A program made the position numbers and the translations under genes. From Blattamonas nauphoetae (taxonomy: Eukaryota; Preaxostyla; Oxymonadida), in NCBI GenBank assembly GCA_033064195.1, contig JARBJD010000008.1:558001-622000 (forward strand): 64,000 bases of DNA, given 5' to 3'. The notes beneath the pieces were generated by a model. That model saw nothing but the letters and a program-made list of their open reading frames with translations, was not told the origin of the DNA and did no database searches. Of the stretch, positions 1-64,000 are shown one piece after another. Within the stretch, counting starts at the first letter, position 1; each line of letters starts with the position of its first letter.

Positions 1-54
1 GTGGGGAGGAAGAAAAAGAAGAAGAGGGAAAAGAAAGAAGCAGTGGGAACAAAC

Positions 55-385
55 CTTTGTGAGCGGCCAGAGAAAACAGTTCCGAAGGCACCACAACACC
101 AAGCGCATTCAGGCAGAAGTACAAGATCCGAAACACTCCAAAGTGCTCTTCTTCGTTCAACCTGTCTTTGATCTTCACACGAGATATCACATTCACAATC
201 TCAGTCTTCTGTTTCTCGAAACTCAGTGTCAAAGTGATCGAATGGAACAGTGCCCCACTCATCAACTGTTTCGTAGCATCTGCAGAGAGACTCGACTGGC
301 TCTCCGAATGCGGACGAATTTCTTCTTTGGTGAGAGCGCCAATTCTTGTCAGCCATGTGGCCGTCGGTTTGAATATTGAAACCAT
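55..385 (-). CDS. N-terminal exon of UBA-like coiled-coil protein, copy 1 (runs off window)
   Basis: The ATG lies at 385 and the exon ends at 55, where a GTTTGT-type donor begins. The remaining gene lies outside the window. The 331-nt exon has exactly the same length as exon 1 of the complete copy at 23686-24923 and encodes almost the same 110 residues. The complete copy shows what the missing part should hold: a UBA-like helix bundle, a charged coiled coil and a short conserved C-terminus. The start is supported because both copies share it and because upstream similarity continues for about 250 bp into the promoter. It is divergently paired with the gene at 971. Function is not known; a ubiquitin-binding adaptor is an inference from the complete paralogue. 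Confidence 0.75.
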
Positions 386-970
386 CAGAAGGAAAGGAGA
401 ATGATCGTTGAGAGATAAAGAATGAGAATGTGGGTGCAATCTTCACCTCGATTGATGGAGGAATTGATCAAACCATCAATCTGAATTGACCTGTTCAAAA
501 CTTGTCATTTCGCCGCTTTGAACTGTCGTTGTTCGGGTGAGTTAATCTCCTCGCGCTAGTTGGTTTGAATCTTGATTGACCGGCAAGAAACGCAAGTCCG
601 AACGCCATGTCTTCTTCAAAGGGTCAGATCTGAGTTGTTCCTTCGTTTACTTGCTCTTTATTCAAAAAAAGACATTTTGGAAATAAGCACACTTTTTCAA
701 GCAAATCCGAGGTTTTTGAAGCTCTCGAAAGACCATCAGAGTTGATCACCCCCATAGTCAATCCTCACACAGAGGTTTAATTCAATAGCCCAGTCTGTGG
801 TCAGTTGTTGCATCTCCCCATGTCTTCCTCGTTCCATACTGCCATGCTCGTCGACAATACCCCATTGTCTCCACAAAGTGATCACACAATCGCTCAGCAA
901 ACAGTTTGACACTTTTATCTCGACATATCTTTGAAATGTTTTCTAGAACTACCTTAAAACAATTCTAAGC
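386..970. promoter_or_regulatory. divergent intergenic region, partly conserved in the duplicate
   Basis: This 585-bp gap separates two divergent genes and has no credible ORF. About 250 bp next to the minus-strand gene (to ~635) matches the inverse of 23440-23685. About 70 bp before 970 matches the inverse of ~17260-17340 upstream of the paralogue at 15322-17245. These two conserved flanks are probable promoters. The middle (~640-890) has no match in the duplicate, where about 6 kb of other sequence lies instead. Confidence 0.5.
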
Positions 971-2917
971 ATGCTCTCTGGCGATGACAAACCAGTCTAC
1001 CCAATGATGTTGAATGATCTCCTCGCCCAAGCGACTGGTTTGTCTCGCCTTGTTTTCGTTCACTCTCGTTGATCATGCTCACAGAATCTGATTGGGCGCT
1101 CGCAACAATACCTGATGTTGAGTACATCAAACCCTTTGAGCAATATTGTGAACAGATCCAACCATGCGATGTTCCAGTGTGATTCTTGTTTCGTCATCTT
1201 TCTCAGACTTCTCTCCCAAAATTGTTGACTCTCATTGGTTTGACACCGTTCTGTGTTCATCGCGACCTTTTTCACCATTTATTCGATCAGGGAAAACGTC
1301 AGAAAGAGAATGTCTTCGAGTCTGTGAATCGTCGATCCCATCGTTCCTTCTCTCGTGGATACTCTCGCTTCCAAATGAAGAGATGATCAAAGAAGTATGT
1401 TTTCCTCCAAATTTCCATCATTTTGTTTCAGATCGGAGAGTGTCTATTGCTGTGGACTTCCACTCTTCGATCGTCTTCCACCTTCCTCACCCGCCACAAA
1501 ACCAAATTCGTTGGCTTTATCGATCATTTTCAGAGTGTCAAGGCACATTTTCCACATTTGAAGGTTCTCTCCCAGCTATGTTTCTCACCACATCCCGAAG
1601 TGTCGAAAGTGACTCTCACCGCGCTCTGCAATCGAAGTCAGTCTGATTCAGATATATGCGGCTTTCTCCAATCGGACGGAGTGCCTTCTATTCTGACTGA
1701 AAGTTCATCGGAGGTCGAGCCATTTGTCAAACAGCTGTGTGGAAGGATGGTCGAACACGTCTCACAATTGAAGTCGTTCTCCGCAGAATCTTCACCGTCG
1801 GATGAAACCATCTCTGGGCTCTCCAACTCATTTCATGAAGAATCATCACTTCTCACTGGAGACACTGTTCTGGAAGTGCTTTGTGGTGAACTCTCTCTCG
1901 TCGACAGTGTGTTTGGAAAGAAGGCCACCAACACTCACTCTGTGTGTCATTGTCTCTCATAATCTTGTCCAGATTCCACTCAACAAAGATATAGTTACTG
2001 TTCTCAAATCCACCATCACAGCATGTCTTGATCTTCTTGACCAACAAAAAACTGAATCGAATTGTCCGCCTTCTGATCGAACTACCCTGTTGATCGAAAT
2101 ACTCGACAGCTCATGGAACTGTGTTATCAACCATCTCTATCGCTCTTGCCAATCCATCTTCTCCGAAGTTCCTCCGCTGTGCTTTCTTTTGGTACGAACT
2201 TACAACCGTCCTTCGCCAACGCATTCCTCTCGTCTTGGAATGATCATCAACTTCAGCGTCAATCAGGTTGATATGGTTCATGGGATGCTGGAAGAGAATC
2301 TTATTCAACGAGTGATCGACACATCCAAACCGACGACAGTTCCGACTACGCATCGGACATTCCATCTGGATCTCATCGAATCTGTGGCAAAGCTTATCGG
2401 AACACAGAATCGGTGGTTGTATCTCGAAAAAGATTGGAAACCACTCCGACCGCTTCAGTTTGAACGTGGGTTGAAACCGGCCAAGCTATATCTACAATTC
2501 ATTCTTCAGTGGGAAGAGATCATATCAACTTGGGTCTCAAGTGACAACAAACTGCCAACCATTGTCACTGAGCTGTTGAAGGAGACATTGACACTGGAGC
2601 GAGATCTGTTCTATTCTGGAATTATTGTGGAGACAGGAAGAGAGAAGTGGGAAGTTGGGTGGTTGGTGGAGAGGACAAAGGAGAAGGATTTGGGGGAGAG
2701 ACTGAAGTTAATCAGAGCAGACGATATGGAAATGAAACAGGGAAAGAAGAAAAAAGAGAACGAAAGATGGAAGAAGCGAGTGGAGAGACGACGAGAAGCA
2801 GGACACGAAGATGCGATGGAAGGATGGCTGACGCGAAGGGACAATCAAATCCAGTTGGAGGTCGAAGAGTATGTTGAAAGAATGCGTAAGGAGTATGGGA
2901 TGAACAACACAATGTGA
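971..2917 (+). CDS. six-exon helical-repeat (armadillo-like) family protein, copy A
   Basis: The exons are 971-1037, 1085-1176, 1207-1237, 1291-1394, 1432-1941 and 1973-2917, giving 582 codons. All introns are GT-AG and short (47, 30, 53, 37 and 31 nt). Every junction is repeated at the same place and phase in the paralogue at 15322-17245, which is strong evidence for the model. The protein is mostly alpha-helical, with Leu/Val-rich repeats in the middle that look like armadillo/HEAT folds. It has no signal peptide or membrane segment, and its basic, charged C-terminus contains a conserved Gly-His-Glu-Asp-Ala stretch. I recognise it only as a large lineage-specific family. The tandem genes after 57.8 kb have a similar helical architecture and may be distant relatives. 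A transposon lies 24 bp after the stop. Confidence 0.8.
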
Positions 2918-2941
2918 GAAGGAGAGAAGGACGATCGTATA

Positions 2942-4789
2942 CTGCCCGACACGACGACATGATCCAGCTGTAAAACGGTTGTATTTTTCTGAATAAAGAG
3001 ACAATATGTTTTAATTTTCTATCAATGATAGTTGAGAGAGTTAGACACAGTTTGAGAAAAAATGAGAAGACAAAAAATTCTGAGTGACGTGAAAACTGTA
3101 AAACAAAAAAAATGATGGACATGCTCCTCGCGACATGACACGTGATTCACTTCATCCTGCTCGATCCCTCTAACTTTTAATTGTTTTAACTTTACGAGAG
3201 AAACACTCGAGTAGTCAATCACTGAATGAGAGAACGATGTTTTCATTACTGAGGTTACATGGCTCAGGGAATTTGGAACTTTTTTTGAAACCTGTTGATA
3301 CTCAGTTTGTTATTGGATTGATTGATGTACTCTTTCCACCATCACATTCTATTACGAGACTGAGTCACGTCATCTACAAACTACAGTTCAATATCGTTGT
3401 CAGCACGCTCTGCAAAATTTCATCTTTTTGAAACGATCCTTTTTGTCGGGTTGACAGTCGAACGCAGATTCCAACGCGAGATCAACATCTGATGGCCAGT
3501 CCTTCTCGCGGAAGATTCTCTACACCTCGACGACTATTATGGTCTAGTAGTGACATGACGCGAATCGAAGCTGGAAGAAAGGTTCGTAATTTTTCTTGTC
3601 TTCTTGCAGGAAAGTTCCAAATTCCCTGAATTGTGTAACCTCAGTACTTTCTTGTGGGATCGAGTTCTCACCTCGCACGATTTTTGGACGAATGAAGTCC
3701 CTTGTGACATAAATCGCATAATTTTCGAAAAGAATTGATACGAGCGTTCACGAAATGTGTTTGATGAGGTTAAAGTCGGTAAAGAGTGTTTGAAGGTATT
3801 TCTAACCGATATTGACCTGTTTGATTCTTTGAAGTTTCATGGTTTTTCTTGTTTCATCAAGCTTTATCACCGAGAAGGAGCCGTGTGTGGTGGAGAGGGT
3901 CTATCTTTGCCTTGGCTCGTCACTTGATGGAAGCATCAGTGGAAGTTTCAAACGCATTCTGTTTTCACTGAAGAAAACTTTGGCAGAAAAACGAATCCCA
4001 ACACATACCCAAATCCTGAGAGATAAGAGGTGACATGTGACCTTGATTCTTGGCGTGGTGTGTTTTTTCTATCTGTCATTGTCGAATGTCTCTTGTCCTC
4101 TCCCCCTCGAATTTGTTGAATCCTCAAACATCCAAAGCTCATCAATTCAAACCTTTCCAACGAGTGTTCTTTGTGAAAGTGAAACGTTTTTGAAAATGAT
4201 TGGAATGTGATGGAGGAACTCTGGGAGATGAACTGAGACAACTTGGATTCATTTTTGAGGATGCATTGGAAGGAAAGGCTTGACTTGCTGCTTTTCAGAT
4301 CTCTCTTCAGTTGACCGACTGTGCTGTTGGACTCGTTTGAGATTTCGATCTGAACATTTTTCAAGATCTTGACGGTGTCAGGTTGTGGTAGGCCTTTTCA
4401 TTTCGCGATTCGCTGTCAATACTCGACGATCAGCGTGTTGGTGTCCTTGGAGACGGTATTGACAGAGTCTCCCAGAATGCGAGCTGCCTCGTTTCTCCCC
4501 TTTCTTCTTCGTCTAGCCATCTTGATCTGTCTCTGTGTGGACATTGAAAATCATTGTTCCATTTGTGAGTGCAATCCGAGGTGAATCACGTGTCATGTCG
4601 TCAGACGCATGTCCCACTACAGTTACATTTCACGTCATTCTCTCTTATTTTTCACTGTTGTTCTTCCAAAAAAATCACGGAGATGTATAACTCAAGGTAG
4701 TTGTTGGGAGTGAAAAAGGAACTCTCAACTCTCTCTTGTTCCGTGAAAAAACAAAAATTACAGCCGGATCTTGTCGTCGTGTCGGGCAG
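2942..4789 (-). mobile_element. TA-flanked inverted-repeat transposon, diverged copy in reverse orientation
   Basis: The ends are CTGCCCGACACGACGAC and its complement, flanked on both sides by TATA (TA or TATA target duplication). The interior is the reverse complement of the elements at 33703-35153 and 50193-51641 but clearly diverged, so this is the older copy. It encodes no transposase and is therefore non-autonomous. It sits in the 3' flank of the gene at 971-2917. The paralogous flank at 15240-15320 lacks it and aligns on both sides of it, giving an empty site. The TA target suggests mobilisation by a Tc1/mariner/pogo-type transposase. It is longer than its relatives because another element is nested at 3249-3644. 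Confidence 0.85.
3249..3644. mobile_element. 396-bp MITE nested in the larger element
   Basis: The ends are CTGAGGTTAC and GTAACCTCAG, extending imperfectly to about 35 bp of inverted repeat, with TA on each side. The two related larger elements (near 34,850 and 51,340) show the uninterrupted sequence with a single TA at this point. The boundaries and the TA duplication are therefore read directly from an empty-site comparison. There is no ORF. The TA target and MITE size fit a Tc1/mariner-class non-autonomous element, with ends different from those of its host element. Confidence 0.85.
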
Positions 4790-5464
4790 TATAATTATGA
4801 CAACTTCACTTTTCATGTCACAGTTTTATCATTTTGACTCCTTTTTGAACAACCACTCCCAGTTCGGACAATTATCCGTCATCAAAAAGCTCACGAGAAA
4901 ATACTGAAAGGTCTAAGAGTGAATCAAGGTTGATGAAAGATGCTCAAAAAGCTCGCGAGAAAATGAGGATCGAGTGGAAGAATGAGATGAGATGTGTTCA
5001 AAGAGAGATGACGAGATGAAAAGCGAGATAAGAAGTGAGGGCAGTGTGCAAGCAATGAAGAATGGGTGACCCCGATGACCAGCAAGAAGCACCTCGCCTT
5101 CGAAGTGCTGCCGACACAACTGCAACAGACACGAGGACAGAAAGGAGAGAATGTGCTATACGAGATGACAGGAGCGTCCCACGAAGTAGAGATCTGGGAA
5201 AGTGGTTGTCAAACGAAGATTGGGTGATGAGAAGTCTGAACCACTTCGTAGCACGAAGAATAGAAGTGGCTGGTGTTTGACGTGGGATAGGGAAGAAGCG
5301 AGTTTCTGTGGTCGGTCTGGTGATTAAACGAAGATGAACTGAAGATTCCAGTGTTGTGAGAGTGTGGCATGAGACGAAAGACGAGATGAAATGGAGTGTC
5401 TGTGGAAAGGAACAATCAGATGGGAAAAACGAGATGAGAGTGATGATGTGATGTGTTTGACGAG
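4790..5464. other. intergenic, no gene seen
   Basis: The first ~70 bp align with the 3' flank of the paralogous gene at 15322 and mark the end of the duplicated block. The rest is AG-rich with recurring GATGAGA-like words and has no convincing ORF on either strand. It leads into the 3' end of the minus-strand receptor-like gene. Confidence 0.5.
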
Positions 5465-8400
5465 TTATTGTTTCGATTCTGCTTTGTTGTTTTGCGGGTC
5501 GAGTGTTGGGTCAGACGCAGACGGAGAGAAGTACTTCACAAGTCGATCGTTCACTTTCTGCAACGTCGGCCTCTTCTTCGCCTCAATCTGCATGCAATCC
5601 TCAATCAACTCCCGCAGCCCCTCGTTCTCCACTGCATTCATCTTCAGACCAACTCCCAACACAATCTGACGGTGCGCGTTCAGCCCGTCGTGTTCATGAT
5701 ACGGCACTTGTCCAGTCTCAATTTCCCACAAGAGGAGGCCAAGCCGAAAAACCAGACCAGCTTCTTTGTTCACTTGAGGGTTCTGTTGAGACTCGTTTTT
5801 CTCCTCAGTCTCTTCGGGTGGATTCCACCGCTGAGTCTCCCCTCCATCTGGATTGTGTATTTTGTCTCCAAGCGATTGATTCTTCGTTTGCTCATCCATC
5901 AGTTTGAAATGAACTTCAGCGTCATCCCCCAAGATCACCCAGTGTGGGTTCAGATTCTGTAAAATTGACGCCGTTGGCATCTTCTGCATCACACGTAGTA
6001 GTTGTGTAGTGAGTGCCTTCTCGATCTTCTCCGCCGCAATCGGTTTCGGATTCTGCGCTTCGTGGAGTCGGTGGAAGAGTGTCTCTTTCGATGCCACGAA
6101 CTTCGTTTCCGCGACGTCTTTCTGGTCGAGGTCCTTCAAACAAATCACTTCCACAACCTCTTCGCTTGTTTTCGAAGGGACACCAAATGTGGACACAATG
6201 TTCGTTGTATTTGCTTTGTGTTGATTCACTGCAACAATGTTGTTCGTGTCACCCATCCCATCGTCCACAACATCCACTTTCGCCACGAACTCCTCACTCT
6301 CTTGCTCAACCAGTTCAGTCTTATCGTCCTGCTTCTGTTGATGTTTTTGTCGCCACACCAGAAAGATGATGAGGAGGATGACGAGAAGCAGAACAACACT
6401 GAGGACAAGTGGAAGGACCCACGAGAGTGCCTTTCCGAGTGGTGTTTGGCTGAACTTCGGTTTCGTTGGCTCTGGCTCGGGTGGTTCAGGATCGTCGATG
6501 TGCGCAGTGGAGAAGGTGAACCAGTCTGTCGTTCGCAGATTCTGACCAAACATCAGTCGGCATCGCAGTTCCAGTTTCTGATCCAATGCAGCGATCTCTT
6601 CTGGTTCGATGACGAGAGTCACCGCAGTCTCAGACGATGAGTCGCTCAGTTCGAATTCAACTGACTTGCCATCCGCGTTGCTTTCCGATTCGTGTTCAAA
6701 CACTTCCAGGAACAAGCCACATGGAATCAGTCGAGATCCAACGAGAGTCACTTTGAATTGTTGAGTGTCTGTGTCCACCACAGTCTTCGATTGTTCCTTG
6801 TCCAGCTGAGGAACAAACAACGGGGAGGCTGGTTGTGACGCATCTCCGTCCATACCACAGGATTCCATCGACGCCCACAATGACGATCCTTGGAAGCCAT
6901 CTCCACCATTCAGACTGCCAATCGTGATCGTCCCCTCGTCCGAGCAGTGGATGTTGCGACGAGATGATGGATAACGTGATGACGATGCAGAGTTGGAAAC
7001 AAATGTCGATGTTTGGATTTCGAGTGATCCATTCCTCATGTTGATCGCTCCTTGAGAGAGGCGGAACAGTTGTGTGTTCCGTATTTGTGTGTCACAGTTG
7101 GCGAGTTGGAGAGCTCCCGACGACCAGCTGCATACTCCATCCGAATCTTCGTTCATCATCATTCCAGTGGCTGGTCCAGCAAACAGTCCATCTCGAAACA
7201 CCAGCTCCGAGTTCGTTCCATGAATCAGAACAAACGACGGCGAGGATGACAGGACATGTACATCCACGTTCCTCAACTCGAGAAAGGCTGACTCCACAAC
7301 AATTATCCCCAACTGTTCCTCGCTCAGATCATGTGAGGCGACATGCAGTTTCGGTTCAGTTGAGCTATCGTTTGTCACCATTGCATGCATTCCTTCCGAA
7401 ACGACGATCGGCGAATCGAGTGTGGTGGAGTCCAAAATGAGGAGTGTCGGTCGATCAAACCCAATCTCTTTCACAATTCGCCACACTTCGTCAATTGTCT
7501 TGCATCTGTCTCCAGCATCTCCACAAAAGTCACCCACCCCTCCTGAAACATCCACATGGAACACTGGTTGTGCCTGTTTGGTGTCTGTTGTGAAGGTGTT
7601 CTTGACAAGTTTAACTCGTTGAGAGGATTCCCCGATTTCCTCCATCTTTGAGAATGTGTATTCTGTGTTGTATTGCAGGCCAATCCCCCAACCAATGTGA
7701 ATCGGTGCTGTTGTTCTGCAAGTGAGGGTCGACGATGAGCATTCTACTTCCACTTCTGTGTTCTGAGTCATCGTCAGTTTGTATTTTGAATTGTGGATCG
7801 AACCCTCAACTGAGAGAACGAGATCCAATCCAGTTTTCACTTCGTTCGAGAATGTGGTGTCGATGTCAATCACACAAGCTTTCAAAGGAACATCGAAAGA
7901 AAGGCCAGAGATCAAGTGGAAGTTTGTTCCGTTGGACACCGATTCAATCGAATATGTCTCACCAAAAACCAACGACGTGGCTGACGCTGTCTCAGCAACG
8001 TGGAAACGAGCCGAGAACGACGTGTCTGACAAGCGAGTCGCCGAGATGAAGACCGAACCGTCCTTTCCAGTGATCGTAACAGAAGTGATTGTCGCTGGAA
8101 GCGCCCGCGCTTGGAATGTCACTTCAACCTCATTCTGAGTATCGGTCAGTGCTGCTGAAATGATCTTTTCGACAACTGTCGGTTCAGGCGGTGTTAGGAA
8201 AGAGATGGACAATGGAATGGAGAACGAGAAATCAGGAACCGAGAGACTCTCCACAATGTATGTCTTCCCATATTCCAGCGTCCCACTCTTTTGGTACACT
8301 TCAACCCATCCCGATCCGCTTGTCGTTGATTCAATCGACACCGGAATTGAGATCCTGCTCGTCTCTCCCGATTCCTTCACCACCAGATTGAAGCTTCCAC

Positions 8401-8732
8401 ACGCCATTCGAAGCCCTGTCAGTGACAATGTCAGGCTGTTTGCATCTCCTTCTTTCAATGTCGCTGACACGTCTGTCAGTGTCGGTCCTTCAGGTGTTGT
8501 GAAAGTGTTGGCTTGGAGAACGATATGATTTCCATCTGCATCAACAACAGAAGACAGAGTACAACTCGTGTTGAAATCCATCTTTCCATGTCCTCCCCCA
8601 TTCATCCATTCCGACGTTCCACTTCCACTCGAGAATGACACAGAGAATTCACTTCCGACTGAAGGCGTCGCTGTGAATGTCCCCGACGACGGAAGACCTG
8701 TTCCTGTGAACGTCATCTGGAAGTGCGTGCAA
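5465..8732 (-). CDS. receptor-like surface protein, C-terminal half (Ig-like repeats, TM, pseudokinase)
   Basis: This is the downstream half of one gene whose upstream half is 11857-15137. The first in-frame ATG here (8716) is internal to the family repeat pattern and is not thought to be the real start. The order is Ig-like beta repeats, a Cys-containing beta-helix-like stretch, a basic-flanked transmembrane helix (around 6335-6425) and a cytoplasmic kinase-like C-lobe. The lobe keeps the helix-F pattern (GLLLWEIETG) and the Arg-Pro-Thr of subdomain XI. It lacks the HRD aspartate and DFG, and APE has become PPE, so phosphotransfer is unlikely. The gene is split by the insertion at 8738-11856. 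Removing it with one TTCGA copy leaves an open frame of 2182 residues with 11857-15137. Confidence 0.8.
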
Positions 8733-8859
8733 TTCGATCACTCTGCAGTGATCTGATTCAGCCGAGCTACGAAGAGTGAGATCAATCTCTGAAGTGAGTC
8801 GAACACAACAATGGGTTAGATCTCTGAATTTTAATTTGCATTTTAATTTGAACACAACA

Positions 8860-9828
8860 ATGACTCAAGAAGAGCAGTTTGGTGAAATCTTTAAGGCGAG
8901 ATTGCAGGAGCTTCGCAATTTGGCTGTCCAGGTGTTTACAAGCGGGCTTTCACCCAACTCCGAAGACGCTCAAAAATTTCAACAGATGGCGTTGCCACCC
9001 TACCTCTATCCCATTGCCGGTGCAATTTTCCATCTTTTACGACTATTTCTGGCGACAATTGATTGTGACTTCGGACTGGATAGCCAGGACTGGGAGGGAC
9101 CGATCGGAGGTGCCCTGGTCCCAAATGTAGTCCAGCAGCGAATTTTGACCCCTCAACCGTTTCGTCAAAGGCAGAGTGATGATGTACATACGCCGAATAT
9201 CGATAATGACGGATCGATGACACCCTGGATCTTCCGGACAACACCGCCTCCAGAACAAGTCGTCTTCCAGCCTGCACCACTTCAACCGCAGATGGGCATC
9301 GCTCCAACTCAAGCTGGACTTGGAGCAGACCTCGAATATATGCAAGCCAGGGTAGAAGATGTTGCAAGGGAGCTCCCGATCTTCAACTGGGTTGCTCAGG
9401 CTCTTGCGACTCTGAAGGAGGTCCTGAAATTGGCCGAAGGGCTTCAGCTGAATATGGATATCCTTAGCAAATATGTTACAGAACATACACGGGATAGTGA
9501 TGGTTTATTGGTAGGCCTTAAACATGAGGCCTTCCACGCGGTCAGGTTAAGTATTGGCCTGTTCATAGCTGTCCGACAAGGCATGCCCTCTGTGCAAGCA
9601 TTGGCGTTGATGGGGCTGAAAGCAGCGGAGCTGGTACAACAGGTGGAACTGGCTCGCAAGGTCAATCTCGGTCTTGTCGAGCCGTCAATTGGGGAGGATG
9701 AGCTGGAACAGGAGAACGTTCGACGGCAGGAAGAGCTCCTCCAACAGGAGATGGAGCAAACGATTCGGGCAAGGGAGACTGCAGAGGCAGTCAGAGATGG
9801 ACCACAATTTCGGTCTTTTCAATGGTGA
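8860..9828 (+). CDS. unrecognised 322-residue helical protein carried by the insertion
   Basis: The ATG at 8860 follows an A/T-rich leader, and the frame is open to 9828 without introns. The protein has a helical N-terminal third, a Gln/Pro-rich linker (roughly residues 95-145) and a long helical second half. It ends in an acidic Glu/Gln-rich coiled-coil-like segment. There is no signal peptide, zinc-binding cluster or recognisable DDE, polymerase or protease motif. Codon use looks less A/T- and TC-rich than in neighbouring genes, so a foreign origin is possible. It lies just inside the left inverted repeat of the insertion, where an element-encoded protein would be expected. I do not recognise the family and assign no function. 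Confidence 0.6.
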   Translation: MTQEEQFGEIFKARLQELRNLAVQVFTSGLSPNSEDAQKFQQMALPPYLYPIAGAIFHLLRLFLATIDCDFGLDSQDWEGPIGGALVPNVVQQRILTPQPFRQRQSDDVHTPNIDNDGSMTPWIFRTTPPPEQVVFQPAPLQPQMGIAPTQAGLGADLEYMQARVEDVARELPIFNWVAQALATLKEVLKLAEGLQLNMDILSKYVTEHTRDSDGLLVGLKHEAFHAVRLSIGLFIAVRQGMPSVQALALMGLKAAELVQQVELARKVNLGLVEPSIGEDELEQENVRRQEELLQQEMEQTIRARETAEAVRDGPQFRSFQW

Positions 9829-9999
9829 ATATGTTTTCAGACAGGAGGATGAAGGGCGGAGCCAGCAGTAATACACAGGAAAGCAGATCAAACACCTCAA
9901 TTGCTTCTTAAGTTGGCGTCATCGCCCCAACGATCACATCACAAACCACATCAGACTATCACCAGTCACACATCATAACACAACCATCATCTTTTGGCA

Positions 10000-10680
10000 T
10001 CAACGCCACAACATCATCTCAACAGTCAATGCTGGGATGCACTTCACAACATACTGCCCTCTGGCCTCCGAATGGCATCAACGCCGTGGATGGCAGAGGA
10101 GGAAGGTGCGGCCCTCGTTGGAGAGGGATATTGGCCGATGCAATTCAGAATGCCCGTGTTGTAGTAGATATCAGGGGAGAGATAGAAAAGAGGAGTCATC
10201 GGACATCTCTAGGATGTCGTCAACCACAATAGACACAACAAAGTCAAACCTCATATCACAAACCACAATTTATGGCATCAACGCCACATCTACCATTCAA
10301 AACAAGTGGTTGGATACATTTCATATCATCCTGCCCTCTGACCTTCAAAGGCATCAACGCCGCAGATGGCAGAGGAGAATGTCGCTTCCCTCGTCATAGA
10401 GGGATAATGGTCAACGCAATTGGTACAGAGTATATTGAAGGAGATATCAGGGAATGGAGTTCAGTCTCCATCTTCATTCATTGCGAAAGGCTGTGTCAGC
10501 CACATCATACAAAGTTTTTGCTATGAGTCGACGATGTTGGAGGAACATGGGTCAGCAGGGTTCTTCTCGATCACCCTCCGCCAACTGAAAGGACAGTTTT
10601 TTCCGACATTTCACAACATTGCGTCCTCTCGCCTCCGATTGGCATCGACGTCACAGGTGGCAGAGGAGGATGACAGGAAA
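10000..10680. repeat. degenerate tandem repeat, about 280-bp period, three units
   Basis: A conserved core containing GGCATCAACGCC followed by GGCAGAGGAG occurs at about 10058-10104, 10331-10377 and 10624-10669, spaced roughly 273-293 bp apart. Extra copies of TGGCATCAACGCCACA-like words lie at ~9993 and ~10267. The stretch has no convincing long ORF and separates the two coding pieces of the insertion. It may be subterminal or structural repeat DNA of the element. Confidence 0.6.
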
Positions 10681-11581
10681 GGAACTAGTGACAGGTGAAA
10701 CTAACGATGTTTCGCTGTCAGTTGGTTCGTCAGTGAAGCACATTGTTTCGATGAAGTTCAGAGTTTTAGACGATGCGTGGATGGGGTCAGCATTGCTGTA
10801 TCCTTGGTCAGATGCTGAACTGTCGTATGGAGTGGAATACAATGCGACTGAGTTCTCTCAAACAGTCTCGTCGACGACAGCCACTCACTTCTCCGAAGCC
10901 AATCTCGAAAAGATCATGGCAGAACCGCCTCGTCTGACCACTCCGAATCCGTTTGTTGAATATTCGGATCAGGACAAGAAAGGAGTTGTGTCGCTGTCTG
11001 GGATTGGTCTCTCTGAGGAGTACACAGTGAGGATGACTCAGTCGAAAGGATTGTCTGGGACTGAGACGATGAGTGTGTCATTCGATTCGTCTGGGAATGG
11101 AAGAATCAATGGAGTTCTTTATGGCACAGCTGGAGTTGGTGAACTTGGACTGAAATATGTCACGATTTATGAAGTGAGTGGGATGATGAATTCTTCATCG
11201 AAACCAGTTCATTTTGAGTCTGACCTTGTGTTTGAAACGATTGCTGAACTATCGCGTCTAACCAAGGTGAATCAACCCACTGTTGGATTTGTTGGACATC
11301 GCATGGTTACTGGAGAGTATTCTGTGTCACTGGAGAATATGGCAGACGATGACATCATCGACGGGAACGGACTGGAGACTATCCTTCGTGGATGCAGCAT
11401 GATCCTCGGAATATGGAGTGCCGATATTGGTTTCGGCGTAGAGCAAAGTTGCTCTTGGACTTTCGGGTTTATTTTGACGGAGACGAAGAGGGCAGTGCAC
11501 GATCCAGTTGGAGAACAGGAAAACGGCGAAGAGTCCATCCTCATCAACGAGGTGATGACTCCCAAGACTCACTCTTCGTAG
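10676..11581 (+). pseudogene. captured fragment of a receptor-type Ig-like-repeat gene
   Basis: An open plus-strand stretch encodes several beta-rich repeats of the type found in the surrounding receptor gene. These are strand patterns ending in Val-Xaa-Phe and repeats around an 'EYSVSLENM'-like segment. It lacks a signal peptide, a transmembrane helix and a kinase-like domain. It runs directly into the right-hand inverted repeat, where it stops. It is in the opposite orientation to the host receptor gene and differs in sequence, so it is not a local duplication of the flanks. The likely reading is a host gene fragment carried inside a transposon. An older resident gene invaded by repeats is the alternative. 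Confidence 0.55.
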
Positions 11582-11856
11582 CTCGGCTGAATCAGATCAC
11601 TGCAGAGTGATCGAAGATTTAGCAGAGCGAAGAAGAGTGACCACCCTCCCACCCGACAAGGAATGGTTTCAGTTGATGTGGAGTGTCTTCGCTCTGCCCT
11701 TTGGTTTTTGGTTTTGTTATTCTTTTCGACGTGATTAGACCTTGATTCGGCATGTACTCTTCTCCCTTTTCTATATGAGTCTCCCAAGGGTCTAACCCAT
11801 TGTTGTGTTCGACTCACTTCAGAGATTGATCTCACTCTTCTTCGCTCTGCTAAATC

Positions 11857-14800
11857 TTCGAAGAGAGTGATGGCGTGATCAATGTCACAACAGGAGGACT
11901 TGGAACCATGAAACTGATCGATGGATTCACAATGAATGATGCTGTCTCGTTCTTCACTGATTTCACCGTGTACGTCTGTCCAAATTCCAAGTTTGATGTT
12001 GATTCTGAGAGACCAGCTGCAAACACAATTGTCACTTCTGTTTCTGTCACAAATTCAATCGTCTGTGTTGATGTGATGACCACACCATTTCTTTCCACCG
12101 TCACCAGCATCGGCTTGTTCGACAGAGCAACTCCCATCAGCGGGATTGTAACTTCCGTCCTCATCTTGTGCAACGATAGCGTTCCCACGCTTTCAATGCG
12201 TGAAGCTAATGGAACCATCAGGATGACATCATCACTGATGAGGAAATCGGAACCACTTGACACTGATTCGATCGAATACAACTCACCAAAAACCAACGAA
12301 GTGGCTGACGCTGTCTCTGCCACGGTGAAAAGTGCGGAGAATGACGTGACTGACAAGCGAGTGGCAGAGATGAAGGCCGAAGCATCTTTTCCTGTGATGG
12401 TGACGGAAGTGATTGTCGCTGGAAGCGCGCGGGCTTGGAATGTCACCTCAACCCCATTCTGGGCATCGTTCAGTGCAGCTGAAACAACCTTTTCAACACG
12501 TGCTGGTTCTGATGGAACAACAATTTGGAGATTGGGGGTGAGTGTGAGCTGAGGATTTCTGGAACACGTGAAGTCCGTGATTGTGTATGTCATCCCAAAT
12601 CCCAACTGGACAGTTGTGCTGTCATCCATCGAGTAAAGTACAGCTGTAGCCTCTCCATTCACTCCATCAGCATCGAATTCGGCAGTCAAAGTGGACGTGG
12701 TTGACCCATCAGTGACTGTGAGCTTATACGGGTTGGTCATTAGTTTCTCGCCAACCAGCTTGATTGTGATTGTGTCTTTCTTCGAGTCCGAAAAGGAGAT
12801 CGATCCAACGCTCTTCAATATTGGAGAAGTCGGAGTTGTGAAGAAGAGGCGAGGAGGGTCGAGGATGAGAGTCTCTCCTGTGCTCACTTCGATCACTTTC
12901 TCAATCTCATATGTCGTTTCGAAAGCCAGAATCGCTTTTTCACCCTGCAGCTTCAGTCCTATTTTGGTTGAGAAGATATTGCCTCCAGATGGGTTGCTCA
13001 CAAAATCAACAAACATCCAGAAATCTGAGTTCCCTTTCACTGACGCTTTATACGATCCTGTCGCAAGGGTTCGCGCTTTCAGAGAGAAGAAGGCGTCGAA
13101 CTCGGAGTTTCCACCTTCACACATCGCTCGAACAATTCGCGGTGGATTTGGTGTTGTGAGGATTGCTCCGTTTGTGTCGACGATTGATTCTTTCCATCCA
13201 AAAGTGACCAGTGAGTAGTTCGCTTCGTATTGCAGAACTTCCCATTCTCCAAAAGAGAGGGTGGATTCTGCCGATGTTGAATCTGGAGTGAAGTCGAACG
13301 AGATCATTCTGCTCAGTGGAGGAGGAGACTCGTCGTTCGGCATTTCGTAGTTGTCCGTGTTGTCGACCAGCACCAGAACTGTTCCGCTGATCGGTTTATC
13401 AACTGTCAGCGTCGCTTTTACCGTCCTGGTGTCCGAGCTCACGATGCTGCCCACTGACGAGACCGCCAAAGGAGTCGAAGCAGTGACAAAATCTGGAGGG
13501 ATTGGTGGAGTGTGATCAAAACAAACGAAGATTGGATCTTGATCAGTATCGCAGTCTGTGAATGGCGGTGAATCAGAAGATTGCATGCTGTTTCGGATGG
13601 CAACATCTTGTGCTCGATGAGGTGCGTAGGCGAGGTTCTTTCTGAAACGGAGTGAAGTGAACCTAAACCCTGCGTTCTGCACATACACCGCTCCTCCAAA
13701 GCCAAATGAAGTGTTCTGGCTGCATTTCTGGAAAAGACAGTTCGAAACTGTGACTTCACCAGGCTGACAGTCGAGCAGCACTAATCCTCCTCCATTGATT
13801 TTTGCGTAGAGATCATAAAACACACAATCCGTGATCGATCCTTGTTGACAGTTGGTGAACAGTATGGCGCCGGCGTGAAATCCTGATTGTCCAGACACGA
13901 ATGAACAGTGCGACACTGTAGCAGGAACCGATGATGTTGAATATGGATGAAAACAGATGCTTCCTCCCTCACTCTTAGCAGAGCAACGAAGGAAGGAGCA
14001 TTTGGTGACACTAAGGGTGGCCGTTGCCTGGTTCGAATCAATCGCGCTTCCTCTCTCAGCGTGGATGTCACGGAAGGTGCACGTATCGAACAGAGTGCAC
14101 TCCGGAGAGAGTTTGTGGTCAAATTGAGTTGTGAAGTGTTGGAGATACACGGTGGGAGGGCCTTCTGTCGGGTCGGGGTCGGTTTCGCATTTGGAGAACG
14201 ACGAGTTCATACAACAAACAGAAGTCCCAAAATTCATGTCCAACGACCCTGTTCCATAAAGATGGTTCGTGCTTTCCGATATCGACGAACAAATCACTCG
14301 TTGAGACACCAGAGGGAAGCGGAGGGTGTCGGGGATGAAGCGATGACGACTTGTCACGTTTGTCATCACCGATCTTGTCAGACAAACAGATGCTGTCAAC
14401 AGCGATTGCTGGATGTTGTCTTTGTTGAACCCAAAATCAAAAAGGGGGCCAGTTGCGAGAGGCAACGCTGTGTTCGAAAAAGAGAGTCCACTCCCAACAA
14501 TCGAGAGAATTCCCCTTGTTTGATCTGTCTCCCTTCCCAAAAGGCTGTCCTCCGACGATTCAGTCACCAGTGACTTGTGACTGCGTGGCATCGTTCCAAA
14601 AAGTGGAAGAGATGTCGCGTATTTCCAGTTCACTTGGGTCTCGATAACTATCAAAATCGAGTTGTCTGTGGGTGTCCACGTTGATATAAACGGACTTGTG
14701 CTTGAAGCAGCTCCAATTTTGCAGTTCGACACCGACAACGATGATTGTCTGATCGTCGCGACTGAACTGTGGTCTCTATTGCATATCAAACGAAGCGACG

Positions 14801-15137
14801 ACAGTGCAACTGTGCTGTTTGATACAATCAGCATCGGTGATGGGTTAGAGTTCGAAAGAGCTGGTTCGTTTCCTGTTCGGCTCGAAACGATCGATGTTGA
14901 TTGACCCCCAATAATCGATATGTTCAGTGATCTCATAACATATTCCAACACATGGTATTGTCCATGGAGATGGATTGGTTTGTTTCTGCTCTCGATGTTT
15001 GAGCTTCGTATTGGTGTTAATTCATCGAGAATCGGTTTCAAGTTCAATAAACTTGCATCGGCGATCGCCTCAGCAGGACACGTCGAGAGGAAGATGGAAA
15101 CGATGAGGGGGATCGCAAGAATGATTGGTGGATGCAT
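11857..15137 (-). CDS. receptor-like surface protein, N-terminal half (signal peptide, beta-helix, Ig-like repeats)
   Basis: The chosen start is the ATG at 15137, which opens a strong signal peptide (Met-His-Pro-Pro, then a hydrophobic run ending Cys-Pro-Ala-Glu-Ala). An in-frame ATG at 15179 is the alternative. About 600 residues of Ser/Thr/Cys-rich right-handed beta-helix repeats follow, with recurrent CxF and GG motifs. Several Ig-like repeats come next until the frame enters the insertion and stops at 11850. One Ig-like repeat here (near 12220-12500) is about 80% like one in the other half (near 7880-8160). With 5465-8732 it forms a type-I membrane protein of 2182 residues. As it stands, only a truncated, unanchored product could be made. 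Confidence 0.8.
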
Positions 15138-15321
15138 TTGGAGGAAGATTGGACTTCCTACTAGAATTGATCGGCTCATTATCCGTACGGAGGTTTTCGA
15201 GACATCCTCGTTCGATTTGTGACAGTACTCTGACACGTCAGATGTTCAGTGGCTGTTCAAAAAACGAGTCAAAATGATCATACTGTGATGTGAAAAATGA
15301 ATTTCACTCTCTCCTTCTTTC

Positions 15322-17245
15322 TCACTGTGTGTTGTTCATCCCACTCGCCTCACTCACACTTTCAACATACTCTTCGACCTCCAACGGTATTTGATTGTCC
15401 CTTCGCGTCAGCCATCCTTCCATTGCATCTTCATGTCCAGCTACGCGAAGTCTCTTCACTCGCTTCTTCCATCTCGACTTCTCGTTCTTCTCAATTTTCA
15501 CATCGTATCTTCTGATCCACTCCAGTCTCCATCCCAAACTGTTCTCCCTTGTCATCTCAACCAACCACCCCACTTCCCACTCCTCTCTTCCTGTCTCCAC
15601 AATCATTCCATTTTCGAACAGTTCCCTCTCGAGCAGCAATGTCGCTTTCAGCAGCTCAGAGACAATGGTTGGCACATTGTACGGTCTGCTGTCATCTTTC
15701 GAAAAGAACTCGTCTCGCTGTAAAATGAACTTCAGATACTGTTTTGCTGGTTTCAGTGCACGTTCAAACTGAAGCTGTTGGAGAGGTTTCCTTTCTGTTT
15801 CGGGAAAAGAGAACCGATTCGGTGTTCCGATCAGAGTTGCCACAGATTGGATGAGATCCAGATGGAACGTCCGATGTGTAGTCGGAACTGTCGTCAGCTT
15901 GGATGTGTCGATCACTCGTTGAATAAGGTTCTCTTTCAGCATGAGAGGGATCAAGTTAGGCAGATAGATAGCGAGATGGATGATCATTCCTAAACGAGAG
16001 GAGTGTGTTGGCGAAGGACGATTGTAAGTTCGTTCCAAAAGAAAGCACAGCGACGGATCATCTGAGAAGGCCGATTTGTCATCTCGATGGTCAGATGGGA
16101 GAGAGCGGTAGAGATGGTTGAGTACACAGTTCCATGAGCTGTCGAGAATTGTGACCAACAGGACAGTTCGATCAGAACGTGGACAATTCGAAGCAGTTTT
16201 TTGTTGGTCTAGCTGATCGAGGCAGACAATGATGATCGATTTAAGAAGCGTAACAACATCGCTGTTGAGCGGAATCTGGACAAGATGAGACGAGATAAAG
16301 ACACACAAATTGGGTCGTATTGGCTTTGAATCCAAACAGACTGTCGATGAGAGAAAGTTCCTCACAAAGAACTGCCAACATAGCGTTTCCGCTGAAAAGT
16401 GGTGATTTGTCGGGAAGTGTGGCGGAGAGTGGAGAGATGGTTTGATCCGACGGTGAGGATTCTTCGGAAAGTGACTTCATTTGTGAAATGTGTTCGACCA
16501 TCCTTCCACACAGCTGTTTTGCGAATGGCACAACCTCCGATGAACCATTTGTCAAAACAGAAGACACTCCGTCCGATTTGAGGAAGGCGCGGATTTCTGA
16601 ATCAGACCGACTTCGTGTGCAAAGCGCTTTGAGAGTCAACTTCGACACTTCGGGATGCGGGGTGAAACACAGCTGGGAGAGATCCTTCAAATGTGGAAGA
16701 TGTGCCTTGACACTCTGAAAATGATCGATAAAGCCAACGAATTTGGGTTTGTGGTGGGCGAGGAAGGTGGAAGACGATCGAAGTGTGGAAGTCCACAATA
16801 ACAGACAATCTCCGACCTGAAACAAAATGAGGGAAATTTGGAGAAAGTCAAACATTCTTGATCATGGCTTCATCCGGAAGCGAGATTATCCACTCGAGGA
16901 AGAACGATGGGAACGACGATTCGCAAATGCGAAGACATTCACATTCTGACGATTTTCCTGATCGAATAAATGGTGAAAAAGGTCAAGATGATCACAGAAC
17001 AGTGTCAGACCAATCAGAGTCAGCAATTTCGGAAGAGCTAACTGAGAAATGATGACGAAACAAGAATCACACTGGAACATCACATGGTTGAGCCTTTTCA
17101 CAATATTCCTCAAGAGGTTTGATGTACTCCACATCGTGAATTGTTGAGAGTGCCCAATCAGACTCTGTGAACAAGATCAACGAGAATGAACACAATCAAT
17201 GCAAGACAAACCAGTCACAAGAACATGGAGATCTTTGAGCATCAT
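15322..17245 (-). CDS. six-exon helical-repeat (armadillo-like) family protein, copy B
   Basis: The exons in coding order are 17245-17212, 17164-17073, 17041-17011, 16957-16854, 16816-16307 and 16275-15322, giving 574 codons. Intron positions and phases are the same as in the copy at 971-2917. Four of the five introns differ by at most 1 nt in length (53, 37 and 31 nt identical in three). The start is the first of two Met codons that align with internal Met residues of copy A, whose 5' extension is not open here. The 3' part has small insertions relative to A, including an Asp-rich loop. The stop lies under 200 bp from the start of the minus-strand receptor gene. Function is unknown; a helical scaffold is an inference. 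Confidence 0.8.
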
Positions 17246-17628
17246 TGGACGGAGTGTTCTGCAGTCGCCAGCTGTCTGGCGTAGGATTGTTTCAAGATAG
17301 TTCTACAAAACATTTCAGAGTGATATCGAGAGAAATTCTTCATACTTTTTGTTGCGCGTTTGCGTTGTCAGGTTGAGGAGATGAAGGGGAATTGTCGCCA
17401 AGCATGGTATTCTGGATCGAGGAATACATCTGCAGATGCAAAATTATGAAAGACAGAATATGAAAGAAGGTAGAAGGAACTTAAAGGAGCTGAGATGAGA
17501 CAATCACTCTTCTTCGCCTTGATATCACTATCTCAATCTGTGACGGAAAGAACGGAAGAGAAACGAGTGATAACGGGAGCAGCATTGGGTGGTTTGTTAA
17601 CACAAATCAGGGGAGAAGGGAGAATGTG
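17246..17628. other. upstream region of copy B, no firm gene
   Basis: The first ~100 bp match the promoter side of the paralogue at 900-970. Beyond that there is a possible 42-residue plus-strand ORF starting at 17494 with a hydrophobic N-terminus, which ends just before the minisatellite. It is too short to call without expression data. Confidence 0.35.
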
Positions 17629-18178
17629 ATCGTGCGGAGAAGCGAGCAGGCGATCGAGCGGAGAAGCGAGCAGGCGATCGTGCGGAGAAGCGAGCAGGCG
17701 ATCGAGCGGAGAAGCGAGCAGGCGATCGAGCGGAGAAGCGAGCAGGCGATCGAGCGGAGAAGCGAGCAGGCGATCGAGCGGAGAAGCGAGCAGGCGATCG
17801 AGCGGAGAAGCGAGCAGGCGATCGAGCGGAGAAGCGAGCAGGCGATCGAGCGGAGAAGCGAGCAGGCGATCAAGCGGAGAAGCGAGCAGGCGATCGAGCG
17901 GAGAAGCGAGCAGGCGATCGAGCGGAGAAGCGAGCAGGCGATCGAGCGGAGAAGCGAGCAGGCGATCGTGCGGAGAAGCGAGCAGGCGATCGAGCGGAGA
18001 AGCGAGCAGGCGATCGTGCGGAGAAGCGAGCAGGCGATCGAGCGGAGAAGCGAGCAGGCGATCGTGCGGAGAAGCGAGCAGGCGATCGTGCGGAGAAGCG
18101 AGCAGACGATCGAGCGGAGAAGCGAGCAGGCGATCGAGCGGAGAAGCGAGCAGGCGATCGTGCGGAGAAGCGAGCAGA
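17629..18178. repeat. 24-bp minisatellite, about 23 copies
   Basis: The unit GCGGAGAAGCGAGCAGGCGATC plus GA or GT repeats with almost no divergence. Variation is mainly A/T at one position (gagcgg versus gtgcgg), with single other changes. The period is a multiple of three without stops, so it reads as an 8-residue repeat on the plus strand (RRSEQAIE) and as another on the minus strand (SLLRSIAC). The minus-strand frame has an ATG at 18200, while the plus frame has only GTG. Homogeneity implies recent expansion. Coding status cannot be decided. Confidence 0.95.
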
Positions 18179-18504
18179 TGACAGGAACAGCACTGTTCAT
18201 CTCAGAGCAGGGTGGTTGGGCAGAGGTGAAAAGGTGGATTGAGGAAGAGGTAGTCAGTTGAAGGAGTGTTCGATTTTCGGTCTCGCTGTAAACAATTTAA
18301 ATCCATGTTTTCCTTTGAAGGTGATTCCGGACATGTTCTGTCTACCCTGAACACTCGCTTTTCTTCTGAGCATTGGTCAGGATCGATTCAGCAAGAGATA
18401 CACACTCGATTCTTGCGAAGTTCTTTCACTGAGAGATATTTGATAGCTTCCTGCACTTGACTCGGACTTGTGTATTTTGGAACTTTCCTTGAGAGCTGTT
18501 CGTT

Positions 18505-19531
18505 CTATATCTTCGACTTGAGATAGTGGCCGGAATTTGGAGGTCTCGGCGTGGTTGGGTTGATTGGTTGAGTTACAACACCGCTCTGATCACACACAGA
18601 CACATGTGGACTGATTGTGCGGGAATTTGCGGGTGATTTTTGGTTTTTGACGGAGAGGGTGACAGGAATGGGTGATGATGCTGGTTTGACCGTTGGTGGC
18701 TTCGTTTGGACTTGCGAAGGCCCGAGTAATGAAGGAGTCGGAGCAGGTTGGAGAGAAGATGGCATTACGGATGTGAAAGAGCCGTTTGGAGTGGGATGGG
18801 TGGGGATGACATGTGACACCAACGACTTGGTTGGATCATCCGGTTTAAGAGTCGGTGTGTGCAATTCGGCGTTTCTCATTTCATCCATATCAACTTTGCT
18901 GCGTAGTTCGAATACAGTTGAGCTGAGTATCACCATCAAAAGAGAGTTGTGTAGGTCTGGTGGGCGATCGGTGTTTAATCCGTTTGTCTGAGGCATCGAG
19001 ATCATTGTTAGCTCTACCGCTCATTTTGCTGGGGTTTTCATAGCTGATGCTTGGGAAAGAGGGCATTTTAGAACTTTCGGGGAGACCAGTGGGTGTTTGA
19101 TTGGATCGCTGAAATCTCATCATGAACCGTGTTGCGGAAGACAGGAATGAGTTCATTCGGTCTAACGCCCCATTTTGAGCGGGAAAAGAGCGAGAGAGGG
19201 AGAACACTCCCACGGAAACGCCTAGAAAGGTGAGTGCCCGAACGATCAGCATGACGGTATTCAGTCGTGTCTTGTTGTTGCCATCGAATGAGCATATCAT
19301 TCCAATGAGATGGAAGGCAGCGAAATCAGCAAACTTTGCGGAATATGAGGCGTTGGCTGAGTCAGTGAAGAACGGGAGTATGAATATGGAGTGTAGGAAG
19401 AGGAGGAGAGATAGTGCGATGCCAGCGAGGGTTAGATATTGGGGGAATCGTCTGAGGAAGAAAATGAGGATGGGAAGGGCCACGTTGGTGCACAAGACAA
19501 GTGGAATGAAGATGCATGTTTGGTACGTCAA
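18505..19531 (-). CDS. multi-pass membrane protein with Pro/Ser/Thr-rich tail, 5' end unresolved
   Basis: The first frame (19528 down to ~18890) encodes three or four hydrophobic helices (residues ~5-25, 30-52, 75-90 and 100-120) and then a polar tail. A second frame continues the tail from about 18890 to the stop at 18505 and is rich in Pro, Thr and Ser. The two can be linked by a 40-nt GTGATA...AAAG intron, a size in line with other introns here; a frameshift is the alternative. No ATG precedes the first helix in frame, so either an upstream exon or a later start is needed. I do not recognise the family. The neighbours give no clue. Confidence 0.5.
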
Positions 19532-19952
19532 GTGTGATCAAGACATCTACTGCAAATCAATAAAGGGAAATAGAAAAATACGAGGGTACAAACAATGGAG
19601 AGGCATATTGAGATCCTGAATCATCAATATCTCATTTATTTCGGTCTAGATCATATCTGGATTTGAACAAGACACAAAGTCTAGACTAATGAAGAGAAGT
19701 AAACGGAGAAAAGAGTAAAAACAGTGGAATCACACACTAATATGTTGTGATTTGCATCTATCAACTGATTTTGTTGTCATTGACTGAGAATAGGAGAGTG
19801 AATGACGAGTCGCGAAGATCTCCACAAATTTTACTTCAACGGAGATTAAAATGAGGTATCACGGGACAAAAGAAGTGTTGAATGGAGGCCGAACTTCAAA
19901 TCGCGGGATAAGATGACCAGATAGAAAAGAGCTGACGAAGACAACTTGGCGG

Positions 19953-20432
19953 CACGAGTGGACTTTCTGGGCCAAAGGTGATCGAGGGGTGTTGTGACTT
20001 TAGTGTTCAACTAGGCTATTCTCTCGTAATAATGTGACAGATAAAGTTGAAAATCCGTATTCGTTTTGAAATAGTGTGCATAGTGTCGAGATCGTCTCAG
20101 AGGATGTGATGATCATTCGATCATGTTTGATGAGGTCGATCGGCGAACTATATCTCTTCATCTTTACGCTTTCTTGAATCATTTCAACATTATGACTGGT
20201 ATTTTGAGATTTTTTTTCAAAACATTGCGATTGATCATGATTTATCGTGAAGTGAAAGTGTACGGCAGTTCTCCCTTCAAGACACCAATTTTTAGGTAGT
20301 GAACGTGCGGCGCGTTTGGCCTAGCGGTAGCCAACCCCTCTGTCGACTGTTGTGCTCGGGGTTCGACTCCCGCCGAGCACAACTTTTTTGCCACTACTTA
20401 GAGTTTTTTGGCCCAGAAAGTCCACCCTTGCC
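19953..20432. mobile_element. 480-bp MITE with 8-bp target duplication and tRNA-like interior
   Basis: The ends are inverted repeats of about 26 bp starting GGCACGAGTGGACTTTC on the left and matching the complement on the right with two mismatches. AACTTGGC is duplicated exactly at 19945-19952 and 20433-20440. An 8-bp duplication is typical of hAT (and some Merlin or Mutator-like) transposons; the superfamily is inferred only. There is no ORF. The right third holds a Pol III-type A box, B box and T run. Confidence 0.85.
20305..20389 (+). ncRNA. tRNA-like sequence with A box, B box and T-run inside the MITE
   Basis: A TGGCCTAGCGG A box (20317-20327) sits in a 5-bp D-arm-like stem. A GGTTCGACTCC B box (20360-20370) sits in the loop of a perfect 10-bp hairpin (20350-20359 with 20373-20382). 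A T-run follows at 20384-20389. The 5' end does not pair with the 3' acceptor-like strand and no clean anticodon arm can be drawn, so it is not a normal tRNA gene. It is probably a tRNA-derived relic or an internal Pol III promoter. Confidence 0.4.
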
Positions 20433-21535
20433 AACTTGGCATGGGTGAGAGGATCAGATCAATCGGACAGGACAGGACAGGACATGTCCGATTTGTCCTG
20501 TTTCGAGATAAGTATAGAAGGTGGATGAACTAATTGAGAGAAAGTTACAGTGAAAATATAAGGTGCTTGTCCGATTTTGTCCTACTCTGTCCTCTCTTGG
20601 GCCGATCGTCCTGTAAACTCCTAATTAGGAGTTTGAAGGACAGAATTCCGGAAGCTCGTAATTCGCCACCAAACCGGTTTTCACTCACTTTAACGCCCGT
20701 TTTAACAATACTCGATAGGGATGAATGAATTTCGAAACATCAGCTTCCTCTATATAGTCAAATAATTGCATGAACACATTGTGCGGAGGAGTTTCATTTT
20801 TCAGTCATTTTGAAGCATTCTCCGGTAAATTACCGAACAGAATGGAGACACGGATTGGCATGTTAATTGGATTGGACGGTGCCAGCGTTGGACTGGACAA
20901 TTGACTTCGATTGGATATTCAATTTTGATCCTGTTCATTTTACTCTCATTCCATATATTGGTTTCCTTTCACTTGAAAATGAGAATAGTCTCTTGAAAAT
21001 CAGCGAAATGGTGAGAATCCGATGATACTCTTCTTCTAGTGACGAGTTGCTTGATCCACCCACCATTGGACGTCATTGGATGTCATTGGACATTTCGCTG
21101 ATACTTTTGTTCTGATGTCTTCTCAATTAGTGCATACCGTTTTTGAAGTTTTCAAAGAGTCGGCAAAAATGGACTGTCCGATTGGACATCCAGTCCTGGA
21201 CGTCCAATCCACATCTATAAAGGGTCACAGTTGCTTCTCCATTTCGATGTTGGTGTGATATTACCACCCATCTCTCACTTTTTTGATTAGTCTTAGACCT
21301 CATCACTTTGTTTGAGCGAGGTAGTGCCTTCATCTCTGCATTTTGCTGCCCCTGGATGTGTCCAAACTCAGAACAGTTTGAGTCGCCGTTGATAGTGTTT
21401 TCTCTCTTTATTTTCAATTTCTAGCCACTTCCTTCACTTTTTCTCTCCATCTCTTGCAGGAACAGGGTGCTCATTCATCCACAAGCGAAAAGTCAACACG
21501 ATCGAACTGTCGGACGTCTTCTCCTCTGAGAAGAA
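20433..21535. other. intergenic with GGACA-type repeats and a 20-bp palindrome
   Basis: No gene is supported. The stretch has tandem GGACA words (20467-20487), many dispersed TTGGAC/GTCCAA words up to 21210 and a perfect palindrome AAACTCCTAATTAGGAGTTT near 20617. A related imperfect palindrome lies near 23032. These may be remnants of further inverted-repeat elements, but I could not define ends. Confidence 0.4.
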
Positions 21536-22337
21536 ATGAACAACTGTCATCGAATTGGTAGAAAATGGACTCAGAGTATTTTCAAAGGGAACCTCCAAGA
21601 CGACGGGCATATTGTTCCCCAATATGCACTAGGATGGGAGATCTGTTGCCATCGGTTTGAATCTCTTGCTTATTCATTATTTTGACATTTTTTCATCGTA
21701 TTTGACCCTCCTCATTCATATCTTCACATTCGACATATAGATCGGGAGTTAAGGGGAGATTTGAGCAGATCGCGAAACAGGCCGAGGCGAAGAGGCAAGA
21801 ATCAGAGGAGATGGTAGCTAGGAATATGGAATCAGATGATGAGAAGAAAGATTCGAAGACAGTTGTGATTCCAAAGGAAGTGAAGTCTCCAGAACCCAGC
21901 CAGAACAAGATTGAACAAGAACACACTGTTGCACTTGTTGTAACTCTAACTGATCAAACGATGGCCGAATCAATCGGTGAAGAAAATAAGGAATCAACAA
22001 AACAAGTCGAGAAGAAAGAAGAACCGAAAGTTCAGGACAATGAAATACTTTGCGAAAACAATGGAAGAGAAGAATTTATCATCGATACAAGGTTTGTCAG
22101 AATGAATTCCCAGAAATTTCATCTCATCTTCATTGTCCTCTCAAGAGATATCTCCGTTCTTCATAATCTTTCACATTCTCCACATTGATCCTTCTTCTCT
22201 TTTTCTCCCTAACCTCCAGAATTCAACATTTCCCCCCACACGACAATGCTCCAACGAAGTCAACGTCGTTGAACACAGCTTCTTCAACTGGGTATTCTTC
22301 ACAATCGCTTTCCTCAAGACCTTCCTCTAAATCATGA
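21536..22337 (+). CDS. 195-residue charged protein, three exons
   Basis: The exons are 21536-21654, 21741-22091 and 22220-22337. Introns are 86 and 128 nt with GTTTGA...ATATAG and GTTTGT...CTCCAG borders, and all three phases agree to give one open frame ending in TGA. The N-terminus (about 40 residues) is compact with several Cys, His and Trp. It is followed by a basic helical segment rich in Lys, Arg, Gln and Glu, an acidic Lys/Glu-rich middle and a Ser/Thr-rich tail. There is no membrane segment. The family is not recognised. The model rests on reading-frame and splice-site fit alone, with no paralogue in the window to confirm it. Confidence 0.55.
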
Positions 22338-23685
22338 TCACACTTGTTAACGGTCTCGCCTACTCTTTTTTGGTCATACACATGCACCCTCGACTGAATT
22401 TGTGTTCTGGTCCCTTCGAACTCGGCGTATTTCTACTTGTACATGGCCTTGATGATTACACTTGCGAAAATCGGAAAGGAGGGGAATCAAAGATTCTTGG
22501 ACGCTCGCTTCGATCTGAACAGGGAGTGACGGTGAATGAAAAGCAAACAAGGAAGGGGATGCGAGGAAGAACGAACATAGACGCGCTGTTGATGTTTGTA
22601 AGATCTCAACCAGCCCTAAAATAGACTGAGCCAATCGTCGAAGGAAATTCAGAAGAATCACAACAAGCTGAAGGTCGGCTGCTGTATCTTTTGTCTTCTT
22701 TTCACTTAATTCGTCACTAATCACACTGTTTTGCCTTGTGTCATTTTTACCAGCCAGGTTCTGATATCCACCCTCGCCATATCAATTATTCCATCTTTGA
22801 GATCATTGCTGCAAGAATATGTTTGTAGAATTGATAATTCGAGGAGAAAAGGATGTGGTTTGGAATGATCATCCCATTTCCATCCGAGAATTCAGTTCTC
22901 CGGACACAATTGACCTCAATCTGCTGAAATATCTCTACTCTGCCCACAGAACACCTTCCCTTGTCGTTTCGAGTCATTTTGTTGCAATGACTTGGATTTC
23001 ACCCATTGCCCGGTTTTATGAACTCCCTCGGCTCCTAAATAGGAGACTGGACATTGGACTGGACATTGCCACCTCGACTGGACACAGCTTAACAGGCCAA
23101 GACACGGAGAGGGCAACGAGTAGAGAGAAGGTGAATTCAGATGAAATGAACGCGTGAAAAGCTGAGTTTCTGAATCGGACAAGACCTCTGTCCTCTGTCC
23201 TCAAGATCTGGTGCCTTGTCCGTCCGCTACACATCATAAAAATAATGGGCTGGATCGGGCCAAAATGGGCAGCTTCTTTTCGCCCTCAAAATCACAAAAT
23301 TTCATCAAAAGTGTGATTATTAATCGAAAATAGGCATATTTGAAATTTTGGGTGAGGGGGCACGGGGTATGATTTTGCCGTTATCATTTCCACGATGCCT
23401 GTTTTCTATCAATAGTAGGCGATGGAATGAATGACAAAGATCTGACCCTTTGATGAAGCATCTGAAGGCAAGATCAGCGTTTCTTGCCGGTCAATCAAGA
23501 TTCAAACCAACTAGCGCGAGGGGATTAACAAATCCGAACAAAGACTGTTCAAAGTGGCGAAATGAAAAGTAGTTGTGTTCGTCAAATCAGAATGATGGTC
23601 TGATCAATTCCTCCATCAATCGAGGTGAGGATAACACCTACATTTTCATTCTTTATCTCTTAAAAATCACTCTGCTTTCCTTCTG
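22338..23685. other. mostly intergenic; one weak ORF at 22819-23157; promoter of next gene at 23440-23685
   Basis: A plus-strand ATG at 22819 opens 112 codons. The first ~55 look protein-like, but the later part runs into the GGACATTGGACTGGACA-type repeats near 23040-23090, so its 3' half is doubtful. An overlapping minus-strand ORF at 22374-22724 is equally weak. The last 250 bp are conserved, inverted, upstream of the paralogous exon at 55-385 and probably hold the promoter. Confidence 0.35.
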
Positions 23686-24923
23686 ATGGTTTCAATATTC
23701 AAACCGACGGCCACATGGCTGACCAGAATTGGCGCTCTGACCAAAGAAGATATCCGTCCACATTCGGAGAGCCAGTCGAGCCTCTCTGCAGAAGCAACGA
23801 AGCAGTTGATGAGTGGGGCGCTGTTCCATTCGATCATTTTGACACTGAGTTTCGAGAAACAGAAGACTGAGATTGTGAATGTGATATCTCGTGTGAAGAT
23901 CAAAGACAGGTTGAACGATGAAGAGCACTTTGGAGTGTTTCGGATCTTGTACTTCTGCCTGAATGCGCTTGGTGTTGTGGTGCCTTCGGAACTGTTTTCT
24001 CTGGCCGCTCACAAAGGTTTGTTCCCGATTTTCCTTTCTCCTCCTTCTTCTTCTCTTTCTACCTCACCCACATTGTCCTCTCATGTTGTCCCTCTTTTCT
24101 CTTTCTCCACTTTCTTTCATTTTGAGACCGGAAATCGCTGAGTCAACTTTTGTTGCTGACGCACCTCTGCAGCGATGGGGAAGCGGACATTCTTCTGCTG
24201 CGATTGCAATTAGTTGGATGTGGTGTGTTGGAAGCGGCAGTTCTTCTTTCATTGTCGGATGGGAATATTGAGCGAGCGATTTCAGGATTCCATCGTCGCG
24301 AGATCGAAAACCACACCCTTCCCGAATGGGCTACTCGTGAAATATTTGGACAAGGGCGGACAGGAGGCGGCAGAGAGATGCGGAGGGGACGGCAGAGAGG
24401 TGTGGTTCGCCCGGTGGACGCGCAGAAAGTGCTCGACGAAGAAAACGAGCAGAGCGAGCGAAGACGAGTCGAGATGGAGCGGGTTCGAGCAGAGCAGCAC
24501 CAACAGGAACGGGAAAGGCGGCGACGGCAGGCGGCGGAAGAGGACGAGCGACTGCAGAGGGAAGAAGACGCGATTCTTGCTCGCGTGCTGGAGGAGTCTC
24601 GACAGGAAGCGTTGGCTCGTGAACGGAAGGAGCAAGCGGAGGCAGTGACCACAGCAAGTCCAAACACGTCGAACACGCGTGCGAGGCCGAATGAACAAAC
24701 ACAACCAACATTGTCTGTCCAGCCACGTGTGTCCGCATCTTTCCCTGATCGCCTGTTGGAGCAAGCATTGGCGGCCACGTGCTCGTCTGAAGGTGATTTG
24801 GCAGTGTTTCTGGCCGGACTGAGCAGAGAGGACGATTCGACGTGGAACGCGATTCGGTCAGACCCGAAGGTGTTCGCAGAGCAGCTGTTTGCATTTTTTG
24901 AGAAGAGAGGGGAGCTGTCATAA
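23686..24923 (+). CDS. UBA-like, coiled-coil protein (complete copy)
   Basis: Exon 1 is 23686-24016 and exon 2 is 24127-24923, giving 375 residues. The intron of 110 nt has GTTTGT...TTTGAG borders, the only acceptor that keeps the frame. Residues ~1-130 form a helical domain conserved in the copy at 55-385. Around residues 130-160 a Gly-Val-Leu-Glu-Ala-Ala...GNIERAI pattern resembles a UBA ubiquitin-binding domain. A Glu/Arg/Gln-rich coiled coil follows (~215-295). It includes an EED...EES segment loosely like a ubiquitin-interacting motif, then a polar linker and a conserved-looking helical C-terminus. A role in ubiquitin recognition is inferred from pattern only. It is the first gene of the second duplicated arm. 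Confidence 0.7.
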
Positions 24924-25102
24924 CAATTTGAATCCAAAATTGGACTGGGATTGGATTTGGACTGTTTGGATTGAAGATGCTTTTCCCGCCTCTCTTCAGC
25001 CGTGCATATCGTTCTTGTCAAGCTGATTATTGCAGCACAGCACTCGCATGTTTTGTTGTGTTTGCAGTGGTTGTTTTGTGGAATGGAGGAAGCCATAATG
25101 AA

Positions 25103-26362
25103 ATGCTGTCATCTCAGCCGAATGCTGTTCCGTTCGAGGGAGGGCCGTATGTGATGATTATGAGTGCTCATGGGAACCTTCGGCAGAAAGGTGTGATTTT
25201 CTTGTTTGTTGAATGAATGACCTCTTGGATGTGTTGATTTTTGCAGAAATCTCGACGAGTCGTGTTGTTCGAAAGGAGTTTGATACATCTGCTCGATCGC
25301 ATGTGTTTGTTGGAACGATGCATCCTTCGAGTGTTTTGGAGGTGAAAGGGAAGAATGGGACATCATGTTTGTTGTTCTCGATCACTTGATTTCTTTCTAT
25401 ATCCTCTTTGTGGTTCAGTGAACTTGCATCAGCATTTTCTTGTATTTCAGGTGAAATTACCGCTTGATGGTGAGATCACGCTTGGATTCACGTTTGCCCT
25501 TTTCGTCGTTTTCCACTGAGATTCTGTTTTACTCTTTCTCGACGATATTGGAACTATCAGAGTGATTGATTCGAAGCACTCGAAGGTCCAGTTTCTGTTC
25601 TCGACGGCTGTTCGGAAGATTGTGTCGAGCAACTCGCAGTGTCAGATTCCTCTTGTTGACCTTCGTCGTGACTTTGTATGTTTCTCTTCAAGGTTTCTTC
25701 TCTTTGTCACATTTTTCTTCTATACTTCACCGTTCTTATTCCATTTTCTCGATTTTCTATCTTTTTATTTCCTTATCTTTCAAATTCTCGCTTCGTTCAA
25801 TCTATTCGCAAAATCTCTGGCCTGACTGGATGTCACTCTCTGACTCTTTTGTGCAGTGGCTCAATTTGGTGTTCGACCTTCCGAATCTGGTGTCTTCTCT
25901 CTTCCACGACTCGTATCTGTCGCTCCACTCTGTCTCCGCATCGCTTCTGTTCAAGATCCGGAAAGTGTTCACACTGAAGAACCCGCCTCCCCCGACACTG
26001 CTCACCGATTGTATGCACTCCTTTTGATGTGAATTCATTGATTGAACATGTTCTCTCCCACAAACGTCGCCTTTCTTTGTTCATCGTCAGCTGATTCTGC
26101 CGTTCCCTACCCACAAGAGTCGGCGTATGTTTCAATTCCGAAAGAGTGTCTTCCATCGATTGCTGTTGATTTTTTCACAACTGTATGCCCCACTTTTGAC
26201 ATTTCACTTCCAACTCTCTCCTGCCTTCCTCTCGCTTCTTTTCTCACTATTTCTCATCTCGTTGTGATCTTTCTTCATTTTCAGATCATTTTCTGGGAGA
26301 AGGTTCAATATCAGCAACAGAACAAACCTCCAATCTGGACAGAAATGGGCGATTCTAAATGA
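25103..26362 (+). CDS. CFAP20-domain protein, CFAP20DC (C3orf67)-like
   Basis: The exons are 25103-25190, 25247-25341, 25451-25675, 25857-26010, 26091-26182 and 26285-26362, all with GT-AG borders, giving 243 codons. Motif order matches the N-terminal CFAP20 domain of CFAP20DC: a Phe-Glu-Gly-Gly start, KEFD, a VKLP strand, a DIGTIRVIDS-like strand, 'IPL', Trp-Leu-Asn-Leu and the IRKVFTLK strand. A short Ile-Pro-containing tail follows. CFAP20 proteins stabilise ciliary doublet microtubules; CFAP20DC itself is poorly known. A TGA lies in frame at 25517-25519 between two conserved strands. A 69-nt GTTTGC...ATCAG intron (25492-25560) would remove it but would also remove a conserved strand. An upstream in-frame ATG at 24977 would add a hydrophobic leader unusual for the family. 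Confidence 0.8.
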
Positions 26363-27249
26363 AAGGTCGCCTCCGTTTTATCTCCATCCCCACTCTATAT
26401 ATCGTAAAGAAAACAGCAGAGTTCACATAAACATCCTCTCTCTCCCCGTTTAAGGTTTGAATTACCAGATTTTCCCATTTTCACTCACTTTTTTCCAGAT
26501 TCCAAGTTCAGGTGACTCCTTCTTCATCACACGGTATTCATTTGTCAGATTCGTGATTGAACCGACCTAATACCGTGCATTACATGTGATTCTCCTGGTT
26601 TGTGTCATATATTTCGTTCACACTGACAGACACTCAGCACTTTTTTGAGGCGAGACAGATTGTTTCTCACAGCCAGAAGACAATCTGTACACTTGCACTG
26701 TGTGATATTTTCTCCAGTTTTCACTCGCGATCGGAACTTTTTCACAAATTTCTCGTCTTATAGATCACAAACGGGCACTGACTCTTTGTTCGCCCTACTC
26801 TTCCTCTAATTCCCATCAAATACCGTTTTGAATCAAGAGATACCTCAAAGCACCTCTGTTAGACATGTTCCGCCAATCTTGAAGACTAAATTCATCATGA
26901 TTGTTGATTTTGCCATTCAGAACTTTTCGTGTCTTTTTCTACAATAGATGTCTTTGTGTTGGTTCTCTCACACAGAATGAGCGTTTTATGTAGTTTTCCA
27001 TCGTTTCTCTGTTTTCGAACAGATTCTGTGACAAAAAGTGTGCACTATTGTCTTCAACAAAAAAGGACGATATCGAACGCGATCGAACTTAAAATTCAAT
27101 AATTTCCCTATTTCTTGTCTACTGAAATAAAGAACGGTAATTGGGCAAAAAATGAATTTTTGGGACGCACATTAGTGTTTTGCGACCTTTCAAAGAGAAT
27201 CGCCCAAATCGACTCGAAATCGACGCCAAAACGTAAACAACGATCTCCG
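26363..27249. other. intergenic, T-rich, no gene seen
   Basis: About 890 bp without a convincing ORF on either strand, rich in TTTTC and short A/T runs. It should hold the terminator of the CFAP20-like gene and the promoter of the next gene. No repeat with recognisable ends was found. Confidence 0.45.
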
Positions 27250-29478
27250 ATGAATGTGGGGCGACACGTGGATCTCTCTCCGCACGTTCAGCCTGCGACA
27301 CTTCATGACAGACCGACTCGACGACCAATGCCAAAGATGGACGAACAAGTTGAAAAAGTGGAAGTCCCAATCAGTGAAGATATTGAACAAATTGAAGACC
27401 CTGACATCGAACATGAAGCAGAGATTGCGGATAAACGACCGGAAAGTGAGATGCAGGAGATGTCGAGTGAGGAACTGATCCAAGTTTGTTTCTCCATCTT
27501 TCTTGTTCTCTCTTGGCGATATTGTCACATTATCTCGACTTTTCATCGTTTTTCTCTTTCCTTGTGTCCATTTTCATTTTGTTGTCACACTTTTCCCTGA
27601 CAGAACCAACTTCGGATGAGCGATGTTGAATTCGGGCGATTGAGTGGCGACCTTGTTCCTCCACAATCCAAAAACGGAACGGAATCGGAAGAAGACGATG
27701 CATTGTCGGAACTGCGTGAGATTGGGAAGACATTGGAGATGGAGAACTCTCGATTGATGGACCGAACAAATCGACACGATTTGGAGCACACGCAATCACC
27801 TCCCGACTCGATTTCGTCGGATTCGCATCACTCTCCACTCTTGACACCGCCTCACTCACAACACTCGGCTGTCCCAGACTCACCCTCCCCGCCATCGTCC
27901 AACCACTCTCTCGCCGACCACCGCTCTCCACTTCCGCAAACGATCGACGCGTCACATTTCGAGTCTCACTCCTCCTCGCCTCGTCCACTCTCACCCGCAC
28001 TTCGCACTCCTTCACCTTCCCAGCACAAGGCTGAATCGCACTCACACGCGTCTTCCAACCACGACAAGACAGATCGTGTGGCGTCCACCAGACACTCCCC
28101 ACAATCTCGGAATTCTGATCAAAATGAAAGAATGGAGATGCGGAGAAGCTCCGACTCGCTTGGAAGCACACGAGGCTCGTCGATCATGTCGGAAGAAGAA
28201 AGAAGAGTGGCACGTCACGTGGCTGAACACGAAAGCGATTATGATCAAGCAAGCCGGCACAGCCTCGAGGAACAAGACAGACCTGGTGAGACTGACGAAG
28301 ATAGACAAGTCAACGCAAGCAACAGCCAAAGCGAGAACGAAGAGGGTGACGAGGTGGATGACCAAGTTCTGTTGAACGGGAACGAAGCCAGCACAGCATC
28401 GCCCCTTCCGATGTCACTCCGACCGACTCACTTCGCGTCGTCGACAGCCCAAAATGGGATGTTTGTTGCGGCTGGTCATTCGGAGAGGAGATTGGGAAGA
28501 AGGGAGGGGACGAGATGGGTTGGAGGGAGGATGGAGGAAGAGAGGGCGGATGAGGAGAGATGGGGAAAGGAAGAAGAACGGAAAGAGAGAAGGAGAGAAC
28601 AGCAAGACCAGTTCGACATGAAACGTCGATCGAGTCACTCTCACTCGAAATACGCTCACAAACACAGAAATCGACACTTTGACGAGAAATTGGATGAAAG
28701 GTGTGGATTGCGAGTGACGTTGAATGTGAGTGCTCCGATGAGACGAGAAGAGCCGAGCGAGTTCGATTCGAGGCGAGTTGAGTGGGAGCTGTTTGAGGAG
28801 AAGAGGAGACGAGAACGAGAAGGACGAGAGGAGAGATGGAGTGAGGAAGGGAGAGAAGATGGAAGGGAAGAGCGAAAGAGGGAGAATGGAAGAAGAAAGA
28901 GAAGAGAGGATGAGCACCGTGAAACGAGACGTAGTGAAATGTCATCGCGACACCACACAACACGCACTTCACACCGCTCTCCGCCCACTCACTCTGATTC
29001 TGTGTTGTTGCATCGACCGCACGCTGTTCCCCGTCTTCTTCCCGAATCGACGCCTTCTCCGTCAGATGGATGGACAGCGAGGGGTGGACTGAGCAACACG
29101 TGGCGGTCACAGGGGCGGAATGATTATGAAACGAAAACCACTTCGAGAAGAGTGCGAGGAGGGGAGAGGAGGAGGGAGGGAGAGCGAGGTGAACGGGACG
29201 AAAGGAAGAGGAGACGACATCGAGACGGTGCTGACTTGGATGAAAGCAAGCGACAGCGATTGTCAGCCAGCGCCAGACACACCCACCCACGCGACGACAC
29301 CTTCCTGTCTCAGACAGTTGGGGGCCGACCGGATTTCTGGGCTCGGGGATCGAGTGGATGGGATTGGAAGGAGGTGGAGCGGGAGAAAGTGAGGGTGGCT
29401 GAGGAACTGGCGCTTGTGTATGATCGGCAGACCGACCTGTTCCTGGACCCTCGCACAAACCAGCTTTATTCTGCGTGA
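27250..29478 (+). CDS. large Ser/His/Arg/Glu-rich protein, possible RNA-processing factor
   Basis: Exon 1 is 27250-27483 and exon 2 is 27604-29478, giving 702 residues. The 120-nt intron starts GTTTGT and ends CTGACAG. The N-terminus is acidic. The middle is a Ser/His/Pro-rich disordered region, and residues ~360-560 form a very charged Arg/Glu segment with alternating-charge repeats. The last ~60 residues look folded and end in a pattern (VYDRQTDLFLDPRTNQLY) reminiscent of OCRE-type repeats of splicing factors. RS-like composition and that tail suggest a nuclear RNA-processing role, but this is an inference. The ATG at 27250 was chosen because the longer upstream frame has only a TTG. Confidence 0.6.
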
Positions 29479-29746
29479 GTCTTCTTTTGGTGATTATCTT
29501 TGTTTTCACTCTACTTTCTTTCTTTGATTGTGCGAGTTCAGACACGAAAACTGCATTTTTCACTCTTCTTCATCAACCTTTAGTCAATCATGTTCTCTTT
29601 TTTGGTATCTCTCGTTTTCTTCAATCCCTTATTACTCTTTGGAACGTAATTTTTGATAGAATCTTTAAATCAACATTCGTACAAATAAAAGGTCTGATCT
29701 CTCACACTTTCTTTCACTTCGAAGAAAATACCATTCAGTTGTCGTC

Positions 29747-32700
29747 ATGATTCCTCTCTCACTCGCTTTATGCATGTTGCAAAACATTTTCGCGATCAAT
29801 GCCAATTCAAAACCACTAGATTGTCTCACCTCACTTCTGAACTCTATTTCCAACTCAACAAACCTGATACTTCACAACAGTGAACACATTTACATCCCAG
29901 ATAGAATATACATTGGAGACAACATCGAAATCACACATCGATCTCTTGAAGTGACTGGACAGCTGTCACACGAAAAAACGTCTCCAAAAACCCGAATTAT
30001 CCCATCACAGTCAACCACGATAAACACCAACGAAGATACTGGCAACATACAAACACCTGAAATTTGCATGTTCTGCTTGACAAACTCAACATTGTCATTG
30101 AAATGGATGGACTTTTCACTGATCGACATTTCTGTCGAAACAAAACCGCAGATGAACGAAGCAAGATCACCAAGGCTGGCAGTTGTTTCAAACAGCATGC
30201 TGATGATATCTGAGAGCAGAATTGAAGTATCGCCATGGACAAGTGCGACTGTGATTTCTGGATCTCCATTGGAGGAATCAGGAAGAGAATCATCAGTTGT
30301 AGTTCAGAACAGTTTGATATGGAATGAACATGGGGAGATGCGTGGTGTTGTTGAAACATCGTCATTTCCATCCCTTGGAGGGTCAGTTTCAGTGTTGATT
30401 GTTGGATGTTCATTTGACTCTTCTCAGATTCTGGGAAACGACGGGATTGGCCTCTCACTGACACGAACTGCTCGAAGGAATATGGAATCGGTTGGAAGAA
30501 TGTCGTCATCACTGATTGGTTGCTGGTTTGTGAACATGAGTTCGATTCGGTGTTCGCACCCGCCACGCCTTCGGCATTTGTCTCAGAAGATGTTGGGATG
30601 TGTTGTATCGCTGACAAGCTCGCATTTGTCGGGATCGACGATTCGAGACGTGAACACTGTCGGGTGCGTTTTGTGCTCGAATTCTTCCTTCTCCTCCCTC
30701 CTCTCCTCCCCCAACGCCGACCCCGACACCAACGAAGAACCTTCCATCATCCTCCCCGATGGCACCACACCTGCATTTGTGGATGGAACCGAGTTTTATT
30801 TCGACGAAACCAGCGGCACTGAATCAACCGCAACTTCCTTCTCTCACTGTCACTTCACTGGAGCCAACTATCCACCATCTGCTCGACCACTCACATTTAA
30901 CCAGAGCCTATGCACCATTTCCATTTTCTCCTGCTCCTTTGAATCCATAGTCTCCACAAAAACGAATGGTGGAGCTATCCTCATCTTCTCGACATCGACT
31001 CCCACCACAAACACTGTGAAGGTCCTTTCATGCAACTTCACCGACTGCTCCGCTTCTCATTACGGAGGGGGCTTGTCGTTCTCGTCCACAGCTGTCATCA
31101 CAGTGACTGGATGCCGCTGTGTGGGTTGGTCTCTCACTGACACAAGCGGAGCTCAATCTGGTGGAGGGATGTTCATCTCCCTCTCACCCACACCAGGATC
31201 GACAGTGTCTGAACTGTATTTTGAACGATGCACAAGCACATACAGCGCAGGCGGTCTTTCTATTGGACTGGTTGAAAGAACATATCTCGTCAAATACCTC
31301 TCGTTCAAAGAGTGCTCATTGACATCACCAACCAGCACAACGAATGGAGGAGGGATGACACTTTCATCCCCATTATCGGAGGGAGATCAGCTATTTGCCT
31401 CCAACCTCAACTTCGAAGATTGCTCAGCTGGTGGACAAGGAGGTGGATTATCTGTCGTTTCATTCTCTGGTTCTATTTCTCTCTCCGAATGCGAGTTCAT
31501 CCGCTGCAAGGTGACGAATCCTGAAGCAAGTACTGCCATGGGAGGTGGTCTGTCAGCCACCGCATCTCGGTCGACTCTGACACTGACAGGGTGTCAATTC
31601 GTTGATTGTTCGTCGACTGCACTTGGTGGAGCATTGATTGGGATGGTGGGTGGATTTGTGATGTCCGAGTGTCTCGTCAAGAACTGTCATTCGGCATCGA
31701 CAGGCGCAGTCTGCATCATTCCGATGTCGGATCTGCCGATCACTCTCAATGACATTCTCTTCATTGGGAACACAGTGAGCGACACTCCAACATATTTCGA
31801 CCAACACGAATCGATGAAAGGATCAGTTCAGTTTGTAGACATTCTGATCGAAGACATGCTGAACAAGAACCCGACCGATGTGACCATCACTGCTTGTTGG
31901 ACCACAACCACTCCAAACAGCGTGGGAATGTACAAAACAACAGATGCTGGCAAAACGTATCAAGAATACTTCCGAACGGATCATGATGCATTCCACAAGA
32001 TGGGACCGTACTTGACACAGAAAGTGGAGGCGATTGTTGATGTCGATTCATGGAGGATTGATCTGATTGTGAAAGGGAAGATTCCACTCGAATCCCAGAT
32101 TTATGAAATGAAACTGAATGAAACAGAGGGAAACACTGAGCTAACAGGAGAACTCAAGTTCGTGAATGGGGTTGGATCACTCCTGCCATCGTCGAATCTG
32201 AATCTAAAGTTCTCGATGGCATACACAATCACTTCGATTGTAGGTCTCGTTCCATCATCCTCTTATTCGACAATGACGAATGACATCTCGATCACCGCCG
32301 AAGCGTGGGCGTTCAATCTGGGCGCGACTCCAGACTACCTCACGTTTGCCACACCCAACGAACCAGACACAATTGTGGTTGCTTGTGGTGGGTCAGACTC
32401 GATTGCGGAGTGTGGAGGAGATGACATGCCGTGCCGAACGGTGTGGGCAGGACAGATGTGCGGAAAGGGGAAGGGAGGAGAATGGATGAATGTGTCGGTG
32501 CGAGGGGAGGCGGAGATGGGAGAGGGCTTCTGGATTTTGGGGAAAGTGGGGATGTTGCTTTCGAGCGAGTCGTCGACACAAAGAAGCCGTGTTGTGATTG
32601 GAAGATCGTCGTTCAGCTCGAATGATGGAATTGTGTCGATCTCGTCAGCAACAGTTCAAGTTCGGAATGTGAATGTGATTGTTCCATCGTCAGGAGAACG

Positions 32701-33532
32701 CTCGTCGTCCGGATGGGTGTTCGTTGTTGACTCGGAAGGGGATCTTGAAATGAGCTCGATTGGAATGATTGGGGAAGGAGAGATTGGGGTTGGACTGGCG
32801 AAAGTGAAGAGTGGGATTGGCCGATTCACTTCTGTTTCGATGTCGTCAGGATCATTTGGGTCTGGAGTTGGGATGATTGTGGGAGAAGGGAAGTGGAACT
32901 CGATTTCGATGTTGATTTGTGCTTTTGTTGTTCGCGACACCACAACCTCGAACGCCCCTCTGATCTCCTTCTCGTCGCTGTCGCCTGAGTCTTCATTCTC
33001 GATGGAAGGAAGCCGTTTTCAGAAGACTCACAGAATGATTGGATCATCGTCGTCGTTGTCAGATGGAGATGGTGTGATTGAAGTGTTGACCGCTCAATCT
33101 CGAACTTCGATTTCGGACAGCGTGTTCGAATCGAGTGGAGTGACAGATGGAACCGGAACAATCACTCGCTCTGCTCTGCTCATCACACTCAACTCATCGT
33201 CTGCATCGTCGCACTCGCTGGTGATCTCGTCTTGTCTTTTTTTGGATTCGCGTCCTTCGTCGTCACTATCAGGATCACTCCACATCCGAATTGTGTCTGG
33301 CCACACAACGATTGTGTTTCAGGACAGCTGGTTTGAGTCAACGACACCGACTCGGTTGTGGACGAGCTATTCGTCTGGAATTGCTTGTCTGGACTGGACT
33401 CGCCGAAGAGTTGGTTCGTCGTCGTCTGATTTGAATGGAGCACTGATGGAATATTGGGATGGACTTCCGATTCTTGTTCGTCGTCGCGGAGTGTTCTCGA
33501 ACTCCAAGCTTGTCATGTCCAAGAAATCTTAA
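29747..33532 (+). CDS. secreted or surface beta-helix protein without TM or kinase-like tail
   Basis: The protein has 1261 residues, with a signal peptide (Met-Ile-Pro-Leu-Ser-Leu-Ala...) from the ATG at 29747. Residues ~60-310 are nearly the same as the N-terminus of the protein at 46203. Cys- and Ser-rich right-handed beta-helix (pectin-lyase-like) repeats follow, with GG and C.F motifs (~370-700). An Ig-like module (~740-860) and another beta-helix block continue to the end. It stops without a transmembrane helix or cytoplasmic domain. A short downstream exon could have been lost or separated, because a transposon begins 170 bp after the stop. A role as an adhesin or ligand-binding surface protein is inferred from the family. 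Confidence 0.8.
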   Translation: MIPLSLALCMLQNIFAINANSKPLDCLTSLLNSISNSTNLILHNSEHIYIPDRIYIGDNIEITHRSLEVTGQLSHEKTSPKTRIIPSQSTTINTNEDTGNIQTPEICMFCLTNSTLSLKWMDFSLIDISVETKPQMNEARSPRLAVVSNSMLMISESRIEVSPWTSATVISGSPLEESGRESSVVVQNSLIWNEHGEMRGVVETSSFPSLGGSVSVLIVGCSFDSSQILGNDGIGLSLTRTARRNMESVGRMSSSLIGCWFVNMSSIRCSHPPRLRHLSQKMLGCVVSLTSSHLSGSTIRDVNTVGCVLCSNSSFSSLLSSPNADPDTNEEPSIILPDGTTPAFVDGTEFYFDETSGTESTATSFSHCHFTGANYPPSARPLTFNQSLCTISIFSCSFESIVSTKTNGGAILIFSTSTPTTNTVKVLSCNFTDCSASHYGGGLSFSSTAVITVTGCRCVGWSLTDTSGAQSGGGMFISLSPTPGSTVSELYFERCTSTYSAGGLSIGLVERTYLVKYLSFKECSLTSPTSTTNGGGMTLSSPLSEGDQLFASNLNFEDCSAGGQGGGLSVVSFSGSISLSECEFIRCKVTNPEASTAMGGGLSATASRSTLTLTGCQFVDCSSTALGGALIGMVGGFVMSECLVKNCHSASTGAVCIIPMSDLPITLNDILFIGNTVSDTPTYFDQHESMKGSVQFVDILIEDMLNKNPTDVTITACWTTTTPNSVGMYKTTDAGKTYQEYFRTDHDAFHKMGPYLTQKVEAIVDVDSWRIDLIVKGKIPLESQIYEMKLNETEGNTELTGELKFVNGVGSLLPSSNLNLKFSMAYTITSIVGLVPSSSYSTMTNDISITAEAWAFNLGATPDYLTFATPNEPDTIVVACGGSDSIAECGGDDMPCRTVWAGQMCGKGKGGEWMNVSVRGEAEMGEGFWILGKVGMLLSSESSTQRSRVVIGRSSFSSNDGIVSISSATVQVRNVNVIVPSSGERSSSGWVFVVDSEGDLEMSSIGMIGEGEIGVGLAKVKSGIGRFTSVSMSSGSFGSGVGMIVGEGKWNSISMLICAFVVRDTTTSNAPLISFSSLSPESSFSMEGSRFQKTHRMIGSSSSLSDGDGVIEVLTAQSRTSISDSVFESSGVTDGTGTITRSALLITLNSSSASSHSLVISSCLFLDSRPSSSLSGSLHIRIVSGHTTIVFQDSWFESTTPTRLWTSYSSGIACLDWTRRRVGSSSSDLNGALMEYWDGLPILVRRRGVFSNSKLVMSKKS

Positions 33533-33702
33533 ATCAAATTTCCGTTTTCTTTTACTCATTTATTTGTTGTCATCCTTTTCTTCAGTATTCATCTCATTTT
33601 ACTCTTATTTCTCCTCGAGATTGTTTTATTTCGGTGCTGAAACATCATCATTCCAGTGGCATTGAGTTGGGAGGTTCCTTCGAAGATCCCCAAGAAGATA
33701 TA

Positions 33703-35153
33703 CTGCCCGACACGACGACCTGATCCGGCTGTAATTTTTGCTTTTTGATAGAACAAGTGAGAGTTGAGAGTTCCTTTTTCTCTCCCATCAACTGTCTTGA
33801 GTTATACGTCTCTGTGATTTTTTTGGAAGATCAACAGTGAAAAATAAGAGAGAATGACATGAAATGCTACTGTATGGGGACATACTCCGAACGACATGAC
33901 ACGTGATTCACATCCGATATCACTCCTGAATGGATCCCAGATGGTGAATGTCTAGTGAAAGATAGTAGCAGATTGAATGAAGAAAAGGAAAAGGAAGACA
34001 CATGTCAACTCGTTCGCTCCATGTCTCTGTCAATGCAGCATCCAAGGACACCGATGCGCCGAACACCGACGATTAACAGTTAGTCGTGAAATGAAAAGGC
34101 CAGCCACAGCACGAAACCATCAAGACTTTGCATACTGTTCGAATTGGATTCAAAAACGTCTCATACAGTTCAGCTGTTCATCGAAAGAGAGACATCAAAA
34201 TCAAAAAATCACACTGTTTCTTCCAACGATTCGTCAAAGGGTATCGAATTGGTCTTCACAAATCGCACAGAGTTCCTCGCATTCTTCTCCGTCATTTTCA
34301 AAATCGCTGCGTCTATGGAAATGAGACTCTTTCAAAATGTTTCTTTCGAGAGCTTTGTCAGTTTGGCGAAGTGAAGAATCTGTGTGAGAGATGACTAGAG
34401 AAATTCAAGAAGTCATAAGGATAAAAGACACACCACGCTGAGAATCTGGGTTGAGTGATCATCCCAGCAAACTTGGGATTTGGTGATGTACTGGGATTAG
34501 TTGAAACTGAAAACTTGTCGTGACGGAAGAGATCATTGACGGAAAACAATGCCGTGATCCTTCATCACATTTCGCACTGAGGGAAAGATGGACCCTCACC
34601 ACCACTCACGGGTCCTTCTCAGTGATTGTGTTAGTTGAAACAAGAAAAAAAGATAAAACTTCCAAGAATCAAACATGTCAATATCGGTCAGAAATACCTT
34701 CAAACACTCTTTACCGACTTTAACCTCATCAAACACATTTCGTGAACGCTTGTATCAATTCTTTTTGAAAACTATGCGAATTACGTCACAAGAGACTAAC
34801 TTTGTATAAAAATCGTGCGAGGTGAGAACTCGATCCCATAAGAAAGTAATGAAAACACCGTTCTCTCATTCAGTGATTGACTCCTCGAGTGTTCCTCTCA
34901 TAAAGTTAAAACAATTTAAAGTTAGAGGAATCGAGCAGGATGAAGCGAATCACGTGTCATGTCGTGAGGAGCATGTCCATCATTTTTTTTATTTTACAGT
35001 TTTCACGTCACACAGAATTTTTTGTCTTCTCATTTTTAATCAAACTGTGTCTAACTCTCTCAATTATCATTGATAGAAAATTGAAACACATTGTCTCTCT
35101 ATTCAGAAAAATACAACCGTTTTACAGCCGGATCAAGTTGTCGTGTCGGGCAG
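33703..35153 (+). mobile_element. 1.45-kb TA-flanked inverted-repeat transposon, young copy 1
   Basis: The ends are CTGCCCGACACGACGAC and its complement, with TATA at both junctions. It is nearly identical over its whole length to 50193-51641, with only a few base changes and 1-nt indels, so at least one of them moved recently. It holds short ORFs (for example around 33977-34374) without transposase motifs, and those frames differ between copies through indels, so it is non-autonomous. The relative at 2942-4789 is older and inverted. Confidence 0.9.
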
Positions 35154-35817
35154 TATAGAATGGAGAACATGAGATTAGTGAAGTGTTTATCGATCTGAAT
35201 GAAATGTCTCTAAAGACCTCCGAAATGGGTGATGACTCTCCAATGAAGTGTGGGATCCAAAGTGTATCAACAAATCACACGTGTTGGAGATTCGTTTGAA
35301 CATCGCTTGAGTCTCTCGATGATGCAATCCACCATCGACAGACTGAAGAGGAACAGCCAGAAACAAAGACAACGCGAAGAAAGACACAATCAAGAGAGTG
35401 ACATGATGAAAGAAAGACTTCTCCAAACCGGAGCGAAAAGAAGAAGTGTGGTTCGGGTGATCCAACATCCGATCAGTTCTGAGAGGGAGAGGAACGAAGA
35501 CCACCCTGAAAAGGAGACAAGAGTGGGTGCAAAGAAGAGCCTGCGCCAGAGCCGATCGAGTGCAAAGTGGGCACCTGAATTGCTCCACACAGGCTGACAT
35601 AGTTGATAACAGAACAATTGGTCAAGATGAGTCGAAGTGAGATCAGACTGTACCGAAAGTATGGCAATGGATCTTGTGAATGAAGCTCTCTTGTGAGGTG
35701 ACAGTGTTTCGTTGTATATCTGTTGAAGTGAGCTGAATGGTGTGTTGTGAACGGCGTGACGTGGAGAAAGTTGATGATGTTTGAGCCGAGAGGGGAGAGG
35801 TGAAGTGAGAACGTGTG
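35154..35817. other. intergenic, no supported gene
   Basis: This stretch lies between the transposon and the 3' end of the large receptor gene. A plus-strand hydrophilic frame at 35250-35597 starts with GTG and has no homologue in the window. Overlapping minus-strand frames are equally long. Nothing here is called. Confidence 0.4.
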
Positions 35818-38800
35818 TTACGATAATGGGATGGGAAGTTGGACATCTTGCTTCTGGTTGGATCCATTTGGTTGTTTGAGATCTCCAGACCGTGAAGAGA
35901 GGAACGATGAAATGTCTGCGAGTGTTGGCCTCTCTTCGGGGTTCAGAGAGAGACATTGTTCGATCTTCGCTCGCAGTTCGGCGTCCGAAACAAGATTCAT
36001 GTCAAGTCCTGTTCCTGTCGCAAGTGCTCGTTGAGCATTCGCTGCATCCAGTTCCCTGAATGGCACCAATTCAGTCTCTATTTCCCACAAGACGAGGCCA
36101 AGACTAAAAACTGCCCCGTGGCTCGCATTTCTTGTTTTCTTCTCTTCATTGTCATTCTGACCCATCTCTGGTGCTTGCCATCTCTGTGCCTCGTTTCCAG
36201 GTCTGCCTGTCGAGTTTCCTGTTGTGCCTGCTTTATCCTGAGCCTCCAAATTGAACAAGACAGTGTTGTCATCATTCAAAACGATCGAGTGAGGCGAGAA
36301 GTTCGAAAGGAACGCTGCCAAATTGTTCTCAGTGAACTGAACAAGCCCTCGCGCAATCTGAGCTTCAACTGATTTCTTGTTTACATTCTGATTCACATGG
36401 TGAGGCGCTGGACGATGCAAACGGTTGAACAAAGTGTTGTTTCTGTTGATCTGAACAACTTGTTCCTGTCCATCCATCATCATTCCACGAACGAACCCAG
36501 AATCCGGTGGAAGTTCTTCTGAGAGTGGAGCGAACCTGCTGTTGTTGAGAGGGACAGGATGAATCTGCTGTGAACCCTTTTCGGCAGCGGGGTCAAAAAC
36601 GAATGCAGTGGTTCCAACTGTGTTCTCATCAGCGACTTCCATCTTAATTTCATCAGCAACGTTTGGAAGTTCGGAGAGTTCCGATTGGGAGGCAAGTGGA
36701 GCGTGGTTCTTTCGGCGTTTGCGACACCACAGCAGAAGGAGGATGAGAAGAATCAGAAGAAGGAGGGCAGAGACACCAATGATCACAGGAAGAAGCCATT
36801 TCATCGTTTGGCTCGCTTGAGCCTTTTTGATCACGGCCAGACTCTCTTTCACTTTGAATGACGGAGTCGCTCCATCAACTCCGAACAAGAGACGAGCATG
36901 CCATTCCGGTTCGGCGCTCAGCGAGTTCAGAAGTGTGCTTTCGTTCAGAGTAATGCTGAACGATGTCTCGGTCCAGTTCTTTGGAGATGTTGAGAGAGGA
37001 TCAATCTTCGTCGAGTCCTTCCGAGTTCCACTCAGAACTTCGAACACTTCCAAAGTCAACCCACAAGGAATCAGGAGCTCTCCTTCAATTGTGATATCGA
37101 ATAGCTTTGTCTTCTTTTCATACGACACCACATTCTTTGAAATCGAAGGAATGAAGAACACTTCGTACGGTTCAACAAGTTCAGACACAACACAACAGTT
37201 CTCTTCCATCTTCATCCATCCCGAAGACAGCTTGTCGGTCGATCCATCTCCTCCACTCAGCGTCTCAATCTCAATCAGTCCATTCCCAACACACACAATG
37301 TTTCGATGAAACGATGGGAAGTCAACGAGATGCGGATTGTTCTCGTTGAAGGAAGAGGTGTCGATTTCCAGTTTCCCATCCTTCATCGCAATCGCTCCAT
37401 TCGCGAAATGGGAGAATGACGATCCAGTCAGAGTTGTTGTGCAGTTGTCGAGAGACACGAATCCTGTCGACCATCCACACATGTCTTCATCGTTGGCTGG
37501 TGACTGTTGTTTCTGTCCGCTCAGTTTGCATTGCGAGAAATGGATTGTCGAATTCGACGCAGTGAGGAGTTGAGTTGTGTCTGAATCCAAGAAGATCAGA
37601 TCGACGAGGCGACACTTGGCTGACGATGAGAAGTCGAAGGGAACTGAGTTGAAGTGAAGACCAGTGAGATTCAATGTGGTTACAATGAGGGTTCCATCTG
37701 AGATGGAAAAGAGCTTGGCCGAGATTGTGGTGGAGGATGCGAATGAACAAGATGTGAGTGACAGTTCGCCATTGTTCGACGAGATGAGTGATTGTGCGGT
37801 GGCTGACGAGAGGTCGAATGAGATGTGAGTGATCGTGATTGAGTGGCTCGTCGTGGATGGATGATCGTTCGATATCTGTCCATCTTTAACAACCTCAACA
37901 ATCCCAACTCCGCTCCGTGGCTCGATCAACAGATCTTGGGCTGTGAGTGAAACAGTCCCATGAAGTCTGGTCTTTCCAACGACTTTCAATATCAACGCTT
38001 GATCACCAACGAGGTGAGAGCGAGCGGTCGTGAATGTACTGCACGGATATGCTGATGTCCCACAGCCTTCTCCATCTCGTCCATCAACACTCGTCGAGAT
38101 CTCAGAATGGCGATACGGGAACAGATAATACAGAAGTGTCATTGAGCGATATTTGCTTGTCTGTTGTTCGGCCAAGTCTTCCCCCCACAACACGGGATCG
38201 TTGTCTGGAGACTTCAGTGCGTTATCGTTGAATCTCCAACGAGATGAGTCGATGAGCGACTCAAACGAGAAGGCTGTTAGATGCAGAGCATTGTTTGGGC
38301 GAGTAGTTGATGAGCAGGAGGTGAACGTCGCTTGGATGAACAACGACGACGAGACTACATCTTCCGAACAGACCACGACCAATCCTCCTCCTTCCATCGA
38401 CGACGAACATCCATCAAATGTTGTGTGAGAGATGGAGAGAACACCACTTCCTGAAATCGAACAGTGCAGAGCTCCTCCATCTCCACCAGACGAACACGAT
38501 GTGAACACAACTGGCTTCGATTCTGCTCCAATTTCCACTTTCTGGTCATTTCCAACGAAAAATGTCAGAGCACGAGCTGGTTCGGAGTTTGAAGACGATG
38601 TCGTTGAGTCGATGAGAGATGTGAAGGATGAATAGACAATCGAAACAGATCCACTTCCACTGATCAGCGATGCCGACAGGGCTGCATTTTCGAATGTCGA
38701 CGATTCCATCTCGAGGCGTCCTCTATCCATTTCGACAAGTGATTCAACTCCTCTGTTTGTGAAATCGTTGTTTGAGACCAGTTTGAGAACGGCAGTACCA

Positions 38801-41800
38801 TTCAGCGAGAGTGCAGGATGCGACGAAATTAGCGAGGTCAGAGGTCCCGAAATAAACGATGTTCCACCAGACATCGAGATCAGGGGAGACGAGCGAGTTG
38901 CTTCGGTCGAGATGCTCACTTGAATAGTGTTGACGGAGAACGATCCCGCTGTGATTGAGACAAGTGGGTGGGAGGCACTTGGTGTTTTGATGCTGCCCGA
39001 GGTGAGAGTCAGTGTTCCTCCTCCAACAACCAACAGACATGACGCAATCGATTTCTGATCAGAATTCACGGAACACTCCGTTATATCCACTGTCCCCGAC
39101 TGCACAACCAAAATCGGTGTCGATCGGCTTTCAGAGTTCACTCCAAAGACGATAGACAGAGATGAAAGGACAAGGCTGGATGAGACACCACTCTTGATCG
39201 TGATCTGCGCTTCGTTTTCGACAATCAGAGAGTTTGATGTCGAGCCACTCAGCTTCCATTTTGGCACGGTCGACGAGAGCGTCGAACTGAGCGAGAAAGT
39301 TGAGTCAATCGCTACTTCTGGTGTTTCTGATTCTGAAGATGGCGCTTTCAGGTTGGAGATTGCTCGATTTAGAGAGAAGCAGGGAAGTTCCTTCAATCCA
39401 CATAATGGATGGTCTTCTCTACCTGTCTGCAGATGTACCGCTCCTGTTGTGTGAGGATGCCAATAAAACAGGAGAGATCCTTTTGACCCTCCCGATTTCG
39501 TTTCTCTTCCCCACAACAGGTTTCGCTCTTCATCTGTGAACACTTCATTGGCGATGAAGGCTGGCTTGATGGTTGTGAGAGAAGAACCAGAGGATGGCTT
39601 GAAGAATGCTGAGAGATCTGATGACAAGATGAAGAGTCCGTTCCCATTCCCATCCTTTCCCTCACAATTTGTGAATGAAACGCTGTCGTCAGTGATGATA
39701 GATCCAGTTGAGATTGCTGAGAGATCAACAAAACACGCTCCTCCTTCCAGCGACGATGAACAGTCAGAGAAAGTTGTGTGCGAGATGGTGAGCATTCCAG
39801 TTCCTGAAATCGAACAGTGCAGAACTCCTCCTTCTGCACGAGACGAACACGATGTGAACACAACTGGCTTCGATTCTGTCCCAATTTCCACTTTCCGGTT
39901 GTTTCCAACAGAAAACGTCAAAACATGAGCTGGTTTCGAGTTTTTATCTTTGATAGAGAAGAATGTCGTGTCGATGATGGAAAGCGATCCATTTCCAGTC
40001 ACAAACGAAGAGATGGATGTGATGTTCGAGAAAGAGCTCGATTCGATTGATGCTGTGCCAGCAACGTTTAGAAATGTCCCGAGCTCAGAATTGGTCAGAT
40101 CCAAATCTTGTTCCTTCAGATCAACTGAGGCATCACTTCGAATTCGAATCATGTTCGTTCCTTGGCTGAGACTGCATGCTGGGAAAACACACTTCGTGAC
40201 TGATCCTGATCCTGCGGTGAAATCAACGAGATGTCCAGAAACGGTGGGGGAAGGAGATGGATTGACGAATGTGACAGATGTGAGAGTGAGAGTCCCAGAG
40301 GAAGAAATAGTGGCTTTGGCAGAATTGACAGAAGTGATGACGATGGACAGTGATTCAACAATGAGAATGCTGTTCTGTTTGACAGAGAAGAGCGATGTCG
40401 ACGAGTCTGTTGCTTTCAGATGAGCATGAGAATCAACATCAGAGCTGATGAGTCTGATCTTCTTTCCATCAATCACAAGAGGATCTTCCAGATGCTCACC
40501 TTCTCCAATCTCAATTAACACAGCGTCTGATGTTGAAAGGACAGACGGGCACATTTTCAGAGCGAAAGCGACTGTTTTGCATGAACGAGAGGGATGTCCA
40601 CACATCGTCTCGTCCACAGTCGACTCATGATCGGCCTCGGCGGCGACTCGAAGTTGAGGAGCGAGGAAGCCAGAACTGAAATCTTTCTCGTCGGTGATGA
40701 ATGGTTCATTGCACAGAAATTGACAGTTTGAGAAGGTGAGCGAGCTGGTGTCTGAAAGCCATTGTGAAGCGATGGAAATTTTGCCCTTCTTCAAACTTGG
40801 ACTTGACGATGCCACGAAAAGTCCATCCACATCGGCCTTGTTCGGAGTGAGAGACCCAAATTCGAGTGCCGTCCACGCAGCATCCTCATTTCCGCAGTCG
40901 ATGAAGTGGATGTTGGAAAGAGTCAGACCATTCGATGACCAGATGTAGAACAGAGAGCTTCGATCGCTAAGTTCTCCAATGAACTGACAATCTTTGATTG
41001 ATGAACCAGACAGAATAGCTTCGAAGAAGACGACGCCGATGATATGAGCAGAGGAACACTTGGTGAATGAACAGTTCTTTGCGACAATTTGAGCACCGAC
41101 CACGGAGAGAGCGCCAGCATATGCACCATACTGATTCTTTGAGATTGCACATGAATCAAAGGAGCAGGAAGTGATTGTGGCTGAGGACACTGCCCGAATC
41201 GACAGAGCGGCTCCTTTGCCTCCGATTCCTTTTGATTGAAGATCCTTGAAATGGCACGATGTGATTGTGAGTGACCCAATTTCATTCGCAAACACTCCAC
41301 CACCTGATCCACCAGCGATGGTGTTTCCTTCAAAGCGGCTGTTCGTGATGACGACCGAGCTTGACTCAGAACTGCCTCCGACCACTCGAACAACTCCACC
41401 GCGAAGTGATGCTGATGGGAGACTGATTGTAGGATCGGTGATGTCCAATCCACCATAATCTTCGTCAAGTGAGTGGCAGTCGGTGAAGAGGCAGTCGTTG
41501 ATGGTGACTTGGCTGTCTGTCGAAAGAGTGGCTGAAACAACCACCCCACTCCCCTCAGTCCGTGTGACTGAGGTAAAGTTCGATGATTCGATGGTGAGTA
41601 GAGTCGTTCCTGCGTTGGTGATTTCGATTGGAGCTGCATTTTGGAAGATAAAAGATGAGACATGCACCGAATCGAGTATGATTGATCCTCCTTTTTCCAG
41701 AACAAAGAAAGGTTTCGTGAAGATTATCCCAGGTTGACCTGGACCATCGACGATCGCATCAGATAGCGCGAACGATCCACAATCAGTCACTTCGACGAGG

Positions 41801-43761
41801 CTGAATGTAGGTGAGGGGACAACAGAGAGAGCGTTGAGTGTGAGAGATCCAGTTGTGACAGTAAAGAGAATATTTGCACATGAATGGACGATGCTGACCT
41901 TGTCCTTTCCATCTCCCACAAACTCCCACATTCTTGCGCCCACAGCAATGTTCGGTTGATCAACTTGTACCATCCCGCTTTCCAATGTGTTCTTCAGAAG
42001 AATCCTTCCTTCGAAGAGAGGATTGAGAAGTGTCAGTGTGTACTCGATCGTTTTGCATCCCATTCCACCATTAGGGACCCAGCAGAACTCATCGATCACT
42101 CCATTTGTCACATCCACAACTGCGTCTCGGAGCAGAAGGTTTTCCTTGACGTTTTCACTTCCATTGAATCGAACAACTGATCGTGCTTGGTTAGTTGAAC
42201 GACAATCAATAAAACTCGATTGGCTCAAAGTGTTAGCGGCGTTCGTGACGGCGACGTCAGTTTCAGTTGTTCCTGCTCCTCCTCCCTCGAAAAAACAACG
42301 ATCAAACGTGTCGTCTGGAAGAGTTGTTTGCCCTTCACGAAGAGCTTCAAAGAGAAACGTCGGTCCATCGTTGCCGCCCATCTCAGAAACCTGCCAATGT
42401 TTGAACAAATAAGGTCCTTCCGTGTTTCGAAACCCGAAAACCCCATTCTTCGCTCCTGTTCCTCCAATCACTTCACATGATGTCGATTCGAACCTCCCCA
42501 AACAACGATGGGATTTCCAGAATCCTTCATGGTGAATCACTTCTCCATCCACGAAGAAAGTCTCGTGGAGGGCTGTTCCATCGTTCTCGCAGACACGGCA
42601 GGAATCAATAAAATACGATTTGTTCCTTTCAAACCGGCAGAGATTGATTTTGACATCGAATGAGCCAAGTGATTTCGTTCGGAGTTCGATGGCGCCAGCG
42701 TAGAACACTGAAATGCACGAATCGAAGGTTGTATCCTGGAATTCAACATGTTGTCCAGAAGAAGCAAGAGATTCAAAATAAATAGCACCAGCAATCGCAT
42801 TTGATCCTGTTACATAACACGAGGTGAAAGAGGTGCTATCGAATCGCAGATTGGCTGAGTGTGTGAAACTGATTGCACCTCCATCGACATCATCAGCGGC
42901 ATGACATTCTAAAAAGATCTCCATATAGAATTCGAAGAGGTTGTTTGATGTCGTGTTGGCTTCGGTGATGACTTGACGTTCCGTGTTGCTTAGACCGGTC
43001 CGTCGAGTGTGGAAGTGGGTGTTGTTGAGAGAGGTGAACGAGAAGTGGTCATTCAGGCCAACAAACACATTCCCATCAAGCACATCCTCGTTGAACTCGA
43101 ACGAGTTTCCAACGATGAGCGATGACGTCTGACCTGCATGCAGTGCTTCCGTTGAAGATGTAGATGGGCAGTGAGACACATTTCTGATTGTGCAGTGGCA
43201 GAATTTGAGTGTTCGGAGGGTATTTCCCAAAAGAGGCGAACGAGCAACATTTCGAGTTTGTTCAACACGGCAGGCAAATAATCCAACTTCTCCATTTGCA
43301 GACGGACTAACAATCAGCGACGATGTTGTGGTCGACTGCACCAGTGTCGTATTGATCAGCATCAGCGTCCCATCCACTTCGAACAATTTATCCCCATTAG
43401 AATACAGAAGACAGCTTCGTGTTTGGAAGTGTGAGGTTTCATCCACTGCTGCAATTATCTGGTTGGTGATGGTGAAGGCCACTTTGGTGAAAGACATCGA
43501 CGAATTGCTGAGCGAGAAAAGCGGCTTGTTTTCGTCAACATTGAAAGTCGGGGTAACGGTGATCAAGTCAGATGTTGACATGAAATCATATTTCTGCGAC
43601 GACATCGTCATCTGGCTGCTCACGACAACTGGTGAATCAAGCTTTATTTCGTGGATTCCTGTCTTGTCGTTCGGCGACATTGCGCTGGTCTTGGCAAGCA
43701 GATTGAGATCTGTTGGTTGGCATGACGACCAGAGGAAGGTCAGGAACACAGTGAAAAGCAT
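35818..43761 (-). CDS. giant type-I surface protein with beta-helix ectodomain and pseudokinase tail
   Basis: A single open frame of 2647 residues from the ATG at 43761. A signal peptide opens it. About 2200 residues of right-handed beta-helix repeats follow, with recurrent CTSCSS/GGA and SISHTTF motifs and several near-duplicated modules. A beta-rich juxtamembrane module comes next, then a transmembrane helix (~2320-2345) followed by a Cys-Arg-Lys-Arg-Arg stop-transfer. The kinase-like region is ~2443-2630. It keeps RWQAPE, the helix-F motif GLVLWEIET and a PEERPT end. The catalytic loop reads Pro-His-Ser without HRD Asp, there is no DFG, and the N-lobe is largely absent. It is therefore predicted to be a non-catalytic binding module, perhaps signalling by recruiting partners. 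No intron is needed. Confidence 0.88.
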   Translation of the reverse strand: MLFTVFLTFLWSSCQPTDLNLLAKTSAMSPNDKTGIHEIKLDSPVVVSSQMTMSSQKYDFMSTSDLITVTPTFNVDENKPLFSLSNSSMSFTKVAFTITNQIIAAVDETSHFQTRSCLLYSNGDKLFEVDGTLMLINTTLVQSTTTSSLIVSPSANGEVGLFACRVEQTRNVARSPLLGNTLRTLKFCHCTIRNVSHCPSTSSTEALHAGQTSSLIVGNSFEFNEDVLDGNVFVGLNDHFSFTSLNNTHFHTRRTGLSNTERQVITEANTTSNNLFEFYMEIFLECHAADDVDGGAISFTHSANLRFDSTSFTSCYVTGSNAIAGAIYFESLASSGQHVEFQDTTFDSCISVFYAGAIELRTKSLGSFDVKINLCRFERNKSYFIDSCRVCENDGTALHETFFVDGEVIHHEGFWKSHRCLGRFESTSCEVIGGTGAKNGVFGFRNTEGPYLFKHWQVSEMGGNDGPTFLFEALREGQTTLPDDTFDRCFFEGGGAGTTETDVAVTNAANTLSQSSFIDCRSTNQARSVVRFNGSENVKENLLLRDAVVDVTNGVIDEFCWVPNGGMGCKTIEYTLTLLNPLFEGRILLKNTLESGMVQVDQPNIAVGARMWEFVGDGKDKVSIVHSCANILFTVTTGSLTLNALSVVPSPTFSLVEVTDCGSFALSDAIVDGPGQPGIIFTKPFFVLEKGGSIILDSVHVSSFIFQNAAPIEITNAGTTLLTIESSNFTSVTRTEGSGVVVSATLSTDSQVTINDCLFTDCHSLDEDYGGLDITDPTISLPSASLRGGVVRVVGGSSESSSVVITNSRFEGNTIAGGSGGGVFANEIGSLTITSCHFKDLQSKGIGGKGAALSIRAVSSATITSCSFDSCAISKNQYGAYAGALSVVGAQIVAKNCSFTKCSSAHIIGVVFFEAILSGSSIKDCQFIGELSDRSSLFYIWSSNGLTLSNIHFIDCGNEDAAWTALEFGSLTPNKADVDGLFVASSSPSLKKGKISIASQWLSDTSSLTFSNCQFLCNEPFITDEKDFSSGFLAPQLRVAAEADHESTVDETMCGHPSRSCKTVAFALKMCPSVLSTSDAVLIEIGEGEHLEDPLVIDGKKIRLISSDVDSHAHLKATDSSTSLFSVKQNSILIVESLSIVITSVNSAKATISSSGTLTLTSVTFVNPSPSPTVSGHLVDFTAGSGSVTKCVFPACSLSQGTNMIRIRSDASVDLKEQDLDLTNSELGTFLNVAGTASIESSSFSNITSISSFVTGNGSLSIIDTTFFSIKDKNSKPAHVLTFSVGNNRKVEIGTESKPVVFTSCSSRAEGGVLHCSISGTGMLTISHTTFSDCSSSLEGGACFVDLSAISTGSIITDDSVSFTNCEGKDGNGNGLFILSSDLSAFFKPSSGSSLTTIKPAFIANEVFTDEERNLLWGRETKSGGSKGSLLFYWHPHTTGAVHLQTGREDHPLCGLKELPCFSLNRAISNLKAPSSESETPEVAIDSTFSLSSTLSSTVPKWKLSGSTSNSLIVENEAQITIKSGVSSSLVLSSLSIVFGVNSESRSTPILVVQSGTVDITECSVNSDQKSIASCLLVVGGGTLTLTSGSIKTPSASHPLVSITAGSFSVNTIQVSISTEATRSSPLISMSGGTSFISGPLTSLISSHPALSLNGTAVLKLVSNNDFTNRGVESLVEMDRGRLEMESSTFENAALSASLISGSGSVSIVYSSFTSLIDSTTSSSNSEPARALTFFVGNDQKVEIGAESKPVVFTSCSSGGDGGALHCSISGSGVLSISHTTFDGCSSSMEGGGLVVVCSEDVVSSSLFIQATFTSCSSTTRPNNALHLTAFSFESLIDSSRWRFNDNALKSPDNDPVLWGEDLAEQQTSKYRSMTLLYYLFPYRHSEISTSVDGRDGEGCGTSAYPCSTFTTARSHLVGDQALILKVVGKTRLHGTVSLTAQDLLIEPRSGVGIVEVVKDGQISNDHPSTTSHSITITHISFDLSSATAQSLISSNNGELSLTSCSFASSTTISAKLFSISDGTLIVTTLNLTGLHFNSVPFDFSSSAKCRLVDLIFLDSDTTQLLTASNSTIHFSQCKLSGQKQQSPANDEDMCGWSTGFVSLDNCTTTLTGSSFSHFANGAIAMKDGKLEIDTSSFNENNPHLVDFPSFHRNIVCVGNGLIEIETLSGGDGSTDKLSSGWMKMEENCCVVSELVEPYEVFFIPSISKNVVSYEKKTKLFDITIEGELLIPCGLTLEVFEVLSGTRKDSTKIDPLSTSPKNWTETSFSITLNESTLLNSLSAEPEWHARLLFGVDGATPSFKVKESLAVIKKAQASQTMKWLLPVIIGVSALLLLILLILLLLWCRKRRKNHAPLASQSELSELPNVADEIKMEVADENTVGTTAFVFDPAAEKGSQQIHPVPLNNSRFAPLSEELPPDSGFVRGMMMDGQEQVVQINRNNTLFNRLHRPAPHHVNQNVNKKSVEAQIARGLVQFTENNLAAFLSNFSPHSIVLNDDNTVLFNLEAQDKAGTTGNSTGRPGNEAQRWQAPEMGQNDNEEKKTRNASHGAVFSLGLVLWEIETELVPFRELDAANAQRALATGTGLDMNLVSDAELRAKIEQCLSLNPEERPTLADISSFLSSRSGDLKQPNGSNQKQDVQLPIPLS

Positions 43762-43912
43762 TTCTGTTGTCGACGGTGTTCGTGATGCTTTCCAGCAGTG
43801 TCAATTCTAACGTATAATGGCTGGATCATTTCATTTCCATATTTTGACAATTGACAAAAAAGGATGATTGTAAAATGAAGATTGTGGCCACACCTTCTTT
43901 CTGAAGGGTATA

Positions 43913-45944
43913 GTCCGTCGAAAACCCGGACTTCGTCAAAAACCCGTCCTTTCATGGATTCTCAAGTTTTGTGGGGTTGATCAAACATTTCACTTTTTTT
44001 TCTCAATTCAACTTGTTTTTTTAATTCTGATTCAAATACCAGAGAATTTACTTAAATGAAGTGATAGTCGAAAAATCTGTTACAAAGAGTCATTCTGTGA
44101 AGTTATTTTTTCTGAAGTCGACTCGTCCAAAAAGTCACTGTCATCATCATGAAGGACATTGATTCGGCTCTTTGAAAGTGGAAAAACAGACTGAACAGAC
44201 TCGATTCGTGTTGATTCTTGCCTTTTCTGTGGTTTTATTTCATCAAGGGTTAGTTGTTTCGATTTTTGAGGTCGTTCTGAAGATTGGATCACATTCAATT
44301 TGGTGTGTATTTGAATCTTCGGAGTGAAACCACGTTTTCTTTGAGTGAGAGTTGTAAGAAGTCTTCCCTGATATTTCGGTTTTGTTTGAATAGCTGTGTG
44401 GTGAGAAGCGGGAGTTTCACAAGTCGTTTCAGAAGACAGTATGGATGAAGATGGTGTTTCTGATTCTGGTTTGGAAGGGACTAGTTGAATCAATTGAGCG
44501 AGTGAAAGTGGAGAAACCCCACATCGAGCGAATGATGCCTTGATGACACAGGGTTTCATTGACGTCGCCAAACAATCTGGCAGAATTCGTGCGAGTTCGG
44601 TTCTGTAAGCTGAAATTGAGTTTGATTCGGGTTGAATGTATTTTCGAGAGAGTTCTGACTTGAAACTTGCGAAACAATAGCCATCAAGAGGTTGTGAGAT
44701 TGATGATGAGTGAGGTGGGAGGAAGAGAATTTGAATGTATGCCTTTTCAGCCATCTCTTGAAATTCAGGAAACATGTGAGATGATGCTCCATCGAGGAGA
44801 AGAAGTGCATTCCGCATTTTTGGGACTCTTATCACGCTTTTCTGTGATTTCTGGAATGATGACATTTTCGACAACTTTTGGAAAGAGTTGATGTCATGTA
44901 TCCGCTTCCCTCGTAGAGTGAGATGATGTGATGAGCACTCAATCCAGAGAATTCGGCGACAGGCGTGTTGGTAGGATATAGCAGAATTGGTGAAAGTGAA
45001 GAACCATCGGCGCAGATCGTACAAGCTAAGGTTGCGTTGACAACTCTTTTATTTTCGGAATTCGGCGGGACATTCTCACCGCGATACCACACAACCATCG
45101 ACTGTTTATCCTCATCGATTCTGAGAGAGGTTTCGTCAAAATTGAAAATCATGTCATCATCGATCTTCGCATCAATCACAACACTTTTGAGCAATTTGAA
45201 CCATTCAGTCATGCTTTCGACAGTCGTAGCAGCAATTCTTTCGGGACTCAAAAGATGGAAGGGATCGCTGGAGCACTGGATTCTGATCTATCCAGTTCGA
45301 AATTGTGGGTCGTTTCACTTCAGCCAATTTTTTATTGGATCATTTCGACGTAAAACGATTTCTTTTGCCTAAATGCGATTTTCATGAAAAAGAAGCAAAC
45401 ATGAGTCATAACTCGAGACACCTTAATCGGAACATTGCGCGAGATGTCTTCGAGGACTTTCATTTCAAGGTCAGTTTCTTCAGCTGAACTGAAAAGCGAG
45501 GACGACCATTGATTCCGACTTCTCGTCCATCCTTAAGAGCTCGCCTTCCGCGACGCAGTTGGGAAGGAGATCCGAGGTTGCTTTCTGCGAGGGTCTCCAG
45601 CTTGACGTGTTCGTCTTCGTACAATTTCAGTCCACGAGCAACTCGATTCGGAATCGAAAGGTATTCCTGTTTCACAATAATTTTTGAAACTTCCTCTGGA
45701 CTGAGAAAATGAGGTTCTGATGACGACATAAAAATGTTGTGGGTGTGATCATCTTTTCAATTTTGATTCAGTCTTTTTGTGAAAAAAATGCTCGATTCAA
45801 AATGTTTTGAAGTGAGTAAAATGTTCAATAGACCAAAAATATCAGAGATGTCGATCATATTCAGAGTGAAGTGGAGAAATCGTGGGGAGCGATTTAACAC
45901 CGGAAAACGACGGGTTTTTGACGAAGTCCGGGTTTTTGACGGAC
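43913..45944 (-). mobile_element. pogo/Tigger-like DNA transposon, about 2.0 kb
   Basis: Inverted repeats of roughly 45 bp start with GTCCGTC and contain two AAAACCCG-type subrepeats. TATA flanks both ends, so the target duplication is TA or TATA. The transposase remnant is at 44080-45729 on the minus strand. The element lies between two divergent receptor genes and disrupts neither frame. The TATA flanks match those of the 1.45-kb elements, but the terminal sequences differ. Confidence 0.85.
44080..45729 (-). pseudogene. pogo-like DDE transposase, decayed
   Basis: An N-terminal helix-turn-helix region (45729 to ~45490) ends in a Gly-Arg-Pro-Arg AT-hook-like motif. A DDE_1 catalytic core follows: FNFDETSL (first Asp, near 45135), LLLLDGASSH (second, near 44790) and the HSSSISQPLDG segment (third, near 44690). 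A basic Lys/Thr-rich tail with an acidic end closes the protein. The order is that of pogo/Tigger/CENP-B-type transposases of the Tc1/mariner superfamily, which cut at TA. The coding region shifts frame about three or four times and has an in-frame stop between the DNA-binding part and the core. Some shifts could be tiny introns, but all of them being introns is unlikely. The core after ~44890 is intact. Confidence 0.8.
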
Positions 45945-46202
45945 TATATGATGGACTGAGAAGACAGTCAGAGAACACACAATGCTTAAATGGTGAAAAC
46001 AGAACTGAGGTGAAGAGAATCTGTCTGCCTGAGGAAGAACGGTTGATGATATTTTCAATCTCGTTTTTGTTGAATATCGATGCTTCCCCGCAAGTTCTAT
46101 TCCTAGATTTCGTTCCATCGTCTTTCAAGTTCAAATAAAGGGCAAGATCAAATACTCTCTCTTTTGAAACAAGAGAACTGAACATTTCTTTATTGATCAA
46201 TC

Positions 46203-49200
46203 ATGAACACACAATTGTTACTTCTTCTCACCTGCGTGTCGGTCTCTTCGGACTCGTCTATCTCGCCACATCGCCTCTCTTCTGTTCTGAACTCCAACTC
46301 GAACTTTTCCCACTCTGAACAAAATGAAAAGTTGTCTATTTCGTTGCCAGAAGGAACATACATTGGAGACAACATTGAAATTGCGCACAGATGGATGGAA
46401 CTGACAGGAGAGCCATCGCTCGAAAACGGCGAGTTGAAGACTGCACTGATTGCTTCGTCCAAGTCAGATGTGAACAGGAATACCGACGATGGAAGGAGTC
46501 AGGAATTTGGAACTTGCATGTTTTCATTGACAAACTCGACACTATCGATGAAATGGATGCACTTTTCACTGATCGACAATTCTGCCGAAGAAAGACAGGA
46601 AATGAACGAAGCAAGATCACTACGACTGGCAGTTGTTTCAAGCAGCATGCTGACGATATCTTCAAGCAGAATTGAAGTGTCGCCATGGACAAGTGCGATT
46701 GTGATTTCTGGATCTCCATTGGAGGAATCAGGAAGAGAATCGTCAGTTGTGATTTCGAAGAGCTTGCTGTGGAATGAAGTTGGGTCGATGTGTGGTGTTG
46801 TTGAGACATCGTCATTTCAATCCATTGGAAGGTCAGTTTCGGTGTCGATTGTTGGATGCTCGTTTGACTCTTCTCGTATTCTGGGAAACGACGGGATTGG
46901 CCTCTCACTGACACGAGCACCTCGAAAGAATGTGGAATCGGTTGGAAGAATGTCGTCATCGCTGATTGGTTGCTCGTTTGTGAACATGAGTTCGATTGGG
47001 TCTTCGCACTCGCCACGCCTTCGGCATTTGAATCAGAAGATGTTGGGATGTGTTGTATCGCTGACAAGCTCGCATTTGTCGGGATCGACGATTCGGGACG
47101 TGAACACTGTCGGGTGCGTTTTGTGCTCGAATTCCTCCTTCTCCTCCCTCCTCCCCTCCCCCAACACGGACACAGACTCATCACAAGGAACAGCAACTAG
47201 CCCTATAGACTCATCTGAAGAACCATTCGATCCATCAAAAGTGTACTCCTTCGCTGGTGGCAGTGGCGACACATCATCCCAAGCCATTTTCACAAACTGC
47301 CACTTCATTGGAGCCAACTATCCGTCTGCTCGTCCACTCATTTTCGACAGCTATCAAGGCACCATCTCCATCGAGTCCTGCTCCTTCGACAACATTGCTT
47401 GCACTGGCCAATCTGGTGGAGCTCTTTATGTCGTCGTCTCAGACCAGTTCAACCGCCCCAATTTGAATGTCACGTCGTCGAACTTCACATCCTGCTCGTC
47501 GGACAAGTTTGGTGGAGCGATGTGGATTGGTGTTGTGGATGATGTTCTCATCGAGTCGTGCCGATTCGAGGGCTGTTCGACAGTTGAAAGTGCTTCCGAT
47601 GGGGGAGGAATCTATCTCAGTGGATCTTACATGATAGAACACATCGTTGGGAAGAAGGTGGAATTGGTTGGTTGTGAATTCGAGAACTGCAAAGCGGCGA
47701 CGACAGGAGGTGGTGTGTGTGTGTCAGGACAAGTCGACCTGTCAGTTGACAACACGAAGTTTGAACGCTGTCAGTTTATCACTGGAGGCCTCTACACAAT
47801 TGGAGGAGGGATTGGAGTGAATGGTCCGGCAGCATTGACAGTGAAGGGAAGTCAATTCATCGAATGCTCGTCAAGAAATGCAGGAAGCGCGATTTCGTTC
47901 ATTCATCAGAAAGAACTCAGCATCTCCGACACTCTCGTGAAGGGCTGTTACTCAGGAACGACTGGAGCCATCTGCATCATCCGCACGGACGATGCTGAAC
48001 ATCTTTCGTTCTCGCATGTCTTGTTTGATGGGAATGAGGTTGGTGATGACACATCATTGTTCCCGATGATTATAGCTTTACCAGAGAATACGCCCAAGTT
48101 CACTGATGTCGCAATCTACAGCATCGTGTTCACTGTCTATCCCACACTCAAGTTTAACGATTCTTTCACAACAGTCAGTCCTGACTCAAGTGGAATGATC
48201 ATCGGAAGAGATATCGATCTCTCGACCTATCAGTACATCCCTGAACGACATTTGGATCCCGAGTTCAACAAGATTGGTCCACTTCTGACAGCGAAGCCAA
48301 CAACGAAAATGAATGAAAAGACAGGAAAGATTGAATTGGAGATGGAGGGGAAGACACCACTGCCGTCGCAGGAATATGAAGTGACAGTGAAAGAAGACGA
48401 GACTGGAACAGACACAAGGTTCAGAATGTTGTTCTCGGATGGAACAGGGACTCTAGTGTCTGGATCAGATGTCAATATGAAACACAGCACAACCTACACG
48501 ATCACAAAGATTGTAGGAGTCGTTTCTGATTCCTCTTCATCTCGGATGACGAATGATATCGAAGTGCCTGTCGCAGCGTGGATCTTCAACCTCGCCGCGA
48601 CCCCTGAATTCATTTCATTCACACCAACCGAGCCAACAATCACCCCACCCGATACTCCCTCCTTCTCCACACTCCAAGCCGCGAATGCCCGCCTCGTTGA
48701 ATCTGATCCCCAATCGGCATATGTTATTCTGCTCTTCGACAAAGATGTGTGTGGATCGTACGACTTTGTTGTGGAGGAAGAAGGGAAAGAAGTAACATTA
48801 ACCATCAACACTGAAGTCGCTTCAACATCAGCCGGAACGAAGGATTTCAAAGTGATTGGAAAAGGGAAGCTTCTGACACACAACACAACATACACCATCC
48901 TGTCACTGTCACCCACACCGAACACTGACGCACCAACAGATGTGCGGATGGACAAAATCGTGACTTTCCACATCCCTTATTCATCATCTGGCAACAAGAG
49001 CCAATTGCCACCGGAAACGAAAGCTCTGCTGAGCTGGCTGATTCCGCTGGTTGCGTGTCTGCTGGTTGCACTGGTGCTCGCGATCATAATCATCTTTCTC
49101 CTGCGGCGACGACAGAAGAAGAATGCTGTCCCAGCTCAGACGGAGATGGAGGCACAGGACCAGGTCGAGTATGAAGAAAAGATTGAAGTTGTCGCAGACA

Positions 49201-49877
49201 ATCACACGGGAGGAGTGCTGAACACTGATGGACGGAGTCATTCCGCCTTCGACTCGTCCAATTCAAACCAACCCACACTCAATCCACTCGGCCACGAAGG
49301 GAAATCGATGTCGATGACGAATGGAGATCTGGTGGAAGTTATAGCGTGCAGTGGAGAGTTCGAGGTGTCACTTGTTGGGACTTCCACAACGCTATATTCT
49401 GTGCTGCACAAAGAGAAGAAAGAGCTTCCGAAACGAATGATTGGACTGCAGATTGTGAATGGACTGAAGGCAGTTCTTGCGAATCGACAAGCGAGTGATG
49501 TATTGACTCGCCTTTCCTCGCACTGGATTCTTCTGGACCCACTTGGACATGTGCAGCTAAAACTGCAAATGAATGCAGCAGAAGCAGAACAGGAAGCAGC
49601 TCAGACGACCCAACCTGCAACATCGGATGCCATTGGAACTCTCCCAACAGTGCCGAAGGATGTGAAGCAAGCAGGAATGGATGGTCTTCGCTGGCGAGCA
49701 CCTGAAGTGGTTGCTGGTGGAGGGAGTGCAGTTGATGGACAGAAAGCGTCAGTTTTTCGAAGACACTTCGTTAAACCACGTCACTTTCAGAATCAGCGAC
49801 TGTCGACAAACCATCACTCACCATGTTCTTCTTTCCATCTTCACCACCTTTTTCTGAAGAGTGACACTTTTCATTAA
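46203..49877 (+). CDS. type-I surface protein, beta-helix ectodomain, TM and partial pseudokinase
   Basis: The ATG at 46203 starts a signal peptide (Met-Asn-Thr-Gln-Leu5-Thr). Residues ~40-320 are very close to the protein at 29747. Beta-helix repeats (~370-620) and Ig-like modules (~680-920) follow, then a transmembrane helix (~940-968) with RRRQKK stop-transfer. The kinase-like part begins near residue 1055 and keeps RWRAPE. It has Ser-His-Trp in place of His-Arg-Asp and no DFG. After Gly-Gln-Lys-Ala-Ser (~49748) the frame loses all kinase similarity: the helix-F and subdomain XI segments present in the paralogues are missing. Either an intron starts at the GTCAGT there, with the last exon not recognisable in the next 440 bp, or the 3' end was lost. 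A transposon lies 315 bp downstream. Confidence 0.8.
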   Translation: MNTQLLLLLTCVSVSSDSSISPHRLSSVLNSNSNFSHSEQNEKLSISLPEGTYIGDNIEIAHRWMELTGEPSLENGELKTALIASSKSDVNRNTDDGRSQEFGTCMFSLTNSTLSMKWMHFSLIDNSAEERQEMNEARSLRLAVVSSSMLTISSSRIEVSPWTSAIVISGSPLEESGRESSVVISKSLLWNEVGSMCGVVETSSFQSIGRSVSVSIVGCSFDSSRILGNDGIGLSLTRAPRKNVESVGRMSSSLIGCSFVNMSSIGSSHSPRLRHLNQKMLGCVVSLTSSHLSGSTIRDVNTVGCVLCSNSSFSSLLPSPNTDTDSSQGTATSPIDSSEEPFDPSKVYSFAGGSGDTSSQAIFTNCHFIGANYPSARPLIFDSYQGTISIESCSFDNIACTGQSGGALYVVVSDQFNRPNLNVTSSNFTSCSSDKFGGAMWIGVVDDVLIESCRFEGCSTVESASDGGGIYLSGSYMIEHIVGKKVELVGCEFENCKAATTGGGVCVSGQVDLSVDNTKFERCQFITGGLYTIGGGIGVNGPAALTVKGSQFIECSSRNAGSAISFIHQKELSISDTLVKGCYSGTTGAICIIRTDDAEHLSFSHVLFDGNEVGDDTSLFPMIIALPENTPKFTDVAIYSIVFTVYPTLKFNDSFTTVSPDSSGMIIGRDIDLSTYQYIPERHLDPEFNKIGPLLTAKPTTKMNEKTGKIELEMEGKTPLPSQEYEVTVKEDETGTDTRFRMLFSDGTGTLVSGSDVNMKHSTTYTITKIVGVVSDSSSSRMTNDIEVPVAAWIFNLAATPEFISFTPTEPTITPPDTPSFSTLQAANARLVESDPQSAYVILLFDKDVCGSYDFVVEEEGKEVTLTINTEVASTSAGTKDFKVIGKGKLLTHNTTYTILSLSPTPNTDAPTDVRMDKIVTFHIPYSSSGNKSQLPPETKALLSWLIPLVACLLVALVLAIIIIFLLRRRQKKNAVPAQTEMEAQDQVEYEEKIEVVADNHTGGVLNTDGRSHSAFDSSNSNQPTLNPLGHEGKSMSMTNGDLVEVIACSGEFEVSLVGTSTTLYSVLHKEKKELPKRMIGLQIVNGLKAVLANRQASDVLTRLSSHWILLDPLGHVQLKLQMNAAEAEQEAAQTTQPATSDAIGTLPTVPKDVKQAGMDGLRWRAPEVVAGGGSAVDGQKASVFRRHFVKPRHFQNQRLSTNHHSPCSSFHLHHLFLKSDTFH

Positions 49878-50192
49878 ATATCCCATTTCGATATCGTTCC
49901 AGTCACTCGTTCGGTTGTCATCTCGCATGTCGCATCAGACACTCACTAGCTCCGCTTCTGCCTGCTTGTCTCATTCTGAATGGTCGGAGTGTGGTTTGTT
50001 TGTGTGGAAGCTTTCTCCTCTTTGGAGCAAGGTGTGAGACCCAACACCCTTTCGTGTCATATTCAATCACTTCACATTTTCTCTCTTCAATTCTTCACAA
50101 TTGAATCAATTCTGTTCTCTATACAGTTTCGAGTGAATATAATTGTCAAGAACTTATCATATTCCAGGTATTTGAATCAACTTGACACTATA
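49878..50192. other. gap that may hold a degraded last exon
   Basis: No clear gene. A short segment around 49981-50030 reads Gly-Leu-Phe-Val-Trp-Lys-Leu in one frame, weakly like the kinase helix F, but without the expected continuation. A transposon then interrupts at 50193. Confidence 0.3.
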
Positions 50193-51641
50193 CTGCCCGA
50201 CACGACGACCTGATCCGGCTGTAATTTTTGCTTTTTGATAGAACAAGTGAGAGTTGAGAGTTCCTTTTTCTCTCCCATCAACTGTCTTGAGTTATACGTC
50301 TCTGTGATTTTTTTGGAAGATCAACAGTGAAAAATAAGAGAGAATGACATGAAATGCTACTGTATGGGGACATACTCCGAACGACATGACACGTGATTCA
50401 CATCCGATATCACTCCTGAATGGATCCCAGATGGTGAATGTCTAGTGAAAGATAGTAGCAGATTGAATGAAGAAAAGGAAAAGGAAGACACATGTCAACT
50501 CGTTCGCTCCATGTCTCTGTCAATGCAGCATCCAAGGACACCGATGCGCCGAACACCGACGATTAACAGTTAGTCGTGAAATGAAAAGGCCAGCCACAGC
50601 ACGAAACCATCAAGACCTTGCATACTGTTCGAATTGGATTCAAAACGTCTCATACAGTTCAGCTGTTCATCGAAAGAGAGACATCAAAATCAAAAATCAC
50701 ACTGTTTCTTCCAACGATTCGTCAAAGGGTATCGAATTGGTCTTCACAAATCGCACAGAGTTCCTCGCATTCTTCTCCGTCATTTTCAAAATCGCTGCGT
50801 CTATGGAAATGAGACTCTTTCAAAATGTTTCTTTCGAGAGCTTTGTCAGTTTGGCGAAGTGAAGAATCTGTGTGAGAGATGACTAGAGAAATTCAAGAAG
50901 TCATAAGGATAAAAGACACACCACGCTGAGAATCTGGGTTGAGTGATCATCCCAGCAAACTTGGGATTTGGTGATGTACTGGGATTAGTTGAAACTGAAA
51001 ACTTGTCGTGACGGAAGAGATCATTGACGGAAAACAATGCCGTGATCCTTCATCACATTTCGCACTGAGGGAAAGATGGACCCTCACCACCACTCACGGG
51101 TCCTTCTCAGTGATTGTGTTAGTTGAAACAAGAAAAAAGATAAAACTTCCAAGAATCAAACATGTCAATATCGGTCAGAAATACCTTCAAACACTCTTTA
51201 CCGACTTTAACCTCATCAAACACATTTCGTGAACGCTTGTATCAATTCTTTTTGAAAACTATGCGAATTACGTCACAAGAGACTAACTTTGTATAAAAAT
51301 CGTGCGAGGTGAGAACTCGATCCCATAAGAAAGTAATGAAAACACCGTTCTCTCATTCAGTGATTGACTCCTCGAGTGTTCCTCTCATAAAGTTAAAACA
51401 ATTTAAAGTTAGAGGAATCGAGCAGGATGAAGCGAATCACGTGTCATGTCGTGAGGAGCATGTCCATCATTTTTTTTTATTTTTCAGTTTTCACGTCACA
51501 CAGAATTTTTTGTCTTCTCATTTTTAATCAAACTGTGTCTAACTCTCTCAATTATCATTGATAGAAAATTGAAACACATTGTCTCTCTATTCAGAAAAAT
51601 ACAACCGTTTTACAGCCGGATCAAGTTGTCGTGTCGGGCAG
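50193..51641 (+). mobile_element. 1.45-kb TA-flanked inverted-repeat transposon, young copy 2
   Basis: It has the same ends and TATA flanks as 33703-35153, to which it is nearly identical. Its insertion separates the end of one receptor-like gene from the signal peptide of the next, only 43 bp before that ATG, so it probably replaced or displaced the promoter. A 131-codon frame at 50467-50862 is open here but broken in the other copy; it shows no transposase motif. Confidence 0.9.
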
Positions 51642-51684
51642 TATAATACTGTTTCCCCGTAATTTTTCGTTGATTCAACCGTCG

Positions 51685-52773
51685 ATGTTCGCGTTCATTG
51701 TCGGCATATCCTGTATATCATCGGTCTCTCCTTCAACTGTCCCCGCTCATGTTGATGTTTCACAGGATTTTGCTACTTTTCTGGCTGCTGACTTGAACCG
51801 ACAAAACCATCAATCGTTCTCGACAGCCTCAACCGTGGTTGTCCCAAAAGGTGTCTTTCATGCTCACGACATCCACATCCACTCTCGAACTGTGGATATA
51901 TCAGGATTGTCATCGACGATATCTCATCGAAATAGTGAAAACAATCTATCCAAAGAAAACGAATCACAACATCCAGAAAACGATGGATATCGCTCAACAA
52001 AAGGACTTTCTGTGATGTTTGAAGTTTGGAACAGCACTTTCCGACTTGACAACCTGCAATTATTTGCGAACACGCCAGAGACAGCCGTGAGTTTGATTCG
52101 CTCATCGGCATTTGTGGTTTCTCGGAGTGAGATCACATCGAGCACAGACACGTCTCCATTTGTGATTGGGGATTCGGGGATGGAATCTTCGGTGTCTGTC
52201 TCAATTATCTCGTGCCGCCATCTCTCATCGTCAGAATCGCCGTCTCTGCTGCCTCTGGTGAGTGGCCCACAATCATTGCAGTGTTTATCGTATATGAGAT
52301 GGAATGAAGAAGGACATACGGACACTTTTGGAGTCGGATCACTTTCGATAGTGGGAAGTGGTTTGTCGATGAAGTCGAAGCATTTGGTGATTGGAACAGG
52401 CCCGCTTTTCGATTTCGGGAACTGTTTTGGGAATGGTCTGACTGGAGTAGTTGGATGCTCTGTGTCTCTGTCGTCGTCTTGCCTGACAAACACGACGAGC
52501 ACTCGCCTTCCTTCGACATTCCCTCGTTCGTGTTCGTCTCTGTCGCAGCGACTGATTGGGGTGTCAGTGTCAAAATCGACGAATCATCTTTGCGGGACAA
52601 GCGGAATGCCTTTGGACTGGTCAGGATCGTCTCTGCTGTCGAACTGTTCGTTCACTTCCTGTTCCACCAACTCTCCACCCGAACCTGTCCCCGAACCGAT
52701 TCCAGACCAAGACAAACCGATCGAGTTGTACGACACAGAAACGGACCCCATTGACTTGCGGGCATGGGTTTAG
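51685..52773 (+). CDS. N-terminal part of a surface beta-helix protein, truncated by an insertion
   Basis: The ATG at 51685 opens a signal peptide (Met-Phe-Ala-Phe-Ile-Val-Gly...). The sequence that follows is homologous to the N-termini of the proteins at 11857-15137 and 46203, with Ser-rich beta strands, the GSGLS/TGPLFDFG motifs and a Cys-rich stretch. The frame is open up to 52767 and then reads two codons of the inverted-repeat element before TAG. No downstream part of the gene is found beyond the elements; instead a different gene family follows at 57584. It is therefore a truncated gene, still perhaps able to make a short secreted product. The annotated end is the stop created by the insertion. 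Confidence 0.75.
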   Translation: MFAFIVGISCISSVSPSTVPAHVDVSQDFATFLAADLNRQNHQSFSTASTVVVPKGVFHAHDIHIHSRTVDISGLSSTISHRNSENNLSKENESQHPENDGYRSTKGLSVMFEVWNSTFRLDNLQLFANTPETAVSLIRSSAFVVSRSEITSSTDTSPFVIGDSGMESSVSVSIISCRHLSSSESPSLLPLVSGPQSLQCLSYMRWNEEGHTDTFGVGSLSIVGSGLSMKSKHLVIGTGPLFDFGNCFGNGLTGVVGCSVSLSSSCLTNTTSTRLPSTFPRSCSSLSQRLIGVSVSKSTNHLCGTSGMPLDWSGSSLLSNCSFTSCSTNSPPEPVPEPIPDQDKPIELYDTETDPIDLRAWV

Positions 52774-54248
52774 TATAGCTGGTGGTTTTGAAATATGGCT
52801 GGTGCAACGAGTTTATAGTTCCCCGACCAAGCCGGACTTGTTCATCAAGTCGGACAAAGGGTAGGTATGTCAAGGATACCTCCTTATTTGACTGTAAAGT
52901 TGATTGATAATCGCTTTACGGCTTCAACAAAGAGTTTGAGAACGATCAGACCATTCATTGTATTTGTTCACTTCCCTCATCCATTTTTGCTATTCTCACA
53001 CAATAGCCAATCGAGCAAAGAGGTGAAGTGATTAAATAACATTTGGAACTATTTAGATGTATGTTCAGTTCATCCCCCCATCGAGGATGAGAATGGATCC
53101 ATCGAAGAAGAAGTTGACGACGGAGAGTTTTGTGGGTGCCAATTGATTGTTTTCAGCCTCTCGCAACCAATTGAAGCGGATTCAGACGACTTGTATCATT
53201 TTTGCTTGGAATGGAGAATGTGAATGAGATTCTGTTTGCCTCATCTCGGATCTACTGTGAAAAAAGTGAGGAAACCTTAAAATTGCAATCATAAGGCAGT
53301 TTGAGGAACACACCATCATTCCAAGATCCAAGTAGTTGGGATGAATGCCATTGGAGATCTTGTTGAGCATGCCATTCCGGAAGTGAACAGATTCCATCTT
53401 ATTGAGAGGAATGAGAGATACAAACATCCAAAGACCTTTATCCTGCAGAAAGGTCGTCGGATGCGTGATTCTTGCGGGTCGGAGAAGACCTTCGTAGAAT
53501 GAAAACAAGAACATTTTCAACCTCAAAATTGGTCTGTCAAGGTGCACATTATGAATATAGCGTGGAGACACATCACTAACATCAATGCTGATGTGAGTTT
53601 AGACCTCCGAGAACTGTGATGCATGTCCATTCAGGTTCGGATTTGAAAAAGCACCCATTGATCGTGTCTTTCTTCTCAGAAATACCAATTTTTACTCAAC
53701 ACTCGCATATCGAAATGAAGAAATTATCATGCAACTAGAAAGTATTGTTGTCCTACCTGATGAACAAGTCCGGCCTAATCGGAGGACTATTAGTATGGCT
53801 GGTGGTGGATTTCTGAAGAAATGTGGAAGGTATCACAATACAGTATTCCGATATGAAAAGGATGAGATCCCCAGAGAAGGTGTCGAAGTGACAACACTGC
53901 ACAAAATTCACGGAAAGTTTCAATTCCTCCGAACAAGGTTGATCAAAAACAATCACCCTTTTTTCGCTCTATGGATGCGGATTTTGCAAAATTATGTGTT
54001 TTTGACAAAATATTGTACAAAACTGACAATAATCAAAATATAGAGAACCTTCATGTTCTGTGAAGTGATAGTTATCAAGGATTTCATATTTTCGCCTCAC
54101 ATTTTTGAAGAGCCTATCCTCCCCTGACTGTTCCACCTCCAGCTATTGTGTGGAAAAGAGATGACAAGAAGGAAAGGGAGCGCTTTTGTATGTTCTCACC
54201 CCCAGATGATCGACTTTTAGTGACATTTCACAACCAGCTATACTAAAC
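52768..54248. mobile_element. 1.48-kb inverted-repeat element with another nested inside
   Basis: GTTTAGTATAGCTGGT at 52768-52783 is repeated inverted at 54233-54248. A further copy of the GGCTGGTGGT-type end lies at ~53795, just after the inner element. There is no matching target duplication: the left flank is the receptor gene, while the right flank belongs to the 57.6-kb gene family. Ectopic recombination between two copies is the likely reason. ORFs inside (for example 53182-53571, minus) have no recognisable motif. Confidence 0.65.
52818..53787. mobile_element. 970-bp inner inverted-repeat element
   Basis: Arms of about 32 bp (52818-52850 and 53756-53787) share GCCGGACTTGTTCATCA. The left end is preceded by TATA and the right end followed by TATTA. 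The terminal GT(T/C)C resembles the GTCC end of the pogo-like element at 43913, so it may be a derivative mobilised by that class. No transposase is visible. Confidence 0.55.
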
Positions 54249-54253
54249 CACAA

Positions 54254-57200
54254 CGGGTAGGTCTAGACTCAGATCTGAAAAAGTCTAGACGCAGATCTGC
54301 AGATCGGTCTAGGCGCAGATCTGAAAGTCTACACGCAGATCTCATTTGTTTCGTTGATATAATAGTTTATAGAACCGATTGAGAAGAATAAATGATGTGA
54401 AATGATGAAATAATTGTTTCGGGTCAAAAGACGAGAGTTATTAATGAGACGGGATTCTGGTCGAGTTGAAAATGGAAAAAGGGGTATGATCACAAAGAGC
54501 AATAAGATATGGTCCAACATTTTGCTGTCATTGATCTATGAGTTGACTTTTCAACGCTTCCAGAGCGAGTGTGCATTCCAGTTTCACACAATTCATCGTT
54601 GCTGTCTCGAATCGACCTGGTTGGTGCGAATTCTCTTCATCCAATTCAATGTAGAGATACACACTATGTTTTGGCTGCGAGTTGCGACGAACGACAATCA
54701 CAACAACGACGACAGCGACAGCTGCGACGAGGGCACCAACAATCATCCCAATCAGCCACATCGGGAACTTCAGCCCGCCTTCTGCGGGGTCCTTTGGGTC
54801 GACTGGGTCAACAGGAGGAGATGGGGGATCAGTTGGGTCAGTTGGGGGTGGATCTGGTGTTGGGTCGGCGGGTGGTGGGGGTGGAGGGGGCGGGATGGGA
54901 ACAAGGAATTCTTCTCCATCTTTGATTCGAACTGCGTCTGTTTGTTTCGAGTTGTCTGGCCCGAACAGCACAGCTGCTCGCCACGCAAGCATCTCGTTCA
55001 AAGTTGGGAAATCAGTTCGATCCAAGACAATCGAGATTTCAGTTTCTGTCCAACTCACTTCCACAATCTCAGACACCACTGTTTTCCGATCAACGAGGTA
55101 TTCGGGCATGTCAAACACGCTCAACTTCAATCCGCACGGGAAGAGAAGGGTTCCTGTCAGTGCGGCGGTGAGATGGGTGTCGTTGGCTGAATAAACAGCA
55201 TCTGATAGTGTTGGAGCGGCGTATGGCGTGTTCGACTGTGGATTCGGAAGCGTCACAGTGCAGTCGTGTTCTGAAATCCAGAAATGGGAGTCAGGATCAA
55301 CACCATCTCCTCCAGCAGCCGAACTCACAATCACGCTTCCTCCCCCACTGCATACGATGTTCCTTTGAAGCGACGGGAAGTCTGCGTCGGTTGGGGTCTT
55401 TCCATTCTGCTGGAATGTGCATTGTGCCAGTGTGACGGTCGCTCCAATCACAACAATCCCGCCATTTGTCAGTCCAGCGAGTCGGGTGGAGGTGATAATG
55501 GCTGTGCATGTTGCGTACGAGAGTGCTCCAGATGACCACGAACAGATTGGAGCAGATTGATTCTGCGTCGAGAGGATCTGCTGTTGGGTTGCTGTTGTTT
55601 TCGAGAATTCCGAATTCTTGATTATGATTGGTGATGATTGCATCGCTCCGACAATCTTCATCAATTCGTTTGATGGTGTGTTTGTGTCTGTCAGGGAGAG
55701 CGAAGTCAGACTTGTTTTGGTCGTCCCATCAAAAGAAAACGGAAGAGTCGAGACGGTTTGCGCAGAAGGAGTCAAAGACAACAGTTCCACAGTTCCTCCC
55801 GTCACATTCAGGACTCCAAACGGAATCGTTCCCGAAACAGACGAAAGCGAGCACGATTTCACGTTCAGTTTCCCACTCGTCACAAGAAACAGCTCAGTTC
55901 GCGTTGAAGTGGCTGGGAGAGAGAAAAGGATCGTGTCGAGTGTGGTGGTTCCCGCGTGACTTTGCACAATTCGTCCACTCGAAAGGACACTCATTTCACC
56001 CGGATGGGTTCGAGATGTGATTGCCAGTGGTTTCGGCATGATCGCGTCGAATCCCAGCTCGACAGACGAATAAAACATGATTCTGGCGACGTTGTTCACA
56101 ACACGAACAAGCGATTGTTGGAAAGACTTGCAGAACAGTTCGTAGTGGCCACACTCATCTCGTTGTCGTCGTATCCACCCTCTTCGATCAGCAGATGCGT
56201 CACAGCAACGTACTCCGTCACATCGAGCGAGAAAGCGACTATTCGGCATTTGTGGATGTTTGCCCAGCACCATTTCATGTCATCCGCCCCGCCGTGGCTC
56301 GCTGTCACCAACTCCGGGTAATGGATCCGCGAACATAAAGTTTTGTCCACTCCGTCCCGAGTCTCGTTCTTTCGACCGACTCTGGGTTCAGATAACACTG
56401 TCCAGCAATCCGTGAAGATCAGCAATCGGTCGACCCCATCTTGGAACCAACTTGCTGTTAGAGACACGTCATTTCCTTGGTCGTATCCCAAATTATTGTG
56501 GAAAAGACAATAATTCACTCTAATTGGGTTTATGTATCTGGTGCTTGCTCCATGAGCATGATCGATGCCGCTCGATATTTTGCCTTGTTTTTGGTGAATC
56601 TGCAACTGACAACTGTAGTATTTTTGTCATTTTGGAGAGCTAGTCCACCCCTTCACCTCCCGAGCTGCATTTTTCGAACCAACAGTTGGAAATGTATCGG
56701 GCTTTCTTGACATGGTTACAGTGGAGTCCAGCTCCAATGTATATTTCATCCTTTTGAGATTTGTGCAGTTTGTGTAATAGCAATCACGATTTGCAATCCG
56801 CCGGCCCATCCATCTGCTTGTCAATCCGAATGGTTGTTGAAAGTACGTATAATACCCAACTGCCCCTGCGTCTGCATTCGTTCGGCAGTTGGTGAAGGTG
56901 CAATGGGTCACCATTACCGTGTCCCTGCCCTTGAAACAGAGCGCTCCTCCATCCCGTCCCTATTGGGCATTTATATTCCTGAAAATGCATCGTGTGACCA
57001 AGATTGTTGTTGTTGTCGTTGTCCGTGAATCAAAACTGTCAGACGGGAAGATCATATCGTGGCAATACGACTTCCATGCGAGAGTTTGTTTGTCGTCGTT
57101 CATTCTGGTGAAGCTGCTGTTTGTTATCGATGTTTCCACATGAAGCGCGTTCAAATCTGGTAATAGTCCACCATAGAGTGGGTGTTTGTCTTTGTCGTAG

Positions 57201-57583
57201 TTAAGCGCAGGCCAATGGAAAATGAAATGCTGGGGGTGTTGAGAAGACGGAGAGTTGGGACGGACATATGCACGTGAACCAGACGACAACATTCCGGACG
57301 AATGTACGGAAGAGTATCTCATTGAAAGAAGCTGTAATAGGATGGAAATGAACAAGATCAACCCAGGATCTCTTTGACCACATTGAAGCCAGAATGGAAA
57401 AATGTCAGAAAATAAGAAATGAGCAAAGAAAAAGGAAATGATGTGGATATTGAGGTGTTCGGTTCTATAAACTATTATATCAACGAAACAAATGAGATCT
57501 GCGTGTAGACTTTCAGATCTGCGCCTAGACCGATCTGCAGATCTGCGTCTAGACTTTTTCAGATCTGAGTCTAGACTTACCCG
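54254..57583. mobile_element. 3.33-kb element with 125-bp terminal inverted repeats carrying a surface-protein gene
   Basis: Left repeat 54254-54378 and right repeat 57459-57583 match with one mismatch. Each contains four tandem ~22-bp units of the type TCTAGACGCAGATCTG. CACAA lies directly outside on both sides (54249-54253 and 57584-57588), giving a 5-bp target duplication. The sequence after the right CACAA continues as in the uninterrupted paralogue near 59313. Its only gene is a receptor-type surface protein on the minus strand. There is no transposase, so it must be moved in trans if it is mobile. Confidence 0.8.
54528..57420 (-). CDS. beta-helix surface protein with Pro-rich stalk and TM, several frame changes
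   Basis: The 5' part (from ~57420) has a hydrophobic leader in front of Ser-rich sequence and Cys/Thr beta-helix strands. Later blocks lie at 56914-56627, 56605-56096 and 56273-54528, in changing frames. The last block (581 codons) has beta-helix repeats, an Ig-like module, a polyproline/Asp-Pro stalk, a transmembrane helix (near 54780-54695) and a ~45-residue cytoplasmic tail with no kinase-like domain. At least three frame changes separate the blocks. They may be introns or decay, and I could not fit convincing splice sites to all. It is the only coding cargo of the element with 125-bp inverted repeats. Its C-terminal tail is unlike those of the other receptors here. Confidence 0.6.
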
Positions 57584-58404
57584 CACAATCGGAACTGGAA
57601 TGGCCAGCCATCTCGTTCCTCTGCTGGATTGAGGATGAACTGCATCGCTCGTCGGCTGATCCGACCAAACACACTTCCACCACTCAACACAACTCTGTCG
57701 CCACACACTGGCGTTGCTGTTGTTGAGCCATTCTTCGATGGAACACGGTTGGATTGGCCTGCCAAGATTCGGTTCTGGTGACTGGCCGTCAGGCATTTCT
57801 GAACACGAACTCCACTTCCACTGACAATTTCAGGAAATGAAGAGATAATCAGCAGCCTGATCACAATCATCGACAAATTCGTCAACCTCGCATCTCAACC
57901 ATCTCTCAGTGAACTCGGCATCACTACAGTCGACAAATACAACCGTCGTGAAATGATCTTCCACAAGGTCGTGATCCCATCGTCTCAATTTGTGACCTTT
58001 CTGATCTCAAATCGATACATCCTCAATGGTGACTTGTTCTTCTCCTTCATGTCTCTATTGCGCAAACTCCCTGAAATCGGCCCATTTCATCGTCCAACAT
58101 TGGAGTTTGTCCTCGCTTCTCCGATTGTGATGGCATTGTCAAGTTGTCTCTCGTTCATCGATAATGATGATGATCTCTGGACTACTCTCATCTACATCAA
58201 CCTATCCCTGGAAGAATGGAATGAAGAAGACCCAGAAGTGGTCAAATCTGGAAAACAAATCATCCAAACTCTGTTTTCGGAAGGCTTCGAAGACACACTC
58301 GAACAGAAGCTGCTGAACGACAAGAACGGACTTTATGGTTTCCGCCTTGTCGGTAATTGTCGCTCCGTCTTGAAATTTCTGGGATCGAATGTGCCGAGGC
58401 GATG
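57584..58404 (+). pseudogene. 5'-truncated helical-repeat gene, tandem unit 1
   Basis: Homology to the gene at 59929 begins at Gly-Asn-Glu-Glu (57830) and runs to the same C-terminus (...NVPRR, stop at 58404), about 190 codons. The sequence before it (57584-57822) instead matches the intergenic stretch near 59313-59550, so the N-terminal half has been deleted and the 3' half joined to upstream DNA. An ATG at 57953 could still start a 150-residue product. Immediately left lie the inverted-repeat elements that probably caused the rearrangement. Confidence 0.7.
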
Positions 58405-59928
58405 ACCGTTCCATCTCAAATGACCCATCGAATCCACCTCTCTCGATTGACTCCAACTCAATTTTCCGGACTCTCCTCGGATGTTGGGAATGCTTTGATT
58501 GCTGGTGCAGATGAACAGATTCCGGGATCGCCTCCATTCGTCCAGAAATGGGTTGCTCTTTTGGGTTCGTCGTTCTCAACGCGGCTGTCTTTGCCTGTCA
58601 CATCGTCAACCGTCCTCTCTCCAAACAATTCCTAGCGTCCCTGAACGATGCAATCTGACCAGATTATCTTTCACATTCTCGACTTTTGGACCATCTCAAA
58701 AACACTTCTCGTTTATCTCGTCGAAATCGGATGTGCCCCGCATTCCCACTATTCCACAGCCATCCACATTTCATTCTTTGCTCTTCTAGCTCACTGACTT
58801 GTCTCTCAAACATTATTGTCGTTCCTGAACCTAACCACAAACAGCCGACCACAATCGAAGAAACCAAACAACTCAAGATGACTCTGCTGGTCTGCATGGG
58901 GACAACTCTGCATGGCATCTCGTCTGTGCTGAAGAAAATTGTGGCGCAGCTGATTCCTGCCGTTCGAAAACGCGCTCACATTCTGAAGCGATGAAGATTG
59001 TCAACCGATCCCTGAATCGCCGTTCGGATTCCGATTCTGGAGAATGGCCAAGTTTCATAGTCAATGACAGGAAAGGAAGGATCGGAAGCAACCCACGAGG
59101 CGCTGTTCAGATATCGCTTTTGGAAGGCTGAATGATCGCCCGATTTCTCGCGCTTTGGACTGTGCATGCGTTGAATCGCTTTTCAGACGATGAGGAACTC
59201 CATCACGCCAACACTCCTCCAAACGAGCTCTCTTCTCAACACTGTCGTCACTCTCTTCAGATCGCCGTCCATTCCACTCCAAGCAACAGAATGGACTCCA
59301 CAACTCCGCTGGCACAATCGGAACTGGAATGACCAGCCATCTTGTTCCTGTTCTGGAATTGGATTCCACGCTGGCGTTTTCGTCGTTCATCACTTCCAAC
59401 ACAACCAGACGAGTTTGGAGTTGCACTGTTGTCATTTTCTGATGTTGAGCCATTCTTCGATGGAACACGGTTGGATCATTCTGCCAAGATTCGGTTCTGG
59501 TGACTGGCCGTCAGGCATTTCTGAACACGAACTCCACTTCCACTGAACTGAAAGATGTCGTTCTTGAACAAAGCCCAACTTGCATCACATTGTGTCAACA
59601 TGTCATTTTAGGAAGCAAAATGTTCTGATCGTCTCTTTGCCATGAACGAGAATCGTCGTCTCTTTTTGTCCGTCCATCGCACCCTCAACTCCCCATCATC
59701 CACCATTCAAAACCACTGCCTGCACATGCGTTGTTGTTTGTTGTTGATGGAGAAACTCCCGACTGAAATGCAACAAGCCAGACAGGAACGTATTTGTTGT
59801 TCCTGATTCTAAATTTTGTTCTTCTCTTCACCTTGATTTCATTCATTCGAACTCTTGAACAATTCCAGGATTGAATGATGTTTGTCGTTCAAATATGGAC
59901 AATGGGACGATCCTCCTCCATTTCACCA
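58405..59928. repeat. intergenic part of a ~2.5-kb tandem unit, with relic coding traces
   Basis: This stretch aligns with 61003-62416 over most of its length. Short frames conserved between the units (for example 58435-58635 with 61047-61243, and a Ser/Cys-rich stretch near 58686-58994) suggest a former second gene that is no longer open. No complete gene is supported. Confidence 0.5.
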
Positions 59929-61002
59929 ATGCAAACAAAACTTTCTTCTTTGAGAATGACTTCTGATGCCTCTTTGAATTATTCACCGAATTCACCTCCG
60001 ACTGTCATGCTTGAAGCAGAACCTTTCCTCAATTTCGATTCGAAGTCAGAATTGTCGTTTGAGGACCAATCGAGACTTTTCTCCTCGCTCATTGCCCTCG
60101 TGAGAAGGGAATACCCATTTGACAACACCCTTCAAGAAAAAACTGCCCGGTTTTTAGACATCATCGCACCGAAATGGGACAAGGAAGCTCTCGCTGATCA
60201 ACTCGTGCGTGACCTCGTTCCCTCTTCAGCCGGATCGCCTTCTGGCTTTGTTAATAGCATTGTAACTCTAGTGTCATCTCCCCACTCAACTGTAGTCGTA
60301 GCAGCGTTGTCGTTCCTGCTCAAAACATTAAGCCTTTCATCGTCTCCAATTCGATGTCAGCTCGTGGAATCTGATCTTATCAGCGAAGTGTTAGCGATTA
60401 TTCAACCTCTCACACTGCCAATATCGGGAAATGAAGAGATATTCGACAATCTTCTCTTAACCATCAATTATTCTGTCTCCCTCGCATCTCCATCGTGCCT
60501 CAGGACCCTTGGCGTCACTTCTGCAGTCAACCAATTCAACCATCGTGAAATGTTCTTTCAGAAAGTCGTACTCCCATCGTCTGAATTAGTGACATTTCTG
60601 ATCTCAAATCGACACATCCTCAGTGGATGGCTTTTCCATCTTTTCACAAAACTGTTGGCAATACTCATTCGAATTTGCCCATTTCATCGTCCAACATTGG
60701 AGTTTGTTCTCGCATCTCCGATTGTGATGGCAATCACAAGTTGTCTCTCGTACGTCGAAGATGATGATGATGTCTGGACGCTTCTCAACAACATCAAAGA
60801 CTCGCTGAGAGAATGGAAGAATTACGGCCCAGAAGTGGTCCAATGTGGACAGCGGATGATGCAAGCTCTGTTTTCGGAAGGCTTCGAAGACACACTCGAA
60901 CAGAAGCTGCTGAACGACAAGAACGGACTTTATGGTTTCCGCCTTGTCGGTAATTGTCGCTCCATCTTGAAATTTCTGGGATCGAATGTGCCGAGGCGAT
61001 GA
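59929..61002 (+). CDS. helical-repeat (armadillo-like) family protein, intact tandem copy
   Basis: The frame is 357 codons from the ATG at 59929, chosen because it aligns with the start of the third copy at 62417; the frame is also open to an earlier ATG at 59875. There is no intron. The protein has a short Ser-rich N-terminus, then a conserved Glu-Pro-Phe-Leu...Phe-Asp-Ser-Lys block. A series of helices follows with HSTV, LVES, ISGNEE, HREM, FLISNR and FHRPTLEF motifs, ending in a conserved Gly/Arg tail. The pattern suits an armadillo/HEAT-type solenoid. It is cytoplasmic by absence of signal and membrane segments. It is the only intact member of the three in this array. Function is unknown. 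Confidence 0.75.
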   Translation: MQTKLSSLRMTSDASLNYSPNSPPTVMLEAEPFLNFDSKSELSFEDQSRLFSSLIALVRREYPFDNTLQEKTARFLDIIAPKWDKEALADQLVRDLVPSSAGSPSGFVNSIVTLVSSPHSTVVVAALSFLLKTLSLSSSPIRCQLVESDLISEVLAIIQPLTLPISGNEEIFDNLLLTINYSVSLASPSCLRTLGVTSAVNQFNHREMFFQKVVLPSSELVTFLISNRHILSGWLFHLFTKLLAILIRICPFHRPTLEFVLASPIVMAITSCLSYVEDDDDVWTLLNNIKDSLREWKNYGPEVVQCGQRMMQALFSEGFEDTLEQKLLNDKNGLYGFRLVGNCRSILKFLGSNVPRR

Positions 61003-62416
61003 CCGTTCCATCTCAAATAACGCATCGAATCCACCTCTCTCTAAAATGACTACACTTCATTTCTGCGGACTCTCTTCGGATGTTGGGAAGATTCTGATTG
61101 CTGGTGCAGACGAACAGATTCTGGGATCGCCTCCAATCATCCAGCAATGGTTCGCTCATCTAGGTTCGTCGTTCTCTGCATGGCTGTCTTTGACTGTCAC
61201 ATCGTCAACCGTCCTCCCTCCAAACAATTGCTTGGAACCCTGACCGACGCATTGTGACCAGATCATCTTTCCCAATCTCGATTTTTGGACAGTCTCGAAA
61301 CACATCTCGTTTCTCTCGTCGAAATGGGATGCACCCCTCATTCAAACCCTTCCACAGCCATCCACATTTCATTCTTTGCTCTTCTAGCTCGTTGTCTCTC
61401 CTCTCAAACATTATTATCGTTACTGGAACCGAGCCACAAACACCAATCCGAAATCTAAGATCCCAAACAACTCAAGACGACTCTGTTGATCATCATAGTG
61501 TTTGTTCTGCATGATACATCGTCGGGGATGGAACAACTAGTTGCGCAATAGGTTTCTGCCGTTCGAAAACGAGCTCACATTCTGAAGCGATGAAGATTGT
61601 CAATCGATCCCTGAATCGCCGTTTGGATTCCGATTCTGGAGAATGGCCAAGTTTCATAGTCAGTGAACGGAAAGGAAGGATCGGACAAGACCTCGAGGCG
61701 CTATTCAGATGACAATTTTGGAAGGCGGAATGATCACCCGATTTCTCGCCCTCTGGACTGTGCATGCGTTGAATCGCTTTTCAGACGATGAGGAACTCCA
61801 TCACGCCAACACTCCTCCAAACGAGCTCTCTTCTCAACACTGTCGTTCTTCACTTCCAACACAACCAGACGGGTTTGAAGTTCTCGCATCGCCTTTTTAT
61901 GATGTTGAGCCGTTCTTCGATGGAACACGGTTGGATTGATCTGCCCTTCTTCTGTCCTGCTGACTCAATTTCTTGCTTTTCTGAACACGAACTCCACTTC
62001 GCTGAACTGAACGATATCGATCTTGAACACAGTCCCACTCGCATTCCAATAGTTTCAACATGCCATTTTCCGGCTAATTTTGTTCTTGCCATCTCTTCAC
62101 CATGAACAAGAATCGTCGCCTTATATCTTCCATACATCACCCTCTCAACTCTCCACCATCCACAATTCGAAAGTATTGGCTTCGCCTGCGTTGCTGGTTG
62201 TTTTCGAAATTGATTATTGTTCGTATGCGGACATTGAATGAGAAATTCCCGTCAAAAGTGCAACAAGCTAGGCAGGAACATCCGCGTTGCTAATGATGAT
62301 TCATTTCATTCTTCTCTTTATCTTCTTTTTATTTCTTTGGAGAATTCGTTTGTTGTTCAAGAGTTTGTTTGTTTTAAATTACACACGGACAATGGGATGA
62401 TCCTCCTCTCTTCTCA
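61003..62416. repeat. intergenic part of tandem unit 2, no intact gene
   Basis: It aligns with 58405-59928. The same relic frames are present with different lengths, and the last ~450 bp form the upstream region of the third gene copy. Confidence 0.5.
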
Positions 62417-64000
62417 ATGGAAAATGAGACAGCTACTTCAAAAGCTTCTGACGATGCCTTATCGAACAGTTCTCAGGAATCACCTTCGACTATCGTGGTT
62501 AACAAAGAACCATTCCTGCATTTCGATCCGAAATCAAAATTGTCATCTGAGGACCAATCAGCGATTTTCATTTCACTTGTTGCCCTCGTGAAAGCTGAAT
62601 ATCCAGGCATCTGAGTAGTCCCATCAAAATAGGTAAAACTGGGATCAATTGATGTCAGTGCCTAAATTTGGACTGAGATCAAATTTCAACTCTTTTCCTT
62701 TGAGATTTTCTCATTATCACTTCATTAATCATGTTCAATTCACTTCTTGTTTTCACATAATGCTCTTCAATATTTCAGACAGCTCTTATTTCCCAAAAAC
62801 ACGCACGATCACAATCACCAACACTTCTTTTTTCGATGTATTCCCTTCATTGACTTTAGTCAGTGAGAAAAAACCATCAAAGAAGACATAATAACGCATT
62901 ATCGACTTGTTTTTATAATTATTGTTGTAGAACAAACTGAAACAGCAGCACCCAAAGTTTGCATTTTCATGATCTATGAAGTGACCATTTTCCTTTTTAC
63001 TTTTTTTTCCATTCAAATATCATATATAAGAAGACTTTTTTGAAATGAAAGAAACGAAATGGTATTGTAGGTATTTGGTGGGATCAGATCCGACTGGGAT
63101 CACTGGGATCAAATCAGAAGCCTGTGAATATCCCTTTGACAATGCCCTTCAGGACAAAGCTGCCCAATTTCTGACGAGCCTCGAACCGAAATGGGACCCT
63201 CGTTTTGGGTCATCGGATAAACTCGTCAAAGACTTCGCTCCCTCTTCTGATGGATCACCTTCTGGCTTTGTTGAGAGCATGTCCACTCTGCTGTCATCTC
63301 ATCACTCGACTGTGGCTGCTTCAGCGTTGTCGTTCTACTACAGAACAACAAGAGCTGCATCGCCTGCTATTCGGAATCGTCTGGTGGAGTCAGATATCGT
63401 CAGCAAAGTGCTAGCGACTGTCCAACCTCACACACTGCCAATACCGGGAAATGAAACGATAATAAACAAACTACTCGGAATCATCAGCGATTTCGTCTGT
63501 CACGCATATCAAGGAGATCTCATCGCTCTCGGCGTCACTGATGCAGTCGATGCATTCAACCATCGTGAAATGATCTTCCATAAGGCCGTGCTCCCGTCCT
63601 CTCAATTTGTGACATTTCTGATCTCAAATCGGCTCATCCTCAATCGAGACTTACTCAGCTCCTTCATGGAACTCTTAAGATTTCTCCTTGACATAGGCCC
63701 ATTTCATCGTCCAACACTGGAGTTTATTCTCGCATCTCCGATTGCGATGGCATACACATGTTATCTCTCATTCATCGAAGACAATGGTTGTCTCTGGATC
63801 ACTCTCAACTACATCCACCGTTCACTCGAAAAATGGAAGGATGAAGGTCCAGAAGTGGTCCAATCTGGGAAACGGATGATGCAAGCTCTGTTTTCGGAAG
63901 GCTTTCAAGACACACTCGAACAGCTGCTGAAACACGTGCAATTGTCGTGGAACGGAAGGAACGGACTTTCTGAGGAGAATATTGCGAAATATCGTCACCA
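62417..64000 (+). pseudogene. third helical-repeat gene copy, interrupted by a MITE, runs off window
   Basis: The ATG at 62417 opens the same N-terminal block as the gene at 59929. After Ala-Glu-Tyr the frame enters the 521-bp element at 62604-63124 and stops. Beyond the element the homologous frame resumes at Pro-Phe-Asp-Asn and stays open to the window edge. Removing the element with one 8-bp duplication restores an in-frame EYPFDN identical in pattern to the paralogue, so the gene was intact when hit. The C-terminal ~25 codons diverge from the other copies. Unless the element is spliced out, only ~65 residues are made. Confidence 0.75.
62604..63124. mobile_element. 521-bp hAT-like MITE in a coding exon
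   Basis: The ends are CAGGCATCTGA and TCAGAAGCCTG, an 11-bp inverted repeat with one mismatch. They are flanked by the exact 8-bp duplication TGAATATC (62596-62603 and 63125-63132). CAGG ends and an 8-bp target duplication are the hAT signature. The interior is A/T-rich with no transposase. The paralogue at 59929 gives the empty site. Confidence 0.9.

What the first reader, a model, noticed from the sequence alone, without database searches (positions are those of the whole stretch)
8738..11856. Possible new gene-carrying transposon with an unknown 322-residue ORF and a captured receptor fragment
The insert has inverted repeats at its ends, a single unrecognised helical ORF with different codon flavour, degenerate ~280-bp repeats, and a receptor-type fragment in the opposite direction to its host gene. 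No known transposase is visible, so the ORF may be a novel mobility or accessory protein. This is the best candidate in the window for an undescribed system.
Basis: inference. Interest (0 to 1): 0.75.

Follow-up and report, generated by a model that had tools for sequence, protein, structure and literature searches.

The report
Crippled DIRS retrotransposon carrying host gene
The insert is a recently copied, non-self-sufficient member of a known class of jumping genes (DIRS1-like retrotransposons) that has lost its enzymes, kept its first gene and picked up a piece of a host surface-receptor gene; the kind is known, the combination looks unusual.

Summary
Window 8736-11861 is a real mobile element: nine copies carry the same cargo in this 88.3-Mb genome, six of the others differing from the window at 0-7 aligned positions. 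It is not a new transposon type. Its ends have the DIRS1-like signature: inverted terminal repeats plus an internal region (11568-11640) that is the exact reverse complement of the joined right and left ends, i.e. a circle-junction template. The 322-residue ORF belongs to a genome-wide family (124 matches). Relatives at 62-66% identity are the first gene of larger DIRS1-type elements; L013 shows the layout: ORF1, RT-RNaseH-methyltransferase ORF, overlapping tyrosine-recombinase ORF. The window copy kept ORF1 and both ends, lost the enzymes, holds a degenerate repeat block, and carries 675 bp captured from a host receptor gene (91% DNA identity). Paralogous empty sites show that only GA was duplicated. 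It most likely moves with RT and recombinase from autonomous relatives (inferred). A gag-retaining, gene-carrying non-autonomous DIRS, or DIRS in an oxymonad, was not found in the papers searched. Boldest open reading: a natural RNAi cassette against the parent receptor genes.

The parts
8736..11861 (+). whole non-autonomous DIRS1-like element (3126 bp, GA at both edges; net insertion 3124 bp)
   Evidence: shared ends in aligned copies; gapless empty-site paralogues
8736..8754 (+). left outermost 19 bp, complementary only to the internal region (left-extension-like); contains GATCACT-CTGC-AGTGATC stem-loop
8755..8820 (+). left inverted terminal repeat (66 nt, 94% complementary to 11791-11856)
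8860..9828 (+). Gag-like ORF1 of DIRS1 type, 322 aa; lacks the basic C-terminal tail of autonomous relatives
   Evidence: gene order in relatives
9858..10670 (+). degenerate ~280-bp tandem repeats (3 units here; 2 in L022, L024, L017 as read from overlapping BLAST pieces); the related stretch of L009 weakly matches the start of the pol ORF upstream of RT
10675..11349 (+). captured host receptor-gene fragment (91% DNA identity over 612 bp to C601, L048; 89% to C634, L049), inside ORF 10619-11581
11350..11524 (+). 175 bp of unknown origin, found only in the nine cargo copies
   Evidence: 9 of 9 matches
11568..11612 (-). left internal complementary region (45 nt, exact reverse complement of 8736-8780)
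   Evidence: relatives
11611..11640 (-). right internal complementary region (30 nt, exact reverse complement of 11832-11861); overlaps the left one by 2 bp, the GA circle junction
   Evidence: relatives; hairpin
11791..11861 (-). right inverted terminal repeat and right end
11862..15236 (-). 5' part of the interrupted host gene (beta-helix domain)
5465..8735 (-). 3' part of the interrupted host gene (receptor-type protein with C-terminal kinase-like domain)
   Evidence: joined frame open

Best explanation
A non-autonomous DIRS1-like tyrosine-recombinase retrotransposon. SHOWN: it has ITRs, an internal complementary region that spells out the circle junction, and an ORF1 homologous to that of larger DIRS1-like elements in the same genome; RT, RNase H, methyltransferase and recombinase were not found in it; the gap is filled by a repeat block and a fragment of a host receptor gene; it inserted at a GA dinucleotide with no other duplication or loss; near-identical copies prove recent movement. 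INFERRED: the RNA is copied by RT supplied by autonomous relatives, the internal complementary region templates a circle, and the relatives' tyrosine recombinase integrates the circle at GATGA-like sites by a crossover at GA(T). INFERRED: the fragment was captured once by template switching or recombination before the burst and now rides as passive cargo.
For: Copies and ends: 40 end matches; seven copies, the window included, alike at 99.6-100% of aligned columns (gaps not counted) and an eighth at 97%. ICR: 45/45 and 30/30 complementary in the window, the same arrangement in L011, L014, L050, L009, L018. ORF1 family: 124 matches. Relatives: RVT_1 above its cut-off (L011 E 3.5e-23); RNase H, Dam and integrase SAM hits below theirs; L013 has ORF1 1741-3000, RT-RH-MT ORF 2859-5102 and an overlapping ORF 2693-6061 that aligns with the L050 recombinase ORF over its C-terminus. 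Near seven distant ORF1 members a Phage_integrase match lies about 2-2.5 kb downstream, same strand (C157 above cut-off; C508, C510, C317, C656, C778:385178, C556:294465 just below). Integration: of four lengths tested only removal of 3124 bp leaves the host frame open over 300 codons; three C155 paralogue sites match the joined flanks over 242 bp at 93-94% without a gap (four C155 sites at protein level); keeping GA once gives the longest crossing frame in 12 of 14 loci (L050 with its edge corrected); target GA+T(10/13)G(10/13)A(13/13). Non-autonomy: of 37 of the 124 ORF1 matches compared with 40 of the 79 RH/YR matches, 22 have RH/YR within 9 kb downstream; none of the nine cargo copies has.
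Against: Termini start with GAT rather than the NTT of 23 of 28 described DIRS1-like elements, and the junction is 2 bp (or 3 with mismatches) instead of the usual 3 (PMC3266345; two of the 28 also have 2 bp). ORF1 has no convincing Pfam match and no hit in the large protein search, so 'Gag-like' rests on gene order and homology within this genome; no fold match was convincing. The recombinase domain of the nearest relatives is only weakly recognised by Pfam (all hits below cut-off; L013's whole ORF gave none at E <= 0.05) and its catalytic residues were not tested. Several relatives have broken frames (L010, L012, L014). The best-matching autonomous family is only ~71% identical in DNA, so its action on this element is not demonstrated. 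Keeping GA once was not best in L011 and L013.
Confidence: 0.93

Rival explanations
1. A new DNA transposon whose 322-aa ORF is itself the transposase or mobility protein.
For: Inverted terminal repeats, no recognisable enzyme in the window copy, ORF without Pfam match.
Against: The ORF is ORF1 of elements that carry RT, RNase H, MT and a tyrosine recombinase; two copies with the ORF frame broken after 89 codons (L016, L024) are otherwise 99.6-100% identical to the close copies, so the ORF is not needed in cis, or these breaks are assembly errors; the internal complementary region is not expected for a DNA transposon.
Confidence: 0.02
2. The captured fragment is functional: the element is a natural silencing cassette. 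ITR promoters transcribe the receptor fragment from both sides, the dsRNA is diced, and siRNAs damp the parent receptor genes (and possibly the element).
For: In Dictyostelium both DIRS-1 ITRs are promoters, and a gene fragment between them is enough to knock down the endogenous gene (PMC4482531, abstract and passages). This genome has Piwi/Argonaute matches and one 2111-aa frame with two RNase III domains, Dicer-like. Cargo shares 88 and 117 of 655 21-mers with two parent loci, longest exact run 57 nt.
Against: No small-RNA or expression data; promoter activity of these ITRs untested; RdRP search unanswered; no selection on the fragment seen between copies (dN/dS 0.8-1.0); any transposon with host sequence could be diced by accident.
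Confidence: 0.08
3. The fragment encodes a used protein (about 300 aa, ATG at 10670 to 11581), so the element spreads a new chimeric receptor-like gene.
For: The frame is open in 9 of 9 cargo copies; against the host parents dN/dS is 0.41-0.44.
Against: Most copies are too young for stops to accumulate (0-4 changes in the fragment); between the window and the older copies (L022, L017) dN/dS is 0.91-0.97, and 0.78 between those two; the low value against the parents can come from the host branch (0.30 between the two parents). No signal or anchor sequence was tested; no promoter evidence.
Confidence: 0.04

Closest known systems
DIRS1-like retrotransposons (Piednoel et al. 2011, PMC3266345; section 10 and passages seen)
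   Same: ITR + ICR + circle junction; ORF1, RT-RH-MT ORF overlapped by a YR ORF in the relatives; ICR lengths 45 and 30 here (52-36 in AcasDIRS1); a left extension as in fungi and amoebozoa
   Different: Window copy lacks all enzymes and, at 3126 bp, is shorter than the 28 listed elements (3974 bp or more in the text, 3793 for DIRS1-2 in the table); GA(T) termini instead of NTT; carries host DNA
Maize Bs1 and plant TR-GAG elements (LTR class; Bs1 seen only as reference titles in PMC13317346, details recalled; TR-GAG seen in search listing)
   Same: Non-autonomous retroelements; Bs1 carries captured host gene fragments, TR-GAG keeps gag
   Different: LTR elements; here DIRS ends and, in the relatives, a tyrosine recombinase
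SIRE, the short derivative of the YR element VIPER in trypanosomes (PMC6681497, one passage)
   Same: Non-autonomous derivative of a tyrosine-recombinase retroelement keeping both ends
   Different: As described in the passage, SIRE is two end pieces and ~30 bp, with no captured gene
DIRS-1 knock-down cassette in Dictyostelium (PMC4482531, abstract and passages)
   Same: Gene fragment between DIRS ITRs
   Different: Man-made and shown to silence; here natural and untested
LAP2alpha domain of TMPO/ZNF451 (PMC4495291, passages)
   Same: Derived from ORF1 of a DIRS1-like element, as the window ORF is ORF1

Membership tests
Non-autonomous derivative of a DIRS1-like family | Inverted terminal repeats | tested here: met
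   66 nt, 94%
Non-autonomous derivative of a DIRS1-like family | Two internal complementary regions overlapping at a short circle junction | tested here: met
   11568-11612 and 11611-11640, exact reverse complements of left and right ends, 2-bp overlap
Non-autonomous derivative of a DIRS1-like family | No usual target-site duplication | tested here: met
   only GA repeated; three empty-site paralogues gapless
Non-autonomous derivative of a DIRS1-like family | Ends and ORF1 shared with larger, enzyme-bearing DIRS1-like elements in the same genome | tested here: met
   L010-L014; some of these have broken frames
Non-autonomous derivative of a DIRS1-like family | Mobilised in trans by RT and YR of relatives | not testable with these tools
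   inferred from missing enzymes and recent copies
Autonomous DIRS1-like element | RT/RNase H/methyltransferase ORF | tested here: not met
   none found in the window copy; present in relatives such as L013 and L050
Autonomous DIRS1-like element | Tyrosine recombinase ORF | tested here: not met
   none found in the window copy; in relatives recognised by alignment and sub-cut-off Pfam hits
DIRS1-like (typical termini) | NTT trinucleotide ends / 3-bp circle junction | tested here: not met
   GAT...GA here; typical in 23 of 28 described elements, not in all
Retroviral-type capsid (CA) fold of ORF1 | capsid fold | tested here: inconclusive
   all-helical models with mean pLDDT 64 and 66; no row stands out

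The most novel reading that the evidence does not exclude
A retrotransposon that has become a natural RNAi cassette: by capturing 675 bp of a receptor gene between its (presumably bidirectional) DIRS ITR promoters and copying itself to nine sites, it supplies dsRNA that tunes or silences a family of surface receptors in a gut flagellate with Dicer- and Argonaute-like genes, the natural counterpart of the engineered Dictyostelium DIRS-1 knock-down cassette.
Probability: 0.08. Interest if true: 0.78.

Novelty: new variant of a known kind. Interest (0 to 1): 0.45.

Why it matters
It places DIRS1-like retrotransposons, with a large and diverse ORF1 family, in a genome that fits the oxymonad Blattamonas nauphoetae, for which I found no report of them in the papers searched, and shows a DIRS element that shed its enzymes but kept ORF1 and took up a host gene piece: gene capture of the Bs1/TR-GAG sort in a class that integrates with a tyrosine recombinase. 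The empty-site paralogues fix the integration footprint to two bases, which makes the DIRS circle model testable. The cargo makes a specific test possible of whether DIRS ITRs plus a gene fragment silence host genes in nature.

Tried and rejected
New DNA transposon: rejected by the DIRS layout of relatives. A 5-bp duplication: looked for by eye at the ends of 13 copies, absent. Nested MITE at 11611-11861: considered because of its own 30-bp inverted repeat; rejected, since the same arrangement is in relatives at ~71% DNA identity, as the ICR. Host-gene duplication in place: rejected, since the cargo shares no 21-mer with the window's own host gene and matches C601/C634 genes instead.

Dropped before counts: L010, L015, L017, L019 and L025 were left out of the 13-site target count (cut off, truncated or unresolved ends); L050 was used (14 loci) with its left edge one base off, corrected (GA kept once 713 codons, against 443, 436 and 282), but not; L017 was left out of the identity table (8 of 9 cargo copies used); L009, L016 and L024 were left out of the ORF1 dN/dS. 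One search used 37 of the 124 matches and 40 of the 79. In one search the three rows are one genomic site seen in three overlapping loci; one search lists the three distinct sites.

Full report
WHAT IS THERE. The window is G000:C778:558001-622000 of an 88,311,006-bp, 837-contig genome. The assembly size fits the oxymonad Blattamonas nauphoetae (88,537,989 bp in 879 contigs, PMC10703272, passages); this identification is an inference and was not tested with a marker gene. The finding lies inside one long minus-strand host gene (receptor-type, beta-helix at one end, kinase-like domain at the other), which it splits into 11862-15236 and 5465-8735.

ENDS. Three nested inverted-repeat pairs were found. 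Comparing copies fixes the element at 8736-11861. The reverse complement of 11568-11640 reads as the right end followed directly by the left end, sharing GA: 45 of 45 and 30 of 30 bases are complementary, with a 2-bp overlap. This is the 'internal complementary region' of DIRS1-like elements, which overlaps at the circular junction (PMC3266345, section 10 and passages). As single-stranded DNA it folds into a strong hairpin (-21.3 kcal/mol, z -6.7, 0 of 200 shuffles as good). The same arrangement is present in L011, L014, L050, L009 and L018. The outer 19 bp on the left match only the ICR, like the 'left extension' that PMC3266345 reports from fungi and amoebozoa.

COPIES. A 98-bp end probe gave 40 scored matches of 55 candidates. 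Nine copies, the window included, carry the cargo. Of the eight compared over their length, six differ from the window at 0-7 aligned positions (gaps not counted) and L022 at 72. The element therefore moved very recently.

THE ORF. The 322-aa protein has 124 matches in this genome, from 100% down to about 20% identity, no Pfam match of its own, and none in the large protein search. At 62-66% identity it is the first gene of larger elements (L011-L014, 4336-4679 bp; L010 is cut off by the locus edge). L013 has ORF1 (1741-3000), an RT-RNaseH-methyltransferase ORF (2859-5102) and a 1122-aa ORF (2693-6061) that overlaps pol and ends in the recombinase, the DIRS1 'long ORF overlap'. The others are partly broken: L010 ORF1 in two frames, L012 recombinase match shortened, L014 with stops. 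L011 gives RVT_1 E 3.5e-23, above cut-off; RNase H, Dam and integrase SAM-domain hits are below their cut-offs. The recombinase call rests on weak Pfam hits: the whole L013 ORF gave none at E <= 0.05; its C-terminal part and those of L050 and L051 hit integrase SAM and Phage_integrase models, best E 2.8e-5, all below cut-off. It also rests on alignment between L013 and L050 and on Phage_integrase matches about 2-2.5 kb downstream of seven distant ORF1 members (one above cut-off, C157). Catalytic residues were not tested. L050, 41-42% identical in ORF1, has the same gene order. L050 pol found 107 proteins; three carry a Dam domain (P0006, P0025, P0065), no source name says DIRS, and many weaker ones are Ty3/gypsy-type, as expected for DIRS RT. 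So the ORF is DIRS ORF1, by convention Gag-like; whether it forms a capsid is unknown (models with pLDDT 64 and 66, pTM 0.39 and 0.37). The window protein lacks the basic C-terminal tail of its relatives.

WHAT REPLACED THE ENZYMES. Against L010-L014 the window element aligns from 8731-8738 to 9780-9792 and again from 11525-11558 to at most 11866. Between these lie: (i) a block of ~280-bp degenerate repeats, 3 units here and 2 in L022, L024 and L017, found outside the cargo copies only in L009, where it weakly matches the start of the pol ORF (36%, E 2.8e-7), suggesting decayed pol-linker sequence; (ii) 10675-11349, 91% identical over 612 bp to a host gene in C601 (2652-aa open frame) and 89% to one in C634, with one 27-bp deletion against both; (iii) 175 bp of unknown origin. 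The cargo shares no 21-mer with the host gene that the element interrupts.

INTEGRATION. If 3124 bp are removed, leaving one GA, the host frame is open over 300 codons; with 3123, 3125 or 3126 bp it is not. Three C155 paralogue sites match the joined flanks over 242 bp at 93-94% without a gap and so carry GA once; four C155 sites cover the joined protein query with no net gap. In 12 of 14 loci the crossing frame is longest when GA is kept once (L050 corrected); L011 and L013 are exceptions, and several short frames could be chance. The target is GA followed by T (10/13), G (10/13), A (13/13). This suits a tyrosine recombinase crossing over at GA(T) between a circle and a GATGA-like site; the recombinase step itself is inferred.

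SELECTION. ORF1 of the window against L011 has dN/dS about 0.09, the history of the autonomous lineage. Between the window and the older cargo copies L022 and L017 it is 1.2-1.4 for ORF1 and 0.91-0.97 for the fragment ORF, on 19-33 changes; between L022 and L017 1.4 and 0.78. The fragment against its two best host parents gives 0.41-0.44, the parents against each other 0.30, so the low value against parents may be the host's. Two copies (L016, L024) have ORF1 broken after 89 codons (real or assembly error). I therefore see no sign that ORF1 or cargo is selected within the cargo copies.

NON-AUTONOMY. Of 37 of the 124 ORF1 matches checked against 40 of the 79 RH/YR matches, 22 have RH/YR within 9 kb downstream on the same strand; none of the nine cargo copies has. 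Movement in trans is the simplest reading. The exact helper is unknown; the L010-L013 family is itself recent (ORF1 99.5% or more alike to L011) and shares the left-end stem-loop.

SILENCING READING. In Dictyostelium both DIRS-1 ITRs are promoters, and a gene fragment between them silences its endogenous gene (PMC4482531, abstract and passages). Here nature has placed a receptor fragment between DIRS ITRs nine times. The genome has Piwi matches (7 of 8 above cut-off) and a 2111-aa frame with two RNase III domains. The cargo shares 88 and 117 of 655 21-mers with two parent loci, longest exact run 57 nt. RdRP could not be tested. This is a hypothesis, not a result.

NOVELTY. No paper in the library holds 'non-autonomous DIRS', 'nonautonomous DIRS', 'DIRS1 derivative' or 'DIRS MITE'; none holds three of DIRS, Metamonada, oxymonad, retrotransposon; the Blattamonas genome paper has no word starting 'transpos' in its main text and the Monocercomonoides paper no 'DIRS'. 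Subscription papers, preprints, supplements and Repbase were not searched. Non-autonomous YR retroelements are known (SIRE of VIPER). Verdict: a new variant of a known kind.

Noticed in passing
L009:1674-2174 (C113): An old DIRS relative without detected RT-domain or YR match carries a Tc1/mariner-like transposase ORF (motif recognised from memory, not Pfam-tested), a transposon nested in a retrotransposon.
   Followed up: no
L016:1488-2002 (C125): About 515 bp inserted in the left terminus of an otherwise identical copy, with an 8-bp repeat (8778-8785 in window terms): possibly a small hAT-like or MITE insertion.
   Followed up: no
L017 (C822:161000-169000): A cargo copy that lacks inner parts of both terminal repeats while the outermost left bases remain.
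   Followed up: no
L050:1-1306 and 5848-6682 (C767): A relative with all DIRS ORFs also interrupts a receptor-type gene with a kinase-like end (by eye, not Pfam-tested); L024's flank has a beta-helix domain. These genes are very numerous here, so no preference is shown.
   Followed up: partly
C257:219884-220801, C613:16122-17063, C496:18486-19406: ORF1 copies without a listed RH/YR match nearby: possible further gag-only DIRS elements.
   Followed up: partly
window 17607-18261: Low-complexity tandem repeat open on both strands (ACSLLRSI / RRSEQAIE units).
   Followed up: no
window 1802-2917 and 15322-16365: Two related ORFs of 371 and 347 aa on opposite strands (shared stretches such as GHEDAMEGWLTRRDNQI, by eye), a duplicated gene flanking the region.
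   Followed up: no
G000:C42:88567-89691: A 2111-aa open frame with two RNase III domains (Dicer-like), besides 8 Piwi-domain matches in the genome: RNAi machinery in a mitochondrion-lacking lineage, if the species inference holds.
   Followed up: partly
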